Source: Curvibacter sp. (GTDB taxonomy: Bacteria > Pseudomonadota > Gammaproteobacteria > Burkholderiales > Burkholderiaceae_C). Taken from it: a DNA stretch of 64,000 nt. The translations under genes were made by a program, and so were the position numbers. Positions 1 to 64,000 of this stretch are shown piece by piece; positions within the stretch are counted from its first letter, which is position 1, and the number at the start of each line of letters is the position of its first letter. The DNA is taken from NCBI GenBank assembly GCA_020621965.1, contig JAHRYV010000008.1:1-64000 (forward strand). The letters are read 5' to 3'. Under the pieces are notes generated by a model. That model made no database searches, was not told the DNA's origin, and was given only the letters and a program-made list of their open reading frames with translations.

Positions 1-2525
<2,525 letters not shown>

Positions 2526-2530
2526 TGCCC

Positions 2531-2557
2531 CCCTGCAGGCCGTTGCGGCCTGCAGGG
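2531..2557. terminator. Stem-loop between convergent genes
   Basis: Perfect 11-bp arms (CCCTGCAGGCC / GGCCTGCAGGG) around the loop GTTGC lie between the kinase stop and the photolyase stop. The position suggests a shared bidirectional terminator, although there is no clear T tract on either side. Confidence 0.6.
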
Positions 2558-2558
2558 C

Positions 2559-4037
2559 TCACTCTTGCTCTGCGGTCTTGCGGACGACGGCGTAGCGCCC
2601 GAGCGTGCGCTCACGTGCTTCGTCGTGCGCCACCAGCGGCCAGGGATAGTTTTCGCCCAGCGTGACACCGGCGCCGGCCAGTTCCAGCGGACTGGACAGC
2701 CAGGGCGCATGCAGGGCGGCGTCCGGCAGGTCGGCCAGCTGCGGCAGATAGCGCCGGATGAAACGGCCCTGCGGATCGAACTTCCGGCTCTGGCTCACCG
2801 GGTTGAAGATGCGGAACCACGGCTGTGCATCGCAGCCGCTGGATGCCACCCACTGCCAACCGCCATTGTTGGACGCCAGGTCGAAATCATTGAGCTGCTC
2901 GGCAAAGTAGCGCTCCCCCCAGCGCCAGTCGATGCCCAGATCCTTCACCAGGAAGCTGCCCGCCACCATGCGCAGGCGGTTGTGCATATAACCCGTCTGG
3001 TTGAGCTGGGCCATGGCGGCATCGACGATGGGATAGCCGGTGCGGCCCTCGCACCAGGCCCGGAACAGCGCGTCTGCCTGCGGGCCGTGCTCCCAGCGGA
3101 TGGTGTCGTAGGCCGGCCGGAAAGCGCCGTGGGCCACCCGCGGGAAATTGGCCAGGATCTGGAAATAGAAGTCGCGCCAGGCCAGCTCGCTGAGCCAGGT
3201 GGCGGCGCCGGGACTGCCCTGGCGGCTGCGCTGCTGTGCGCTGGCCACCAGCCGGCGCAGCGACACCGTGCCGAAGCGCAGGTGGATGCCCAGGTAGCTG
3301 GGACCTTTGAGGGCAGGGAAATCGCGCGTCTCATGGTATTGGTCCATGCGCTGGGCGAAGTCGTCGAACAATAGGCGCGCGCCGCGGCTGCCGGTGGGGA
3401 TCTTCAGCTGCGCCAGATTGCTGGGCTCGAAGCCGAGTTCGGCCAGTGCGGGGACGGGCTGGCGCAGCGTGGCGGGGCGGGGCGCCAGGGCGCTGGCCGG
3501 CGCCACGGTGTCGTACACAGGCAGCGCGGCAGCCTGCAGGCGCGCCAGCCAGGCGCGTTTGTAGGGCGTGAACACGGTGTAGGGCGTGCCGGCGCCGCTC
3601 AGCAGTTCGCGGCCTTCGAAGATCACGTGGTCCTTGCACGTGTACAGGGCAATGCCGGCGGCCGCGAGCTGGCCGCGCACGCGGGCATCGCGCGCCTGGG
3701 CCTGCGGCTCGTAGTCATGGGCCGCAAACACCGCCTGCACACCCAGCTGCTGCGCCAGCGCCGGCAGAACCTCGACGGCGCGGCCGTGCCGCACGATCAG
3801 GCCGGCTTCGTCTTGCTTGGCCAGGGTGCGCAGGTCGGCATCCAGTTCCAGCAGGCTGGCGTGGATGAAGGCCACGCGCCGGTCGGCGCGCGGCAGCGGG
3901 TCGAGGATGTCGCGGTCGAAGACGAAGGCGCAGTAGACGTGCCGGCACTGCCGCAGGGCCTGGTGCAGGGCAGGGTGGTCGTCCAGCCGCAGATCGCGGC
4001 GAAACCAGACCAGGCCGGAATCCAAGCTATTTTGCAT
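2559..4037 (-). CDS. phrB: Deoxyribodipyrimidine photolyase
   Basis: Light-driven FAD enzyme of 492 aa that reverses cyclobutane pyrimidine dimers; class I CPD photolyase/cryptochrome family. The N-terminus has the antenna-domain signature WFRRDLRLDDHPAL. The C-terminal FAD domain has WKDFYF-like LAWRDFYFQIL, HNRLRMVAGSFLVKDL and the tryptophan-rich WQWVASSGCDAQPWFRIFNP block. I place the start at the ATG at 4037 (MQNSLDSGLVWFRRDL); a start at 4076 would run through the promoter and start of the divergent yqgE. It is convergent with the kinase gene and only 20 bp separate its start from yqgE. Confidence 0.93.
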   Translation of the reverse strand: MQNSLDSGLVWFRRDLRLDDHPALHQALRQCRHVYCAFVFDRDILDPLPRADRRVAFIHASLLELDADLRTLAKQDEAGLIVRHGRAVEVLPALAQQLGVQAVFAAHDYEPQAQARDARVRGQLAAAGIALYTCKDHVIFEGRELLSGAGTPYTVFTPYKRAWLARLQAAALPVYDTVAPASALAPRPATLRQPVPALAELGFEPSNLAQLKIPTGSRGARLLFDDFAQRMDQYHETRDFPALKGPSYLGIHLRFGTVSLRRLVASAQQRSRQGSPGAATWLSELAWRDFYFQILANFPRVAHGAFRPAYDTIRWEHGPQADALFRAWCEGRTGYPIVDAAMAQLNQTGYMHNRLRMVAGSFLVKDLGIDWRWGERYFAEQLNDFDLASNNGGWQWVASSGCDAQPWFRIFNPVSQSRKFDPQGRFIRRYLPQLADLPDAALHAPWLSSPLELAGAGVTLGENYPWPLVAHDEARERTLGRYAVVRKTAEQE

Positions 4038-4057
4038 ATCACCGCTAAAATTCGCGC

Positions 4058-4657
4058 ATGGCCGATGATTCTGCACCTATCAACCTGACGAATCATTTCC
4101 TGATCGCCATGCCCGGACTGGCCGACGAGACTTTTGCCAAAAGCGTGGTCTATTTGTGCGAGCACAGCGAGCGCGGCGCCTTGGGCCTGATGATCAACAA
4201 GCCCAGCGACATCAAACTGCAGAACCTGTTCGACAAGGTCGAATTGCCGCTGGGCCGCGCCGATCTGAAAGACGCCCCCGTGTTCCAGGGCGGCCCGGTG
4301 CAGACCGAGCGCGGTTTCGTCCTGCACGAGGCCCTGCAGGAGGAGAAGGCGGAAAAGCCCGAGCCGGTCTACGCTTCCACCATGATGATTCCCGGCGGCC
4401 TGGAGATGACCACCTCGCGCGACGTGCTCGAAGCCCTGTCCACCGGCGCCGGCCCCAGCCGCGTGCTGGTCTCGCTGGGCTACTCGGCCTGGGCCCAGGG
4501 CCAGCTCGAATCCGAGATCGGCGAGAACAGCTGGCTGATCGTGCTGGCCGACCCCGAAGTGATCTTCGAGACCCCGGTCGAGCAGCGCTACGACAAGGCC
4601 CTGGCCCTGCTCGGCCTGCAGGCCTGGATGTTGTCACCCGAGGCGGGACACGCGTGA
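4058..4657 (+). CDS. yqgE: YqgE/AlgH family protein (UPF0301)
   Basis: A 199-aa protein with the family hallmarks NHFLIAMPGLADETFAKSVVYLCEH near residues 10-35 (given here as two overlapping motifs, NHFLIAMPGL and FAKSVVYLCEH), GALGLMINKP, FQGGPVQTERGFVLH and LGYSAWAQGQLESEI. Cytoplasmic, biochemical function unknown; in many proteobacteria it precedes ruvX (yqgF), as it does here, and AlgH was named from alginate regulation in Pseudomonas. The ATG follows a short AT-rich stretch that probably holds the promoter shared with the divergent photolyase. Confidence 0.9.
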   Translation: MADDSAPINLTNHFLIAMPGLADETFAKSVVYLCEHSERGALGLMINKPSDIKLQNLFDKVELPLGRADLKDAPVFQGGPVQTERGFVLHEALQEEKAEKPEPVYASTMMIPGGLEMTTSRDVLEALSTGAGPSRVLVSLGYSAWAQGQLESEIGENSWLIVLADPEVIFETPVEQRYDKALALLGLQAWMLSPEAGHA

Positions 4658-4693
4658 TATGAAGCACCCCCAGGCTCCGCTCCGCTCCGCCAC

Positions 4694-4708
4694 CCCCCTG
4701 ACAGGGGG
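4694..4708. repeat. GC-rich intergenic hairpin CCCCCTGACAGGGGG
   Basis: The 126-bp gap between yqgE and ruvX holds this 5-bp-arm palindrome and, 15 bp on, a second small hairpin (CCGGC AAA GCCGG). I recall similar CCCCTGANAGGGG intergenic elements as scattered in Comamonadaceae genomes. That recollection and any role (terminator or REP-like repeat) cannot be tested here. Confidence 0.4.
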
Positions 4709-4783
4709 CAACGCCAGTGGCCCGGCAAAGCCGGTTCCACGGCGTTTCGCGGTTTTCGCTTTTTCTGCGGAGGCGGAACTGCC

Positions 4784-5203
4784 ATGAGCACGGCAGCGTC
4801 CATCACTGCCATTCCCGCCGCGCAGCAAAGCTTTCTCGCTCTGGATTTCGGCCTCAAGCGCACCGGCGTGGCCGTGGGCAACCGCCTGCTGCGCCGGGCC
4901 CAGCCGCAACCCACCATCCGGGCCGAGGGCGACGCCCGCTTCGAGAAGATCGCCGAGCGCCTGAAGACGTGGCAGCCCGACGCGCTGGTGGTGGGCATAC
5001 CCTTCCATCCCGACGGCGCGCCGCACGACAATACGGCGCGGGCGCAGAAGTTCGCGCGCCAGCTGCGCGGGCGCTTCGGCCTGCCGGTCTACGAGGTCGA
5101 CGAGCGCTACAGCACGACCGAGGCCCTGGCCGATGGCGCGGCCGATGCCGACGCGGGCGCGGCCTGCGTCATCCTGGAGCAGTTTTTGAGGAACCTGGAA
5201 TGA
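4784..5203 (+). CDS. ruvX: Holliday junction resolvase-like / pre-16S rRNA nuclease YqgF
   Basis: A 139-aa RNase H-fold protein. Conserved acidic motif LALDFGLKRTGVAVG near residue 20, LVVGIPFHPDG near 74, and the C-terminal VDERYSTTEA near 105. In E. coli YqgF matures the 5' end of 16S rRNA. The ATG is preceded by GGAGGCGG. Its TGA overlaps the pyrR ATG in an ATGA, so the two are probably translationally coupled. Confidence 0.93.
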   Translation: MSTAASITAIPAAQQSFLALDFGLKRTGVAVGNRLLRRAQPQPTIRAEGDARFEKIAERLKTWQPDALVVGIPFHPDGAPHDNTARAQKFARQLRGRFGLPVYEVDERYSTTEALADGAADADAGAACVILEQFLRNLE

Positions 5204-5697
5204 GCACCTTGGCACTGGATGCGGAAGCCCTCTACGGCGAACTGCTGCGCGGCGTGCGCGGGCTGTGCACGCCGGGCACGCGCCTGGTCGGCGTGACCTC
5301 GGGCGGCGCGTGGCTGGCCGAGCGGCTGCAGCGCGACCTGCAGCTGAGCGGCGAACACGGCGTGATCTCCTCGGCCATGCACCGTGATGACTTCGCCCGC
5401 CGCGGGCTGGCCATCGGCGGCCAGACCCTGCTGCCCTTCGACGTCAACGATGCCCAGATCATCCTGCTCGACGACGTGCTCTACACCGGGCGCACCATCC
5501 GCGCCGTCATCAACGAACTGTTCGACTACGGGCGCCCCGCGGGCATCAAGCTGGCCGTGCTGGTGGACCGCGGCGGGCGGGAGCTGCCGATCGAGGCCGA
5601 CTTCGCCGCCGCGCGCGTGGCGCTGGCCAGCGGCCAGTCGCTCGCCCTGGCGCGGGATGAACGAGGCAATTTCAGCTTCCAGGTCGAGAACGCATGA
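5200..5697 (+). CDS. pyrR: PyrR bifunctional protein / uracil phosphoribosyltransferase
   Basis: A 165-aa phosphoribosyltransferase-fold protein with the PRPP-binding loop IILLDDVLYTGRTIRA near 87-102. In Bacillus PyrR is an mRNA-binding attenuator; in proteobacteria the protein next to pyrB is often kept as a UPRTase-like protein with an unclear regulatory role. The start is the ATG at 5200, which overlaps the ruvX stop. It lies 44 bp upstream of pyrB. No PyrR-type attenuator hairpin was evident in that gap. Confidence 0.9.
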   Translation: MSTLALDAEALYGELLRGVRGLCTPGTRLVGVTSGGAWLAERLQRDLQLSGEHGVISSAMHRDDFARRGLAIGGQTLLPFDVNDAQIILLDDVLYTGRTIRAVINELFDYGRPAGIKLAVLVDRGGRELPIEADFAAARVALASGQSLALARDERGNFSFQVENA

Positions 5698-5741
5698 GAC
5701 GGACGCAGCGCGCCCACCGAACCGCACGAGGCTAGACCCAC

Positions 5742-6704
5742 ATGCTCTACAAACGCAATCCTCAACTCAACAAAAACGGCGAGCTGATCCACCTGCTGTC
5801 CACCGAAGGACTGCCGCGCGATATCCTCACCCACATCCTCGACACGGCGGCCAACTTCGTCAGCGTCAGCGACCGCGAGGTCAAGAAGGTGCCGCTGCTG
5901 CGCGGCAAGAGCGTGTTCAACCTGTTCTTCGAGAACTCCACGCGCACACGTACCACCTTCGAGATCGCCGCCACGCGGCTGTCGGCCGACGTCATCAACC
6001 TCGACATCGCGCGCTCCTCGGCCTCCAAGGGCGAGAGCCTGCTCGACACCATCGCCAACCTGAGCGCCATGGCGGCCGACCTCTTTGTGGTGCGCCACAG
6101 CGAATCCGGCGCGCCTTACCTGATCGCCCAGCATGTGGCGCCGCACGTGCATGTGGTCAACGCCGGCGACGGCCGCCACGCCCACCCCACGCAGGGCCTG
6201 CTGGACATGTACACCATCCGGCACTACAAGAAGGACTTCGCCAACCTGACGGTGGCCATCGTCGGCGATGTGCTGCACTCGCGCGTGGCGCGCTCCGACA
6301 TCCATGCCCTCACCACCCTGGGCTGCGCCGAGGTGCGCGTGGTGGGCCCCAAGACCTTGGTGCCGGCCACCATGGCGCCCATGGGCGTGCGCGTCTGCCA
6401 CACGCTGGAAGAAGGCATCAAGGGCGCCGACGTCATCATCATGCTGCGCCTGCAGAACGAACGCATGAGCGGCGCGCTGCTGCCTTCCAGCCAGGAATAC
6501 TTCAAGAGCTTCGGCCTGACGCCCGAGAAGCTGCAGCTGGCCAAGCCTGACGCCATCGTCATGCACCCGGGGCCGATCAACCGTGGCGTCGAGATCGACT
6601 CGACGGTGGTGGACGGCAAGCAGAGCGTGATCCTGCCGCAGGTGACCTTCGGCATCGCGGTGCGCATGGCGGTGATGAGCATCGTGGCCGGGAATGAAGC
6701 ATGA
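5742..6704 (+). CDS. pyrB: Aspartate carbamoyltransferase catalytic subunit
   Basis: A 320-aa enzyme making N-carbamoyl-L-aspartate from carbamoyl phosphate and aspartate, the first committed step of pyrimidine synthesis. Diagnostic motifs are [13 protein letters not shown] near 62-74 (carbamoyl-phosphate loop), HPTQGLLD near 147, and [12 protein letters not shown] near 273. It overlaps the 5' region of the inactive dihydroorotase gene, matching the pyrB-pyrC' arrangement of Pseudomonas-type class A ATCases, where the two proteins form a dodecamer. No pyrI is present. Confidence 0.95.
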
Positions 6705-6720
6705 GCGGGAGCAAACCAGA

Positions 6721-8016
6721 ATGAAACTGTTGATCAAAGGTGGCCGTGTCATCGACCCGGCCAGCAACCGCGACGAGATTGCCGACGTGACCATCGCAGC
6801 CGGCCGCATCGTGGCCATCGGCAAGGTGCCGGCCGATTTCGCGCCCAACCGAACCATCGACGCGGCCGGGTGCATCGTCGCCCCTGGCCTGCTGGACCTG
6901 GCCGTGCGCCTGCGCGAACCGGGCCACGAACACGAGGGCATGCTCGAATCCGAGATGGCGGCGGCCGTCGCCGGTGGTGTCACCAGCCTGGCCTGCCCGC
7001 CCGACACCGACCCGGTGCTCGACGAGCCGGGCCTCGTCGAGATGCTGAAGTTCCGCGCCGAGAAGCTGCACCAGGCGCGCGTGTTCCCGATCGGCGCGCT
7101 CACGCGCAACCTGCAGGGCGAGATCCTGACCGAGATGGCCGAGCTCACCGAGTCCGGCTGCGTCGCCTTCAGCCAGGCCGACGTGCCGCTGGTCAACACC
7201 CAGGTGCTGCAGCGCGCTTTCCAGTACGCCAGCACCTTCGGTTATGCCGTCTGGCTCCGCCCTAACGACTACTACCTGGGCCAGGGCGTGGCGGCCAGCG
7301 GGGCGCTGGCCACGCGCCTGGGGCTGTCGGGTGTGCCGGTGGCGGCCGAGACCGTCGCCCTGCACACCATCTTCGAGCTGATGCGCGCCACCGGCGCCCG
7401 TGTGCACGTGTGCCGCCTCAGCAGCGCCGCCGGCGTCGCGCTCGTGCGCCGGGCCAAGGAGGATGGCCTGCCCGTCACCTGCGACGTCAGCATCAACTCC
7501 CTGCACCTGACCGACACCGACATCGGTTACTTCGACAGTCGCATGCGCCTCAATCCGCCGCTGCGCCAGCAGGTGGACCGCGACGCGCTGCGCGAGGGCC
7601 TGGCCGACGGCACCATCGATGTGCTGGTGTCCGACCACACACCGGTGGACGAAGACGCCAAGATGCTGCCCTTTGCCGAAAGCGAGCCCGGTGCCACCGG
7701 CGTCGAGCTGCTGCTCAGCCTGGCGCTCAAGTGGGGGCAGGAGAGCGGCGTCGGCCTGACGCGCGCACTGGCCGTGCTGAGCAGCGAGCCGGCGCGCGTG
7801 CTGGGCGGCGCCCTGGGCACCTTGCAGGCCAGCGCCGGCCAGCTGGTGGTCGGCGGCGTGGCCGATGTCTGCGTCTTCGACACGCTGGCCGAGTGGACGG
7901 TGCAACCCGCGGCCCTGCGCAGCCAGGGCAAGCACACACCGTTTGCCGGCTACGAGTTGCCCGGCCGGGTGCGCAGCACCATCGTGGGCGGGCAGATTGC
8001 CTTCCAGCAGGAATAA
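6721..8016 (+). CDS. pyrX: Dihydroorotase-like protein PyrC' (predicted non-catalytic ATCase partner)
   Basis: A 431-aa type I dihydroorotase homologue. The zinc motif normally DxHxHLREPG reads DLAVRLREPG (near residue 59), so both metal-binding His are replaced by Ala and Arg. The later VHVCRLSS also lacks the usual metal His, while VSDHTPVDEDAK is kept. This is the pattern of PyrC', the inactive subunit that holds PyrB in an active dodecamer in Pseudomonas. A GGGAG sequence 10 nt before the ATG at 6721 supports that start over an in-frame ATG at 6694 that overlaps pyrB. An active pyrC must lie elsewhere. Confidence 0.9.
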   Translation: MKLLIKGGRVIDPASNRDEIADVTIAAGRIVAIGKVPADFAPNRTIDAAGCIVAPGLLDLAVRLREPGHEHEGMLESEMAAAVAGGVTSLACPPDTDPVLDEPGLVEMLKFRAEKLHQARVFPIGALTRNLQGEILTEMAELTESGCVAFSQADVPLVNTQVLQRAFQYASTFGYAVWLRPNDYYLGQGVAASGALATRLGLSGVPVAAETVALHTIFELMRATGARVHVCRLSSAAGVALVRRAKEDGLPVTCDVSINSLHLTDTDIGYFDSRMRLNPPLRQQVDRDALREGLADGTIDVLVSDHTPVDEDAKMLPFAESEPGATGVELLLSLALKWGQESGVGLTRALAVLSSEPARVLGGALGTLQASAGQLVVGGVADVCVFDTLAEWTVQPAALRSQGKHTPFAGYELPGRVRSTIVGGQIAFQQE

Positions 8017-8029
8017 ACCCCTGGCCGCG

Positions 8030-8794
8030 GTGCGTGCGAGCTTGCGTGGCCGGCTGCGTGGCCTGTGGCGGCTGCTGCGGGCCGGTGCCCACATCCTGGC
8101 CGGCCTGCTGACCATCCTGCTGCGCTTTCCTCGCCTGTCCCCCGAACAGCGCGAGATCCGCGTGCAGGTCTGGTCGCGCGAGCTGCTGGCCCACCTGGGC
8201 ATCCGGCTGGAGGTGCGCGGCCCGGCGGCCCTGCCGGGCCCCTTGCTGCTGGTGGCCAACCACATCTCCTGGCTGGACATCAGCGCGCTGCACGCCGCGC
8301 GTTTCTGCCGTTTCGTCTCCAAGGCCGACGTCAAGGCCTGGCCGCTGATCGGCGCCCTGGCCAGTGGCGTGGGCACGCTGTTCATCCAGCGTGAGTCCCG
8401 GCGCGATGCCATGCGCGTGGTGCACCACATGGCCGACAGCCTGCGTGCCGGCGACGTGCTGGCGGTATTCCCGGAAGGCACTACCGGCGATGGTGTGGAG
8501 CTGCTGCCTTTTCACGCCAACCTGCTGCAGGCGGCCATCGCGGCCGGCTCGCCGGTGCAGCCGGTGGCACTGCAGTTCGTCGACACGCGCAGCGGCCAGC
8601 GCAGCCCGGCGCCCTGTTATGTCGGTGACGACACCTTGCTGGGTTCGGTCTGGCGCACGGTGTGTGCCCCGGCCATCACGGTGCGCATCGTCTTCGGCGT
8701 GCCGCAGCCGGCCGCGGAACGGGAGCGGCGCGCCTGGGCGGAAGATCTGCGCCAGGCCATCGAGCAGCTGCGCCAGCCGCCGGGCGAGCCTTAA
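8030..8794 (+). CDS. plsC: 1-acyl-sn-glycerol-3-phosphate acyltransferase (PlsC family)
   Basis: A 254-aa membrane-associated acyltransferase with the HX4D motif NHISWLD near residue 80 and the substrate motif FPEGTT near 147. A hydrophobic segment (HILAGLLTILL) lies near the N-terminus. The family transfers an acyl chain to lysophosphatidate in phospholipid synthesis; the in vivo acceptor here is not proven. The GTG at 8030, 14 bp after the pyrC' stop, gives the expected basic N-terminus; the longer open frame inside pyrC' is unlikely. Last gene of the ruvX-pyr run and convergent with the ABC ATPase. Confidence 0.85.
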   Translation: MRASLRGRLRGLWRLLRAGAHILAGLLTILLRFPRLSPEQREIRVQVWSRELLAHLGIRLEVRGPAALPGPLLLVANHISWLDISALHAARFCRFVSKADVKAWPLIGALASGVGTLFIQRESRRDAMRVVHHMADSLRAGDVLAVFPEGTTGDGVELLPFHANLLQAAIAAGSPVQPVALQFVDTRSGQRSPAPCYVGDDTLLGSVWRTVCAPAITVRIVFGVPQPAAERERRAWAEDLRQAIEQLRQPPGEP

Positions 8795-8798
8795 CGGC

Positions 8799-9935
8799 TC
8801 AGGCGAGGTCCGTACAGGCTGTGCGCTGACCGGCGCAGGGTTTGTCGCAGGCGCCGTCCTGGCGCAGCGCGCAGCCGCGGTTGAAGGTCACCACGTGGTC
8901 CACCTCGGGCCGGATGCCGATCCACTCGCCGATCTTGTGGTCGTGGTGGCTGGGCACATGGGCCAGCACGGTCTGGCCGCTGGCCAGGCGCAGGGTGTAG
9001 AGGAACTCCGAGCCGCGGAAGGCCTTGCGCACGATCTCGGCCTTCACCGGCGCGTCGTCGTCGTGCACGATGTCGTCGGCACGCAGCAGCACGTCGCACT
9101 CGCCGCCGGCGAAGGCGCAGGGTAGCGGACACTCGGCGATGTCGGTCAGATTGCCCAGCGGCGTCTGCACCACGATCTGCTGGTCGACCTGCCGGATGGT
9201 GGCCGGCGCGAACACGCCGTGGCCGATGAAGTCCGCCACGAAACGCGTGGCCGGGCGGTGGTAGAGCGTATAGGCGTCGTCCCACTGGTGCAGCCGGCCC
9301 TCGTGCATGACACCGATGGTGTCGCCGATGGCAAAGGCTTCAAGCTGGTCGTGTGTGACAAACAGCGCCGTGGCCTGCGCGGCCTTCAGGATGGTGCGCA
9401 CCTCGTGCGCCAGCCGCTCGCGCAGTTCGACGTCGAGGTTGGAGAAGGGCTCGTCCAGCAGCAAGAGTTGCGGCCGCGGCGCCAGCGCGCGGGCCAGCGC
9501 CACGCGCTGTTGCTGGCCGCCCGAGAGTTCGTGCGGGTAGCGCGACTCGCTGCCCTCCAGGCCCACCAGCGCCAGCACCTCGCGCACCCGCAGTTCGCGC
9601 TCGGCGCGGGGCAGGTGGGCGATGCCAAAGGCCACGTTGCGGCCCACGTCCAGATGCGGGAACAGGGCGTAGTCCTGGAACACCATGCCGATGCGCCGCG
9701 CCTCCGGTGCCAGCTGCGTCTGGGCGCTGCCCACCACCTGGCCCGACAGCCGGATCTCGCCCGCGCTCACCCGCTCCAGGCCGGCCACGGCGCGCAACAG
9801 CGTGGTCTTGCCGCAGCCCGAGGGGCCGATCAGCACGCCGATGTCGCCGGCACGCAGGCCCAGCGACACGTCCCGCACGGCCGGCTGGGCGGCGCCGGGG
9901 TAGCGGACTTCGAGTTGCGCGACTTCGAGGAACAT
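8799..9935 (-). CDS. fbpC: ABC transporter ATPase, FbpC/iron(III)-type importer
   Basis: A 378-aa ATPase with Walker A GPSGCGKTT near 38, Q-loop MVFQDYALFPH, signature LSGGQQQRVALARAL near 138, Walker B LLLLDEPFSNLD near 158 and switch His in VTHDQ. The C-terminal TOBE-like regulatory domain (260-350) ends in an unusual tail with four Cys within about 25 residues (GCAL, ACDK, PCAG, ACTD). It is transcribed divergently from the permease and partners with it. No periplasmic binding protein gene lies beside them, so the substrate (iron is the family default) is inferred. The start ATG lies about 100 bp from the permease start. Confidence 0.85.
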   Translation of the reverse strand: MFLEVAQLEVRYPGAAQPAVRDVSLGLRAGDIGVLIGPSGCGKTTLLRAVAGLERVSAGEIRLSGQVVGSAQTQLAPEARRIGMVFQDYALFPHLDVGRNVAFGIAHLPRAERELRVREVLALVGLEGSESRYPHELSGGQQQRVALARALAPRPQLLLLDEPFSNLDVELRERLAHEVRTILKAAQATALFVTHDQLEAFAIGDTIGVMHEGRLHQWDDAYTLYHRPATRFVADFIGHGVFAPATIRQVDQQIVVQTPLGNLTDIAECPLPCAFAGGECDVLLRADDIVHDDDAPVKAEIVRKAFRGSEFLYTLRLASGQTVLAHVPSHHDHKIGEWIGIRPEVDHVVTFNRGCALRQDGACDKPCAGQRTACTDLA

Positions 9936-9989
9936 GGTGGGAGGCTAATGACCGCGGGGAAGGCCGGCGGGACCAGGCCTTCATTGTAG

Positions 9990-10009
9990 ATGCTTACAAT
10001 TCTCATTAC
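9990..10009 (-). promoter_or_regulatory. Possible Fur box between fbpC and fbpB
   Basis: On the minus strand the divergent promoter region carries GTAATGAGAATTGTAAGC. The left half (TGAGAAT) matches the Fur half-site TGANAAT well; the right half is weak. It fits iron control of an Fbp-type importer but is a judgement by eye. Confidence 0.35.
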
Positions 10010-10037
10010 GCCCGCTCCTCTATTCCGGGCGCTCTGC

Positions 10038-11663
10038 ATGCCCCTGCGTCGGCTCCATCACCTCTTCCTGCTGCTGTTCACCGCCTGCCTGATGCTGCCC
10101 GTGCTGGCCCTGCTGGGGGCCTGGCTGCCGGCGGGCGCGGCCGGCGCGCAGACCGGCGCGATCCTGCTGGAGATGGCGCGTACCGTGCTGCCCGACTACG
10201 TGGCCACCACCTTCTGGCTCTGCCTGCTGGTGGCCGTGGGTGTCATCACCGTGGGGCTGTCGTCGGCGGCCGCGGTGACCTTGTTCGACTTTCCCGGCCG
10301 CCGCTTCTTTGAGTGGGCGCTGCTGCTGCCCCTCGCCATGCCGGCCTATGTGGTGGCCTACGCCTACACCGATTTCCTGCAGTACAGCGGCCCGCTGCAG
10401 ACCTGGCTGCGCGCACTGACCGGTCTGCAGGGGCGCGTTTTTCCCGAAATCCGCAACACGGGGGGCGCGGCCTGGGTGCTGACCTTCGCGCTCTATCCCT
10501 ACGTCTACCTGCTGGCGCGCACGGCGCTGGCCGAGCGCGCCAGCCATCTGATGGAGGCGGCCCGCCTGCTGGGCGCCCCGCTGTCGCGCCGCATCCGCGA
10601 GGTGGCGCTGCCGCTGGCGCGCCCGGCGGTGGCGGCCGGGGTGGCGCTGGCCCTGATGGAGACGCTGGCCGACTTCGGCGTGGCCAGCTACTTCGGCATC
10701 CAGACCTTCACCGCCGGCATCTACAAGGCCTGGCTGGCCATGGACAACCGGGTCGCCGCCGCCCAGCTGGCCACCGTGCTGCTGGGGCTGGTGGCCCTGC
10801 TGCTGTGGCTGGAGCACCGCTCGCGCCAGCGCCTGCGTTTCGTCAGCACCCGCCTGGGGCGCGCTGCCGGCACCGAGGCGCGGCCGGTGCCGCTGCGCGG
10901 CGCCCGCCTGGCCCTGGCCTGGGCGGTGTGCGGGCTGCCGCTGCTGATGGGTTTTGTGGCGCCGGTGCTGTTCATGTTCCGCCCCCTGCTGGCGGACTGG
11001 TCGGAGCTGCCCTGGGACGGTTTTGTCGGCTGGGCCGGCAACAGCCTGCGCCTGGGCGCGCTCAGCGCCGTGCTGGCGGTGGCCCTGGCCCTGCTGCTGG
11101 CCTTCAGCCTGCGGCGCCTGCCCGATCTGCTGACGCGCGCTGTGGTCTGGCTGGCCGGCCTGGGTTATGCCGTGCCGGGCGCCGTCGTGGTGGTGGGCCT
11201 GCTGTTGCCGGTCGGCTGGGTGCAGGCGGCCTGGCCCAACGCCAGCGCGGCCTACTGGGTCACGGCGACCTCGCTCGGCCTGGTCTGGGCCTACCTGGTG
11301 CGGTTTTGCGCGGTGGCACTGCAGTCGGTGCAAAGCGGCTATGCGCGTATCCCGGCCAGTCTGGACGACAGTGCGCGCATGCTGGGCAGCGGGGACTTCG
11401 GCCTCCTGCGCCGTGTGCACTGGCCGCTGCTGCGGCGCTCGGCCATGGCGGCCACCCTGCTGGTCTTTGTCGATGTGATGAAGGAGCTGCCGGCAACCCT
11501 GGTACTGCGGCCCTTCGACAGCGATACCCTGGCCGTGGTGGCCTACCAACTGGCGCGCGACGAGCGCCTGGGGGAGGCGGCGCTGCCGTCTTTGGCCCTG
11601 GTATTGGTGGGGTTGTTGCCGGTACTGTTGCTAAGTCGCACGCTTCGTACGCGCAATGGCTGA
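10038..11663 (+). CDS. fbpB: ABC transporter permease, FbpB/iron(III)-type, fused double permease
   Basis: A 541-aa inner-membrane protein with two binding-protein-dependent permease halves, about 12 hydrophobic segments. The ATPase-contacting EAA loops read MEAARLLGAPLSRRIREVALPLARPA near 170-195 (first half) and DSARMLGSGDFGLLRRVHWPLL (second half). This arrangement is typical of Fbp/Sfu/Hit iron permeases. I chose the ATG at 10038 (MPLRRLHHLF), which gives a short basic N-terminus before the first membrane segment; an ATG at 9990 lies within the putative Fur box. Confidence 0.85.
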   Translation: MPLRRLHHLFLLLFTACLMLPVLALLGAWLPAGAAGAQTGAILLEMARTVLPDYVATTFWLCLLVAVGVITVGLSSAAAVTLFDFPGRRFFEWALLLPLAMPAYVVAYAYTDFLQYSGPLQTWLRALTGLQGRVFPEIRNTGGAAWVLTFALYPYVYLLARTALAERASHLMEAARLLGAPLSRRIREVALPLARPAVAAGVALALMETLADFGVASYFGIQTFTAGIYKAWLAMDNRVAAAQLATVLLGLVALLLWLEHRSRQRLRFVSTRLGRAAGTEARPVPLRGARLALAWAVCGLPLLMGFVAPVLFMFRPLLADWSELPWDGFVGWAGNSLRLGALSAVLAVALALLLAFSLRRLPDLLTRAVVWLAGLGYAVPGAVVVVGLLLPVGWVQAAWPNASAAYWVTATSLGLVWAYLVRFCAVALQSVQSGYARIPASLDDSARMLGSGDFGLLRRVHWPLLRRSAMAATLLVFVDVMKELPATLVLRPFDSDTLAVVAYQLARDERLGEAALPSLALVLVGLLPVLLLSRTLRTRNG

Positions 11664-11700
11664 TTCGCGGGTTTGGGCCCTATTCATCAACGCCAGCCTG

Positions 11701-11733
11701 TATAGAATGAGAATGTTCTTATATTAGGATTCG
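11701..11733 (+). promoter_or_regulatory. AT-rich promoter/operator region of the ArsR-type gene
   Basis: The 77-bp gap before the regulator holds an AT-rich island with the small inverted repeat AGAA-TG-TTCT (11711-11720) followed by CTTATATT (11718-11725). The octamer CTTATATT recurs in the divergent tsuA/MBL promoter region at 15614-15621. Autoregulation by the adjacent repressor is a reasonable guess. Confidence 0.35.
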
Positions 11734-11740
11734 TCTAGTC

Positions 11741-12112
11741 ATGAGCAAGCGTTCCATCCAGGCAACTCCGGCGAGCGTGACCGAACCGGATCAGGTGTTC
11801 GAACTGGCCGCCGAGACCTTTCGTGTCATGTCGGCGCCCATGCGCTTGAAGATCATCAGCCACCTGTGCGATGGCGAGCGCAACGTCAGCTATCTGCTGA
11901 GCAAGATCGACACCACCCAGCCCAATATGTCGCAGCACCTGACCACGCTGTACCAGGCGGGTGTGCTGGGCAAGCGGCGCGACGGCGTGCAGATCTACTA
12001 CCGCATCATCGACGACCGCGTGGCCGCGCTGTGCCGCGCCGTGTGCACGCAGATCGCCGCCGAGGCCAACTTCGAGCCGACGCCGGATTCGGCGATAGCG
12101 CGAGCCGCCTGA
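11741..12112 (+). CDS. ArsR/SmtB-family repressor, SqrR/BigR-like
   Basis: A 123-aa winged-helix regulator. The HTH spans VSYLLSKIDTTQPNMSQHLTTL (residues 49-70; NMSQHLTTL is the recognition helix) with the wing GKRRDGVQIYYRI. Cys43 in alpha-2 (HLCDGE) and Cys98/Cys102 near the C-terminus are placed like the two Cys that SqrR/BigR proteins use to sense persulfide. The metal-site CVC motif of ArsR itself is absent. It lies beside sulfide-oxidation genes transcribed toward it, so a sulfur-responsive repressor is likely. Confidence 0.8.
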   Translation: MSKRSIQATPASVTEPDQVFELAAETFRVMSAPMRLKIISHLCDGERNVSYLLSKIDTTQPNMSQHLTTLYQAGVLGKRRDGVQIYYRIIDDRVAALCRAVCTQIAAEANFEPTPDSAIARAA

Positions 12113-12118
12113 GCAAAA

Positions 12119-12144
12119 AAAACGGGGCCTGCGGGCCCCGTTTT
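12119..12144. terminator. Bidirectional rho-independent terminator
   Basis: AAAACGGGGCC / GGCCCCGTTTT arms with loop TGCG, A-run on one side and T-run on the other, between the convergent regulator and DsrE-like genes. Works for both strands. Confidence 0.9.
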
Positions 12145-12162
12145 GCATCCGGTCCAGGCTGC

Positions 12163-12618
12163 TCAGGGCTTGAGATAGACGTAACCTTCTTCCGCCTGCA
12201 GGCGTGCCACCTCGGCCACGCCCGAGGGCACGATCTTGGTTTCCATCAGCAGGCGGTCGGGGTTGATGTTGCGCGCCGTCAGCGTGTTGTTGCAGACCCG
12301 GAACTCGATGCCCTTGCTGGCCAGATCGCTGACCGTGCCGCTGAACTCGTTGCCCTTGGCGTCCTTGGCGTCCTGCAGCAGGAAGTTGATGCCCGGGCCG
12401 TGTGTCACCACCACGATCTTGGCCTTGGGGTCGGCATTCATGTGGTTGCGGATGTTGTTGAGGACCGCCGGCACGGTGTTCACATCGGTGTTGATGTGGT
12501 AGACCGCCTTCACCTGCACGGGTGCCTGGCTGGCAGTGCTGGTGCTGGTGCCGGCGCAGCCGGACAGGGTGCCGCCGGCAAGGAGCGCCAGCGCCAGGGT
12601 GGCAACGATTTTGTACAT
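12163..12618 (-). CDS. DsrE/DsrF-like periplasmic lipoprotein
   Basis: A 151-aa protein with a lipoprotein signal (LALALLAGGTLSGC, lipobox LSGC) followed by a DsrE-like fold: KAVYHINTD, KIVVVTHGPGINFLL, and FRVCNNTL with the conserved Cys. DsrE-family proteins bind sulfur on this Cys, although many such exported versions are uncharacterised. The ATG at 12618 is chosen because AGGAG lies 6 nt upstream; the ATG two codons earlier abuts it. It is the last gene of a minus-strand set with the flavocytochrome genes, but a strong terminator separates it from fccB. Confidence 0.8.
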   Translation of the reverse strand: MYKIVATLALALLAGGTLSGCAGTSTSTASQAPVQVKAVYHINTDVNTVPAVLNNIRNHMNADPKAKIVVVTHGPGINFLLQDAKDAKGNEFSGTVSDLASKGIEFRVCNNTLTARNINPDRLLMETKIVPSGVAEVARLQAEEGYVYLKP

Positions 12619-12642
12619 GATCATCTCCTGAAGTTGAATGCC

Positions 12643-12674
12643 AAAAAAACAGGGCCGGCATATGCCGGCCCTGT
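12643..12674 (-). terminator. Rho-independent terminator of the flavocytochrome operon
   Basis: A perfect 26-bp palindrome (12649-12674; arms ACAGGGCCGGCAT) is followed on the minus strand by a run of seven T. It lies between fccB and the DsrE-like gene. Confidence 0.88.
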
Positions 12675-12708
12675 AGGCTCCGGGCGCGTAGCCCAGGGGC
12701 CGTCAGGC

Positions 12709-14001
12709 TCAGAGCAGTGTATCAGCCCAGATGTTCTGCGCCCAGTTCCAGGCGTAGATGCCCTCAAGCTCGTTGGGGGCGGCGGACACGCCGCCCGAAC
12801 CCGGCACGGTCTTGAAGGTCTTCTCGGCGGCCACGTACTGGTGCACCGAGGCCACGTGCACCACCAGCTTGTCGTTGACGAAGCTGTAGCAGGTGTTGGT
12901 CAGCAGCGGCTGCGGGTTGACGTCCATGCCCGAGAGCTGGGCCACCACGGCGGCGGCCACCACCTTGCCGTGCGAGTTGGCCATGTGACCGGACTTGGGC
13001 ATCAGCGGCGCGGCCAGCACCGAGTCGCCGATCACGTGCACGTCCTTGGCGGCGGTGGATTCGAAGGTCAGGTAGTCGACGTTGCACCAGCGGCCGTTGG
13101 CATTGGCCAGGCCGGACTGCATGGCGATGAGGCCGGCGCTCATATTGGGCAGCACGTTGAGCACGTCGGCCTTGACGTCATCAGCCGTCTCGAACTTGAT
13201 GGTGCTGGTCTTGGCGTCGACCGCAATGGCCTTGTGGTTGCCGCGGAATTCGAGCATGCCGGCGTAGTTCTCGGCCCAGAACTTCTTGAACAGCGGGCCC
13301 TTGGAGGTGACGTCCGGATTGGCGTCGAGGATCAGCACCTTGGAGCGGGGCTTGGCCTTCTTGAAGTAGCTGGCGACCTGGCTGGCGCGCTCGTAGGGGC
13401 CGGGCGGGCAGCGGTAGGGCGCCAGCGGCACGGCGATGGCGTAGGTGCCGCCGTCGGGCATGGCTTCGAGCTGGCGGCGCAGCGCCATGGTCTCGGGGCC
13501 GGCCTTCCAGGCCTGCAGGATCTGGCCCGCGGCGCTGGCGTCCTTGAGGCCCTCGACGCTGCCCCACATCATGTCGATGCCGGGCGAGACGATCAGCTTG
13601 TCGTAGCCCAGCTTGGCGCCGCCGGCCAGCGTCACCGTCTTCTTGCCCTTGTCGATGCTGGTGACGCGGTCACGGGCGTGGATCACGCCGTGCTTGCCGC
13701 TCAGGTTGTCGTAGGGCGTGGTGATGTCGCCCATGGTCTTGGAGCCGCCGATCACCAGATTGGAGACCGGGCAGGAGATGAAACTCTCATTGGGCTCCAC
13801 CAGCACCACGTCGATCTGGTAGTTGGAGAGCATGCGCACGTACTTGGCGGCGGTGGCGCCACCGTAGCCGCCGCCGATCACGACCACCTTGGCCTTCGAG
13901 GGCAGGGTGGCGGTGGCGGTGGTGGAACAACCCAGCAGGGAGAGGCTGCTGCCCAGGGTGCCGAGCGCCAGGGAGGCCTGGACAAAATTGCGACGTTTCA
14001 T
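12709..14001 (-). CDS. fccB: Flavocytochrome c sulfide dehydrogenase, flavoprotein subunit
   Basis: A 430-aa periplasmic FAD protein that oxidises sulfide and passes electrons to a c-type cytochrome. The N-terminus carries a Tat signal (MKRRNFVQAS). The dinucleotide fold GGGYGG starts at residue 43. Cys77 (SCPVSNLVIGG) corresponds to the flavin-attached Cys, and Cys198 (YRCPPGP) and Cys371 (TNTCYSF) to the redox disulfide pair of FCSD. VHVIGDS is the second FAD motif and the FCSD-type C-terminal domain is present. It sits 16 bp downstream of the cytochrome gene. Confidence 0.92.
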   Translation of the reverse strand: MKRRNFVQASLALGTLGSSLSLLGCSTTATATLPSKAKVVVIGGGYGGATAAKYVRMLSNYQIDVVLVEPNESFISCPVSNLVIGGSKTMGDITTPYDNLSGKHGVIHARDRVTSIDKGKKTVTLAGGAKLGYDKLIVSPGIDMMWGSVEGLKDASAAGQILQAWKAGPETMALRRQLEAMPDGGTYAIAVPLAPYRCPPGPYERASQVASYFKKAKPRSKVLILDANPDVTSKGPLFKKFWAENYAGMLEFRGNHKAIAVDAKTSTIKFETADDVKADVLNVLPNMSAGLIAMQSGLANANGRWCNVDYLTFESTAAKDVHVIGDSVLAAPLMPKSGHMANSHGKVVAAAVVAQLSGMDVNPQPLLTNTCYSFVNDKLVVHVASVHQYVAAEKTFKTVPGSGGVSAAPNELEGIYAWNWAQNIWADTLL

Positions 14002-14017
14002 ATTGGCAATCTCCTGC

Positions 14018-14344
14018 TTAGCGCTTGAGGGAAGAGAAATACGTGGACACCGACTGGATCTGCTCCTCGGTCAGGCCCTTGGTGATCTGGTGCATCACGG
14101 TGGCCGGACGCGTGCCTTCGCGGAAGGCCTTCATCTGGGTCACCATGTACTCGCGGGGCATGCCCGCCAGCGAGGGGATGGCCGAGCCGTCGACGGTGCG
14201 GCCTTCGGTGCCGTGGCAGTTGGCGCACATGGCGGCCAGTGCGCGTTGATGCAATTGGACGGTGTCCTGCGGGGTGGCGGCACCGGCTGTCGTGGCAACG
14301 CAGCCCGACATCAGTACGGCCGTCCAGATCGGTTTGAGGCGCAT
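14018..14344 (-). CDS. Exported monohaem cytochrome c, probable FccA partner
   Basis: A 108-aa class I cytochrome with haem motif CANCH (Cys40, Cys43, His44) and a hydrophobic signal sequence (MRLKPIWTAVLMSGCVATTAG in the first 21 residues, of which LMSGC could also serve as a lipobox). The ATG at 14344 follows AAGGAG. Gene order cytochrome-flavoprotein matches fccA-fccB, so it is the likely electron acceptor of the sulfide dehydrogenase. FccA proteins can be mono- or dihaem. Confidence 0.88.
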   Translation of the reverse strand: MRLKPIWTAVLMSGCVATTAGAATPQDTVQLHQRALAAMCANCHGTEGRTVDGSAIPSLAGMPREYMVTQMKAFREGTRPATVMHQITKGLTEEQIQSVSTYFSSLKR

Positions 14345-14460
14345 GGAGGTCTCCTTAGTTGTTGAAAATTTCACATTAAACAAATTTTGGCCAAGGGGCA
14401 CCCGTATTGTCTCGGGTGTTTACCCTCAGATACCTTACGGTCTTTGGTATCGGTGTAAAG

Positions 14461-14478
14461 GGGCCGCTGCCGCGGCCC
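14461..14478 (-). terminator. Probable terminator downstream of the YeeE/YedE gene
   Basis: GGGCCGC / GCGGCCC arms with loop TGCC lie just past the stop at 14481; on the minus strand CCTTT follows. The remaining bases to the cytochrome start hold two more small stem-loops and presumably a separate promoter. Confidence 0.55.
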
Positions 14479-14480
14479 GA

Positions 14481-15587
14481 TCACGGGGCCTGCATATTGG
14501 CCTTGGTGCCTATCACCTGCTGGGTCGGTGGCGGTGCGCTCGTCTGACCATCCATCAGGCGGTCGGTGATGCCGGCGCCGGCCCACATGCCGATCAGCGC
14601 CAGCCAGGCGGTGAGCGCAAACACCGCGCCACCGGTCATGCCGGCGCCCACGGCGCAGCCGCCGGCCAGCATGGAGCCAAAGCCCATCAGGATGGCGCCG
14701 GCGATGTAACGACGCATGCTGTAGCCGTCCGTGAAGCCCTCAAGCCGGAAATCCTTGCCCACCAGGGCGCCGATGAAGGAGCCGGCGAACACACCGGGCA
14801 ATAGACCGAAGTCAAACCCGATCGGCGGCGCCGGCGCGGCCAGCACGCGCATCAGCCATTCGGCCGAGGGACCGCTGAAGGTGAGGCCCTGCACCTGCAC
14901 GACATTGAAGCTGTCGTGCGAGATCAGGTGGGTGTACCACCAACCGCCCGCCACCGCTAGGCCGGTGCCGATGCCGCCTACCCATTTCCAGAAACCCCAG
15001 CCGCTGCGGATCGAGAAGTACAGCGCGGCGACGAACCACACCAGGCCCACCGTCAGGCCGCCCCAATGCCCCATGCCGGTGATGGCCAGCAGGTCGCGTG
15101 TGGGGCCGCCTTCGACCGTCCACCAGCCGCTGATCGTGTAACGCAGCGGGGCCAGTGAACCCGACAGTGCGGCCTGCGCGCTGACGGCGAAGATCAGGCC
15201 GGAGAGCAGGGCGCGCAGATTGCCGTTGGCCGAGAGCACCAGCAAGCGGCTGGCGCAGCCGCGTGTCATGATCATGCCGGCGCCGAACAGCAGTCCGCCG
15301 ATCAGTGCGCCCGACAGGCTGCCGCGGGTGGCGATCTGGCGCGCCGTGCTGGTGTCCAGAGCGCCCAGCACGATCAGACCCTGCACCACCACCACGGCCG
15401 TGGAGAACGCCAGCAGCCAGACCGAGAGCTTCTCACCGAATTTTCGGTGCCAGAATTCGATGGTTGCCGCGCGCAGGCAGAATTTGGAGCGCTGGGCGAA
15501 AAAGCCGAACAACAGGCCGATCACGGCCCCACCGATGGCCAGCGCCACGGGTTCGCCATGGTCTTCAAGGATGGTTGCCAGATTCAT
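14481..15587 (-). CDS. tsuA: YeeE/YedE-family transporter, TsuA-like thiosulfate permease
   Basis: A 368-aa polytopic protein with the pseudo-two-fold YeeE/YedE repeat. Cys37 (RSKFCLRA), Cys111 (MTRGCASR) and Cys311 (LAGGCAVG) sit in the conserved Cys positions through which the structurally studied TsuA passes thiosulfate. It is divergent from the MBL gene and upstream of the flavocytochrome genes, which supports a role in importing a reduced sulfur compound. The symbol is by family; substrate is inferred. Confidence 0.85.
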   Translation of the reverse strand: MNLATILEDHGEPVALAIGGAVIGLLFGFFAQRSKFCLRAATIEFWHRKFGEKLSVWLLAFSTAVVVVQGLIVLGALDTSTARQIATRGSLSGALIGGLLFGAGMIMTRGCASRLLVLSANGNLRALLSGLIFAVSAQAALSGSLAPLRYTISGWWTVEGGPTRDLLAITGMGHWGGLTVGLVWFVAALYFSIRSGWGFWKWVGGIGTGLAVAGGWWYTHLISHDSFNVVQVQGLTFSGPSAEWLMRVLAAPAPPIGFDFGLLPGVFAGSFIGALVGKDFRLEGFTDGYSMRRYIAGAILMGFGSMLAGGCAVGAGMTGGAVFALTAWLALIGMWAGAGITDRLMDGQTSAPPPTQQVIGTKANMQAP

Positions 15588-15608
15588 GGACTCGATCCAT
15601 AATTTCGT

Positions 15609-15621
15609 ATTTGCTTATATT
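15609..15621. promoter_or_regulatory. Possible shared operator motif in the divergent tsuA / MBL promoter
   Basis: ATTTGCTTATATT in the 131-bp divergent gap shares CTTATATT with the region upstream of the ArsR-type regulator (11718-11725). Shared AT-rich octamers in a GC-rich genome hint at a common regulator; the full operator is not defined. Confidence 0.3.
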
Positions 15622-15718
15622 GCATGTTAGTCACGATCGTCCAGTCTAAGCTTGATCTGCCTCAAGAACTCTTTGTGACGGGGCAGACCCGCACGGGCGA
15701 GGGAACACTGGAGTTGGC

Positions 15719-16687
15719 ATGGGCGTGAGTGGAGCGCGGCGCGGCCGCTGGGCCGCAAGGCTGGTCGGCGCGACGCTGGCCGCATGGCTGGCCGTCGCCG
15801 GGGCCCAGGATGCGCCCCCCATGCAGGCGCAGCAGGTCTCGCCGTCGGCCTGGTTCGTCGAGGGGGTCTCCGCCCTGGGCTCGCCAGCCAACCAGAACTT
15901 CATCTCCAATGCCGGCTTCGTGGTGACACCGGCGGGGGTGGTGGTGATCGACGCGCTGGGTTCGCCGGCGCTGGCCGAGCGCTTGGTCGCGCAGATCCGC
16001 CAGGTCACGGCCCAGCCCATCACGCACGTCATCGTCACCCACTACCACGCCGACCATATCTACGGCCTGCAGACCTTCAGGGCCCTGGGCGCACGCATCA
16101 TCGCGCACGGCGCCGCCAAGGAGTACCTGAACTCCGAAACCGCCCAGCAGCGGCTGGAAGTCTCGCGCGTCGAACTGGCGCCCTGGGTCGACCAAGACAC
16201 CCGTCTGGTCGAAGCCGACGAGTGGCTGAGCGCCGACCGCGTGCTCAAGGTCGGCGGCATGGAACTCCAGATCAAGATCGTCGGCCCTTCCCATACGCCG
16301 GAAGATCTGGCCGTCTACCTGCCCCGGGAGAAGGTGCTGTTTGCCGGCGATCTGGTGTTCCGCGGCCGCATCCCCTATGTGGGCAAGGCCGACAGCCGGC
16401 ACTGGATTGCGGCGCTGCAGACCCTGCTCCACTACGAGGCCGACGTCATCGTCCCCGGCCACGGTCCGCTGTCGCACGAGGCGCGCCGGGACATGCAGCT
16501 CACGCGCGATTACCTGATCTACCTGCGCAAGAGCATGGGGCAGGCGGCGGCCAACCTCGAACCCTTCGACGAGGCCTACCGCAACACCGACTGGAGCGCG
16601 TTCGAACACCTGCCGCTGTTTCGCGTGGCCAACCGCATGAACGCCTACAACACCTATCTGCTGCTGGAGCAGCAAAGCGGCCCGTGA
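15719..16687 (+). CDS. Periplasmic metallo-beta-lactamase-fold hydrolase (SoxH/quinoprotein-relay type)
   Basis: A 322-aa exported MBL protein: signal sequence to about residue 29 (AWLAVAGAQ), zinc motif THYHADH near 104-110, AHGAAKEY, VGPSHTPEDL (third His), FAGDLVFRGRIPY and VPGHGPL. Proteins of this type occur in sox clusters (SoxH) and beside PQQ dehydrogenases; the substrate is not established. GGAG lies 8 nt before the ATG. Its stop overlaps the start of the thioredoxin gene. Confidence 0.85.
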   Translation: MGVSGARRGRWAARLVGATLAAWLAVAGAQDAPPMQAQQVSPSAWFVEGVSALGSPANQNFISNAGFVVTPAGVVVIDALGSPALAERLVAQIRQVTAQPITHVIVTHYHADHIYGLQTFRALGARIIAHGAAKEYLNSETAQQRLEVSRVELAPWVDQDTRLVEADEWLSADRVLKVGGMELQIKIVGPSHTPEDLAVYLPREKVLFAGDLVFRGRIPYVGKADSRHWIAALQTLLHYEADVIVPGHGPLSHEARRDMQLTRDYLIYLRKSMGQAAANLEPFDEAYRNTDWSAFEHLPLFRVANRMNAYNTYLLLEQQSGP

Positions 16688-17154
16688 AGCGCATGGGAAC
16701 GAGACGACGCGACCTGCTGTTGGCCGCCGCCGCTGTGCCGCTGGTGCTGCAGCCGGCGCGCGCCGCAGTGCTGCCGGTGGCACACAACCTCAAGGACGAA
16801 CTGGCTTCGGCTCTGGCCAAACGTCAGCCGCTGGTGGTGATGGTCAGCCTGGAAGGCTGTCCCTTCTGCCGCGTGGCGCGCGATCATTACCTCGTGCCGC
16901 TGCACGAGCAGGATGGCGTGCCGGTGGCGCAGATCGACATGCGCACGCGCACCCGCGTGCAGGATTTCCGCGGTGCCGCCGTCACCCACGACGATCTGGC
17001 ACGGCTGTGGAAGATCCGCATCGCCCCCACCGTGTTGTTCTTCGGTCGCGGCGGTGTGGAAGTGGCCGAGCGCCTGGTGGGGGGCTACATCCCGGACTTC
17101 TATGGCGCCTACCTGGAGCAACGCCTGGAACAGGCCCGCGCCACCCTGCGTTGA
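16684..17154 (+). CDS. Exported thioredoxin-fold protein, SoxW/SoxS-like
   Basis: A 156-aa thioredoxin-like protein with a twin-arginine-type signal (TRRRDLLLAAAAV) and redox motif GCPFC near residue 60, followed by cis-Pro IAPT and GGYIPDFY. It probably keeps periplasmic sulfur carriers or Cys proteins reduced, as SoxS/SoxW do. The GTG at 16684 overlaps the MBL stop in GTGA; the ATG at 16693 is an alternative and would shorten the n-region by three residues. Confidence 0.82.
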   Translation: MKRMGTRRRDLLLAAAAVPLVLQPARAAVLPVAHNLKDELASALAKRQPLVVMVSLEGCPFCRVARDHYLVPLHEQDGVPVAQIDMRTRTRVQDFRGAAVTHDDLARLWKIRIAPTVLFFGRGGVEVAERLVGGYIPDFYGAYLEQRLEQARATLR

Positions 17155-17232
17155 CCAGTTCACGCGACTTGGCCGCGGCCTTGCCGGGCCGTGCTGCAGG
17201 CGGCGAAAAATCCCCCTATACTCGCCCTCTTC

Positions 17233-17252
17233 ATAAGCCCCTGGGGGTATAA
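17233..17252 (+). promoter_or_regulatory. Candidate CsoR/CstR-type operator upstream of the YeeE pair
   Basis: ATAAGCCCC-TG-GGGGGTATAA is a GC-cored, AT-flanked near-palindrome; on the other strand it reads TATACCCCC-A-GGGGCTTAT. CsoR-family persulfide/copper sensors bind ATACCCC-N-GGGGTAT-like sites, and CstR regulates YeeE/rhodanese operons in other bacteria. A second CCCCCTATA lies 20 bp upstream. No csoR-family gene is in the window. Confidence 0.4.
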
Positions 17253-17286
17253 AAACCCAGGACGGCCAACAAGTTTTGGAGGACAC

Positions 17287-17820
17287 GTGAAGAGTTCGAA
17301 CGTATGTGAGGTGCCGCGCCAGCCCTACTGGCCCGCCTGGGCCGCCGGCCTGGCGCTGGGTGTGGTGCTGCTGCTGACCTTTGTCCTGACCGGCCATGGT
17401 CTGGGCGCCACCGGTTTCACCACCCGGCTCAGTGCCTGGTTCGGTGGTCTGGCGGCCCCGCAGTGGACGCTGGCCAACGACTACCTGGGCCCGATGATCG
17501 AAGACGGCGCCGTGCTGTCCTCCTGGATCACCTGGCAGGTGCTGGGCGTCTTCATCGGCGCCCTGGTCTCCGGCCTGCTGGCCCGACGCATCGCCTGGCG
17601 CATCGAAGGCGAGGCCAGCGCCGGCCGTCTCGGCCGCCTGCTCAGGGCCCTGGGTGGCGGCATCCTGGCCGGCGTTGGCGCGCGCATCGCCGCCGGCTGC
17701 ACCAGCGGTGTCGGCCTGTCCGGCGCGGCGGTGCTCAGCGTAGCCGGTTTCGTCTTCCTCGGCGCCTTCTTCGCCGCCGGTCTGATCGCCGCGCGTCTGA
17801 GTGGTGGAGGTGTCAAATGA
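17287..17820 (+). CDS. YeeE/YedE-family half transporter A (PmpA-like)
   Basis: A 177-aa membrane protein with four to five hydrophobic segments and the family Cys motif IAAGCTSGVGLSG. The GTG at 17287 follows a strong GGAGG. The gene overlaps the next by ATGA; such two-gene halves (PmpA/PmpB) correspond to one full-length YeeE/YedE and are thought to import a sulfur compound. Upstream is a GC-cored palindrome that may be an operator. Confidence 0.85.
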   Translation: MKSSNVCEVPRQPYWPAWAAGLALGVVLLLTFVLTGHGLGATGFTTRLSAWFGGLAAPQWTLANDYLGPMIEDGAVLSSWITWQVLGVFIGALVSGLLARRIAWRIEGEASAGRLGRLLRALGGGILAGVGARIAAGCTSGVGLSGAAVLSVAGFVFLGAFFAAGLIAARLSGGGVK

Positions 17821-18395
17821 ACGAACTGCTCTCCGCCGGCGGTCCGCTGGTCGCCCTGCTGCTGGGTATCGGTTTTGGCTTCGTGCTGGAGCGCGCCGGT
17901 TTCGGCAGCGGCTGCAAGCTCACCGCCCAGTTCCGCCTGACCGACTGGTCGGTGTTCAAGGTCATGTTCACGGCCATCGTCTTCGCCGCGGTCGGCATGT
18001 ATGTGTTCGAACTGCTGGGCTGGATGGATGCCGAATCGGTCTACGTGCCGGCGCCCTATATGTGGGCCCTCGCCGTGGGCGGCGCCCTGATCGGCACCGG
18101 TTTCGCCGTGGGGGGCTACTGCCCGGGCACGGCGGCCGTGGGGCTGGTGACGGGGCGTCTGGACGCGTTGGTGTTCTTTGCCGGCATCCTGATCGGCACC
18201 TATGTGTTTGCCGCTTTCTTCCCGCAGTTCGACCCGCTCACCACCGCCGGTGAACTCACCCGCGGTGACCGCCTGCCCGAACTGCTGGGTCTGCCCGAGT
18301 GGCTGGTGCTGGCGGCCCTGGTAGTGGCCGCCATCGGCGTCTACTTCCTGGGCGGCTGGTTCGAGCGTCGCGCCCGTGCCGCCGGCCAGGTCTGA
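17817..18395 (+). CDS. YeeE/YedE-family half transporter B (PmpB-like)
   Basis: A 192-aa membrane protein. Cys motifs GFGSGCKLTAQ near residue 32 and VGGYCPGTAAVG near 102 are typical of the second half of YeeE/YedE. Translationally coupled to the first half. Together with the tsuA-like gene the locus has two complete YeeE/YedE transporters. Confidence 0.87.
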   Translation: MNELLSAGGPLVALLLGIGFGFVLERAGFGSGCKLTAQFRLTDWSVFKVMFTAIVFAAVGMYVFELLGWMDAESVYVPAPYMWALAVGGALIGTGFAVGGYCPGTAAVGLVTGRLDALVFFAGILIGTYVFAAFFPQFDPLTTAGELTRGDRLPELLGLPEWLVLAALVVAAIGVYFLGGWFERRARAAGQV

Positions 18396-18420
18396 AGATT
18401 CTTTGTCAGGAGAACGATCG

Positions 18421-18723
18421 ATGAAACGTACCCGCAACACCCTGGCTCCGCTGGTCTCCGCCCTGGCCATGAGCCTGCTGGCCGTGCCGGTGGCCGCCGT
18501 CGCCCAGTCGGCCGAAACCCCGGCCCGTGCCGCCAATCCTTGCGCCGGCAACCCCTGTGCCGGCGCCAAGCGCCGCAGCCGCGCCGACAACCCCTGTGCC
18601 GGCAACCCTTGCGCCGGAGCGAAGCGTCGCAGCCGTGCCGACAACCCCTGTGCCGGCAACCCCTGCGCCGGTTCCAAGCGCCGCAGCCGCAGCGAGAATC
18701 CCTGCGCCGGCAAGAGCCGCTAA
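18421..18723 (+). CDS. Exported Cys-repeat protein, three 18-residue NPCAG units
   Basis: A 100-aa protein. Residues 1-29 form a signal peptide (basic start, hydrophobic core, AVAQ cleavage). From residue 39 come three near-identical units of NPCAGNPCAGAKRRSRAD (39-56, 57-74, 75-92; A/S and D/E vary) and a final NPCAGKSR. This gives seven Cys (41, 46, 59, 64, 77, 82, 95) in CxxxxC pairs separated by KRRSR basic patches. AGGAG precedes the ATG. I do not recognise the family. It lies 25 bp after the sulfur permease pair and 15 bp before an unrecognised His-rich protein. The Cys spacing suggests metal or sulfane-sulfur binding, or a modified peptide; none is shown. Confidence 0.85.
   Translation: MKRTRNTLAPLVSALAMSLLAVPVAAVAQSAETPARAANPCAGNPCAGAKRRSRADNPCAGNPCAGAKRRSRADNPCAGNPCAGSKRRSRSENPCAGKSR
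18535..18720 (+). repeat. 54-bp tandem repeats inside the NPCAG gene
   Basis: Three 54-bp units (18535-18588, 18589-18642, 18643-18696) plus a 24-bp partial unit. The DNA differs at several silent sites, so the repeats are not newborn, while the Cys, Pro and basic residues are unchanged. Confidence 0.88.
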
Positions 18724-18738
18724 GCCAGGAGCGTTGTC

Positions 18739-19404
18739 GTGGCCGCTGCTGCCGCCTCCGAAGTTGCTGCCCGCGCCGCGCATGCGGCGCTCGCGCGGCA
18801 GCTGCGGCTGGCGCGCCAGGGGCGCTCCACGCTGTATCCCTTCATCGGCCGCAGCGCGCGCTTCGAGGTGTGGGAACACTACCCGCGCCGCGACGTTGTC
18901 GACGACAGTGGCCGCTGGCAGTTCTACTTCCATGCCCATGACCGCAGCGAGCCCGACAGCGCGCGCCATCCGCAGGAGCATGGCCATATCCACCTGTTTC
19001 GCCGCAGCCCGCAGGGCCGGCTGACCCATTTCGTCGGCCTCTCGCTGGACGCGCGCGGCCTGCCGCTGTGCTGGTTCGCCACCAACCAGTGGGTCACCGG
19101 CGAGCGCTGGGCGGCGGCGGACTCGCTGGTCCGCGAGCTCGACGGCTTCGAGTTGCGCCTGCGCGGTCCGCTGGCCGGTGCCGCCCTCTGGCTGGCTGAC
19201 ATGGTGCGTTTCTATGCCGTGCCGCTGCGGCACATGCTGCAAGAGCGCGACGCCGCCTGCGCGCGGCATTGCACGCGCCACCGGCTCAGCCGCCAGCAGG
19301 CCTGGGCCGACCGCCGCGTCGCCGTCTGGAGTTCCCTTCCCATGCACTGGCCCCAGGATGCCCTGCAGGCAGCCGGCCAGAACCCCGCCGTTCCTACTCA
19401 CTAA
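18739..19404 (+). CDS. Uncharacterised His-rich protein next to the NPCAG gene (DUF6969-like)
   Basis: A 221-aa protein without signal peptide. The most conserved-looking stretch is WQFYFHAHDR followed by HPQEHGHIHLF (residues about 67-95), which has six His within 25 residues and could hold a metal. WFATNQWVTGE and a helical C-terminal half follow. It resembles what I recall as the DUF6969 family; no function is known to me. The GTG at 18739 has CAGGAG 8 nt upstream. Tight packing with the Cys-repeat gene and the rhodanese suggests one transcript and possibly a role in maturing or loading the repeat protein (inference). Confidence 0.75.
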   Translation: MAAAAASEVAARAAHAALARQLRLARQGRSTLYPFIGRSARFEVWEHYPRRDVVDDSGRWQFYFHAHDRSEPDSARHPQEHGHIHLFRRSPQGRLTHFVGLSLDARGLPLCWFATNQWVTGERWAAADSLVRELDGFELRLRGPLAGAALWLADMVRFYAVPLRHMLQERDAACARHCTRHRLSRQQAWADRRVAVWSSLPMHWPQDALQAAGQNPAVPTH

Positions 19405-19418
19405 CCAAGGAGAGACAA

Positions 19419-20405
19419 GTGAAAGTTCAATTCCGCATCCTGGCCGGCGCCGCCCTGCTCGGCCTGAGCCAGTGGGCCCTGGCCCTGAACGTGCCCGGCC
19501 CCGTGGTCGACGGCGCCTGGCTGGCCCAGCACCGTGCCGACGTCACCGTGCTCGACGTGCGCTCCAACCCCAAGACCTTTACCGTCGCGCCCGAGTTCGA
19601 GACCGACAAGAAGACCGGCAAGAAATTCCTGGTCGAACTCGGTGGCCACATCGACGGCGCCGTGCTGGTGGACAACAAGAAGGTGCGTGTGGACCGCGTC
19701 ATCAACGGTCTCAAGCTCAAGTCCATGATTCCCGAGCGCGCCGATTTCGAAAAGCTGGCCCGCGGCTGGGGCGTGCAGGCCGGCCGTCCGGTGGTGATCG
19801 TCTCCGCCGGCATGGAGCCGATCGACTTCAACGAAGCCGCGCGTCTGTACTGGCAGTTCAAGGTCTACGGTGAAGACAACATCGCCGTGCTGGGCGGCGG
19901 CACCGCCGGCTGGATCAGCGAGGGCCGCGCCGTCAGCACCGACGCCGTCAAGGCCGCCGAAGGCAACTGGGCCGCCACGGCCGACCGCAGCGCCGAGCTG
20001 CTGGCCACCTCCGAAGACCTAGCCAAGGCTCAGGCCGACAAGTCGGCCCAGCTGATCGACGCCCGCGACAACGCCCACTATTTGGGCCTGGCCAAGAGCA
20101 GCAGCACCAGCGCCGCCGGCCACGTGCAGGGCGCCAAGAACGTCTACACCGCGCTGCTGTCCACCCAGGGCGGCGACGCCGCCCGCCTGCTGGCCGCCGA
20201 CACCTACCGCGATGTGTTCAGGCTCAGCGGCGTCGACCCGCAGGCCGCCGCCATCGCCTACTGCAACACCGGCCACCAGGCTTCCGGCACCTGGTTCGTG
20301 CTGCACGAGATCGTCGGCAACAAGAACGTGAAACTCTACGACGGCTCCATGCACCAGTGGACGCTGGAGAAGCGCCCCACCGTGGCCGTGTCCTTGGGCA
20401 AGTAA
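19419..20405 (+). CDS. Periplasmic tandem-rhodanese sulfurtransferase
   Basis: A 328-aa exported protein: signal peptide to about residue 21 (SQWALA-L), then two rhodanese domains. The second has the active loop YCNTGHQAS with catalytic Cys near residue 286. The first has no Cys at the equivalent place (VVIVSAGMEP), which is usual for two-domain rhodaneses. Thiosulfate:acceptor sulfurtransferase activity is expected. The GTG at 19419 has AAGGAGA at the right distance. Last gene of the plus-strand sulfur run. Confidence 0.87.
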   Translation: MKVQFRILAGAALLGLSQWALALNVPGPVVDGAWLAQHRADVTVLDVRSNPKTFTVAPEFETDKKTGKKFLVELGGHIDGAVLVDNKKVRVDRVINGLKLKSMIPERADFEKLARGWGVQAGRPVVIVSAGMEPIDFNEAARLYWQFKVYGEDNIAVLGGGTAGWISEGRAVSTDAVKAAEGNWAATADRSAELLATSEDLAKAQADKSAQLIDARDNAHYLGLAKSSSTSAAGHVQGAKNVYTALLSTQGGDAARLLAADTYRDVFRLSGVDPQAAAIAYCNTGHQASGTWFVLHEIVGNKNVKLYDGSMHQWTLEKRPTVAVSLGK

Positions 20406-20438
20406 GGCCCCGCGGGCGGGACGCGGTATAAACACCGC

Positions 20439-20894
20439 ATGCTCGCCCTGCTGCAACGCGTCCAACAGGCCCGCGTCGAGATCGACGGTCACACCGTCGG
20501 TGCCATCGACGCGGGCCTGCTCGTTTTCATCTGCGCCGAACGCGGCGACACCGAGGCCATAGGCAACAAGCTGCTGGCCAAGATCCTCAAGCTGCGCGTC
20601 TTTGCGGACGAGGCTGGCAAGATGAACAAGAGTGTGGTCGATGCGGCCGGCGGCCTGCTCATCGTCAGCCAGTTCACGCTCGCCGCCGACACCACGGGCG
20701 GCAACCGGCCCAGCTTCGGCAACGCCGCGCCGCCGGACGAAGGGCAGCGGCTCTACGATTATTTTGTCGAGCAGGCGCGTGCGGCCCATCCGGTCGTGCA
20801 GACCGGGCAGTTTGCGGCCGACATGCAGGTCCATCTGGTTAATGACGGGCCGGTGACCATCCCCCTGCGCATGCCCCCCGAGCCGGGCGGCTGA
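20439..20894 (+). CDS. dtd: D-aminoacyl-tRNA deacylase
   Basis: A 151-aa homodimeric editing enzyme that removes D-amino acids (and Gly) mischarged on tRNA. Contains the SQFTLAAD motif near 81 and the C-terminal Gly-cisPro-type motif [10 protein letters not shown] near 134 that selects against L-substrates. It follows the rhodanese by 33 bp but is functionally unrelated. Confidence 0.95.
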
Positions 20895-21007
20895 ATGGCC
20901 ATGGACGTGACATATTGCGCTATTGCGCGCGGCATTGCGGGCACGGTAGCGGTATAGTCTTGACTTGGAGCAAGTCCGGAACGGCGCACACGAACTAAGG
21001 TGACGAT

Positions 21008-21922
21008 ATGAAAGCTCTTCCGCGTACCTTGCGTCTGCTGTCGCTGATGCTGGCCCTGGCCGCCGGGTCGGCACAGGCCGCCGACGCCCTGGACCGCGCG
21101 ATCGCCCATGCCGAGACCCTGCAGACCCAGGCCCTGGGGGCGGTGGCGGTGGCCGAGCGGGCGGTCGCCGAGGCGCAGGCCGATCTGCGGGTGGTGCGCG
21201 GCATCGAGGCCGATGCGCGCCGGGCACGTGATCAGGCCGCCATCACCGTGGCCGCCGAAGCGGCACAACAGGCGCAGGCCCTGGAGCGCGAGACCGAGCG
21301 CAACCTGACACTGGCACGCTCCCTGCTCGATATGCGTGTCAAGGCGCTGGCCAATCTGCGCAGCTGGACCCGCGCCGACCGCCGACCCCGCGCCGTCCTG
21401 GTGGCCGACAGCGGCCAGGTACGCCACATCACCCCAGGCGGTTACGAGCCGCCGGATCTGCCCGCCATGCGCGCCGGCGACACCGTCAAGACCGGCCCCG
21501 ATGGGCGGGCCCGGCTGTTCGTCTCCGGCGGTGACGGTGAGGTAGCCCTGGGTGCCAACTCCTCCTACACCGTGAACAAGGATGACGCGGATGGCAACTT
21601 CGAGGCCCAGCTCGAAGAGGGCGCGATGCGCCTGCGCGCCCTGATCAGGAGCAAGGTGGGCAAGAAGTTCGAAGTCCGCACGCCCACGGTGGCAATCGCC
21701 GTGCGCGGGACGGACTACTCGGCCAGCGTGGGTGCCGCGGGCACCGAGGTCAAGGTCTACAGCGGCGAGGTGGCGGTGACACCCGCCACCGGTGGCACCG
21801 AAGTGCTGCTCAAGGCCGGCGAACGGCTGACCGTGCCGCTGCAGGGGCCGTGGCCGGCGCCGCAGCCCTTGCCCGCCGATGCGGTGGAGTTGCCCTGGAG
21901 CGTAGACCATGCGCAACGTTAG
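21008..21922 (+). CDS. Exported FecR-domain protein with coiled-coil N-terminus
   Basis: A 304-aa protein with a signal peptide (cleavage near AQA-A at 24-26), an Ala-rich coiled coil (residues 28-115) and a FecR-type beta domain (about 135-275; VKTGPDGRARLFVSGGDGEVALG, split here as VKTGPDGRARLF and GDGEVALG, and TPTVAIAVRGTDYSASV). FecR domains outside siderophore systems occur in envelope proteins of unknown role. It overlaps the next gene by 14 bp, so they are probably co-expressed. Confidence 0.78.
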   Translation: MKALPRTLRLLSLMLALAAGSAQAADALDRAIAHAETLQTQALGAVAVAERAVAEAQADLRVVRGIEADARRARDQAAITVAAEAAQQAQALERETERNLTLARSLLDMRVKALANLRSWTRADRRPRAVLVADSGQVRHITPGGYEPPDLPAMRAGDTVKTGPDGRARLFVSGGDGEVALGANSSYTVNKDDADGNFEAQLEEGAMRLRALIRSKVGKKFEVRTPTVAIAVRGTDYSASVGAAGTEVKVYSGEVAVTPATGGTEVLLKAGERLTVPLQGPWPAPQPLPADAVELPWSVDHAQR

Positions 21923-22868
21923 TTCGCGGGCTTTTGCGCTGGTTGCGATGCTGCTGCTGGCCGCGCCGGTGCAGGCCGAATACTGCGTCAACTACTCGTC
22001 CCGGGTCATGTCGCTGGCGCGCCAGTCCGGTTCATCCCAAAGCCGGGGTTGCGTGGCCACCGAAGCGCAATGCGAGAGCGGCCGCATGAGCCGGCCGGGC
22101 GACTACTCCGGCATCTGCTACTACGTGCCGGGCCTGCACCCGCCCACGCCCGGCAAGTCGGGCGGTGGCCCCTCGGCGATGGATCAGGCGGCCAAGGCCA
22201 ATTCCGACGCGCAGAAGAAGATCCGCGCCCAGCAGCAGGCCGAGGACCAGGCCGCCCAGCGCGCGGCGCAGCAGGCCCGCCAGGACCTGCTGGGTGGGCT
22301 CAAGGGCGCTGAGCCTTCCCCGGGCTTGACCATCAAGCTGCCGCCGCCACCGCCGACCCAGGCCCGCAAGCAGCTCGACTGCGTGACGCGCGCCTCGGCC
22401 GCCTCCGCCTCGGCGCGCGAGGACGCGGCCCGCCTTGGCCCCGGGGCGCCTACGCAGGGCAATCAAGACGATTTCGCCAATGCCCAGGACTGCCGGCCCG
22501 TGGCGACGCCCGGCGTGCCGCCGGCCTCGCCACCGACGCCGGTGGCCGACGAACTGCCGCGCGATCCGGCCCTGCTGGCCCGCCTGCTCGAATCCCTGCT
22601 GGCGCGCCAGCGCGACATGCAGCAGCAAATGGCCGGCCAGGACCGCGACATTGCCAAGCTCGAATCCGAGATCGCCCGCGAGGAGCAGGCCCCCAAGGTG
22701 GATCTCAAGGACGCGCCGGCCCAGAGCGACGCGCTGCGCCGCGCGCGCGAGGCCCTGGCCAAGGCCCGCGCCGATCGTCAGAAGACGGCGGCCGAATACG
22801 AGAAATTGCAGCAGCAGGCCCAGGAGGCGCGCCAGCGCCAGGCCGCGCCTGCTGCCCAGCCGAATTAG
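21909..22868 (+). CDS. Secreted coiled-coil protein of unknown function
   Basis: A 319-aa protein with signal peptide (MLLLAAPVQA), a small Cys-bearing N-terminal part (Cys26, CVATEAQC, GICYYVPG), a Gln/Ala-rich helix, a proline hinge (LPPPPP), two more Cys (QLDCVT, AQDCRP), and a C-terminal coiled coil (about 225-310). No family recognised. Its last 40 bp are the left end of a 1.4-kb tandem duplication. Confidence 0.7.
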   Translation: MRNVSSRAFALVAMLLLAAPVQAEYCVNYSSRVMSLARQSGSSQSRGCVATEAQCESGRMSRPGDYSGICYYVPGLHPPTPGKSGGGPSAMDQAAKANSDAQKKIRAQQQAEDQAAQRAAQQARQDLLGGLKGAEPSPGLTIKLPPPPPTQARKQLDCVTRASAASASAREDAARLGPGAPTQGNQDDFANAQDCRPVATPGVPPASPPTPVADELPRDPALLARLLESLLARQRDMQQQMAGQDRDIAKLESEIAREEQAPKVDLKDAPAQSDALRRAREALAKARADRQKTAAEYEKLQQQAQEARQRQAAPAAQPN

Positions 22869-24202
22869 GACGGAGGACCCGATGAAGATGCAAGCCCTGA
22901 CATTCAACTACCTGATCGCCGGTACGGCACTGGCCCTGCTGGCCGGCTGTGCCTCGGCCCCACCGCCGCCGCCGCTGCGCAGCACACCGCCGGCGGCGGC
23001 CGCAGCGCCCGCGCCGGTGCCCCAGGCGGCGGCGCAGCCCGCGCCGGCCATGGCGCCGGCGGCGCCCGCGCGCCCCAAGGCCACGGGCACGCCGGAGGAC
23101 GCACGCCGGCATCTGGTGCGCGGTGTCGCAGCCATCGAGATCGCCAAGTCGGCGGACGACCTGGCCCTGGCCGCCGACGAATTCCGCAAGGCCACCGAGA
23201 TCGCGCCCGAGATGGCGTCGGCCTGGTACAACCTGGGCTCCGTGCAGGCCAAGACCGGCCAGGTCAACGAGGCCATCGCCAGCTACCGCCGTTATCTGGC
23301 CCTGAGCCCCGACGCCGCCGATGCGCAGAAGGTGGCCGACGAGATCATCAAGCTGGAATTCCGCCAGGAGCGGACCACCAAGGAGCAGGCCAGCAGCGGC
23401 ATCTGGGTCGAGAGTGACGGCAGCGCCTACTACCTCCAGGTGAACGGCAGCAAATGGCAGCTGGCCACGAAGGAGCGGCCCCTGGTGTACGACGTGGAGA
23501 ACTACTACGGCCCGGGTGTGGGCTCCTACGGTTTTGCCGCCACCGAATTGGGGCAGGTCACCTTCAATCTGGAGCTGCGCGGCAAGCAGCTGGCCGGCAC
23601 CTGGCAGCGTGCCGACGTCATGGTCGACGAGTGCTCGGTCCCGGCCGAGACCGGCGACGTGAAGGGCGAGCTCGACGCGGCCCATGGCCTGCTGGTGCTG
23701 GAGTTCAACAAGGCCTATTACAAGACCTACACTTCCGCGCCCTTCCCGATCTCGTTCGAGACCAAGGACAAGTGCCGCGAGGTCAGCGTGCTGGCACGGC
23801 GGGACGCCCGCTTCGTGTTTCTCGGGCCGCTGCCGGCAGCCGGCGTCGGCGCCTACGTGACCACCGCGCACGGCATAACGGGCCGCCAAGACTGGGTCGG
23901 CGAATTGCGCGTGAGAAGCACTGTCAAGGGCTCACCGGCCGAACAGGCCGGCCTGTACTACGAAGACCTCATCGTGGCCATCGACGGTGTTCCGGTCAAG
24001 AGCTTGTCGGCGGGCGAGGCCATGTGGCGCCTGCGCGGCGAGCCGGGCAGCACGGTGCAGCTGACCATCCAGCGCCCCAAGGTCAAGGCGCCGGTGACGG
24101 TGACCGTGCGCCGTGCAGTGCTGCCGCCCCCGCCTCCGTTCAAGGAAGGCGGGGCCATCCCCTACTAAAGCGGGGAACCGGGGCCATCGCCCGATGGACC
24201 TG
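22825..24202 (+). repeat. Tandem duplication, unit A
   Basis: Runs from AGGCGCGCCAGCGCCAGG inside the end of the coiled-coil gene to just past the first TPR-PDZ gene (GGAACCGGGGCCATC-type flank). Repeated at 24239-25663 with an offset of about 1.41 kb. Confidence 0.8.
22882..24168 (+). CDS. TPR-PDZ lipoprotein, copy A
   Basis: A 428-aa lipoprotein: lipobox LLAGC at Cys23, Pro/Ala linker to about 70, a TPR segment (about 75-150; AWYNLGSVQAKTGQVNEAIA with the next repeat helix), a middle beta-rich domain, and a C-terminal PDZ domain (about 340-410; SPAEQAGLYYEDLIVAIDG). GGAGG precedes the ATG. It probably anchors in the outer membrane and binds protein termini; the partner is unknown. Unit A of a tandem duplication. 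Confidence 0.82.
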   Translation: MKMQALTFNYLIAGTALALLAGCASAPPPPPLRSTPPAAAAAPAPVPQAAAQPAPAMAPAAPARPKATGTPEDARRHLVRGVAAIEIAKSADDLALAADEFRKATEIAPEMASAWYNLGSVQAKTGQVNEAIASYRRYLALSPDAADAQKVADEIIKLEFRQERTTKEQASSGIWVESDGSAYYLQVNGSKWQLATKERPLVYDVENYYGPGVGSYGFAATELGQVTFNLELRGKQLAGTWQRADVMVDECSVPAETGDVKGELDAAHGLLVLEFNKAYYKTYTSAPFPISFETKDKCREVSVLARRDARFVFLGPLPAAGVGAYVTTAHGITGRQDWVGELRVRSTVKGSPAEQAGLYYEDLIVAIDGVPVKSLSAGEAMWRLRGEPGSTVQLTIQRPKVKAPVTVTVRRAVLPPPPPFKEGGAIPY

Positions 24203-24238
24203 GCGTCTACACTGGCAGCAACGTTCCAACGCGACGCC

Positions 24239-25663
24239 AGGCGCGCCAGCGCCAGGCCGCGCCGGCGCAACCGAACCAGGACGGAGGACCCGATGAAAAT
24301 GCAAGCCCTGACATTCAACTACCTGATCGCCGCGACGGCACTGGCCCTGCTGGCCGGCTGTGCCTCGGCCCCACCGCCACCGGCGCTGCGCAGCACGTCA
24401 GCGGCGGCTGCGGCGCCCGCGCCGGCACCCGTGCCCCAGGCGGCGGCGCAGCCTGCACCAGCCATGGCGCCGGCGGAGCCCACGCGCCCCAAGGCCACGG
24501 GCACGCCGGAGGACGCGCGCCGGCATCTGGTGCGCGGTGTCGCAGCCATCGAGATCGCCAAGTCGGCGGATGATCTGGCGCTGGCGGCCGACGAGTTCCG
24601 CAAGGCCACCGAGATCGCGCCCGAGATGGCGCCGGCCTGGTACAACCTGGGCTCCGTCCAGGCCAAGATCGGCCAGGTCGACGAGGCCATCGCCAGCTAC
24701 CGCCGTTATCTGGCCCTGAGTCCCGACGCCGCCGACGCGCAGAAGGTGGCCGACGAAATCATCAAGCTCGAATTCCGCCAGGAGCGGACCACCAAGGAGC
24801 AGGCCAGCAGCGGCATCTGGATCGAGAGTGACGGCACGACCTACCGTCTGCTCGTCAACGGCAACAAGTGGCAGCTGTCCACCACGGTGCGTCCCATCCA
24901 GCCCGACGTGGAATACCGCTACGGCCCGGGCCTGGGTTCGTTCGGTATATCGATTCAGGATCTGGAGCAGATCGCCTTCAACCTGGAGTTGCGCGGCAAT
25001 AAGCTCTTGGGCACCTGGCAGCGTGCCGAAACCCAGGTGGACAAATGCACGCTGCCGGCCGAGACGGGGGATGTCCAGGGCGCGCTGGACGCTGCCAGCG
25101 GGACGGTGACGCTGGAGTTCAGCAAGGCGCGCTACAAGACCGTCACCTCGGCGGCCCCCATCTTCTCTTTCGAGACCAAGGACAAGTGCAGTGACGTGAG
25201 CGTGCTGGAACGCCGGGCCGTGCGTTTTGTCTTCCGCGGTCCCCTGCCCGTGGGCGGCATTGGAGCCCAGCTTACCTCGGCGCACGGTGCCATGTTGACC
25301 CGGACCTGGATCGGCGAGTTGCGCGTGAACGGCACCGCCAAAGATTCGCCGGCCGAGCAGGCCGGCCTGTGGTCCCAGGACATGGTGCTCGCCATCGACG
25401 GCGTGCCGGTCAAGACCCTGTCGGCCGGTGAGGCCATCTTCCGTCTGCGCGGCGCGCCGGGCAGCACCGTGCGGCTGACCATCCTGCGGCGCAACGCCAA
25501 GGAGCCGGTCGATGTGACCCTGCGCCGCCAGCCCATGCCGGTGGAGGACGGGAATCACACCGATCGCAACTTCTACTGAGCTGTGCCGCCGCCCTCGCCC
25601 AAGGAAGGCGGGGCCATCCCCTTCTAAGGCGGGGAACCGGGTCCGTCACCCGATGGACCCGGA
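24239..25663 (+). repeat. Tandem duplication, unit B
   Basis: Begins with a 55-bp fossil of the end of the coiled-coil gene (its TAG has become CAG) and ends with a fossil of the copy A C-terminus: after the TGA at 25577 the bases still encode PKEGGAIPF and a TAA, outside the current frame of copy B. Confidence 0.78.
24293..25579 (+). CDS. TPR-PDZ lipoprotein, copy B
   Basis: Paralogue of the preceding gene, also 428 aa: same lipobox LLAGC, linker, TPR (AWYNLGSVQAKIGQVDEAIA) and PDZ (SPAEQAGLWSQDMVLAIDG). The N-terminal half is nearly identical to copy A and the middle domain (about 190-330) has diverged most. The C-terminus is different (MPVEDGNHTDRNFY) because extra bases with a stop lie ahead of the old end. 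The GGAGG and upstream sequence were copied with the gene. Confidence 0.82.
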   Translation: MKMQALTFNYLIAATALALLAGCASAPPPPALRSTSAAAAAPAPAPVPQAAAQPAPAMAPAEPTRPKATGTPEDARRHLVRGVAAIEIAKSADDLALAADEFRKATEIAPEMAPAWYNLGSVQAKIGQVDEAIASYRRYLALSPDAADAQKVADEIIKLEFRQERTTKEQASSGIWIESDGTTYRLLVNGNKWQLSTTVRPIQPDVEYRYGPGLGSFGISIQDLEQIAFNLELRGNKLLGTWQRAETQVDKCTLPAETGDVQGALDAASGTVTLEFSKARYKTVTSAAPIFSFETKDKCSDVSVLERRAVRFVFRGPLPVGGIGAQLTSAHGAMLTRTWIGELRVNGTAKDSPAEQAGLWSQDMVLAIDGVPVKTLSAGEAIFRLRGAPGSTVRLTILRRNAKEPVDVTLRRQPMPVEDGNHTDRNFY

Positions 25664-26119
25664 TCACTCGTAGGGGTTGGCGTAACCCAGCGCCGCCACC
25701 AGCAGCACCTCCAGCGCCTCCATCTCCAGCGCATCGGTCTCGTTGGTCTCGTGCTCGTAACCCTGCGCGTGCAGCGTGCCGTGCACCAGCAGGTGGGCGT
25801 AGTGTTCTTCCAGGGTCTTGCCCTGTTCCTTCGCTTCTTTCGCCAACACCGGTGCGCACAACACCAGGTCGGCGCTGACCATGGGCTCACGTGTGTAGTC
25901 GAAGGTCAGCACATTGGTGGCGTAGTCCTTGCCGCGGTATTCGCGGTTCAGCGTGCGGCCTTCGGCGGCGCCGACCACGCGCACGGTGATCTCGGCCGGG
26001 CGCTGCAGGGCCAGGCGCAGCCAGCGCGTCACGCGCGCCTTGCTCAGCAGCTTGCGGTGCGTCTCGGGTACGGCAGCGCCGAACTGCAGCGTCAGGTCTA
26101 ACTCGGGCAGCGCGCTCAT
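25664..26119 (-). CDS. ybeY: Endoribonuclease YbeY (rRNA maturation)
   Basis: A 151-aa zinc RNase with the signature [11 protein letters not shown] (three His ligands) near residues 113-123. Needed for 16S 3' end maturation and ribosome quality control. Its ATG overlaps the phoH-like gene stop, matching the common ybeZ-ybeY operon. Confidence 0.95.
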
Positions 26120-27063
26120 GCGGCCTCTCCCGGCCGGGCCTGGCGCTTGTCGTAGGCGTCCACGATGCGCGCCACCAGCGGGTGGCGCACCACGTCGGCG
26201 CTGGTGAAACGACAGATGGCGATGCCCTTGACGCGCTTGAGCACGCGCTCGGCGTCGATCAGGCCGCTCAACTGCGTCTTGGGCAGGTCGATCTGGCTGA
26301 CGTCACCGGTGACCACCGCGCGCGAGCCGAAGCCGATGCGCGTGAGGAACATCTTCATCTGCTCGGGGGTGGTGTTCTGCGCCTCGTCCAGGATGACAAA
26401 GGCGTTGTTCAGCGTGCGCCCGCGCATGAAGGCCAGCGGGGCGATCTCCAGCGCGTTGCGCTCGAAGGCTTTCTGCACCTTCTCGAAACCCATCAGGTCA
26501 TAGAGCGCGTCGTAGAGCGGGCGCAGGTAGGGGTCGATCTTCTGCGTCAGGTCGCCGGGCAGGAAACCCAGGCGTTCGCCAGCCTCCACCGCCGGGCGCG
26601 TGAGCACGATGCGCTGCACCACGCTGCGCTCCAGCGCGTCCACCGCGCAGGCCACGGCCAGATAGGTCTTGCCGGTGCCGGCCGGGCCGATACCGAAGGT
26701 GATGTCGTTGCCGGCGATGCTCTCCAGGTAGTGAGCCTGGTTGGGTGTGCGCGCGCGCAGCTCGTGGCGCCGCGTCTGCAGCACCTCGCCGTCTTCGGCC
26801 AGCGGCATGTTGCTGTCGCCGGCCAGCAGCAGCTGCACCATGGCGTTGTCGATGGGCTTGGTGGCCATCTCGTACAGCGCCTGCAGCACCTCCATGCCGC
26901 GCTGGGCCTGCTTCTTGGGGCCGTCCACCTTGAACTGCTCGTGGCGGTGGGCGATCTTGACCTGCAGTGCGGTCTCGATGATGCGCAGGTGTTCGTCGGC
27001 GGGGCCGCACAGGCGGGCCAGGCGGGCGTTGTTGGGCGGGGAGAAGAGGTGGCGCAGAATCAA
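26116..27063 (-). CDS. ybeZ: PhoH-family ATPase YbeZ
   Basis: A 315-aa PhoH-like NTPase. Walker [12 protein letters not shown] near residue 122, Walker [18 protein letters not shown] near 222. An N-terminal KH-like region is typical of YbeZ. It partners with YbeY in RNA metabolism, supported by direct overlap with ybeY. Divergent from ruvA with a small hairpin in the gap. Confidence 0.93.
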
Positions 27064-27083
27064 GCTGATAATTCCTGTCTAAG

Positions 27084-27102
27084 GTCCGGCGTGACGCCGG
27101 AC
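27084..27102. repeat. Perfect small hairpin in the ybeZ/ruvA divergent gap
   Basis: GTCCGGCG / CGCCGGAC with loop TGA, between two divergent starts. It could be an operator or a REP-like remnant; there is no T tract. Confidence 0.45.
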
Positions 27103-27142
27103 TAAAGCGCAATCATAGTCACCGTCCAGGAAATAGATACCC

Positions 27143-27718
27143 ATGATCGGCAGGCTCTCCGGCACCCTCCTCGAAAAGAATCCACCCCAGGTGCTGGTGG
27201 ATTGCCATGGCGTGGGCTACGAAGTCCAGGTGTCCATGAGCACCTTCTACAACCTGCCCCCGCTGGGCGAGCAGGTGGCCCTGCTGACGCATTTCGTGGT
27301 GCGCGAGGACGCGCAGCTGCTCTACGGCTTCGGCACTGCGCCCGAGCGCGAGGCCTTCCGCCAGCTGATCAAGATCTCCGGCGTCGGTCCGCGCACCGCG
27401 CTGGCCGTGCTCTCGGGCATGAGCGTGGGCGAACTGGCGCAGGCGGTCAGTCTGCAGGAGGCCGGGCGCCTGGTGAAGGTGCCGGGCATCGGCAAGAAAA
27501 CGGCCGAGCGCCTGCTGCTGGAGCTCAAGGGCAAGCTGGGCGCGGATATCGGTGCGCCCCATGCGCAGCCCGGCAGCGATGCCCAGGCCGACATCCTGCA
27601 GGCCCTGCTGGCCCTGGGCTACAGCGACAAGGAAGCCGCCGCCGCGCTCAAGGCCCTGCCCAAGGACGTGGGGGTGAGCGAGGGCATCAAGCTGGCGCTC
27701 AAGTCGCTGGCGAAGTAG
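27143..27718 (+). CDS. ruvA: Holliday junction branch migration protein RuvA
   Basis: A 191-aa protein starting [15 protein letters not shown]. Domain I OB fold, domain II with tandem HhH motifs ([15 protein letters not shown] and [15 protein letters not shown] near 77-135), and domain III UBA-like tail that contacts RuvB. Tetramer that binds four-way junctions. It lies 101 bp upstream of ruvB; ruvC is not adjacent. Confidence 0.95.
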
Positions 27719-27819
27719 GCGCGCGCCTCGCCGCAATCAGCCGAGGTCGGCTATAGTCATCCCAGCCACGCCCCAGCGGCGCGGCCCCGTGTTTTTCCTC
27801 TGTCCATCCCCTTGCGGCC

Positions 27820-28877
<1,058 letters not shown>

Positions 28878-28885
28878 GGACCACC

Positions 28886-30046
28886 ATGCTCAAGCTCTCC
28901 GGCAAAACGCGCTGGATCGTCCTGGCCGTCGTGCTGGTGCTGGCCCTGGCCGGGATGACGGCGCTGGCGCTGCGCGCCCCGCGCGCCGAGGCGCTGCGCA
29001 TGGAGCCCGCGCCGCTGCTGCGCACCCTGCAGTTTTCGGCCCGCGTGGCCACGCTCTCGCGGGTGGAGGTCGGCAGCACGCTGACCGGCCGCGTGGCGCA
29101 GGTGACGGTGCGCGAGGGCGCGCAGATCAAGCGCGGCCAGGTGCTGGTGCGGCTGGAGACCGACGAGCTGAGGGCCGCCGAGGCCCAGGCCGTGGCCGCC
29201 GAGCGCCAGGCCGACGCCACGCTGCAAGCCGCCCGCGCCACGCTGGCGCGCGCCGAACAGCTGGTGAAACAGAATTTCTACAGCGCCGCCCAGCTCGATG
29301 AGGCGCGGCGCGCGGTGGACGTGGCCCTGGCGCAGCAGGGCGCGGCCCGCGCCGCCGTGACGGCCGCGCGCGCCCGGCTGGAGCAGACCAGCGTGGAGGC
29401 CCCGGCCGACGCCCGGGTGCTGGCGCGCATGGTCGAGCCGGGCCAGATCGTGCAGCCGGGCAAGGCCCTGCTGAACCTGGCGCTGGCCGGGCCCACGCAG
29501 CTGGTGGCGCAGGTGGACGAGCGTTTCCTCGACCAGCTGCGGGTGGGCCAGCAGGCCCAGGTGGTGGCCGATGCCTTTGCCGGTCAGCGTTTTGCCGCCA
29601 AGGTGCTGAGCATCGCCCCGGTGGTGGACGCCCAGCGCGGCGCCATCGAGGTCAAGTTCACGCTGTTGCAAGACGCGCCGGCTTTCCTGCGCGAAGACAT
29701 GACCCTCTCGGTCGAAGTCGAGACCGCCCGCCGCGAGCAGGCCCTGGCGCTACCGCTGAACTTGCTGCGCCAGACCAGCGGTGACAGCGCGCGTGTGCTG
29801 GTGGCGGTGGACGGCGTGGTGCACGAGCGCGCGCTGCGCCTGGGCCTGCGCACGCTGGCCGCGGTGGAGGTGCTGGAGGGCCTGCAGGCCGGCGACGCCG
29901 TGCTGACCGGCAGCAAGGTGAAGGTGGGCCAGCGTGTCACCGTGCTGGTGGTGCCCTGGCAGGCGGCCGCGGGCCAGCCGGCCGCGCGGCGCGAGGACGG
30001 CGCCGGCAGCGCCGGTTCGGCCATGACCAACGCCATGGGGCGCTGA
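28886..30046 (+). CDS. RND/ABC periplasmic adaptor (HlyD/MacA family)
   Basis: A 386-aa membrane-fusion protein. N-terminal membrane anchor (IVLAVVLVLALAGM), lipoyl-like halves (VEVGSTLTGRVAQV ... ARVLARMVEPGQIVQPG), a coiled-coil hairpin (about 95-165) and a C-terminal beta domain. Eight bp after ruvB, but clearly the first gene of the export cassette with the permease, ATPase and MipA-like protein that follow. It bridges the inner-membrane pump to an outer-membrane channel. Confidence 0.88.
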   Translation: MLKLSGKTRWIVLAVVLVLALAGMTALALRAPRAEALRMEPAPLLRTLQFSARVATLSRVEVGSTLTGRVAQVTVREGAQIKRGQVLVRLETDELRAAEAQAVAAERQADATLQAARATLARAEQLVKQNFYSAAQLDEARRAVDVALAQQGAARAAVTAARARLEQTSVEAPADARVLARMVEPGQIVQPGKALLNLALAGPTQLVAQVDERFLDQLRVGQQAQVVADAFAGQRFAAKVLSIAPVVDAQRGAIEVKFTLLQDAPAFLREDMTLSVEVETARREQALALPLNLLRQTSGDSARVLVAVDGVVHERALRLGLRTLAAVEVLEGLQAGDAVLTGSKVKVGQRVTVLVVPWQAAAGQPAARREDGAGSAGSAMTNAMGR

Positions 30047-30058
30047 GCCCGGGGACGC

Positions 30059-31290
<1,232 letters not shown>

Positions 31291-31294
<4 letters not shown>

Positions 31295-31995
31295 ACGGCG
31301 ACCAGCTCATCGAACTCGACTGCGTGCGCAAGAGCTACAACCTCGGCCAGCCCAACGAGGCCGAGGTGCTGCACGGCCTGGACCTGAACGTGGTGCGCGG
31401 GGACTTCATGGCGCTGATCGGGCCCTCGGGTTCGGGCAAGAGCACACTGCTCAACATCGTGGGCCTGCTGGAGCGCATGACCACGGGTCGTTACCTGCTG
31501 CAGGGCGAGGAGGTGCAGGCCCTGGACGACGGCGAGCTGACGCGCCGGCGGCGCAGCACCCTGGGTTTCGTGTTCCAGTTCCACCACCTGCTGCCGGCCT
31601 TCAGCGCGGTGGAGAACGTCACGCTGCCGGTGCTGATGGCCGAGGGCCGGGTGAGCAGCAAGCAGGAGCAGCACGCGCGCGAGCTGCTGGCTGCCGTGGG
31701 CCTGAGCCGCGCCATGGACAAGCGGCCCTCGGAACTCTCGGGCGGCATGCAGCAGCGCGTGGCAATCGCGCGCGCCCTGGTCATGAACCCGGCCCTGGTG
31801 CTGGCCGACGAACCCACCGGCAACCTGGACACCGCCTCGTCCGACGAAGTCTTCGTGCTGCTGCGGCGCATGCACGCCGAGCGCGGCACCAGCTTCGTGG
31901 TGGTCACGCACGACCCGCGGCTGGCCGCGCGCTGCGACCGCATCGTCGAGCTGGTGGACGGCCGCATTGCGCGCGACGAGGTGGTGCCACGGTGA
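31291..31995 (+). CDS. ABC transporter ATPase, LolD/MacB type
   Basis: A 234-aa ATPase with Walker [10 protein letters not shown] near 45, Q-loop [12 protein letters not shown], signature [15 protein letters not shown] near 148, Walker [11 protein letters not shown] near 173 and switch His VTHD. The small LolD-like size fits a separate-subunit MacB pump. ATGA overlap with the permease and GTGA overlap with the next gene. Confidence 0.9.
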
Positions 31996-32813
31996 GGGGC
32001 GTGGTGCTGGCGTTGTTGCTGCTGGGCCTGACGACGGCGCGGGCCGAGTTGAAGCCCGAGTGGGAGCTGGGCGCCGGCCCGGCGGCCATCGACTTCCCGC
32101 TCTACCGCGGCGCGGCCGAGCGGCGCAGCTACCTGCTGCCCGCGCCCTATGTGCAGTACCGCGGCAAGTTCCTGCAGGTGGAGCGCGACCGCGTGCGCGG
32201 CCTGCTGTATCGCCGCGAGCGGCTGGAGCTGGACATCAGCGTCAACGGCGCCGTGCCGGTGCGCAGCCAGGATACCGAGGCGCGGCGCGACATGCCCGAC
32301 CTGGACCCCACGCTCGAGCTCGGTCCCTCGCTGATCTATCACCTCTATTACGACGAGCGCCGTCACACCAACGTGGACCTGCGCCTGCCGCTGCGCGCTG
32401 TGTTCGCCGTCAGCCCCCAGCACTTCCGGCCCCAGGGCTGGCTGGCGCAGCCCACCCTCAACCTGGACCTGCGCAGGGCCATCCCGGGCTGGAACCTGGG
32501 CCTGCAGGGTTCGCTGCTTTTCGGCGACCGCGACTATCACAGCTACTACTACGACGTGGCGCCGCAATACGCCACCGTCGCGCGCCCGGCCTACAGCGCG
32601 CCGGGCGGTTATGCGGGCAAGCAGCTGCTGGCCTCGCTGAGCCGGCGCTACGGCAAGGTCTGGCTGGGCGGCTTCGTCAAATGGGACGACCTCCACGGCG
32701 CGGCCTTCGCCGACAGCCCGCTGGTGCAGCGCGGCCAGTCCTTCGCCGCCGGCTTCATGGTGGCCTGGGTGTTCGCCCAGTCGGACAAGCTGGTTGAGGT
32801 CAGCGACGATTGA
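31992..32813 (+). CDS. MipA/OmpV-family outer-membrane protein
   Basis: A 273-aa protein with signal peptide ([15 protein letters not shown]) and alternating beta strands rich in Tyr/Arg ([12 protein letters not shown] near 38-50, [13 protein letters not shown] near 118) ending in a near-terminal aromatic strand, typical of MipA/OmpV barrels. The GTG at 31992 overlaps the ATPase stop. Its place at the end of the exporter cassette suggests an accessory outer-membrane partner. Its 3' end overlaps the end of the convergent desaturase pseudogene by 14 bp. Confidence 0.85.
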
Positions 32814-34777
32814 GCGTCGTGGCGGTCAGCAGGCCGCGCACGATCAGCAGCTGCGCCGCGTAGTAGGGGGCCAGCACCCACAGCGGTGCCAGCGGCAGCG
32901 GCGTGACGAACTTGTTCAGGGCCAGCAGCGTGTCGCTGAGCATGAAAAATCCTGCGCCCACCGCCACCAGCACCGCGCCCGTGTCGCGCAGCACCACGGC
33001 ACGGCCGACGGCCTGCGCCGCCATCAGGGCGATGACCAGCACATAGGCCGCCACCGGGCCGCGCAGGCCCACCGGCAGGCCGCCGGCCCACAGCACGGCG
33101 TACATGACGGCGCCGAAGCCCAGGGGGATGAGCAGCGCGCGCCGGTTCGGGAACCAGGCCTGGCCGCGCTTGAACAGGGCGATATAGGCGAGGTGGGCAC
33201 ACAAAAAACTCACCAGGCCCGGGATGAAATAACCGGGCAGCATGAGGAACACGTCGCCGGCCAGCGAGGCGGTCAGGGCGAGTTGCAGCAGGGCCGACGA
33301 CTTGACGGAGGAGGTGCGTGCTACCAAATAAATAGCAATCAGCAGGGTGAGCGGTTTGAACACGCGGTGCAGCTCCAGCAGGCCCGTGGTCGCGCAGGCG
33401 GTGGAGAGCACCGCCGCCTCGATCAGCAGCACCTCGGCCATGGACAGACGCCCCTGCAGCACGGCGCCGGTGCACCACAGGCCGGCCGTCAGCGCGGCCA
33501 GCCAGACGGCGGCGGGTGCCAGAGCCAGCGTGTCGGCATGCCAGAGAAAAAACACTGAGCCCGCCAGCAGGAGCAGGAACTGCAGCGCGCCAAACCATTG
33601 CACCGCGCGGCCGGCCGGCGGGTCGTAGCGCCGCACGGCCGCCAAGTCGAAGGCCGGCCTGGGAAAACGCTGGGCCAGGTCGGCCGGGCGCCAGCCCGGC
33701 GGCTTGAACCAGACGCGCAGCTTGTCGCGCCAGCGGCGCGTCTGCCAGCTGTCCTGCAGCAGCGCCCAGTAGACCTCGGCATTGGCCCACAGCGGGTCCC
33801 AGCTCTCCAGCGGGCTGCGTGTGCCGTAGACGCAGCGCTCGTCTTCTTCCCGGAAGCTGCCGAACAGCCGGTCCCAGACGATGAGGATGCCGCCGTAGTT
33901 CCTGTCGAGGTAGCGGTCGTTCACCGCGTGGTGCACGCGGTGGTTGGACGGGCTGCAGAACCAGCGGTCGAACCAGCCCAGCTTGCCCACGTGTTCGGTG
34001 TGCACCCAGAACGGGGAGGGCCTGTCCCCGCTCATTTTGCAGGTGCGAACGAGGCGCAAACCGCGCCAATCTAGGCGCACGACGACGCCCCGACTGACCG
34101 TCTGGGCTCGGAGTGCAACAACGCGTGGCGCGGTTTGCGCCTCGTTCCCTCCGGGTTGCGGCCCAAAAGGCCATGCGGGGTGTTGCGAAGCCTTGCCGGG
34201 GGAAGACCCCGGCTGCGTTTCGCGCCTACCGCATGGCCCTTTTGATCCGCAACGCATCCTGCAAAATGAGCGGGGACAGGCCCTTAAGCAGGTCGACCAG
34301 CGCGACGACGCCGAACACCAGCGGCGGCACGCCGGCCAGCGCCATGGGCAGGTAGAACAGCCAGCCCAGCAGCGCGCCGCTGGAGGTCTGGCGCAGCGCG
34401 GTGGAGAGGTTGTAGTCCTGGCTCTGGTGGTGCACCACGTGCGCGGCCCAGAACAGCGCCACTTCATGGCCGGCGCGGTGCAGCCAGTAGTAGCAGAAGT
34501 CATAGAACAGCAGGGCCAGCAGCCAGCCGCCCCAGCTCTGCCAGAAGGCATCAAAGCGCCAAAGCGCCACCTGCTCGAACACCGCCACGTAGATGCCGAT
34601 GCGCAGCGTGCGCGTGAGCACCGCGCTGATCTGGCTCAGCATGCCCAGGCCGATGCTGCTGAGCGCGTCGTTCAGGCGGTAGCTGTTGCGGCCGCGTGCC
34701 ACGCCCCAGGCGTATTCCAAGGCGATCAGCAGCAGAAAGACCGGGGTGGCGAGGACGATGATCTGGCTGGCGTTCAT
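32800..34777 (-). pseudogene. Sterol desaturase/fatty-acid hydroxylase fused to YhhN-like domain, interrupted by an insertion
   Basis: The 5' part (from ATG 34777) has membrane helices and two histidine boxes of the fatty-acid hydroxylase superfamily (HRAGHE near residue 88 and HHQSQDYN). It is cut after LVDLL by the element at 34018-34283. The 3' part resumes with FWVHTEHVGKLGWFDR and the third box NHRVHHAVND, then a YhhN (lysoplasmalogenase-type) membrane domain in another frame. Read through, the 5' frame ends inside the insertion after about 183 residues. The enzyme is thus broken unless the parts act separately; the YhhN half (32800-33500) could in principle be expressed alone. Confidence 0.82.
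34018..34283. mobile_element. 266-bp MITE-like element with 24-bp perfect terminal inverted repeats
   Basis: Ends are GGGCCTGTCCCCGCTCATTT... (34018-34041) and its exact reverse complement (34260-34283). Inside are two more inverted pairs: ACGAGGCGCAAACCGCGCCA near 34050 against its complement near 34128, and GGCCCAAAAGGCCATGCGG near 34158 against CCGCATGGCCCTTTTG near 34231. There is no transposase ORF. No clear target duplication. It splits the desaturase reading frame. Confidence 0.8.
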
Positions 34778-34906
34778 GGCGCAGATGCTAAGGGCTCGTG
34801 GGATTTGCACAACTGCGTGTCTACCCTGATGCCAAGCCCATTGCTAAAGCAAAACCGGGCATGTCAAATGCAGGGCCAGTTACCAACAATTTTAGGGAGA
34901 CGAGCG

Positions 34907-35617
34907 ATGAGCGCAGGAGTAGAAAGGCACAAGGAAAGGTCTGACCCCGTTCCCATGAGGAGATGCCGAGGCTTGTTGGCATCTACGCTGCTGGTTGCGC
35001 TACTGCTATTGGCGGGGTGTGGGCGAGATGACGTGCTGGAGTGGACAGAAGACGTCCGGTTGCCTGACGGACGTGTGGTCACGCTCAAGCGCATGGTGGA
35101 GTTCAAGGGGCCGCAAGCGTTGGGGGATACGCCGACAGAGTCGTTTCAACGGCTGGAGTTCAGGCACCCGGAGACCGGTGAAACAGTCGAATGGGAAAGC
35201 CATAAGGAAAAGGGATATCTGAAAACTGTGGCGATCTGGATCAGGCAAGGGCAGCCGGTGCTCTTGCTGGACCCGGCGTACGGGGATGACAAACACAAGT
35301 TCAATTGCCCCAATCCACCCTATTTGTTGCAGGAGTATGTCGACAAGCGATGGGAGAATAAAGCACTCTCCAAGATCGGCATTGCTGAAATTCGATCGAA
35401 CATGACGGCGCATCCGAAAGACCAGAGAGAGGCGATCGCACGAAGAAAGTACCGGCTGACAGCCGAGGAGACATCGAACTCATACATTCCCTACAAGGGG
35501 AAAGAGCCGGTGCCGTATGTGATTTCATTTGTTGGCGCTTCGGATCAGACATTCGATGTAAAAAACTGCTTCTTAGGTCCAGATTTGGATGACCTAATTC
35601 TTAAAGAAGCGGAGTGA
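34907..35617 (+). CDS. Lipoprotein of unknown function, lower-GC accessory gene
   Basis: A 236-aa protein if it starts at the ATG at 34907, which has a good AGGGAGA upstream. The ATG at 34955 (220 aa) would start directly at the signal peptide RGLLASTLLVALLLLAGC (lipobox Cys), but has no ribosome site. The mature part is charged and has no motif I recognise (RLPDGRVVTLKRM, FNCPNPPYL, VKNCFLG). Base composition is clearly lower in GC than the neighbours. The gene lies between inverted REP-like repeats, and one of them encodes residues RSDPVP of the long version. Horizontal acquisition is likely. Confidence 0.7.
   Translation: MSAGVERHKERSDPVPMRRCRGLLASTLLVALLLLAGCGRDDVLEWTEDVRLPDGRVVTLKRMVEFKGPQALGDTPTESFQRLEFRHPETGETVEWESHKEKGYLKTVAIWIRQGQPVLLLDPAYGDDKHKFNCPNPPYLLQEYVDKRWENKALSKIGIAEIRSNMTAHPKDQREAIARRKYRLTAEETSNSYIPYKGKEPVPYVISFVGASDQTFDVKNCFLGPDLDDLILKEAE
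34936..34952 (+). repeat. REP-like repeat, left copy
   Basis: AAGGTCTGACCCCGTTC. A 10-bp core GACCCCGTTC is repeated exactly, inverted, at 35658-35667. I recall such TCTGACCCCGTT / ACTTGACCCCGTT sequences as frequent near RAYT (REP-associated tyrosine) transposases in proteobacteria; no RAYT gene is here. Confidence 0.55.
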
Positions 35618-35657
35618 CATGAATGAATTCGATATGGCGTGTGCCGTTCTGTGCTGT

Positions 35658-35674
35658 GAACGGGGTCAAGTCTT
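35658..35674 (-). repeat. REP-like repeat, right inverted copy
   Basis: GAACGGGGTCAAGTCTT; reverse complement AAGACTTGACCCCGTTC matches the left copy at 14 of 17 positions. Together with CCGTTC at 35644 it also forms a local hairpin (CCGTTC, 8-nt loop, GAACGG). The following 150 bp to the hipBA promoter hold no gene. Confidence 0.55.
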
Positions 35675-35829
35675 GCATTACGACAAGCAAAGGCTATGCG
35701 GCCGGGGTTAGGGAGCAGAGATGTTGGATCGCAGGACCGATGCACCCGTTGGCCCGGTGACGCCGGAATGAGGGATTGGGGTCGGCATGAGCCGTGCCGC
35801 GGGTAACGGCATGGCGATATGCATTAAAC

Positions 35830-35876
35830 GAATATTTGACTTTTATTCTCCATGTGAATAAAGTGTGAATATTCAC
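35830..35876 (+). promoter_or_regulatory. hipBA promoter/operator with palindromes
   Basis: An AT-rich stretch before hipB holds TTTATTC-N7-GAATAAA (35842-35862) and the perfect palindrome GTGAATATTCAC (35865-35876), plus GAATATTT at 35830. All share the half-site GAATA/TATTC. HipB dimers repress their own promoter through such sites, so these are likely HipB operators. Confidence 0.65.
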
Positions 35877-35890
35877 CCATTGCATACATC

Positions 35891-36166
35891 ATGCGACAGA
35901 CCATCTCTACCCCCGAGCAGCTGGGCCTCATCCTGCAGTCCGCGCGCAGGAAGAAAAAGCTCACGCAAAAGGACCTGGCCCTGTTCCTGGACCAGAGCCA
36001 GGCCAGCGTCTCCCGCATCGAGACGACCCCGCAGACCATGACGCTGCAGCAGTTGCTGACCCTGTGCCATCGGCTCGGCCTGGAGCTGGTGGTGCGTGAG
36101 CGCGCCGCCGCCGGGCCGCCGGGGGCGCCGGGGGCGCCGGGGGCGGACAACACGGAGGCCTGGTAG
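35891..36166 (+). CDS. hipB: HipB-like antitoxin (XRE-family repressor)
   Basis: A 91-aa protein with a Cro/C1 helix-turn-helix (LTQKDLALFLDQSQASVSRIE near residues 24-44, split LTQKDLALFL and QASVSRIE). It ends in a flexible tail GPPGAPGAPGAD and DNTEAW, with a terminal Trp as in E. coli HipB, where the tail is a degradation signal. The GAP tail is coded by a 9-bp direct repeat (GGGGGCGCC). Two bp separate it from hipA. Binds and neutralises HipA and represses the operon. Confidence 0.85.
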   Translation: MRQTISTPEQLGLILQSARRKKKLTQKDLALFLDQSQASVSRIETTPQTMTLQQLLTLCHRLGLELVVRERAAAGPPGAPGAPGADNTEAW

Positions 36167-36168
36167 GC

Positions 36169-37518
36169 ATGGGCCGCAAGTCGCTGAGCCGTGCCCTGGC
36201 GGTGTGGATCAATGGCCAGCGCGTCGGCGTCTGGCGCATGCCCCACCGTGGACCGGTCGAGCTGCACTACGACGACGCCTGGGTGAAATCCAGCCAGGGC
36301 CGGCCCCTGTCGCTTTCGCTGCCTTTCCAGCCGGGCAACCTCCCCATCCGCGGGCCGGTGGTCAGCAACTACTTTGACAACCTGCTGCCCGACAGTGAGA
36401 TCATCCGCCGCCGGCTGGCGCAGCGTTACCACACCCGCTCCACGGAAGCCTTTGAGATGTTGCAGCAACTCGGCCGCGACTGCGTGGGCGCGGTGCAGCT
36501 CGTCGGCGAGGACGAGCCGGTGCAGGGCTATGACCGCATCGAGGGCGACGTCTTGAGCGAGGCCCAGGTGGAGCGGTTGCTGAACCGGGTGGTGCTGCCG
36601 GGCGGCGCGCTGGACCGGCAGGAGGACGATGAGGAGGACCTGAGGCTTTCCATTGCCGGCGCGCAGGAGAAGACCGCCTTGCTCTGGCATGAGAACCAGT
36701 GGGTGCGGCCGCGCGGGGCCACGCCGACCACGCACATCTTCAAGCTGCCCATGGGGCGGGTGGGCAACGAGGGGCGGCTGGACATGAGCACCTCGGTGGA
36801 GAACGAATGGCTCTGCCTGCGCATCCTCGGCGCTTACGGGCTGGACGTGCCGCGGGCCGCGATCCTTCGTTTCGGGCGGCAGAAGGTGCTGGCGGTGGAG
36901 CGTTTCGACCGCATGCTGCAGGGTTCGGGGAAGTGGTGGTGGCGCCTGCCCCAAGAGGATTTCTGTCAGGCCAGGGGCCTGCCGGCATCACTCAAGTACG
37001 AGAGCGACGGCGGTCCGACGATGGAGGACATCTGCCGGATCCTGCAGGGCTCGGTGCAGGCCGAGCGTGACCTGCGGGATTTCCTGAAGGCGCAGATCCT
37101 GTTCTGGCTGCTGGCGGCCACCGACGGCCACGCCAAGAACTTCAGCATCAGGCTGCTGCCGCAGGGCGGCTACCACCTCACGAAGTTCTATGACGTGGTG
37201 TCGACCTGGCCGGTGATCGGGCATGGGGCGAACCAGCTGGAGTGGCGCAAGGCGCGGCTGGCGATGTCCGTGCGCGGTCGCAGCCGCCACTACAAGCTTC
37301 AGGAGATCCAGCGTCGACACTTCAACGCGATGGCGCCGCGCTGTGGCCTGGGGCTGGATGCGGAAGCGCTGATCCAGGAGTTGATCGGGCAGACGGCGGG
37401 CGTCATCGACCGGGTGGCGCGGGAATTGCCCGCCGGATTCCCGGCGGATCTGGCGGGGCAGATGCTCAACCGGCTCCACCAGTCGGCGCTCAGGCTCGGG
37501 GCGATGCCGGCGAACTGA
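36169..37518 (+). CDS. hipA: HipA-like Ser/Thr kinase toxin
   Basis: A 449-aa kinase of the HipA fold. Couplet_hipA N-terminal region (VWINGQRVGVWRM and LPFQPGNLPIRGPVVSNYFDNLLPDS, quoted as two motifs SLPFQPGNLPI and YFDNLLPD), LSIAGAQEKTALLW (activation segment), HIFKLPMG (ATP-Lys), catalytic loop ATDGHAKNFSI near residue 316 and metal Asp YDVVST. E. coli HipA phosphorylates glutamyl-tRNA synthetase and induces persistence; the target of this one is unknown. All key residues seem present. Confidence 0.9.
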   Translation: MGRKSLSRALAVWINGQRVGVWRMPHRGPVELHYDDAWVKSSQGRPLSLSLPFQPGNLPIRGPVVSNYFDNLLPDSEIIRRRLAQRYHTRSTEAFEMLQQLGRDCVGAVQLVGEDEPVQGYDRIEGDVLSEAQVERLLNRVVLPGGALDRQEDDEEDLRLSIAGAQEKTALLWHENQWVRPRGATPTTHIFKLPMGRVGNEGRLDMSTSVENEWLCLRILGAYGLDVPRAAILRFGRQKVLAVERFDRMLQGSGKWWWRLPQEDFCQARGLPASLKYESDGGPTMEDICRILQGSVQAERDLRDFLKAQILFWLLAATDGHAKNFSIRLLPQGGYHLTKFYDVVSTWPVIGHGANQLEWRKARLAMSVRGRSRHYKLQEIQRRHFNAMAPRCGLGLDAEALIQELIGQTAGVIDRVARELPAGFPADLAGQMLNRLHQSALRLGAMPAN

Positions 37519-37617
37519 AGGGCAGGCAGAGATGCTCCGGCCTCGGCGGGAGCGGTTACGGGTTCGGGTACCGGCCCTGCATCAGACACTCTCCCTCGCA
37601 AACCGAACCGGTGGCTT

Positions 37618-38778
37618 TCAGTCCAGACAGCCCCGTGCGTCCACCCTGATGAGTTCGGCCACCGTGCCGGCCAACAGGCCGCCGCGCACGCCGATCAGCC
37701 AGTCGTGCAGGTTGACGGTGGGGTCGCAGTGGCCGGGGATCAGCCAGAGGGTGCTGCCCAGCGTCGGCAAGGGCGCACTACCGGTGGTGCGCAGGGTGGT
37801 GTGTTCGTCGCTGCAGCCGGTGGCTTCCAGCGCCTCGCCGTGCACGCGCGGCAGGCCGGAGTCGATGGCGTGGCTCTTGTGGCCGGCGTCCACCACCACG
37901 TGGCCGGCGCTCACACTCATGACCTGGGTCTTGACGAAGAGGGCGTGCTCGAAGGCGGGCTGGGCCGGGTCGGCCTGGTTGCGGGCGTAGTCGGCGTCCA
38001 TGAAGAGGTAGGAGCCGGCCTGCAGCTCGCCGAAGACGCCGCTGGTGGCTTCCAGGCCGAAGGTGCCGCTGCCGGCGCCCGTGACCAGGGGCAGCGCAAG
38101 ACCGGCGGCCTCGACCAGGCGACGGGCTTCCTGCACGCGGGCGATCACCACGTCCAGCGCGGCGCGGCGCTCGGCCACGCTGCGCAGGTGCTGGGCGCTG
38201 CCGTTGTAGGCCTGCAGGCCGGCCAGGCGCAGGGCGGGGTGGCGCGCAATGGCCTGGGCCAGCGGCAGCACGTCGGCCGGTTCGGCCACGCCGCAGCGCC
38301 GCTGGCCGACGTCCAGCTCGATGAAGACGTCGATCAGGTTCGCCCCCGCGCCCATCGCCTGCGCCAGGTGCTCGACGCCGAGCCGGCTGTCGACTGCAAT
38401 GGCGAGGCGGCCGCCGCGCGCTTGCAGGGCGCGCGCCAGCGCGGCCACGCGCTGCAGCTTCGGCAGCGCGATGACTTCGTTGCTGATGTAGAGGTCACTC
38501 ACGCCGCCGGTCGCCAGCGCCTCCGCTTCCGAGGTCTTCTGCACACACATGCCCACGGCGCCGGCCTGCAGCTGGCGCCGGCTCAGAGCCGCGCTCTTGT
38601 GCATCTTGGCGTGCGGGCGCAGCTTGACACCGTGCGCCTGGGCGTAATCGGCCATGCGCTGCAGGTTGCGCGCCATGGCGTCGAGGTCCACCACCAGCGC
38701 AGGCGTGTCGATGGTCGCCACGCCCTGGCCGAGCAGCGCGGCCAGGCGGGGCGGCCTCTGTTCAGGTGCTGAACTCAT
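37618..38778 (-). CDS. PLP-dependent D-amino-acid enzyme (DSD1/D-threonine aldolase family)
   Basis: A 386-aa fold-type III PLP enzyme. The N-terminal alanine-racemase-like barrel has the Lys motif VKLRPHAKMHK (PLP Lys near residue 55). The C-terminal beta domain has the zinc motif IPGHCDPTVNLHD (His and Cys ligands) of D-serine dehydratase DSD1. D-serine or beta-hydroxy-D-amino acids are likely substrates; which one cannot be told. The ATG at 38778 overlaps the phosphatase gene by 17 bp. Confidence 0.85.
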   Translation of the reverse strand: MSSAPEQRPPRLAALLGQGVATIDTPALVVDLDAMARNLQRMADYAQAHGVKLRPHAKMHKSAALSRRQLQAGAVGMCVQKTSEAEALATGGVSDLYISNEVIALPKLQRVAALARALQARGGRLAIAVDSRLGVEHLAQAMGAGANLIDVFIELDVGQRRCGVAEPADVLPLAQAIARHPALRLAGLQAYNGSAQHLRSVAERRAALDVVIARVQEARRLVEAAGLALPLVTGAGSGTFGLEATSGVFGELQAGSYLFMDADYARNQADPAQPAFEHALFVKTQVMSVSAGHVVVDAGHKSHAIDSGLPRVHGEALEATGCSDEHTTLRTTGSAPLPTLGSTLWLIPGHCDPTVNLHDWLIGVRGGLLAGTVAELIRVDARGCLD

Positions 38779-39406
38779 CGAGCGTCTTGTCTTCCAGGTG
38801 CGAGGTGTCGGACCAGCCCACCAGGGACAGGCCTTGCGGTGTCCACAGCAGGCGGTTGACGGCGGTGTTGCCCAGCGGCCAGGTGCGCGGGGACTGCAGG
38901 TCCTGGCCGGTGGCGGCGCGGTAGAGCTGGTCCATGATGCCGCCGTGCGCGACCAGCACGATCTGCTGGCCCGGGTGGCGCGCGGCAATCTCGTGCAGGG
39001 TGCGGGTGATGCGCTCGCGCACGGCGACCAGGGACTCGCCGCCGGGCGGGGCCCAGTGCGGCTCGCGCTTGCGCCAGCGCTCGGACTCTTCGGGCCAGGT
39101 CTGCTCGATCTCGACGTAGGTCTTGCCTTCGAAGATGCCGAAGCCGCGCTCGCGCAGACCCGTGTGGGTGGCAATCGGCGCGCCGCTGGCGCTGGCAATG
39201 GCACGGGCGGTTTCGTGGGCGCGCTGCAGGTCGCTGCTGTAGACGGCGTGGATGGGGTCGCGCGCGGCCAGCGCGCGGGCCACGCGCTGGGCCTGCCAGC
39301 GCCCGGTGTCGTTGAGCGGGATGTCGAGGTGGCCCTGGATGCGGGTGTCGACGTTCCAGGCGGTTTCGCCGTGGCGGATGGCGAGGATGCGGGTGGTGTT
39401 TTCCAT
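38762..39406 (-). CDS. Histidine phosphatase family protein (GpmB-like)
   Basis: A 214-aa branch 1 histidine phosphatase with RHGETAWN near residue 10, ERGFGIFEGKTY and the second catalytic VAHGGIMDQL near 150. This resembles GpmB / alpha-ribazole phosphatase (CobC)-type members; true phosphoglycerate mutase activity is unlikely to be its role. ATG at 39406, 15 bp after the DUF4136-like gene. Confidence 0.87.
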   Translation of the reverse strand: MENTTRILAIRHGETAWNVDTRIQGHLDIPLNDTGRWQAQRVARALAARDPIHAVYSSDLQRAHETARAIASASGAPIATHTGLRERGFGIFEGKTYVEIEQTWPEESERWRKREPHWAPPGGESLVAVRERITRTLHEIAARHPGQQIVLVAHGGIMDQLYRAATGQDLQSPRTWPLGNTAVNRLLWTPQGLSLVGWSDTSHLEDKTLDEFST

Positions 39407-39420
39407 TCGGCGTGGGACGC

Positions 39421-40035
39421 TCAGCGCGGGATCTCCACCTTCACGCGGCGCGCTCCGGCGGGCGGGTTGGGAAAGTCCTTCAGCGCCGCGGCCAGCGTGG
39501 CGCGCAGGATGTTGTAGCGGTCGTCCCACGGGCCTTCATGGGTGGCACGGGTCTCGTAGACGATCTGGTTGCTGCGCAGCTCGCGCAGCAGCAGGGTGAC
39601 TTCATGGCGGTACTGGGCCGGCGGCGGAAAGCGCATGCCCATGCCGACCATGCCACCCGAGCCAAAGGAGCCGTACATGCCGCCCAGGCCAAAGGTGACG
39701 CCGCCGGTCATGCGGCTGCCGTTGGTGGGGCGGCCCCAGTCGTCCACGTAATAGGCCTCCATGCGCGTGCTGATCTGCACGCTGTAGCGCGCGGCCTTCT
39801 CGTCGTGCACCAGGCCGACCTCGGCCAGCTCGGCTTCGGCGATGGCCTCGACCGAGTCGGTCTCCACCGCATCGGTTTGCGAGGGCAGGCGCTCGAAGCG
39901 GTAGGTCGCCCCGGCTTCGATGGCCGCGCCACCGGCGGGCACGGCCTTGGTGCGCACCTGGGACTCGACCAGGCGCATGCCGGAGCAGCCGCCGAGCAGC
40001 AGCGCGACCGTGAGCAGGGCAAGCAGGCGTTTCAT
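39421..40035 (-). CDS. DUF4136-like lipoprotein
   Basis: A 204-aa lipoprotein (lipobox LLLGGC, Cys17). A beta-rich domain follows with TYRFERLPSQ, a Gly/Met-rich stretch (GLGGMYGSFGSGGMVGMGM) and conserved end VYETRATHEGPW. Function unknown. Its start abuts the ttcA stop with no gap, so the two are co-transcribed. Confidence 0.8.
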   Translation of the reverse strand: MKRLLALLTVALLLGGCSGMRLVESQVRTKAVPAGGAAIEAGATYRFERLPSQTDAVETDSVEAIAEAELAEVGLVHDEKAARYSVQISTRMEAYYVDDWGRPTNGSRMTGGVTFGLGGMYGSFGSGGMVGMGMRFPPPAQYRHEVTLLLRELRSNQIVYETRATHEGPWDDRYNILRATLAAALKDFPNPPAGARRVKVEIPR

Positions 40036-40957
40036 CTACAGCGTCACCACCTGCACGCCACCGGGCAGGGCGGGGGCGGTGGGGAATTCCTCTTCGTCGA
40101 AGGCGTGGTCGCCGTTTTCGTCCGGCACGCCGGTGGTCTGCAGGTTCTTGAAATCGTGCAATTTCGCATCCATCAGGTGCGAGGGCACCACGTTCTGCAG
40201 CGCGGTGAACATGGTCTCCAGCCGGCCCGGGAACTTCTTGTCCCACTCGCGCAGCAGGTTGCCGATCTGCTTGCGCTGCAGGTTCTCCTGGCTGCCGCAC
40301 GGGTGCAGGGGATGATGGGGAACTGGCGGTGCTCGGCCCAGCGGATCAGGTCCTTCTCTACCACATAGGCCATGGGACGGATGACGATGAACTCGCCGTT
40401 GTCGCTGGTGAGCTTGGGCGGCATGCCTTCAACTTGCCGCCGAAGAACATGTTGAGGAAGAAGGTCTGCAGCATGTCGTCGCGGTGGTGGCCCAGCGCCA
40501 GCTTGTTGCATTTGAGCTCGCGCGCCACCTTGTAGAGGATGCCGCGGCGCAGCCGGCTGCACAGGCTGCACATGGTCTTGCCCTCGGGGATCTTCTCCTT
40601 GACGATGGAGTAGGTGTCCTGGGTCTCGATGTGGAAGGGGATGCCCAGGTTCTTGAGGTACTCGGGCAGGATGTGGTCGGGAAAGCCGGGCTGCTTCTGG
40701 TCCAGGTTGACGGCCACCAGCGTGAAGTCGATCGGCGCGCGCGCCTTGAGCTTGAGCAGGATGTCCAGCATGCCGTAGCTGTCCTTGCCGCCCGAGAGGC
40801 AGACCATGACACGGTCGCCCTCTTCGATCATGTTGTAGTCGACGATGGCCTGGCCGACGTTGCGGCACAGGCGCTTCTCGAGCTTGTGCGTTTCGCGCTC
40901 GATCTTCAGGTCCTTGGCCGCGCTGGCCGGCTCGTTGTCTATCCAGACTGCACTCAT
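40036..40957 (-). pseudogene. ttcA: tRNA 2-thiocytidine synthetase TtcA with two 1-bp deletions
   Basis: TtcA thiolates C32 of some tRNAs using a [4Fe-4S] cluster and the PP-loop. The first frame has PP-loop [10 protein letters not shown] and [10 protein letters not shown] (first CxxC). It shifts near 40425 (KLKA then should read [11 protein letters not shown]) and again near 40300 (after FPIIPC). After each shift a different frame continues the protein, ending GVQVVTL and TAG at 40036. Each break is one C short in a C run. Adding two bases gives an intact protein of about 307 aa with the second Cys pair PCTPCGSQ. Sequence error is more likely than decay. Confidence 0.88.
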
Positions 40958-41022
40958 CATTCACTCCGTGGGACTGCGCCCGACATGGGGTCGGAGCCCC
41001 GAATCCTGTTTTGGTTCCGCGT

Positions 41023-41391
41023 TCACCACTGGCCGGTTTCGGCGCGGATCGCGACTTCGCAGTCGTCGAAGATTTCCAGCTTGACGATCTTCACCCGCAC
41101 GCCGATCACGCCGGGCAGCTGCAGCAGGCGGTTGGCCAGCTTGCCGATCATGCTCTCCAGCAGGTTCAGGTGCTCGGCCCGGCATTCGTCGATGATGATC
41201 TGGCGCACCTTGCGGTAGTCCAGCACATGGTTGATGTCGTCGTCGTGCGGCAGCAGCGGTTGCGGCCCGAGGTTGAGCTCGGCGTCGACCTGGATAGGCT
41301 GCGGCGCGGCCTTCTCGTGGTCGAGGATGCCCAGGTTGGCATCGAAGCGCAGCCCGGTGAGCGTGAGGATCTGGGTGCCGATGGATTTCAT
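41023..41391 (-). CDS. folB: Dihydroneopterin aldolase-like protein
   Basis: A 122-aa tunnel-fold enzyme of folate synthesis: [29 protein letters not shown], and catalytic [11 protein letters not shown]; the Lys of the active site is in VKIVKLE. Converts dihydroneopterin to 6-hydroxymethyl-dihydropterin and glycolaldehyde. Its ATG overlaps the SDR stop (ATGA). The pairing with an SDR suggests a folate/pterin operon. Confidence 0.85.
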
Positions 41392-42158
41392 CACATCATC
41401 GAAAAATCGCGCTCGAAGCGCTGCAGGTGCTGGCCGCCGTCCACCAGCAGGGTGGTGCCGGTGATGGACTTGTTTTCCAGCGCGAACAGTACCGCGCCCG
41501 CCACGTCTTCGGGTGTGGACGAGCGCCCCAGCGGCGAGAGCTTGTGCAGGGCCTCGAACTTCTCCGGCGTCAGGTAGTCGCTGGTCAGCGTGAGGCCGGG
41601 CGCCACGCCCACCACCCGCACGTCGGGCGCCAGCACCAGGGCCAGCATGGTGTTGGCGGCTTCCAGCGCCGCCTTGGACAGGGTGTAGCTCAGGAAATCG
41701 GGGTTCTGGTTCCACAGCTTCTGGTCCAGCAGGTTGACCACCACACCGTCGCCTGCGCGCGCCTGCACATGGACGTGCAGGGCCTGCGCCAGCAGGATGG
41801 CGGCGCCGGTGTTGCTGCGCAGATGGCGCTCCATGGCGGCGTAGCCGAAGCTGGCCGCGCTGTCGTGCTCGAACAGGGCGGCGCTGTTGACGACCGCGTC
41901 GACCTGGCCGAAGTGCGCTTCCACCCGCGGCAGCAGGGCGCGTACCGCGGCCTCATCGGCGAGGTCGGCGTCGAAGGCCGCCGCCGTCACGCCCAGCTGC
42001 TCGCAGTCGGCCACGGTCTGCATGGCCTCCTCCTCCGAGCCGCGGTAGTGCACCGCCAGCTGCCAGCCGGCGCGCGCCAGCGCCAGCGCAATCTCGCGGC
42101 CCAGGCGTTTGGCCGAGCCGGTCACGAGCACCGTGCGCGCAGGAGAGGTGGCGGACAT
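41391..42158 (-). CDS. SDR-family oxidoreductase, FolM/PTR1-like pterin reductase
   Basis: A 255-aa short-chain dehydrogenase. The NADPH motif is TGSAKRLGREIA (PTR1/FolM type TGxxxRxG rather than TGxxxGxG), then NSAALF, catalytic YTLSK near residue 161, and a C-terminal VDGGQHL. Overlap with folB supports pterin or dihydrofolate/dihydromonapterin reduction. The start at 42158 is divergent from the methyltransferase gene. Confidence 0.82.
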   Translation of the reverse strand: MSATSPARTVLVTGSAKRLGREIALALARAGWQLAVHYRGSEEEAMQTVADCEQLGVTAAAFDADLADEAAVRALLPRVEAHFGQVDAVVNSAALFEHDSAASFGYAAMERHLRSNTGAAILLAQALHVHVQARAGDGVVVNLLDQKLWNQNPDFLSYTLSKAALEAANTMLALVLAPDVRVVGVAPGLTLTSDYLTPEKFEALHKLSPLGRSSTPEDVAGAVLFALENKSITGTTLLVDGGQHLQRFERDFSMM

Positions 42159-42178
42159 TGGGAGACAATGGCAAGGTA

Positions 42179-43270
42179 ATGACGACAGCCGACAGTTTAA
42201 CGACCACCCTGCAATCCCGCATTGTGCAAACCATGGCCGCGGCCGGGGGCTGGATCGGTTTTGACGATTTCATGGCCCGGGCCCTGTACACCCCGGGTCT
42301 GGGTTATTACGCCAACGATCTGCGCAAGCTCGGGCTGATGCCGGGCTCGGGCAGCGATTTCGTCACCGCGCCCGAGCTCTCGCCCCTGTTTGGCCACGCC
42401 CTGGCGGCCCAGATCGGGCAGGCGCTGCGACAGTCCGGCACCGACGAGATCTGGGAATTCGGCGCCGGCTCGGGCGCGCTGGCGCTGCAGCTGCTGCAGA
42501 CCCTGGGCGAGCAGGTGCGCCGTTACACCATCGTCGACCTCTCGGGTGCCTTGCGAGCCCGCCAGCAGCAGACGCTGCAGCCCTTCGGCGAGCGTGTGCG
42601 CTGGGTCAGCGAGCTGCCGGCCGCCCTGCAGGGGGTGGTGGTGGGCAACGAGGTGCTGGATGCCATGCCGGTGCAGCTGCTGGTGCGCCTGGGCGGTGTC
42701 TGGCACGAGCGCGGCGTGGCGCTGGCGGGCGAGCGTTTCGTCTGGGCTGACCGGGTGACGGATCTGCGCCCGCCGCTGGAGATCGAAGGCAACCACGACT
42801 ACCTGACCGAGATCCACCCGCAGGCCGAGGCCTTTGTGCGCACCCTGGCCGACAAGCTGGAGCGCGGCGCCGCCTTCTTCATCGACTACGGCTTTCCCGA
42901 GGCCGAGTACTACCACCCGCAACGCCATATGGGCACGGTGATGTGCCACCGCGCCCACCAGGCCGACCCCGACCCGCTGAGCGACGTGGGGTTGAAGGAC
43001 ATCACCGCCCACGTCAACTTCACCGGCGTGGCGCTGGCCGCGCAGGACGCCGGCCTGGCCGTGCTGGGTTATGCCTCGCAAGGACGTTTCCTGCTCAACT
43101 GCGGCCTGGCCCAGCTGATGGAACAGGCCCCGCTGGCGCAACGCGCCCAGGCGCACAAGCTGGTGCTGGAGCACGAGATGGGTGAGCTGTTCAAGGTCAT
43201 CGGCCTGGCCGCCGGCGCGCCCTGGGACGCGCTGGGTTTTGCCGCCGGCGACCGCACCCATACCCTCTGA
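42179..43270 (+). CDS. SAM-dependent methyltransferase, MidA/NDUFAF7 family (COG1565)
   Basis: A 363-aa protein with N-terminal GWIGFDDFMARALYTPGLGYY, quoted as FMARALYTPGLGYY, SAM motif WEFGAGSGALA near residue 96, VVVGNEVLDAMPVQ and FIDYGFPEAEYYHPQR. The mitochondrial relative NDUFAF7 methylates an Arg in a complex I subunit; the bacterial substrate is unknown. ATG at 42179 chosen over an upstream TTG at 42158 in the divergent SDR start. Confidence 0.87.
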   Translation: MTTADSLTTTLQSRIVQTMAAAGGWIGFDDFMARALYTPGLGYYANDLRKLGLMPGSGSDFVTAPELSPLFGHALAAQIGQALRQSGTDEIWEFGAGSGALALQLLQTLGEQVRRYTIVDLSGALRARQQQTLQPFGERVRWVSELPAALQGVVVGNEVLDAMPVQLLVRLGGVWHERGVALAGERFVWADRVTDLRPPLEIEGNHDYLTEIHPQAEAFVRTLADKLERGAAFFIDYGFPEAEYYHPQRHMGTVMCHRAHQADPDPLSDVGLKDITAHVNFTGVALAAQDAGLAVLGYASQGRFLLNCGLAQLMEQAPLAQRAQAHKLVLEHEMGELFKVIGLAAGAPWDALGFAAGDRTHTL

Positions 43271-43286
43271 CAGGCAGGCCCGATCC

Positions 43287-43481
43287 ATGTTCCGCTGGCT
43301 GCTCGTCGTTTTTGTCATCCTGCTGCTGGTCAACGCGGTGACACCCTGGTTCAAGAAGATCGGTTTCGGCCGGCTGCCGGGTGACCTGAATTTCACCCTC
43401 TTCGGGCGCGAGTTCAACCTGCCCTTCACTACCACCATCCTCCTCAGCCTGGCGGCGGCGGGGATCGCCAAGCTGCTCTGA
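43287..43481 (+). CDS. Small membrane protein, DUF2905
   Basis: A 64-aa protein with two hydrophobic segments flanking FKKIGFGRLPGDLNF, the DUF2905 signature. Function unknown. It starts 16 bp after the methyltransferase stop and is probably in the same transcript. Confidence 0.85.
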   Translation: MFRWLLVVFVILLLVNAVTPWFKKIGFGRLPGDLNFTLFGREFNLPFTTTILLSLAAAGIAKLL

Positions 43482-43605
43482 GCCCGCAGCGGGCGCCGGC
43501 GTTACATCACCTGACAAATTCGTCGCCCCGGGCGACGGCCAGCCGGCCTGGAGGCCGGCGGCGGCATGCACATAATCCCGGGATCACATCCAAAGGGGGG
43601 AGCAC

Positions 43606-44373
43606 ATGCCATTCGTCGGTCTGGGTCTGCATCTGGTGGTTGCGCTGTTTTTTGCCGTGCATGCGATGCGCAGCGGCCAGAACATGTACTGGCTCATCAT
43701 CCTGTTTTCCTTCCCGCTGCTGGGCAGCATCGTCTACTTCCTGGTGGTCTACCTGCCCAACTCCCGGCTGGAGCGCGGCGCGCGCAAGGCGGTGGCCGCG
43801 GCGGTGAAGGCGCTGGACCCCGAGCGCGAGTTGCGCGAGGCCCGCGCCGCCTTTGACTACACACCGACGGCGCAGAACCAGATGCGGCTGGCGCTGGCCC
43901 TGCTGGAAGCCGGCCAGGCCCAGGAAGCGGCCGGCCACTACGAGGCCTGCCTCAAGGGGCCGTTCGCCAGCGACCCGGAGATCCGTTTCGGGGCTGCCCG
44001 CGCCTGGGTGGAGTGCCGGCGTTACGGGCCGGCTATCGCCCATCTGCAGGGCATACGCCAGAGCGAGCCGGGGTTCCGCCCCGAGGCGCTGTCCCTGCTG
44101 CTGGCGCGCGCGCTCGGCGGCGACGGCCGCGCCCAGGAGGCACGGGCCGAATTCGAGGCTGCGGTCCAGCGCTTCGGCAGCTTCGACGCGCGCGCGGAAT
44201 ATGCCATCTGGGCCGTCAGCTTCGGCGACACCGCCGTCGCCCAGCGCCTCAAGGCCGAGATCGAGCAGGCCACCCAGCGCTGGAGCCGGCATCACCGCGA
44301 GCTCAATGCGGACATGGTGCGGCGTCTGGAGCAGGCCTGGGCGGCGGCGGCGGGCGCTGGCCCCCGGGCTTGA
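43606..44373 (+). CDS. Membrane-anchored TPR protein
   Basis: A 255-aa protein. Residues 1-50 are two TM helices (LHLVVALFFAVHAM and WLIILFSFPLLGSIVYFLVV); from about 75 to 240 there are TPR-like helices (MRLALALLEAGQAQEAAGHYEACLKG, quoted in part ALLEAGQAQEAAGHYE). Similar proteins are annotated as hypothetical TPR inner-membrane proteins in Burkholderiales. AAAGGGGGGAG lies before the ATG. Function unknown. Confidence 0.78.
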   Translation: MPFVGLGLHLVVALFFAVHAMRSGQNMYWLIILFSFPLLGSIVYFLVVYLPNSRLERGARKAVAAAVKALDPERELREARAAFDYTPTAQNQMRLALALLEAGQAQEAAGHYEACLKGPFASDPEIRFGAARAWVECRRYGPAIAHLQGIRQSEPGFRPEALSLLLARALGGDGRAQEARAEFEAAVQRFGSFDARAEYAIWAVSFGDTAVAQRLKAEIEQATQRWSRHHRELNADMVRRLEQAWAAAAGAGPRA

Positions 44374-44418
44374 AACAAGATACCCCAGCCCCTATCTGTG
44401 CAGCAGAAAGGGTCCACC

Positions 44419-44859
44419 ATGAGCGAAACGCGCCACATCGTCTGTCCGCACTGCCACACCACCAACCGCGTCCAGGCCGCTGACCTGGGCAAGGCCGCCG
44501 ATTGCGGCAAATGCCATCAGCCGCTGTTTGCCGGCCAGCCGGTTGCGCTGGACGCGGCCTCGTTCGAGCGCCACATCGGCCGCAACGAGGTGCCGGTGTT
44601 GGTGGACTTCTGGGCCCCCTGGTGCGGCCCCTGCCGCATGATGGCGCCGGCCTTCGAGCAGGCCGCCGCCCAGCTGGAGCCCAAGGTGCGCTTGGCCAAG
44701 GTGAATACCGAGGAGGAGCAGGCCCTGGCCGCGCGTTTCAACATCCGCAGCATTCCCACCCTGGCGCTGTTCGTCGGCGGACGCGAGGTGGCGCGCCAGC
44801 CCGGCGCCATGACCTCACCGGCGCAGATCGCCGCCTGGGTGCAGCAGCACCTGCGCTGA
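44419..44859 (+). CDS. trxC: Thioredoxin 2
   Basis: A 146-aa thioredoxin with an N-terminal zinc finger (CPHC ... CGKC, residues 9-34) and active site WCGPC near 71. Zinc finger plus Trx domain is diagnostic of TrxC. Cytosolic, oxidative-stress linked. The stop is 15 bp from the convergent zinc-ribbon membrane gene. Confidence 0.95.
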   Translation: MSETRHIVCPHCHTTNRVQAADLGKAADCGKCHQPLFAGQPVALDAASFERHIGRNEVPVLVDFWAPWCGPCRMMAPAFEQAAAQLEPKVRLAKVNTEEEQALAARFNIRSIPTLALFVGGREVARQPGAMTSPAQIAAWVQQHLR

Positions 44860-44874
44860 ATTCAGAGCAGGCTC

Positions 44875-45282
44875 TCAGGACTCGATGCTCCACTCATGCC
44901 GGCAGGCGCGGCAGCGCACGCCGGTCCGGCCCCGGCGCCGATCTTCGTCCACCACCTCGAAACGCGCATAGGCGCCGCACGCCGGGCAGTTGGCCTGGTT
45001 GGCCACTTCCTCGGCGTGCATCAACAGATAGAGGTAGCGCCGCAGGCTCCACAGGCCGATGGCGGCGCTGGCGATGAACAGCAGCACGTCCAGCAGCTTC
45101 TCGCCCAGGCTGCCGCCGTGGAAGACTTCCAGCATGCCGATCAGCGCGATGGCGCACAACAGCGTGAGCAGCAGGTGGGCGTGGCTCGACAGCAGTTCGC
45201 GTTCGTACCACTTGCGAAAGCCGTAGCGGCGCACGCCCTCGGCCAGCGGCGGGTTGAAGGGGTTGCGGGGCGGCGCAGCCAT
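44875..45282 (-). CDS. Membrane protein with C-terminal zinc ribbon
   Basis: A 135-aa protein with two TM helices (LLLTLLCAIALIGML, LLFIASAAIGLWSL) and a C-terminal zinc ribbon CPAC ... CRAC (residues about 99-127). Function unknown; zinc binding inferred from the two CxxC pairs. Confidence 0.75.
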   Translation of the reverse strand: MAAPPRNPFNPPLAEGVRRYGFRKWYERELLSSHAHLLLTLLCAIALIGMLEVFHGGSLGEKLLDVLLFIASAAIGLWSLRRYLYLLMHAEEVANQANCPACGAYARFEVVDEDRRRGRTGVRCRACRHEWSIES

Positions 45283-45338
45283 GCGCCCATGATGCGGCAG
45301 ACGGCGCCGCGCCGTCGGCGCGCCTCAGCAGCCGACTG

Positions 45339-46619
45339 TCACGCGGGGTCTTTGCCGTGTTGCGGCAGGCCCAGCTGCTGCGCCAGCGCCGTGGCGCGCG
45401 CGGCGTGGATCAGCTCGCCCACCTTCTTGCCGCTGTGGCCCAGTGCCATGGCGTGGGCGGCGATCTCCGGCGTGGACACGGCCAGCACGACGTCCAGCAC
45501 ACGTTGCAGGCGCGCCGCCGGCGGGTAGGGCTGCTGCTCCAGGCCCAGGCGACCGCGGGCGTCGCATTCGCAGGCCAACAGCACCTCGGCAAAACGCTGC
45601 GGCTTGCGGATGGCGTCGCAGCGCTCCAGCAGGCGCAGCAGGGCGGTGGCGCCCAGCGTGGCGCTGCGGTGGATGTTGCCGTGTTCGCGTGCCACCACCT
45701 CGGCCAGCTCGCGGCAGTCGATGGGCACCCGCAGACGCTCGCACAGGCCCTTGAGCAGGCGCGCGCTGCGCTCCTCGTGGCCGAGGTGGCGCGGCAGCAG
45801 GTCGGCGGGCGTGGTGCCCTTGCCCAGGTCGTGGCCCAGGCAGGCAAAACGTACGGTCAAGGGGGCGTTCAGCTGGGCGGCCATGTCCAGTACCAGCATC
45901 AGGTGCAGACCGGTGTCGACCTCCGGGTGGTGCTGTTCGGGTTGCGGCACGCCCCACAGGCGGTCCACCTCGGGCAGCAGGCGCTTGAGCGCGCCACAGG
46001 CGCGCAGCACCTCGAACATGCGCGAGGGCTTGGCCTCCATCAGGCCGCGGCTGAGTTCCTGCCAGACGCGCTCGGCCACCAGGTGGTCCACCTCGCCGTC
46101 GTCCACCATGTGGCGCATCAGCGCCATGGTCTCGGGCGCCACCGTGAAGTCGGTGAAACGTGCCGACAGCCGCGCCACCCGCAGGATGCGCACCGGGTCT
46201 TCGCGGAAGGCCGGCGTGACGTGGCGGAACACCTTGTGTTCGATGTCGCGCTGGCCGTGGTAGGGGTCGGTCAGGTGCGTCGGGTCGAAGCTGCCGTCGG
46301 GCCGGCACTGGCTGTTGTGCACGGCGATGGCGTTGATGGTCAGGTCGCGCCGCGCCAGGTCTTCTTCCAGCGTGACCTCGGGTGAGGTGTGGATGGCAAA
46401 ACCCTTGTAGCCGCGCGCGGTCTTGCGCTCGGTGCGCGCCAGCGCGTGCTCTTCCTTCGTGACCGGGTGCAGGAAGACCGGAAAGTCCTTGCCCACCGGG
46501 ACAAAACCCTGTGCGGCCATCTCCTCCGGTGTGGTACCGACTACCACCCAGTCGTGGTCCTTGACGGCTAAGCCGAGCAGGGCGTCGCGCACCGCGCCGC
46601 CCACCATGTAGATCTGCAT
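45339..46619 (-). CDS. cca: CCA-adding tRNA nucleotidyltransferase with HD domain
   Basis: A 426-aa class II nucleotidyltransferase. Motifs: MVGGAVRDALLG at the start, DHDWVVVG metal Asp pair, ARRDLTINAIAV near 90, and a C-terminal HD phosphohydrolase domain (CLGHDLGKGT near 258). Adds or repairs the 3' CCA of tRNA. ATG at 46619, 10 bp from the GST stop. Confidence 0.95.
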   Translation of the reverse strand: MQIYMVGGAVRDALLGLAVKDHDWVVVGTTPEEMAAQGFVPVGKDFPVFLHPVTKEEHALARTERKTARGYKGFAIHTSPEVTLEEDLARRDLTINAIAVHNSQCRPDGSFDPTHLTDPYHGQRDIEHKVFRHVTPAFREDPVRILRVARLSARFTDFTVAPETMALMRHMVDDGEVDHLVAERVWQELSRGLMEAKPSRMFEVLRACGALKRLLPEVDRLWGVPQPEQHHPEVDTGLHLMLVLDMAAQLNAPLTVRFACLGHDLGKGTTPADLLPRHLGHEERSARLLKGLCERLRVPIDCRELAEVVAREHGNIHRSATLGATALLRLLERCDAIRKPQRFAEVLLACECDARGRLGLEQQPYPPAARLQRVLDVVLAVSTPEIAAHAMALGHSGKKVGELIHAARATALAQQLGLPQHGKDPA

Positions 46620-46629
46620 GGGCTGCAGT

Positions 46630-47313
46630 CTACCGGCTCAGGCGATAGGGTTCCTCGAACTCGCGAAAGTCGCCCTCCGCGCGTGCCTGCTCGATCCACG
46701 CCGCCACACCCGGCAGCGCCGCCACGCGCTCCACATAGGCGGCGATGTCGGCCGGCACCGGCAGACCGTAGGTCCTGATGCGCAAACACACCGGCGCAAA
46801 GTAGGCGTCGGCGATGGAGAACGGGCCGAACAGCAGCGGCCCGCCGTGCTGGACCAGCAGCTCGCGCCACATGGCCACCAGGCGCGCCACATCGGCGCGC
46901 ACGGCCGGCTGGTCGCGCCAGATCAGCGCGCCGACGTCGGGTAGCGAGGCCTCGATGTTCTGCGGGCAGTGGCTGCGCAGCGCGGTGAAGCCGGCATGCA
47001 TCTCGGCGCAGACGCTGCGGGCGCGGGCCCGTGCCGCCTTGTCGGCGGGCCAGAGTTGCTTGTCTGGATACTGCTCCGCCAGGTATTCGGCAATGGCCAG
47101 CGTGTCCCAGATGACGAGGTCGCCGTCCTGCAGCACGGGCACCTTGCCGGTGGGCGTGAGCGCGGCCAGGGTCTGCTTGAATTGCGAGTTCGCATCGAAG
47201 GAGTCGAAGCGCACCAGCACCTCCTCGAAGGGAATGCCGGCCTGGCGCAGCAGCGCCCAGGGCCGCAGGGACCAGGAGGAGTAGTTCTTGCTGCCGATGT
47301 AGAGCTTGAGCAT
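46630..47313 (-). CDS. Glutathione S-transferase family protein
   Basis: A 227-aa GST with N-terminal thioredoxin fold (KLYIGSKNYSSWSLRPW; Ser near 11-13 as candidate catalytic residue, WDTLAIAEYLAEQYP G-site) and an all-alpha C-domain. The substrate is unknown. Upstream of cca and close to the NAD-binding protein. Confidence 0.85.
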   Translation of the reverse strand: MLKLYIGSKNYSSWSLRPWALLRQAGIPFEEVLVRFDSFDANSQFKQTLAALTPTGKVPVLQDGDLVIWDTLAIAEYLAEQYPDKQLWPADKAARARARSVCAEMHAGFTALRSHCPQNIEASLPDVGALIWRDQPAVRADVARLVAMWRELLVQHGGPLLFGPFSIADAYFAPVCLRIRTYGLPVPADIAAYVERVAALPGVAAWIEQARAEGDFREFEEPYRLSR

Positions 47314-47342
47314 GCGTTTCTCCCGAGGTAGGGAGACGCATG

Positions 47343-48314
47343 TTAGCGCCGACTGTAGCGCTCGCGCAGCGTGATGTGGCGGTCGCTGGTGGGGCCCAGA
47401 TAGGACGGTGCGACTGCTGCGGGGCCGGTGGGCGTGATGCCCAGTGCGGCGATGCCGGGTACGCGGCCGCTGGCCACGTTGTCCACCAGCATCGAATCCA
47501 GGTTGTCGCGGCTCATCAGCGGCTGGCCGGGGGCCAGCTCCATCAGCCGTGCCTGCAGCCGGCCCAGGGCCAGGGGCAGGCCGATCACCGGGCGGCCGTG
47601 GCCGCGGCGGATGCCGGCGGCGCGGCCGGCCAGCTGCACCAGTTCCTTGAGTGTGTAGACGCTGGGGCCGCAGAGTTCGTAGGTTTGGCCGATGGTGCGC
47701 GCGTCCTGCAGGCAGTGGACCACGGCCTGGGCCACATCGCCCACCCAGACCGGCTGGAAACGCGCTTGCGCGCCGGCCAGCGGCATGACGGGAAAGATCC
47801 GTTGCAGCGCGGCGAACAGGTTGAGGAAACGGTCGTCGGCGCCGAAGATCACGCTGGGGCGCAGCACGCTGAGCTGCAGGCCCTGGCCGGCGGCGGCCAA
47901 CAGCTCGGCCTCGCCGCGTGATTTGCTGCGCAGATAACGCGAGGGGGCGCTGTTGGCGGCGGCCGGCCCGGCGCCGAGGGCGCTGATGTGCACCAGGCGC
48001 TGGACACCCGTGCTCAGGCAGGCGCGGGCCAGCTTGGCCGGCAGTTCGACATGGGTGCGCTGGAAGGCGGCCTCGTCGCCGTGCAGGATGGCCACCAGGT
48101 TGATGACGGCGTCGTGGCCGGGCAGCAGGCGGCGCAGCGTGGCCTCGTCGTGCACGTCACCCTCCAACACGGTGAGGTTCGGCAGGTGCTGCACGGCGCT
48201 GGCGTTGGCCGCGCGGCGCGTGAGCACGGTCATGGGCCAATGCAGGCGCGCCAGCCGCTCGCAGACCTGGCGGCCGACGAAGCCGGTACCGCCCAGCAGC
48301 AGCACGCGTTTCAT
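47343..48314 (-). CDS. NAD(P)-binding protein of the complex I NDUFA9 / atypical SDR type
   Basis: A 323-aa Rossmann protein with N-terminal GGTGFVGRQV and the family stretches VINLVAIL, RLVHISALGA and YLRSKSRGE (YxxxK). Related to NDUFA9-like subunits of complex I and to NAD-dependent epimerases. ATG at 48314 overlaps the lytic transglycosylase stop by 4 bp. Confidence 0.83.
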   Translation of the reverse strand: MKRVLLLGGTGFVGRQVCERLARLHWPMTVLTRRAANASAVQHLPNLTVLEGDVHDEATLRRLLPGHDAVINLVAILHGDEAAFQRTHVELPAKLARACLSTGVQRLVHISALGAGPAAANSAPSRYLRSKSRGEAELLAAAGQGLQLSVLRPSVIFGADDRFLNLFAALQRIFPVMPLAGAQARFQPVWVGDVAQAVVHCLQDARTIGQTYELCGPSVYTLKELVQLAGRAAGIRRGHGRPVIGLPLALGRLQARLMELAPGQPLMSRDNLDSMLVDNVASGRVPGIAALGITPTGPAAVAPSYLGPTSDRHITLRERYSRR

Positions 48315-50308
48315 GGGAGGGATTCGCCGAGCTCGGCCTTGGCCATCCGGGCCGCGCCGATCGTGCCCAGCCTGGCCTTGAGCGACTGCGGCTCGCCGGT
48401 GATGAGGGCGGCGTAGTTGGTGGCGTTGGCCAGCACCTTCTTCACGTAGTCGCGCGTCTCGTGGAAAGGCACGTTCTCGGCCCAGATGGCGGCTTCGATG
48501 CCGGCCTCGGGGGTCTGCTCCAGCCAGCTGCGCACGCGCGTGGGGCCGGCGTTGTAGGCGGCCGCGGCCAGCGGCATGGAGCCGTCGAAGGCGTCGAGCA
48601 CCAGCTTGAGGTAGCTGGTGCCGATGGCGATGTTGGTGTCGCGGTCGTGGATGTGCTTGGGCTTGAAGCCGTGCATGCCGATCCTGCGCGCGGTCCAGCG
48701 CGCCGTGGCCGGCATGACCTGCATCAGGCCGGAGGCGCCCACGCTGGATTGCGCGTCGACGATGAAGCGGCTTTCCTGGCGGATCAGGCCGTAGACATAG
48801 GCCGGGTCCAGGCCGACCTGGCCGGCGCGCTGCACCACCGCCTGCTTGTGCGGCATGGGGAAACGCTGCTCGACGTCGATCTGCTGGCGGGTGCGCTCGC
48901 TGGTGTTGATGCAGCGGTCCCAGACCTGCTGCTCGCAGGCCAGGGCGGCGGCGGCCAGCAACTCGCGCTCGCCCATGCCACCGCGCTGGTGCAGGCTGAT
49001 GCTGTAGTTCCACTCACGCACGCCGTCGCTGCGCAGGCCGATCTTGATGGCGTACAGGGCGCGCCGCAGCCCGGCATTGTCGCGCGCGGCGGTCTTTTCG
49101 TTTTCGCTCAGCGGCTCGGGCGCGGCCGGGGGGGTGATCAGCTCGCCCAGCTCCTCCAGCGCCAGCTGTTCGTAGAAGCCGCGCGGCGAGGCGATGGACT
49201 TGAACAGGGTGCGGGCGCGCAGATCGGCGTCCGGGGCCTGCAGCGCCAGCAGGGCGCGGGCGCGCCAGTAGATCCAGGCCGGGTCGCGCATCTGGCTTTC
49301 GTTGAGGGACGCGATCGCATCCTGCACCTGCACCCAGTCGCGCGCGCGCAGCGCGGCGCGCACGCGCCACAGCAGGTGTTCACCATGCATGAAGGCCGGA
49401 TTGCCCTGGGCGTAGTAGACCAGCGCATCGTCCGAGAGCAGGCGCGCGGCGCGTTTGCCGACCACGCCCCAGACCCAGCTGACCTCTTCCTGCGTGAGCT
49501 GGATCTTCCAGCGCAGCTGGCTGAGTTCGTCGGCGGTGGCCTCGAGCTTGCTGTCGGCCAGGCGGATCAGCGCCAGCGTGACCAACTCCTTGCTGTGCGG
49601 CAGGATGGCGGTGACACGCCCCTCCAGGTAGCGCGCCGGCTGGCTGTAGATGGTGTTGACGGTCTGCACCAGCTCCGGCTTGAGCAGGTTCACGGCCTGG
49701 CGCGCGATCTGCGGCTTGTCGTACTCGAAGCCCAGGCGCGCGCGCTGCCAGACCACCAGGGGCTTGATCTTCTCGGCCTGGAGCTGCTGCGCGACGGCGG
49801 CGGTGCAGCCCTCTTCGGGCTCGCGCTGGGCCAGCCAGAGCTCCTGCACCTGTTCGGCCACGTCGGCCTCGGAAGTTTCGGCCTGTGCCAGCAACGCGTA
49901 ACAACGCACCGAGCCGTCGTCGTTCATGCGGTATTTCGGATACTCGGCCAGGAAGGTGGCCCAGTCGCGCCGCCGGCCCAGCAGCAGCAGCCAGTCGTTG
50001 CGCAAGCGGTCTTCCTGGTAGGTGCCGGCATAACGGCCGAGGAAATCGCGGATTTCGGCTGGTCGGGCGTCTTCCAGGCGGGCGCTGAGCTCCCAGTAGG
50101 CGGCCCAGGGCTCCAGCACATGGCCCCGCACCTGCGGCAGCAGGGCCGTCAGACGCTTGCGGTCCAGCTTCTTGTAGGCATCTGCCATGTCCTGGACCAG
50201 GGCGTCCGCACTCGGCTTGGCCCGTACCTTGACCTTGGCCGGCGCGGCCAGCGGCAGCGCCAGGCCGAGGGCCAGGGCGAACGATGTCAGAATGACTTGA
50301 AACTGCAT
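48311..50308 (-). CDS. Soluble-lytic-transglycosylase-like murein hydrolase
   Basis: A 665-aa periplasmic protein with signal peptide (FALALGLALPLAAPA), a long alpha-superhelical U/L domain (about 30-500) and a C-terminal lysozyme-like SLT domain (QESRFIVDAQSSVGASGLMQ near 520-540, quoted as QESRF and GASGLMQVMPATA, where the Glu is catalytic; AAYNAGPTRVRSW). It cleaves peptidoglycan to 1,6-anhydro-muropeptides. I chose the ATG at 50308, 9 bp from the divergent cyclo-ligase start. Confidence 0.9.
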   Translation of the reverse strand: MQFQVILTSFALALGLALPLAAPAKVKVRAKPSADALVQDMADAYKKLDRKRLTALLPQVRGHVLEPWAAYWELSARLEDARPAEIRDFLGRYAGTYQEDRLRNDWLLLLGRRRDWATFLAEYPKYRMNDDGSVRCYALLAQAETSEADVAEQVQELWLAQREPEEGCTAAVAQQLQAEKIKPLVVWQRARLGFEYDKPQIARQAVNLLKPELVQTVNTIYSQPARYLEGRVTAILPHSKELVTLALIRLADSKLEATADELSQLRWKIQLTQEEVSWVWGVVGKRAARLLSDDALVYYAQGNPAFMHGEHLLWRVRAALRARDWVQVQDAIASLNESQMRDPAWIYWRARALLALQAPDADLRARTLFKSIASPRGFYEQLALEELGELITPPAAPEPLSENEKTAARDNAGLRRALYAIKIGLRSDGVREWNYSISLHQRGGMGERELLAAAALACEQQVWDRCINTSERTRQQIDVEQRFPMPHKQAVVQRAGQVGLDPAYVYGLIRQESRFIVDAQSSVGASGLMQVMPATARWTARRIGMHGFKPKHIHDRDTNIAIGTSYLKLVLDAFDGSMPLAAAAYNAGPTRVRSWLEQTPEAGIEAAIWAENVPFHETRDYVKKVLANATNYAALITGEPQSLKARLGTIGAARMAKAELGESLP

Positions 50309-50317
50309 GTGGGAATT

Positions 50318-50935
50318 ATGGACACATCCAAGGGAAAAGGGGCGCTGGACAAAAAGGCCCTGCGCCAACGTCTGATAACAGAACGTCTGAACCTGCCCGA
50401 TCGCCTACAGCGCACGGCACTGTTACAGCAGGTCATGCGCATCTGGCTGGTGGGGCGCACCGACACCGTGATCGGCGCCTACTGGCCCATCAAGGGCGAA
50501 TTCGACCCCCTGCCGGCCCTGCACCGCTGGAAGGAAGACGGCGAACTGCTGGACGAACCCCAGCCCCGGCGCATCGGCCTGCCGGTGATCGACAAGGTGC
50601 ACAAGACCCTGACTTTCCACGCCTGGTACCCGGGTTGCCCCATGGAGGAGGACGCCTATGGCATTCCCAAACCCAAGGACACCGAGCTCATCGTGCCCAC
50701 CCTGCTGTTCGTGCCCTGCGTGGGTTACGGGCCGGGCGGCTACCGTCTGGGCTACGGCGGCGGTTTCTACGACCGCACCCTGGCCACGCTGAGCCCCAAG
50801 CCCTACACCGTGGGGCTGGGCTTCACCCAGGGTTACCTGGACGACCTCGAGCCCGAGCCGCACGACGTGCCGCTGGAGGCCATCCTCAACGACAACGGCG
50901 TGGTCTGGCCGGTGGCCGGGGTGAACGGAGCCTAG
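50318..50935 (+). CDS. 5-formyltetrahydrofolate cyclo-ligase
   Basis: A 205-aa enzyme converting 5-formyl-THF to 5,10-methenyl-THF with ATP. Motifs: IGAYWPIKGEFD and the ATP-site VGYGPGGYRLGYGGGFYDRT near 136-155. Start at the ATG at 50318, 9 bp from the lytic transglycosylase start, so the promoters must overlap coding sequence. The usual 6S RNA (ssrS) near ygfA-type genes was not detected. Confidence 0.92.
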   Translation: MDTSKGKGALDKKALRQRLITERLNLPDRLQRTALLQQVMRIWLVGRTDTVIGAYWPIKGEFDPLPALHRWKEDGELLDEPQPRRIGLPVIDKVHKTLTFHAWYPGCPMEEDAYGIPKPKDTELIVPTLLFVPCVGYGPGGYRLGYGGGFYDRTLATLSPKPYTVGLGFTQGYLDDLEPEPHDVPLEAILNDNGVVWPVAGVNGA

Positions 50936-50936
50936 G

Positions 50937-50974
50937 AATTTCACTTAGCGTAACGAATTTCGCTTACGTAAAAT
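50937..50974 (+). promoter_or_regulatory. Two near-identical 19-bp direct repeats upstream of the MBL-like gene
   Basis: AATTTCACTTAGCGTAACG and AATTTCGCTTACGTAAAAT lie head to tail immediately after the cyclo-ligase stop and 37 bp before the MBL gene. AT-rich tandem sites of 19 bp spacing (two helical turns) suggest a dimeric regulator binding twice. Confidence 0.45.
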
Positions 50975-51010
50975 CCCCTGATTCTGATTCGCCCTACCCC
51001 GGAGCCCCCC

Positions 51011-52000
51011 ATGAGCAAAGCTTTTGCCTCGCAAGCCGACCTGACCGACAAGAAGACCACCTTCGAGCAGCTGAGCCAGCACTGCTGGGCCTACACCACC
51101 GAGGGCGACCCGAACTCCGGGGTCATCATCGGCGAGCGTTTCATCCTGGTCAGCGACGCCACCGCCACCCCGGCCATGGCCCAGGACCTGATCGCCAAGA
51201 TCCGCACGGTGAGCGACCTGCCCATCAAATACGTGCTGCTTACCCACTACCACGCCGTGCGCGTGCTGGGCGCCTATGCCTACGCCGCCGAAGGCGCCAC
51301 CGAGATCATCGCCAGCCAGGGCACGCTGGAGCTGATCCGCGAGCGCGGCGCGCAGGACATGAAAAGCGAGATGGAGCGCTTCCCGCGCCTGTTCCGCAAC
51401 GCCGAAACCGTGCCCGGCCTGACCTGGCCCACCATGGTCATCGGCGGCGGCAACCCGGTCAAGGGCGAGGTGCCGGGCAAGCTGTCCATCAACCTGGGCG
51501 GCGTGGTGGTGCAGATCTGGAGCCCCGGCCCCGGCCACACGCGCGGCGACACCATCGCCTGGGTGGAAGAAGAGAAGGTGCTGTACTCGGGTGACCTGGT
51601 CGAGTACGAAGCCGGCGTCTACACCGGCGACGCGCAACTGGCCGAGTGGCCGGCCACGCTGGAGGCCCTGCGTGCGCTCCGGGCCGAGGCCCTGGTGCCG
51701 GGCCGCGGCGAGGCCATGAAGGGCAATGCCAACGTCAACAAGGCGCTGGACTACACCAAACGCTGGGTCGAGACCCTCTACAAAGCCGGCCAGGAAGCCG
51801 TGGCGCAGGGCCTGGACCTCAAGGCCGCCATGGCCCACGCTCGCAAGAGCATGGACCCGGTCTTCGGCCACGTCTTCATCTACGAGCACTGCCTGCCCTT
51901 CGACGTCAGCCGCGCCTTTGACGAAGCCAGCGGCATCAAGAACCCGCGCATCTGGACGGCCGAGCGCGACAAGGCGATGTGGGCGGCGCTGCAGGGCTGA
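51011..52000 (+). CDS. MBL-fold protein with degenerate metal motif (HYHAVR)
   Basis: A 329-aa cytosolic metallo-beta-lactamase-fold protein. The HxHxDH zinc motif reads THYHAVRVLGA near residue 78, so Asp and the third His are replaced by Val and Arg. Later elements GPGHTRGDT, YSGDLVEYEAG and VPGRG remain, the last with Arg for the usual His. A single-metal or non-hydrolytic role is possible. No signal peptide. A strong terminator follows. Confidence 0.8.
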   Translation: MSKAFASQADLTDKKTTFEQLSQHCWAYTTEGDPNSGVIIGERFILVSDATATPAMAQDLIAKIRTVSDLPIKYVLLTHYHAVRVLGAYAYAAEGATEIIASQGTLELIRERGAQDMKSEMERFPRLFRNAETVPGLTWPTMVIGGGNPVKGEVPGKLSINLGGVVVQIWSPGPGHTRGDTIAWVEEEKVLYSGDLVEYEAGVYTGDAQLAEWPATLEALRALRAEALVPGRGEAMKGNANVNKALDYTKRWVETLYKAGQEAVAQGLDLKAAMAHARKSMDPVFGHVFIYEHCLPFDVSRAFDEASGIKNPRIWTAERDKAMWAALQG

Positions 52001-52020
52001 GCCGCGGCGGCGCTGCACGG

Positions 52021-52044
52021 GGCCTGCGGATGCAGGCCTTTTTT
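52021..52044 (+). terminator. Rho-independent terminator of the MBL-like gene
   Basis: GGCCTGC-GGAT-GCAGGCC followed by TTTTTT. It ends at the stop of the convergent DUF6279-like gene. Confidence 0.9.
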
Positions 52045-52939
52045 ATTGCTCCGCCGCCAGCGTCCTGAAATCCGTCTCGTAGCGCCGCAGCCGCTCGATC
52101 AGATGGCGCCGCTGTGTCGCGCTGACGCTGTTGTGCAGCGCGGCCAGGGTCTCGCAGCCTTCCTGCAGCAGACGCTCCGTCCGGGCGCGGGAGGCCGGTT
52201 CGGGGGTGTCCAGGGTGCGCTGCATCAGGGCCAGCATCTCGGCCTTGACGTGGGCCGCGCGCTCGGCGCCGCGGTGTTCCTGGAACACGCGCAGCATGTC
52301 CTGCTGGCGGCGCAGGCGTTCGGCCCAGGACTGGCGGGCGTCGAAGCTCGACGCGGCCAGACGCTGGCGCAGCAGGGCGAGCTGGGCGTCGCTCAGGCGG
52401 CCGTAGAAATCCTCGTAGCGGTCCACGGTGCGCTCCAGCCGGCGCTCCAGCAGTTCCGCCGGGGTGCCGTCCAGCCATTCCTCGCGCCACTGCTGGTTGT
52501 TCTTTTCGAACTTCTGCGCCATCAGGCGCAGTTGCTCGTCTTCCAGCGTGGGCACCAGCCGTGCCAGACCGTTGGCACTCTGTCCGGCCAGGCGCTGCAG
52601 GTGGCCGCGGACCTGCTGGACGAAGGTGCAGACCAGCTCGGGCGTGACGTTGCCGCCGGCGAGCTGCTGCATGCGGCTGAGCTGCTCGGCATAAGCCGGC
52701 AATTCCTGCTGGCGGTGCCAGCTATGCAAGGCGGCCAGGCCGGCGCGCACCGGCGGGTCCTGGGCGTCGGTGAAGTCCACGTAGCTGTCCAGCCACCAGT
52801 AGAGCAGGGTGGGGGCGTTGCGGTAGCCGGTCTGCACGGAGCTGCAGCCGGCCAGAAGGACCAGCAGCAGGGCACCGATAATGCGAATCAGGAACACCGG
52901 CCGTAGCCGGGAATTCAGACTCGGAGTGGACAGGCGCAT
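52043..52939 (-). CDS. DUF6279-like lipoprotein
   Basis: A 298-aa lipoprotein: TM-like signal IIGALLLVLLAGC (lipobox Cys), then YRNAPTLLYWWLDSYVDF (family signature) and a long alpha-helical, Arg/Gln-rich domain. Function unknown. The ATG at 52939 overlaps, on the opposite strand, the glmU ATG at 52938 (GCATG). A GTG at 52897 is an alternative that avoids this. Confidence 0.75.
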   Translation of the reverse strand: MRLSTPSLNSRLRPVFLIRIIGALLLVLLAGCSSVQTGYRNAPTLLYWWLDSYVDFTDAQDPPVRAGLAALHSWHRQQELPAYAEQLSRMQQLAGGNVTPELVCTFVQQVRGHLQRLAGQSANGLARLVPTLEDEQLRLMAQKFEKNNQQWREEWLDGTPAELLERRLERTVDRYEDFYGRLSDAQLALLRQRLAASSFDARQSWAERLRRQQDMLRVFQEHRGAERAAHVKAEMLALMQRTLDTPEPASRARTERLLQEGCETLAALHNSVSATQRRHLIERLRRYETDFRTLAAEQ

Positions 52940-54347
52940 GAAACAGAACGGACAAGCGGTGGATGTGGTCATCATGGCGGCAGGCAAGGGCACGCGCATG
53001 AAAAGCAGGTTGCCCAAAGTGTTGCACCGATTGGCCGGTCGTGCATTGTTGCAGCATGTGGTGGATACGGCCAGTGGTCTGGACGCGCGCCGGGTGGTGG
53101 TGATCACCGGCCACGGCGCGGCCGAGGTCGAGGCGGGTGTGGCCCGGCGGGCCGGGGGCGAACTGCAGTTCGTGCGCCAGGAGCCGCAGCTGGGCACCGG
53201 CCACGCCGTGCAGCAGGCCGTGCCGGCGCTGCCGGACGACGGCATCGTGGTGGTGCTGTCGGGCGACGTGCCGCTGACGCAGGCCGATACGCTGCGCGAA
53301 CTGATCGCCGCCTGCGGGGGCGACAAGCTGGCCCTGCTGACCATCGCCTTCGACGACCCCACCGGTTACGGCCGCATCGTGCGCGATGCGGGGGGCAGCG
53401 TGCAGGCCATCGTGGAGCAGAAGGATGCCACCGACGCGCAGCGCCAGATCAAGGAAATCTACAGCGGCATCATGGCCGTGCCGGCGGCGCGCCTGAAACC
53501 CTGGCTGGCCAGACTGGACAACAAAAACGCCCAGGGTGAGTACTACCTGACCGACGTGGTGAAGTTCGCCGTGGCGCAGGGCGTGCCGGTGGTGGCGCAC
53601 CAGATCAGCGATGCGCTGCAGGTGGCCGGCATCAACAGCCCGGTGCAGCTGGCCGAGCTGGAGCGCGCGCACCAGCAGCGTGTGGCGCGCCGCCTGATGG
53701 AGCAGGGCGTGCGCCTGGCCGACCCGGCGCGTTTCGACGTGCGCGGCGAGCTGAGCTGCGCGCAGGATGTGGAGATCGACATCAACTGTGTTTTTGCCGG
53801 CCGCGTGGAGCTGGGCGAGGGTGTGAAGGTGGGCGCGCACTGCGTGATCGCCAATGCCCGCATCGCCGCCGGCGCGGTGATCCACCCCTACACCCATATC
53901 GAAGGCGGCGCCAGCGAGAAAGACCGTGTCGAGGTCGGCGCCGGCGCGCTGATCGGCCCCTATGCCCGCCTGCGCCCGGGCGCCAAGCTCAGTGATGAGG
54001 TGCACATCGGCAACTTCGTGGAGATCAAGGCCTCGACCCTGGCCCAGGGCGCCAAGGCCAACCACCTGGCCTATATCGGCGACTCCATCGTCGGCGAGCG
54101 CGTCAACTACGGCGCCGGCAGCATCACCGCCAACTACGACGGCGCCAACAAGCACACCACGGTGATCGAGGCCGACGTGCACATCGGCAGCAACTGCGTG
54201 CTGATCGCGCCCGTCACCATCGGCGCCGGCGGCACCGTGGGCGGCGGCTCTACCATCACCAAGGACACGCCGCCCGGTGTGCTGACGGTGGCGCGCGCCA
54301 AGCAGGTCAGCCTGAGCAGCTGGCAGCGGCCGCAGAAGAAGAAATAA
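52938..54347 (+). CDS. glmU: Bifunctional N-acetylglucosamine-1-phosphate uridyltransferase / glucosamine-1-P acetyltransferase
   Basis: A 469-aa enzyme for UDP-GlcNAc. N-terminal pyrophosphorylase (IMAAGKGTRMKS near 13, Lys and Arg of the loop; LSGDVPLT; QKDATDAQR) and C-terminal left-handed beta-helix acetyltransferase (GPYARLRPG, HIGNFVEIK, HLAYIGDS, NYGAGSITANYDG). It acts one step after GlmS and GlmM; glmS lies 645 bp further on, separated by an Lrp-type gene on the other strand. Confidence 0.95.
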   Translation: MKQNGQAVDVVIMAAGKGTRMKSRLPKVLHRLAGRALLQHVVDTASGLDARRVVVITGHGAAEVEAGVARRAGGELQFVRQEPQLGTGHAVQQAVPALPDDGIVVVLSGDVPLTQADTLRELIAACGGDKLALLTIAFDDPTGYGRIVRDAGGSVQAIVEQKDATDAQRQIKEIYSGIMAVPAARLKPWLARLDNKNAQGEYYLTDVVKFAVAQGVPVVAHQISDALQVAGINSPVQLAELERAHQQRVARRLMEQGVRLADPARFDVRGELSCAQDVEIDINCVFAGRVELGEGVKVGAHCVIANARIAAGAVIHPYTHIEGGASEKDRVEVGAGALIGPYARLRPGAKLSDEVHIGNFVEIKASTLAQGAKANHLAYIGDSIVGERVNYGAGSITANYDGANKHTTVIEADVHIGSNCVLIAPVTIGAGGTVGGGSTITKDTPPGVLTVARAKQVSLSSWQRPQKKK

Positions 54348-54356
54348 GGGGCGGCC

Positions 54357-54857
54357 CTAACCGGCCTGGAGCCTGGCCGGCAGCGGCACCCGGGTGCCGA
54401 ACTTGCTGCGTTTGACGCTGAAGTAGGTCTTCACGTTGCGCACATTGGCGTCGCTGGTGAACAGGCGCTGCGCCAGCGCCAGGTAGTCCGGCATGTCGCG
54501 CGCGTGCACCACCAGCACGAAGTCCGGCCCCGGCGAGACGCGGTAACACTGCTGCACGGCCGCGTCCGGCGCCACGCGCTGCTCAAAGGCGGCCAGGGCT
54601 TCCTCGCCCTGGCGTTCCAAGGAAATTTCGACGATGGCCTGCAGGCCGTGGCCCAGCAGCGGCGCCAGCTTGTCCGGGCTGAGCAGGGCCACCTGCTTCT
54701 CGATCAGGCCCGTCTCCAGCAGGCGCTTGACGCGGCGCAGGCAGGTGGGCGGCGAGATGTGGGCTTGCGCCGCCAGGGCCTGGTTGCTCAGGCCGGCGTC
54801 GTTCTGCAGGGCGTCGAGCAGCAGCAGGTCGGTGGCGTCTATGTTGATGGATTCCAT
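54357..54857 (-). CDS. Lrp/AsnC-family transcriptional regulator
   Basis: A 166-aa regulator. HTH at residues 10-45 (LDALQNDAGLSNQALAAQAH, ISPPTCLRRVKRL) and a C-terminal RAM ligand domain (AIVEISLERQGEEALAAFE, FDFVLVVHARD-like DFVLVVHARDM). Start at the ATG at 54857; the preceding in-frame codon is only TTG. Divergent from glmS across a very AT-rich gap (54860-54990), so it may regulate glmS or itself. Confidence 0.87.
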   Translation of the reverse strand: MESINIDATDLLLLDALQNDAGLSNQALAAQAHISPPTCLRRVKRLLETGLIEKQVALLSPDKLAPLLGHGLQAIVEISLERQGEEALAAFEQRVAPDAAVQQCYRVSPGPDFVLVVHARDMPDYLALAQRLFTSDANVRNVKTYFSVKRSKFGTRVPLPARLQAG

Positions 54858-54992
54858 AATCAATCAATTTGTGAAATATTTGCGCTTTAAATCTGGTCGG
54901 TGAAATTAAAGTTCAAAAACAAACAAAAATCAACCAGATATTTTTCAACAAGCCTTCTACCATCGCGGAGTTCATTTCAGAGAGGACTCCCC

Positions 54993-56852
54993 ATGTGTGG
55001 CATCGTCGGCGCCGTTTCCAACCACAACATCGTTCCCGTGCTGGTGCAGGGCCTGCAGCGGCTGGAGTACCGCGGGTATGACTCCTGCGGCGTGGCCGTG
55101 CATGCCCGGGGCGGCCTGCAGCGCGCGCGCAGCACCTCGCGCGTGGCCGAGCTGGCCGAGCAGGTGGCCAAGGACGCCGTCACCGGCTACACCGGCATCG
55201 CCCACACGCGCTGGGCCACCCACGGCGCGCCGGCGGTGCACAACGCCCACCCGCACTTCAGCCACGGCCCGGGCGCCGACGAAGAAAAACGCGCAGCGCG
55301 CGTGGCGCTGGTGCACAACGGCATCATCGAGAACCACGACCAGCTGCGCGCGACGCTGCAAAAGCGCGGTTACGTCTTCGTCAGCCAGACCGACACCGAG
55401 GTCATCGCCCACCTGATCGACTCCATCTACGACGGTGACCTGTTCGAGGCCGTCAAGGCCGCCACCAAACAGCTGCACGGCGCCTACGCCATTGCCGTCT
55501 TCCACAAGGACGAACCGCACCGCGTGGTGGGCGCGCGCGCCGGCTCGCCGCTGATCCTGGGCGTGGGCACGGGAGCGGATCAGGGCAGCCACTACCTGGC
55601 CAGCGATGCTATGGCCCTGGCCGGCGTAACGGACCAGATCGTCTACCTGGAAGAGGGTGACGTGGTGGACCTGCAGCTGGGCAAGTTCTGGGTGGTCGGG
55701 CGCGACCACAAGCCCGCGCAGCGCGCCGTCAAGACCGTGTTGGCGCACAGCGGCGCGGCCGAACTCGGCCCCTACCGCCACTACATGCAAAAGGAAATCT
55801 TCGAGCAGCCGCGCGCGATCGCCGACACGCTGGAGGGCGTGGAAGGCATCGTGCCCGAGCTCTTCGGCGACGGCGCCTACAAGGTCTTCAAGGACATCGA
55901 CTCGGTGCTCATCCTGGCCTGCGGCACCAGCTACTACAGCGGCTGCGCCGCCAAGTACTGGCTGGAGAGCATCGCCAAGATCCCCACGCAGGTGGAAGTG
56001 GCCAGCGAATACCGCTACCGCGACTCGGTGCCCAACCCCAGGACCCTGGTGGTCACCATCAGCCAGTCCGGCGAGACCGCCGACACCCTGGCCGCGCTGC
56101 GCCATGCGCAGAGCCTGGGCATGCAGCACACGCTGACCATCTGCAACGTCAGCACCTCCGCCATGGTGCGCGAGTGCAAGCTGCACTACATCACGCGCGC
56201 CGGTGTCGAGATCGGCGTGGCCTCCACCAAGGCCTTCACCACCCAGCTCGCCGGCCTGTTCCTGCTGACGCTGGCGCTGGCCCAGGTGCGCGGACACCTG
56301 AGCGAGGCCGACGAGGCCCAGCACCTCAAGGACATGCGCCACTTGCCCGTGGCCCTGCAGGCCGTGCTGGCGCTGGAGCCGCAGATCATGAGCTGGGCCG
56401 AGGACTTCGCCCGCATGAACAACGCCCTGTTCCTCGGCCGCGGCCTGCACTACCCGATCGCGCTGGAAGGCGCGCTCAAGCTCAAGGAAATCAGCTACAT
56501 CCACGCCGAGGCCTACCCGGCCGGCGAGCTCAAGCACGGCCCGCTGGCCCTGGTGACCAACGAGATGCCGGTGGTGACCGTGGCGCCCAACGACGCCCTG
56601 CTGGAAAAGCTCAAGAGCAATATGCACGAGGTGCGCGCGCGCGGCGGCGTGCTCTATGTGCTGGCCGACAGCGACACCCACATCGAAAGCGGCGACGGCC
56701 TGCACGTCATCCGCATGCCCGAACACTATGGTGCCCTGTCGCCCCTGCTGCACGTGGTGCCGCTGCAGCTGCTGGCTTATCACACCGCCTGCGCGCGAGG
56801 CACGGATGTGGACAAACCCAGAAACCTGGCCAAGAGTGTGACCGTCGAATGA
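54993..56852 (+). CDS. glmS: Glutamine-fructose-6-phosphate aminotransferase (isomerizing)
   Basis: A 619-aa enzyme making glucosamine-6-P, the entry step to UDP-GlcNAc. N-terminal Ntn amidase with nucleophile Cys2 (MCGIVGAVS), HTRWATHG near 75, then two SIS domains ([22 protein letters not shown]) and the C-terminal [10 protein letters not shown] that ends GlmS in most bacteria. The stop lies inside a 15-bp-arm hairpin. Its terminal codons are repeated twice downstream (see repeat entries). glmS 3' ends are a well-known integration hotspot (attTn7). Confidence 0.95.
56820..56852 (+). other. glmS 3' tail, copy 1 (native end of glmS)
   Basis: AGA AAC CTG GCC AAG AGT and onward encodes [10 protein letters not shown] and TGA. 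It forms a perfect hairpin 56832-56865 (AAGAGTGTGACCGTC / GACGGTCACACTCTT, loop GAAT). Further, CAAACCCAGAAACCTGGC (56813-56830) recurs inverted at 56895-56911 with one base less. Reference copy for the two downstream repeats. Confidence 0.8.
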
Positions 56853-56979
56853 CGGTCACACTCTTGTGTCGCGCAGCGACGGCGCCGTAGGCGCGCCAGG
56901 TTCTGGGTTTGCGGCGCAGGCTAACTTCGCGCAGCGAAGTTAAGGCCCGCAGGGCCGGCCGCAGCCACAAGCCTTTTCG

Positions 56980-57012
56980 CGTAATTTGGCCAAGAGTGTC
57001 ACCGTCGAATGA
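56980..57012 (+). other. glmS 3' tail, copy 2 (orphan)
   Basis: CGT AAT TTG GCC AAG AGT and onward encodes the same [10 protein letters not shown] and TGA as glmS with four codon changes, all silent. The stop-spanning hairpin is kept with one mismatch (56994-57023). An inverted partial copy (GCCAGGTTTCTCGGTTTG, reverse complement of a KPRNLA-coding sequence) follows about 40 bp on. Confidence 0.75.
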
Positions 57013-57119
57013 CGGGGACACTCCGGGTGCCGCGTGGCGACAGCGCCGCAGGCGCGCCAGGTTTCTCGGTTTGGATGTCGCTCACTTCGCGCAGCGAAGT
57101 TATGTGACAGCACAAACTA

Positions 57120-57152
57120 CGCAATCTCGCCAAGAGCGTGACGGTCGAATGA
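57120..57152 (+). other. glmS 3' tail, copy 3 (orphan)
   Basis: CGC AAT CTC GCC AAG AGC and onward encodes [10 protein letters not shown] and TGA, again with only silent differences; upstream CAC AAA CTA extends the match to GlmS (D/H-K-P/L). The hairpin is partly kept (10 of 11 pairs). Copies 2 and 3 are 140 bp apart and both are preceded or followed by the palindrome ACTTCGC-GCA-GCGAAGT (56932 and 57084 areas). Confidence 0.75.
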
Positions 57153-57162
57153 CCATCACGCG

Positions 57163-59037
57163 CTAGCGTCGCGCAGCGCCGGCAGTCGCGGACCCTGCCT
57201 CGGAGCCGCCGCCCGCCTGCCGCAGCACCACGCGGTTGCGGCCCTGGCCCTTGGCGTCGTACATGGCCTGGTCGGCCTGGTGGTACAGATCGCGGGGCGA
57301 CAGCGCGGTGTCGCCCGCCGCCGCCTGCCACACGCAGATGCCGGCGGAAATCGTGACGGCACATTCGGCCTCGACCCGCTGGCGGATCTGCTCGACGCGG
57401 GTCTGCGCCTGCAGCGCCGCCTGGCCGCTCAGCAACACCGCGAACTCCTCGCCGCCCAGGCGAAAGACCCGGTCGGTGTCGCGGCGCAAGACCTCCCGCA
57501 GCAGGGCCGCCACCTGGGCCAGCACCGCGTCGCCGGCCTGGTGGCCCAGGCTGTCGTTGATGCGCTTGAAGTGGTCCACGTCCAGGATGGCCAGGGCCAG
57601 CGGCTCGCCTTCGCGCTGCGCGTGTTTGCTGGCGAGCTGCAGCGCCTCGTCGAAGGAGCGGCGGTTGAGCAGGCCGGTCAGCGCGTCGGTGGTGGAGAGC
57701 TGGTGCAGGCGCTCGTTGGCCAGCTGCAGCTCGGCGGTGCGCTGTGTGACCTCGGCCTCCAGCCGCGCGGTCATGGTGCGTTGCGACTCGATCTGTTGCC
57801 GCTGGGCCCGCAGGGCCTGTTGCTTCAGGTCGTGGATGCGCCAGCTCAGGATCAGGGCCAGCAGCAGCATCTCCAGGATGGAGCCGATGTTGAGCGCGTA
57901 CTCCACCAGCGGCGTCGAGGGCAGCAGGCCGAAGACCCGCAGGTCGTAGACGATGACCCCCAGGCCCAGAAAGACCCAGGCCAGCAGGTACAACCGGGCC
58001 TCGGCCTGCCCGCGCCAGGCCAGCAGGACCGAGGTGGACAGCAACGTCACCAGCAGCAGGCCGCTGACCGGCAGCAGCGTGCGGAAGGTGGCGGCATACC
58101 AGTCGAGCAGGCTGGGCACCAGGTGCAGGGCCACCAGCGCCAGCAGCACCAGGTTGGCCCGGTGCCAGCGCGGGGCCTGGCGCTGCGTCTGCATGAAGCT
58201 GGAGGCAAACGCGGTGAGCGAGGCGAAGATGGCCACCGCGCTGACGCCGAGCACGACGTTGTTGAACTTCGGGCTGTCGGGCCAGAAGTAGGCAAACCCG
58301 AAACCGAGAAAGCTGAAGTTCCAGAACAGAAAACTGCCCAGGTACAGGGCATACAGCACGAAGATGCGCTCGCGGCTGAGCCAGCCCGCCACCAGCATGT
58401 AGATCATGAGCAGCGCATTGGCGCCGAAGTAGGCGCCCAGCAGCAGCGTCTCGGTCAGGCCGTGGTCCACAAAGGCGTCGGGCTGCCAGAGCTTGAGCGG
58501 GATGGCCTCGAACAGGCCGTCGTGGGTGTCCAGCCGCAGCCACAGCTGGCCCTGGCTGTGTGCGGGCAGCTCCAGCCGGAAGACCGGGTAGCGGTAGGGT
58601 ACGGGCCGCTGGGCAAAAGGCTGGCGGTCGCCGGTGTGCCAGAACCGCGGCGCCTGGCCGGCCACGGCCCAGCGCACCTGCACGTCGTCCTGCAGGGGCA
58701 TGGCCAGCTCCAGCACCCGCGTCATGGGTTCGGCCGTGGGGTTCTCCAGCGCCAGCCGCACCCACCACGTCGAGCGCGAAAAGCTGAAGTTGAGCACCGC
58801 CATGGTGCTGGCCCGCCAGGGCAGGGCGCGGTCCTCGACCACCTCGTCCCAGGCCAGCGTGCGGCCGGGGTCTTCCAGCAGCTGCACCTGCGGCCCCAGG
58901 GCGAGCGGGCTCGCCTGGATGGCGGCCGCGTTCAGGGGCGCCGGCTCTTGCGCCTGCGCGGGCGCGCCCAGGCACAGCAGCGCCAGGCACAGGAGAGGCC
59001 GCAGCCATGGCCGGCAGGACAGGAGGAACTCATTCAT
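57163..59037 (-). CDS. Membrane diguanylate cyclase with 7TMR-DISM sensor
   Basis: A 624-aa protein: signal peptide (LALLCLGAPAQA), extracytoplasmic 7TMR-DISMED2-like beta domain (about 40-180), seven TM helices (about 190-390), a coiled coil (about 400-450) and a C-terminal GGDEF domain with active site RLGGEEFAVL near 560 (GGEEF variant, active form) and DVDHFKRINDSLGH. It makes cyclic-di-GMP in response to an external ligand, probably a carbohydrate. The upstream (3') side is the glmS tail array. ATG at 59037. Confidence 0.9.
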   Translation of the reverse strand: MNEFLLSCRPWLRPLLCLALLCLGAPAQAQEPAPLNAAAIQASPLALGPQVQLLEDPGRTLAWDEVVEDRALPWRASTMAVLNFSFSRSTWWVRLALENPTAEPMTRVLELAMPLQDDVQVRWAVAGQAPRFWHTGDRQPFAQRPVPYRYPVFRLELPAHSQGQLWLRLDTHDGLFEAIPLKLWQPDAFVDHGLTETLLLGAYFGANALLMIYMLVAGWLSRERIFVLYALYLGSFLFWNFSFLGFGFAYFWPDSPKFNNVVLGVSAVAIFASLTAFASSFMQTQRQAPRWHRANLVLLALVALHLVPSLLDWYAATFRTLLPVSGLLLVTLLSTSVLLAWRGQAEARLYLLAWVFLGLGVIVYDLRVFGLLPSTPLVEYALNIGSILEMLLLALILSWRIHDLKQQALRAQRQQIESQRTMTARLEAEVTQRTAELQLANERLHQLSTTDALTGLLNRRSFDEALQLASKHAQREGEPLALAILDVDHFKRINDSLGHQAGDAVLAQVAALLREVLRRDTDRVFRLGGEEFAVLLSGQAALQAQTRVEQIRQRVEAECAVTISAGICVWQAAAGDTALSPRDLYHQADQAMYDAKGQGRNRVVLRQAGGGSEAGSATAGAARR

Positions 59038-59175
59038 GACGAAGCGAGGCGTCCGGATTCTTGTTGGGGTGACCAGGGGCGGTCGGTGCGGACTTGCCGG
59101 GGGATTATGGTCGACGGCGGGCGAGCGCCGGTGCCGGGTGGCTAAACTAGGGCGTAGTCCCACGTTCCCACCCCT

Positions 59176-60033
59176 ATGAACCAAGAATCCTTCCAGCGCC
59201 AGGTGCAAGCCGACGTGCAGCGCGCCCTCGACGAAGACGTGGCCGGCGGCGACCTCACCGCCTCCCTGGTGCCGGCGGACCGTCAGGCCACCGCCACCAT
59301 CGTTTGCCGCGAAGCCGCCGTGATCTGCGGCCAGCCCTGGGTGACGGAGGTGCTGCGCCAGATCGCCCCGGGGGCCCAGGCCGTCTGGCACGTGAGCGAC
59401 GGCGGGCGCTGCACGCCCGGGCAGAAGATCGTGGAGATCACCGGCCGCGCCCGTGAGCTGCTGACCGCCGAGCGCACCTGCCTGAACTTCCTGCAGACCC
59501 TGAGCGCCGTGGCCACCAAGACCGCCCGTTACGTGGAGGCCGTGCGCGGCACCCGCGCCGCCATCCTTGACACGCGCAAGACCATCCCCGGCCTGCGCGT
59601 GGCCGAGAAATACGCTGTGCGCTGCGGCGGCGGCAAGAACCACCGCATGGGCCTGTACGACGCCATCCTGATCAAGGAGAACCACATCGCCGCCGCCGGC
59701 GGGCTGACGGCGGCCTTCCGCGCCGCGCAGCAGCTGGCCGACCGGGCGGCCTTCATCCAGGTCGAGGTGGAGACGCTCAAGCAGCTGGAAGAAGCGCTGC
59801 AGGCCGGTGTCACCATGGTGCTACTGGACAATATGCCCATCGAGACGATCCGCCAGGCGGTGCAGATGGCCGCGGGCCGCTGCAGCCTGGAGATCTCGGG
59901 CGGCGTCACCCTGGACACGCTGCGCCCGCTGGCCGAGACCGGTGTGGACCGCATCTCGGTCGGCGCGCTGATCAAGGACATCCAGGCGGTCGATTTCTCG
60001 ATGCGTTTCCAGGATAAGCCGGTCGAGCGTTAG
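59176..60033 (+). CDS. nadC: Nicotinate-nucleotide pyrophosphorylase (QPRTase)
   Basis: A 285-aa enzyme converting quinolinate and PRPP to nicotinate mononucleotide. Motifs ILDTRKTIPGLR near 126-137, KYAVRCGGGKNHRMGL and EVETLKQLEEAL, plus EISGGVTL near the C-terminus. De novo NAD synthesis, cytosolic. nadA/nadB are not adjacent. Confidence 0.95.
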   Translation: MNQESFQRQVQADVQRALDEDVAGGDLTASLVPADRQATATIVCREAAVICGQPWVTEVLRQIAPGAQAVWHVSDGGRCTPGQKIVEITGRARELLTAERTCLNFLQTLSAVATKTARYVEAVRGTRAAILDTRKTIPGLRVAEKYAVRCGGGKNHRMGLYDAILIKENHIAAAGGLTAAFRAAQQLADRAAFIQVEVETLKQLEEALQAGVTMVLLDNMPIETIRQAVQMAAGRCSLEISGGVTLDTLRPLAETGVDRISVGALIKDIQAVDFSMRFQDKPVER

Positions 60034-60069
60034 CCCGCCGGTCCCATTTCATCCAACGGGGGAGTTTGC

Positions 60070-61251
60070 ATGAGTGAAGCCTATATCGTTGCCGCCGCGC
60101 GCACCGCCGGTGGCCGCCGCAACGGCCGTCTGTCCGGCTGGCATCCGGCCGACCTGGCCGCCCAGGTGATCAACGCCCTGCTCGAGCGCAGCGGCGCCGA
60201 CCCGGCGCTGGTGGAAGACGTGATCCTGGGCTGCGTCAGCCAGACCGGCCAGCAATCGACCAACATCGCGCGCAACGCGGTGCTGGCCTCGCGCCTGCCC
60301 GAGGCGGTGCCCGCCACCAGCGTGGACCGCCAGTGCGGCTCCTCGCAGCAGGCCCTGCACTTCGCCGCCCAGGCCGTGATGTCGGGCAGCATGGACTGCG
60401 TCATCGCCGCCGGCGTGGAGAGCATGAGCCGCGTGCCCATGGGCAGCCCGCACGTGCTGCCGCTCAAGGCCGGCCTGGGCAGCTACATGAGCCCGCAGAT
60501 CCAGGCGCGTTACCCCGGCGTCACGGAGTTCAGCCAGTTCACCGGCGCCGAGATGATGGCGCGCAAATACGGCTTCTCGCGCGAGCAGCTCGACGCCTTC
60601 GCCCTGCTGTCGCACCAGCGCGCGGCCGCCGCCGCCCAGGCCCGCCGTTTCGCCGACGAGATCGTGCCAGTGCCGGCGCGCAGCGCCGAAGGCGGAGCGC
60701 TGGACGAGCCGCACCTGGCCGACGAAGGCATCCGCTACGACGCCACGCTGGAGAGCATCGGCAGCGTCAAGCTGCTGGCCGAAGGCGGGCGCATCAGCGC
60801 CGCCAACGCCAGCCAGATCTGCGACGGTGCCGCCGGCTTGATGGTCGTCAACGAACGCGGCCTCAAGGCCCTGGGCGTGGCGCCGCTGGCGCGTGTGCAC
60901 CACATGAGCGTGCTGGGCCACGACCCGGTCATCATGCTCGAAGCGCCCATCCCCGCCACCGAACGCGCGCTGAAGAAGGCCGGCCTGAAGATCGGCGACA
61001 TCGACCTCTATGAAGTCAACGAGGCCTTCGCCTCCGTGCCGCTGGCCTGGCTGCAGGCCACCGGCGCCGACCCGGCCCGCATGAACGTCCACGGCGGCGC
61101 CATCGCCCTGGGCCACCCGCTGGGCGGCTCCGGCGCCAAGCTCATGACCACCCTGATCCACGCCCTGCGCCAGCGCCAGGGCCGCTACGGCCTGCAGACC
61201 ATGTGCGAAGGCGGCGGCATGGCCAATGTGACGATCATCGAGCGTCTGTGA
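60070..61251 (+). CDS. Acetyl-CoA C-acyltransferase (thiolase)
   Basis: A 393-aa thiolase with nucleophile Cys near residue 93 (VDRQCGSSQQAL), the His motif NVHGGAIALGHPLGGSGAKL near 341-360 (HxGHP variant), and second Cys in TMCEGGGMAN near 380. It may serve fatty-acid beta-oxidation or steroid/aromatic side-chain degradation; context does not say which. ATG at 60070 after GGGGGAG. Confidence 0.9.
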   Translation: MSEAYIVAAARTAGGRRNGRLSGWHPADLAAQVINALLERSGADPALVEDVILGCVSQTGQQSTNIARNAVLASRLPEAVPATSVDRQCGSSQQALHFAAQAVMSGSMDCVIAAGVESMSRVPMGSPHVLPLKAGLGSYMSPQIQARYPGVTEFSQFTGAEMMARKYGFSREQLDAFALLSHQRAAAAAQARRFADEIVPVPARSAEGGALDEPHLADEGIRYDATLESIGSVKLLAEGGRISAANASQICDGAAGLMVVNERGLKALGVAPLARVHHMSVLGHDPVIMLEAPIPATERALKKAGLKIGDIDLYEVNEAFASVPLAWLQATGADPARMNVHGGAIALGHPLGGSGAKLMTTLIHALRQRQGRYGLQTMCEGGGMANVTIIERL

Positions 61252-61259
61252 GCGTGCCG

Positions 61260-61279
61260 GGCCCCGCGCCAGCGGGGCC
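61260..61279 (+). terminator. Stem-loop after thiolase gene
   Basis: GGCCCCGC / GCGGGGCC with loop GCCA eight bases after the thiolase stop. No T tract follows, so termination is uncertain. Confidence 0.45.
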
Positions 61280-61346
61280 GGCGGCGCGGCGGTGGCTGCA
61301 TCGGCTTGGGGTGCGGATGGCGAAGTGAACACCCACGGCAGCAAGC

Positions 61347-61378
61347 ATGACGCAGGTCACGAATGACGCAGGTCACGA
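61347..61378 (+). promoter_or_regulatory. Perfect 16-bp tandem repeat with TGAC-N4-GTCA sites
   Basis: ATGACGCAGGTCACGA occurs twice in a row. Each copy holds TGAC-GCAG-GTCA, a layout used by CRP/FNR-family activators (for example FNR/DNR-like sites). The rest of the roughly 300-bp gap before the type I secretion gene has no ORF and ends in an AT-richer stretch that could hold its promoter. Confidence 0.45.
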
Positions 61379-61560
61379 TACGTCGCGCGATCTCGTGTCG
61401 GATCGATGTCGAATTTGTAAGCCCGCCGTGTGCATTAAGTCGCTGCTGCAAGTGATTTCCTAGGGGAAACCCCTTTGTGCATCCCCCATTCTGGGGATAG
61501 CCACGGGCCGTACGGCACCGTATTCTTTGCCCCAGCCACAAAAAGAGCCATCAATGGGTG

Positions 61561-63870
61561 ATGGCGTCCAGGCGAGGGCAGCGTGTGACTACAACGACAA
61601 GTGCGCTTGCGCCGGGAGCGGCCGGCGGCGGCGGCGACCAGGCATCTCATTCCCCCCAGCAGACCAGTGCGGCCACCCCGGCCACTGCCTCTGCCCAGCC
61701 GGTGCCCCCCGGGGCTGCGGCACTGGCCGCACTCTGTGCCATCGCCCGCCTGCACCACGTGGCCGCGGATCCCGCCACGCTGGCGCACCAGCTGGGCCTG
61801 TCCGGCAGTGAGCCCTTGCAGCTGGACGACCTGTTGCACGCCGCCCAGCAGCTGGGCCTGAAGGCCAAACGCTCCAGCACCACCATTGAGCGCCTGGCGC
61901 TCACCCCTTTGCCGGCGCTCGCGCTGATGCGCAGCCCCGACGACTCGCTGCGCGTGGTCATCTTGGCGCAGTGCGACGGCCAGCGTGTCTTGCTGCAGGA
62001 CCCGGCGGCCGGCAATGGCCCAGGCACGGGCCGCCCCACCATCGAGCCGCTGGACGTATTTGCCAGCCAGTGGAGCGGTGAACTCATCCTCATCACCAGC
62101 CATGCCAGTCTGGCCGGCCAACTGGCCAAGTTCGACTTCTCCTGGTTCATCCCCAGCCTGGTCAAGCACCGCAAGCTGTTGGGCGAGGTGCTGCTCATCT
62201 CCTTCATGCTGCAGCTGTTTGCGCTGGTCAGCCCGCTGTTCTTCCAGGTGGTGATGGACAAGGTGCTGGTGCACAAGGGCCTGACCACGCTGGACGTGCT
62301 GGTCATCGGCCTGGTGGCCATCGTCGTCTTCGAGAGTGTGCTCAACGCCCTGCGTGCCTATGTCTTCAGCCACACCACCAGCCGCATCGACGTGGAACTG
62401 GGCGCGCGCCTGTTCCGCCATCTCATGGCCCTGCCCCTGGCCTACTTCCAGGCGCGCCGCGTGGGCGACTCGGTGGCGCGTGTGCGCGAGCTGGAGAACA
62501 TCCGCAGCTTCCTCACCGGCAACGCGCTCACCGTGGTGCTGGACGTGTTCTTCTCCGTGGTGTTCATCGCCGTCATGCTGTTCTACAGCGTGCCGCTCAC
62601 CCTCATCGTGATGGTCAGCCTGCCGCTGTACTTCGGCCTGAGCCTGGCGGTGGTGCCGGTGCTGCGCCAGCGGCTGGACACCAAGTTCGCCCGCAGCGCC
62701 GAGAACCAGGCCATGCTGGTGGAAACCGTCACCGGCATCCAGACCGTCAAGGCCACGGCGCTGGAGCCGGCCTTTGCCCGCCGCTGGGACAAGCAGCTGG
62801 CCGCCTATGTCTCGGCCAGCTTCAAGACGCAGAACCTGGCCAGCGTGGCGCACGAAGGCGTCAACCTCATCGGCAAGCTGGTCAACGCCGCCACGCTCTG
62901 GTACGGCGCCCACTTGGTCATGGACAACCAGCTCACCGTGGGCCAGTTCGTCGCCTTCAACATGTTTGCCGGCCGCGTCTCGCAGCCCATCATGCGCATG
63001 GCCCAGCTGTGGACCGACTTCCAGCAGACCGGCATCTCGGTGGCGCGCCTGGGCGACATCCTCAACACCCGCACCGAAGTGCCGCCCACCAGCGCTGCCC
63101 AGCTGCCGCCGGTGAAAGGCCGCATCACCCTGGACAATGTGGTGTTCCGCTACCGGCCCGAAGCCGCGCCCGTGCTGCAGGGTGTCAGCCTGGACGTGCG
63201 CCCGGGCGAGGTCATCGGTATCGTCGGCCGCTCCGGCTCCGGCAAAAGCACCTTGACCAAGCTGGTGCAGCGCCTCTACGTGCCCGAGCAGGGGCGTTTG
63301 CTCGTGGACGGCATCGACATCAGCCTGATCGACGCCGCCCAGCTGCGCCGCCAGGTGGGTGTGGTGCTGCAGGAAAACCTGCTGTTCAACCGCAGCGTGC
63401 GCGAGAACATCGCCATCACCGACCCGGCCGCCCCCATCGAGGCCGTGGTGCGCGTGGCGCAGCTGGCCGGCGCGCACGACTTCATCAGCGAGCTGCCCGA
63501 AGGCTACGACACCCTGGTGGGCGAGCAGGGTGGCAGCTTGAGCGGCGGCCAGCGCCAGCGTATCGCCATCGCCCGCGCCCTGTTCGCCAACCCGCGCATC
63601 CTGATCTTCGACGAAGCCACCAGCGCGCTGGACTACGAGAGCGAGGCCATCATCCAGCGCAACATGGCCAGCATCTGCCAGGGCCGTACCGTGCTCATCA
63701 TCGCGCACCGCCTGAGCGCCGTGCGCCACGCCAACCGCATCATCGTGCTGGAGAAGGGCCGCATTGTGGAGGCCGGCCCGCATGATGCGCTGATCAACAA
63801 GCCGCAGGGCCTGTATGCGCATCTGTGGAAGATGCAGGGCGGGCAGGCCGGCGCGGGAGGTGCGGCATGA
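61561..63870 (+). CDS. Type I secretion ATPase/permease, HlyB/LapB-like
   Basis: A 769-aa ABC exporter. N-terminal C39-like domain (about 50-180; the usual catalytic Cys position is not clearly conserved, so probably the inactive CLD that holds the substrate), six-TM domain (about 200-480), and NBD with Walker A GRSGSGKST near 555, signature LSGGQRQRIAIARAL near 659 and Walker B ILIFDEATSALD. Start at ATG 61561; the adjacent GTG 61558 and a GTG at 61585 are possible. It overlaps the adaptor gene. Exports RTX-type proteins or an adhesin. Confidence 0.88.
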   Translation: MASRRGQRVTTTTSALAPGAAGGGGDQASHSPQQTSAATPATASAQPVPPGAAALAALCAIARLHHVAADPATLAHQLGLSGSEPLQLDDLLHAAQQLGLKAKRSSTTIERLALTPLPALALMRSPDDSLRVVILAQCDGQRVLLQDPAAGNGPGTGRPTIEPLDVFASQWSGELILITSHASLAGQLAKFDFSWFIPSLVKHRKLLGEVLLISFMLQLFALVSPLFFQVVMDKVLVHKGLTTLDVLVIGLVAIVVFESVLNALRAYVFSHTTSRIDVELGARLFRHLMALPLAYFQARRVGDSVARVRELENIRSFLTGNALTVVLDVFFSVVFIAVMLFYSVPLTLIVMVSLPLYFGLSLAVVPVLRQRLDTKFARSAENQAMLVETVTGIQTVKATALEPAFARRWDKQLAAYVSASFKTQNLASVAHEGVNLIGKLVNAATLWYGAHLVMDNQLTVGQFVAFNMFAGRVSQPIMRMAQLWTDFQQTGISVARLGDILNTRTEVPPTSAAQLPPVKGRITLDNVVFRYRPEAAPVLQGVSLDVRPGEVIGIVGRSGSGKSTLTKLVQRLYVPEQGRLLVDGIDISLIDAAQLRRQVGVVLQENLLFNRSVRENIAITDPAAPIEAVVRVAQLAGAHDFISELPEGYDTLVGEQGGSLSGGQRQRIAIARALFANPRILIFDEATSALDYESEAIIQRNMASICQGRTVLIIAHRLSAVRHANRIIVLEKGRIVEAGPHDALINKPQGLYAHLWKMQGGQAGAGGAA

Positions 63871-64000
63871 GTTCGAACGTGAATACAGGCAGTGCCACCG
63901 CAGCACCGCTGCCGCGCCATCCCCTCATCGAACTCTGGGCGCGTTACAAGGCCGTCTTCAAAGCCGCCTGGGAACACCGCGCCGAGCTGGCGGGCCCTCA
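63867..64000 (+). CDS. HlyD-family membrane fusion protein, 5' end
   Basis: Start ATG at 63867 overlaps the ATPase stop (ATGA). The 44 visible residues (MSSNVNTGSATAAPLPRHPL then IELWARYKAVFKAAWEHRAEL) have the cytosolic amphipathic start of HlyD/LapC-type adaptors. The gene runs off the window; the TolC partner and substrate are not seen. Confidence 0.75.
   Translation, partial: MSSNVNTGSATAAPLPRHPLIELWARYKAVFKAAWEHRAELAGP

Follow-up and report, generated by a model that had tools for sequence, protein, structure and literature searches.

The glmS gene in the 64,000-nt stretch of DNA analysed here (the window) is followed by two further in-frame copies of its own 3' end, and this array may have arisen through two successive insertions behind glmS of a non-coding mobile element of 63-160 nt composed of a hairpin and a core, a reading to which we give an even chance. 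The three tails lie at intervals of 160 and 140 bases and encode the same peptide, their differences being confined to silent codons (for R, N, L, S, V, and T) as a preliminary description had stated, and a degenerate tail pattern (at most two mismatches) matches the window at exactly these three places but nowhere in 100 shuffles of it. Structure, covariation, a motif at the junction, an excess of silent differences, many target genes, and, in one repeat family, clean empty sites are all established. The same description had viewed the copies as att ends carried in by integrating elements, which we correct to non-coding elements of 145-155 nt rather than the att end of a large island (Table 1), with the same kind present at many other gene ends; its proposal of serial insertion at one site fits our data.

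Table 1. Features of the glmS array, with positions in the window
Feature	Position	Strand	Basis or remark
glmS coding sequence, ending in tail copy 1	54993..56852	+	NCBIfam TIGR01135, 787 bits; sequence
Putative element 1, 155 nt; begins ACAAAC, holds tail copy 1 and its inverted arm, closes with core 1	56812..56966	+	ssDNA fold; boundaries predicted from junction motif
H0 hairpin of element 1; arm CAAACCCAGAAACCTGGC pairs with GCCAGGTTCTGGGTTTG	56813..56911	+	Sequence, fold
Tail copy 1, real glmS end, in use by glmS	56820..56852	+	33 nt
Core 1, three-way-junction element, type B	56907..56972	+	Covariance model R1, 86.6 bits, E 1.5e-25
Putative element 2, 145 nt; begins ACAAGC, holds tail copy 2, closes with simpler core (type A)	56967..57111	+	Boundaries predicted
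Tail copy 2, not in use	56980..57012	+	33 nt
Inverted arm of element 2	57056..57073	+	94% complementary to 56813-56830 (tail 1 region)
Core 2, type A, one long hairpin with ACTTCGC-GCA-GCGAAGT	57069..57117	+	Weak R1 match, 17.7 bits, E 0.014; fold z -3.1
Target-site copy ACAAAC plus tail copy 3 (57120-57152, 33 nt)	57112..57152	+	Sequence

A hairpin with a GAAT loop spans the stop codon of each tail, with 16 perfect pairs at copy 1 (56831-56846/56851-56866) and, by eye, one inner-stem mismatch at copies 2 and 3. This bears out the earlier account, as do the inverted partial tails behind copy 1 (56895-56911, by eye) and copy 2. The palindrome ACTTCGC-GCA-GCGAAGT, reported there for every copy, follows only copies 1 and 2 (56924-56940 and 57084-57100), the sequence after copy 3 matching it at 74% only. 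As single-stranded DNA, element 1 folds at -67.6 kcal/mol (z -10.8), and its H0 hairpin encloses three smaller hairpins, one of which spans the stop codon. The inverted arm of element 2 is complementary to the tail 1 region and not to the present tail copy 2. We read the tail copy 3 region as the displaced original glmS end and infer the order of the copies.

The spacer between the tails is not specific to glmS but holds a conserved three-way-junction core. An Rfam search of window positions 54000-60000 (E up to 1) gave three chance-level matches, none of them inside the array; a weak R1 match at window position 22807 resembles coding sequence and was taken as chance. Across the core family, 95.9% of cells are paired (79.4% when shuffled; 89.4% in the P1 stem, whose ends are TTK/MAA), and the covariation score is 0.407 against 0.130 for shuffled and at most 0.041 for slid alignments. 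Of 100 genomes from the same order, the own genome among them, 47 have cores (E 1e-4), with 35 in G055 and 20 in G018, as does one of 273 other genomes drawn from the class (E 1e-7); tandem glmS tails at window-like spacing occur in 35 genome contigs.

According to the mechanism that we propose, the element would consist of the hairpin H0, with a stem opening in AMAA and closed by a guide arm ending in TTK, and a core ending in GCC, which in type B would form the three-way junction. Insertion would take place between GA and MAA (GACAA or GAAAA) in conserved gene ends, where the H0 loop would bring cargo, in this case the final glmS codons and the stop, that restores the gene end, and the old end would be shifted downstream. 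Repeated insertion at one site would then build an array with the newest unit next to the gene. The folded strand would be the recombining form, some recombinase would join it at AMAA, and the tails would have come from other species; the order of the insertions is likewise presumed. Consistent with a guide function, an exact complement of at least 8 nt lies upstream of the guide arm for 46 of 92 distinct cores (0.9% in a mismatched-pair control), and 67 of 100 cores have a guide partner of 5 nt or more, preceded by GA in 53 of these; the other 33 have none of that length. In support of insertion, filled copies of a MITE repeat family in G055 are distinguished from empty ones by inserts of 66 and 63 nt. 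On the other side, the right flanks of both events are not complementary to the guide arm and the second event has one base difference at the junction (both by eye), and at phage locus L292 native sequence was replaced rather than merely interrupted, all of which argue against this mechanism.

Cores also lie between two copies of the gene end at argF, folE2, pstB, nrdA, metK, yggX, and cysH, at the doubled starts of ruvC and nuoD, where they are antisense, and in the first copies of tRNA-Phe and tRNA-Leu, which they split at the anticodon loop. An intron reading of the tRNA interruptions was rejected because an intact tRNA copy follows downstream in both cases. At a reductase-like gene in G012, G015, and G020, different cores stand in tandem at one site without tails. 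Both the tRNA interruptions and these tandem cores speak for insertion. It might be supposed that the core and its hairpins are a functional RNA 3' end (a terminator or stability element) under selection and that the gene-end copies are by-products of copying, as the strong covariation, the sense orientation of cores at the gene 3' ends examined, and the predominance of G-U over A-C among paired core cells (65 vs 31) would suggest. However, the antisense cores at gene starts, those inside tRNA genes and the MITE, the conserved P1 mismatch, which is C-A in the sense strand (89 of 96), and the finding that no more than 4 of 21 same-genus loci (the own locus included) have a core immediately after glmS make this explanation rather improbable.

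Codon differences in 21 hand-framed tail comparisons, several of them from one array (two each from the window, G009, and folE2), comprise 103 silent and 8 replacement changes. The count covers alignable pairs only, and hence decayed copies (e.g., glmS in G012, where no downstream glmS tail remains) are absent from it; it omits identical tandem copies, proB (L206), the near-identical metK-like pair (L046), the antisense gene start L187, argF in L173 and L224, cysH in L185 and L286, and the pattern-selected loci L038-L072, which were chosen so that their peptides are intact. Against the insertion reading, some second copies (L039, L043, L049, and L060) are without the RNL codons, one codon is changed in L032, and G012 has lost its downstream tail. 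The excess of silent changes supports insertion and makes local tandem duplication followed by neutral drift untenable, in agreement with the preliminary description; sequences past the stop are moreover unrelated between copies of pstB and argF (by eye). Identical tandem copies, which would suit such an origin, are seen at folE2 (G055) and argF (G029), among others, indicating that unequal crossing-over amplifies units, but we attach next to no probability to local duplication as the source of the array. The earlier suggestion that tail copies 2 and 3 are ends of once-functional glmS genes is supported as well, while no donor genome was identified for them.

Among 29 readable loci of 30 (L027 has no readable tail), taken as the best glmS matches of 60 genomes, five have a core directly behind glmS, and four of these five carry extra glmS tails compared with none of the 24 others; G018 and G024 were counted as lacking a core, their core and tail being 67 kb further on and on another contig, respectively. 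Copy number and sequence vary among close relatives, whereas the preliminary description would have been contradicted by the same copies in all of them. The glmS identity profile shows no break at the insertion site, and the phylogenetic signal is lost from about 100 nt before the stop. This fits better with homologous recombination than with insertion: where a unit is already present, the gene body and the downstream tail would serve as homology arms, so that DNA from another species adds a unit while the recipient tail stays, and the core would be an old dispersed repeat without a dedicated recombinase. Such recombination would account for the silent differences, the varying unit number, and the retention of the old tail, and it agrees with the enzyme searches described below; it leaves unexplained the first arrival at unrelated targets (the repeat family, tRNA genes, and phage genes), the GA/MAA junction, and the tandem different cores without tails. 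We consider it a serious rival, unlikely but by no means negligible.

Larger insertions within such arrays, of the kind that the preliminary description had advised looking for, were present in G018, where a Tn7-like island puts 67 kb between glmS and the remainder of its unit (read over 13.3 kb at one end and 14.3 kb at the other), and in L062, with a 1.8-kb insert between tail copies 2 and 3. A putative Tn7-like end motif, AAAGTCGWAAAC, starts 37 nt past the stop in five glmS loci and 136 nt past it in L028, and in the L052 array it begins 41 nt beyond the third tail; in the window, no such motif lies 90 nt or less from the glmS stop or near the tails. These ends, together with the TnsA/AAA_22/TnsD/TniQ island adjoining the split unit in G018, would be expected if the units were att ends left over from Tn7-like or integrase islands. 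However, many genes with cores showed no such end, the G018 island splits a unit, and Tn7, which inserts after the stop with a short duplication, is not known to copy the gene end, so that this origin is very improbable. Transposition genes would not fit into the window units of 145-155 nt and were found in G018 as a separate insertion. TnsD recognises conserved coding sequence of the glmS 3' end (PMC11406308). The best reading is that Tn7-like islands exploit such tails without having created them, landing at the same place, the glmS end, but in arrays as separate events.

Four enzyme families were compared by eye with core counts, and none of them tracks the cores or is needed. Y1 transposase (PF01797) was detected in 76 of 100 genomes but not in the core-bearing G055, G065, G045, G089, G095, and G098; Y2 transposase (PF04986) in 13 of 100, with none in G000, G055, G094, G012, and G018; reverse transcriptase (PF00078) in 34 of 100, including two matches in the own genome, with none in G055, G018, G012, G015, and G017; and integron integrase (TIGR02249) above the cut-off in 40 of 100, though not in the own genome or G018 and as a fragment only in G055. 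That G055 lacks any intact enzyme of these families despite its 35 cores argues against the insertion reading. Neither Y2 nor reverse transcriptase tracks the repeats as would be expected of IS91/ISCR and of group II introns, retrons, or diversity-generating retroelements, respectively. No autonomous copy of the element was found, and nothing on this repeat was found in open PMC text.

Several known systems share parts of this behaviour. Islands and phages with tyrosine integrases integrate in gene 3' ends and restore them, and they have in common with the present element a gene end that is element-borne and silently different, with the old end at the far side; here, however, about 63-160 nt leave no room for an integrase gene, the core is folded, and target genes are many. 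Integron attC sites carry RYYYAAC...GTTRRRY at their recombination ends. Integron cassettes resemble the present units in forming arrays at a fixed site and in their folded imperfect hairpins with unpaired bases, whereas here the ends are TTK/MAA, cassette genes are absent, and intact IntI is not required. IS200/IS605 and REP/RAYT elements combine hairpins, a short target motif, and an internal arm pairing with cleavage sites, and the guide arm described here likewise pairs with the upstream site and the element end, but the Y1 family is absent from the six core-bearing genomes listed above and gene-end cargo is found here. Rickettsia palindromic elements and MITEs are short palindromic repeats that at times lie within reading frames, but they are not known to have the replacement gene ends or conserved three-way junction of the present element.

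Considering these observations together, we tentatively propose, with somewhat less than even confidence, a minimal mobile DNA of Burkholderiales that would form a new class, folded and protein-free, of about 63 nt plus cargo, which would insert between GA and MAA in the most conserved gene ends and in tRNA genes, find its site by an internal complementary arm, and carry the replacement end in a hairpin loop. If so, essential genes would be safe and repeatable landing sites because the element brings a replacement gene end. Gene-end restoration is known from large islands, and here it seems to be achieved by a non-coding unit at many conserved genes. This would offer a natural model of guided, gene-sparing insertion, account for the repeated occurrence of short conserved-gene fragments downstream of intact copies in these bacteria, and illustrate a way for attTn7 sites to increase in number; the core, being conserved, offers a concrete starting point for tracing the enzyme.

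With regard to possible carriers, two queries matched six plasmid records each, and the four of these 12 that were examined contained no core but only the folE2 or glmS gene end; one query had no match in phage records. No lone-tail phage that could be a donor was seen among at least 80 viral contigs, in each of which glmS-like coding sequence stands upstream of the tail (by eye). The exact core pattern is present in three viral contigs; by-eye naming places it once after an rpoD-like end and otherwise within two phage-like genes.

When the window was searched with a fully degenerate pattern of the peptide encoded by the last eleven codons of glmS (the tail; up to two mismatches), only three tails were matched, and none in 100 shuffles. 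The R, N, L, S, V, and T codons vary among them and the encoded peptide is identical, which confirms the preliminary description of three glmS ends differing at silent codons only. That description had also assigned a hairpin and a palindrome to every copy: a hairpin with loop GAAT indeed spans each stop codon, but the palindrome ACTTCGC-GCA-GCGAAGT is found behind copies 1 and 2 and is absent behind copy 3. As single-stranded DNA, unit 1 (-67.6 kcal/mol, z -10.8) is predicted to fold into two domains, a hairpin enclosing the tail (H0) and a conserved core; no Rfam match was obtained within the array up to E 1.

Coordinates of the array and of related features
Feature	Sequence	Coordinates	Strand
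Unit 1	window	56813-56972	
glmS tail, copy 1	window	56820-56852	
glmS tail, copy 2	window	56980-57012	
glmS tail, copy 3	window	57120-57152	
Gene behind array, putative membrane GGDEF protein (by eye)	window	57163-59685	minus
Weakest core match of this genome, counted as chance	window	22807	
1.8-kb insert with small reading frames, ~25 nt behind tail copy 2	L062	~2190-3930	reverse
First tRNA-Phe copy, broken by four cores	G055, L337	2561-2970	
First tRNA-Leu copy, broken by three cores	G055, L336	2630-3031	
glmS and tail copy 1	G018, C1	172237-172809	
Remainder of unit with core	G018, C1	240072-240214	

Alignment of seventeen cores, drawn from glmS spacers and a small number of further loci, gave 23 invariant columns, the layout GCTTGCGGCGCAGGCTAAC-hairpin-GTTAAGGC-hairpin-GGCCGNAGCCACAAGC, and a three-way junction as consensus fold, with two-sided changes in 12 of 23 pairs. 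Over 119 matches (96 distinct), whose alignment was fitted to the model and is thus biased toward structure, 95.9% of cells were paired and the covariation score was 0.407, vs 0.130 for shuffled and at most 0.041 for slid alignments. Common features are a C-A mismatch in stem P1 (89/96 distinct cores), a GNA/GNA internal loop, and CTNAC / GTN'AAG in stem P2, whose middle pair covaries (A-T, C-G, G-C); outer P1 arms vary by locus yet pair mutually (CTTG/CAAG, AATTT/AAATT, CGTTT/AAACG, and ACTTT/AAAGT).

The covariance model of the core, R1, matched the Curvibacter genome 11 times at E 0.01 and nine times at E 1e-4, and 47 of 100 genomes (this one counted) at E 1e-4; another genome, G055, has 35 matches at E 1e-3. 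In a class-wide draw with stricter filters and threshold (E 1e-7), matches were found in 2/274 genomes, namely this genome and one of the same family. Cores of this genome lie at glmS, at argF (C75; identified by NCBIfam), two of them at an iron-sulfur flavin reductase-like gene (C62; for L037, NCBIfam matches stayed below cut-off), and, named from peptide likeness alone, cysH (C33) and a fadD-like gene (C48).

The glmS end was matched in 56 of 60 genomes (this one counted), and two to three tandem tails occur in this genome, G009, G015, and G030. Among 29 readable glmS loci from the 30 best matches fetched, a core lies within 220 nt behind glmS in five, and intact extra tails within 600 nt were present in four of these five loci vs none of the other 24. 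A two-tail pattern (110-140 nt apart) was matched in 35 genome contigs, 33 of which are named as Betaproteobacteria (Comamonadaceae, Gallionellaceae, Azonexus, Sulfuritalea, Hydrogenophilaceae, Vitreoscilla, and others); the remaining two are a 'Proteobacteria bacterium' and a Methylobacterium (L050, sequence with an N), the latter resembling a simple duplication or an error of assembly. Excluding L050, R1 matched 32/34 of these contigs at E <=1, many weakly and with simpler spacers, and 21/34 at E <1e-8, the match in L046 being at a locus other than glmS. The glmS tail opens with AGA, an arginine codon seldom used in genomes this rich in GC, in L001, L003, L004, L005, L008, L014, L017, L020, and L026.

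Gene ends are also duplicated around cores elsewhere. G055 has six folE2 tails with five cores at a period of 144-145, and G029 has four argF tails with three cores at a period of 160; further examples are pstB (G018), nrdA and metK (G094), yggX (G055), and cysH (G018, G015), as well as, antisense, the starts of ruvC and nuoD. NCBIfam matches were above cut-off for glmS, folE2, argF, pstB, nrdA, metK, yggX, and cysH (G018); ruvC and nuoD were identified by reading the peptide. Twenty-one hand-framed comparisons of gene-end copies, from which the two-tail contigs were left out as selected for intact peptides, gave 103 silent vs 8 replacement codon differences, with silent sites being 23% of the total; P ~2e-55 for the silent excess is indicative, because some comparisons are non-independent and alignable copies alone enter. 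The pstB copies differ even in the stop codon (TGA, TAA). Neutral drift after a duplication is nevertheless untenable as an explanation, and both copies once worked as gene ends, in agreement with the earlier proposal that the copies derive from functional genes. In argF of G029, three silent differences in 18 codons separate the last copy from the preceding one, and the last copy is read as the displaced original end. In a viral contig (IMGVR_UViG_2524614862_000002; L291, reverse strand), a core lies within the tail of a phage gene, portal-like by eye, and is followed by a second tail copy.

The arm directly ahead of the core can pair with the beginning of the gene end that the element carries: for 46 of 92 distinct cores, a perfectly complementary stretch of 8 nt or more occurs in the 130 nt upstream, vs 0.9% on random re-pairing. 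Partners of 5 nt or longer were identified for 67/100 cores; since GA precedes the partner in 53/67 and ACAA (34/67) or AAAA (12/67) follows the core, the site is proposed to be GA|MAA, which in the coding frame is often Asp/Glu then Asn/Lys (by eye; e.g., DK|P in GlmS and EN|R in ArgF). The best reading, to which we give an even chance, is that a small folded element inserts at GA|MAA through some enzyme and carries a gene end as cargo in its H0 loop. Counts of Y1, Y2, RT, and IntI families did not track those of the core.

Empty sites were found in a MITE family of G055 (copies without core, L356-L358; one core, L326, L327, and L329; two cores, L324, L325, and L328): CCGAGACATAAC vs CCGAGA[66 nt]CATAAC for the first event, and GAGCGAGCACC vs GAGCGA[63 nt]ACACC for the second, with one base differing at the junction. 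As the MITE insert includes H0, the minimal element is ~63-66 nt. The family has ends GGAAACGCTGA...TTCAGCGTTTCC, and many copies hold one or two cores (L324-L329, L338-L340). In both tRNA loci of G055, cores break the first copy at the anticodon loop, and an intact gene is next. At phage locus L292, the element stands in place of native sequence (vs 33 relatives), a finding at odds with insertion alone. The main alternative, which is less probable, is homologous recombination with DNA from outside, in which the gene body and tail copy would serve as homology arms. Consistent with it, the glmS identity profile across 28 loci no longer follows that of the remaining gene from ~100 nt before the stop codon onward; the tail (rho 0.31) is not exceptional, values no higher being obtained for 19 of 160 other segments. 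Both may be in play, insertion for first arrival and recombination for spread. Elements restoring gene ends are an already known kind; a folded, protein-free version of 63-160 nt serving many genes is seemingly new, as far as could be seen, and we found no description of it in the open paper literature.

The 3' coding end of glmS is described in PMC11406308 as the Tn7 target read by TnsD. Candidate Tn7-like ends, chosen by resemblance, start 37 nt past the glmS stop codon in L005, L008, L009, L010, and L021; the distance is 136 nt in L028, and in L052 the motif starts 41 nt after the third (last) tail. Four frames of L052 gave no transposition protein against NCBIfam. In G018, glmS with its first tail copy lies 67 kb away from the rest of the unit, and proteins with TnsA-like, AAA_22, TnsD, and TniQ domains are encoded at the far end; read from its two ends, a Tn7-like island thus split this array, and TTAGC is present at both ends (L033, L031, L425, and L426). 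An entire annotated glmS gene, followed by what may be a transposon end (by eye), is present on p3-T1 of Acidovorax sp. T1 (L296), a mobilizable IncP plasmid, and at least 80 IMG/VR contigs (L073-L152) hold a glmS-like coding end, their own or the host's (by eye).
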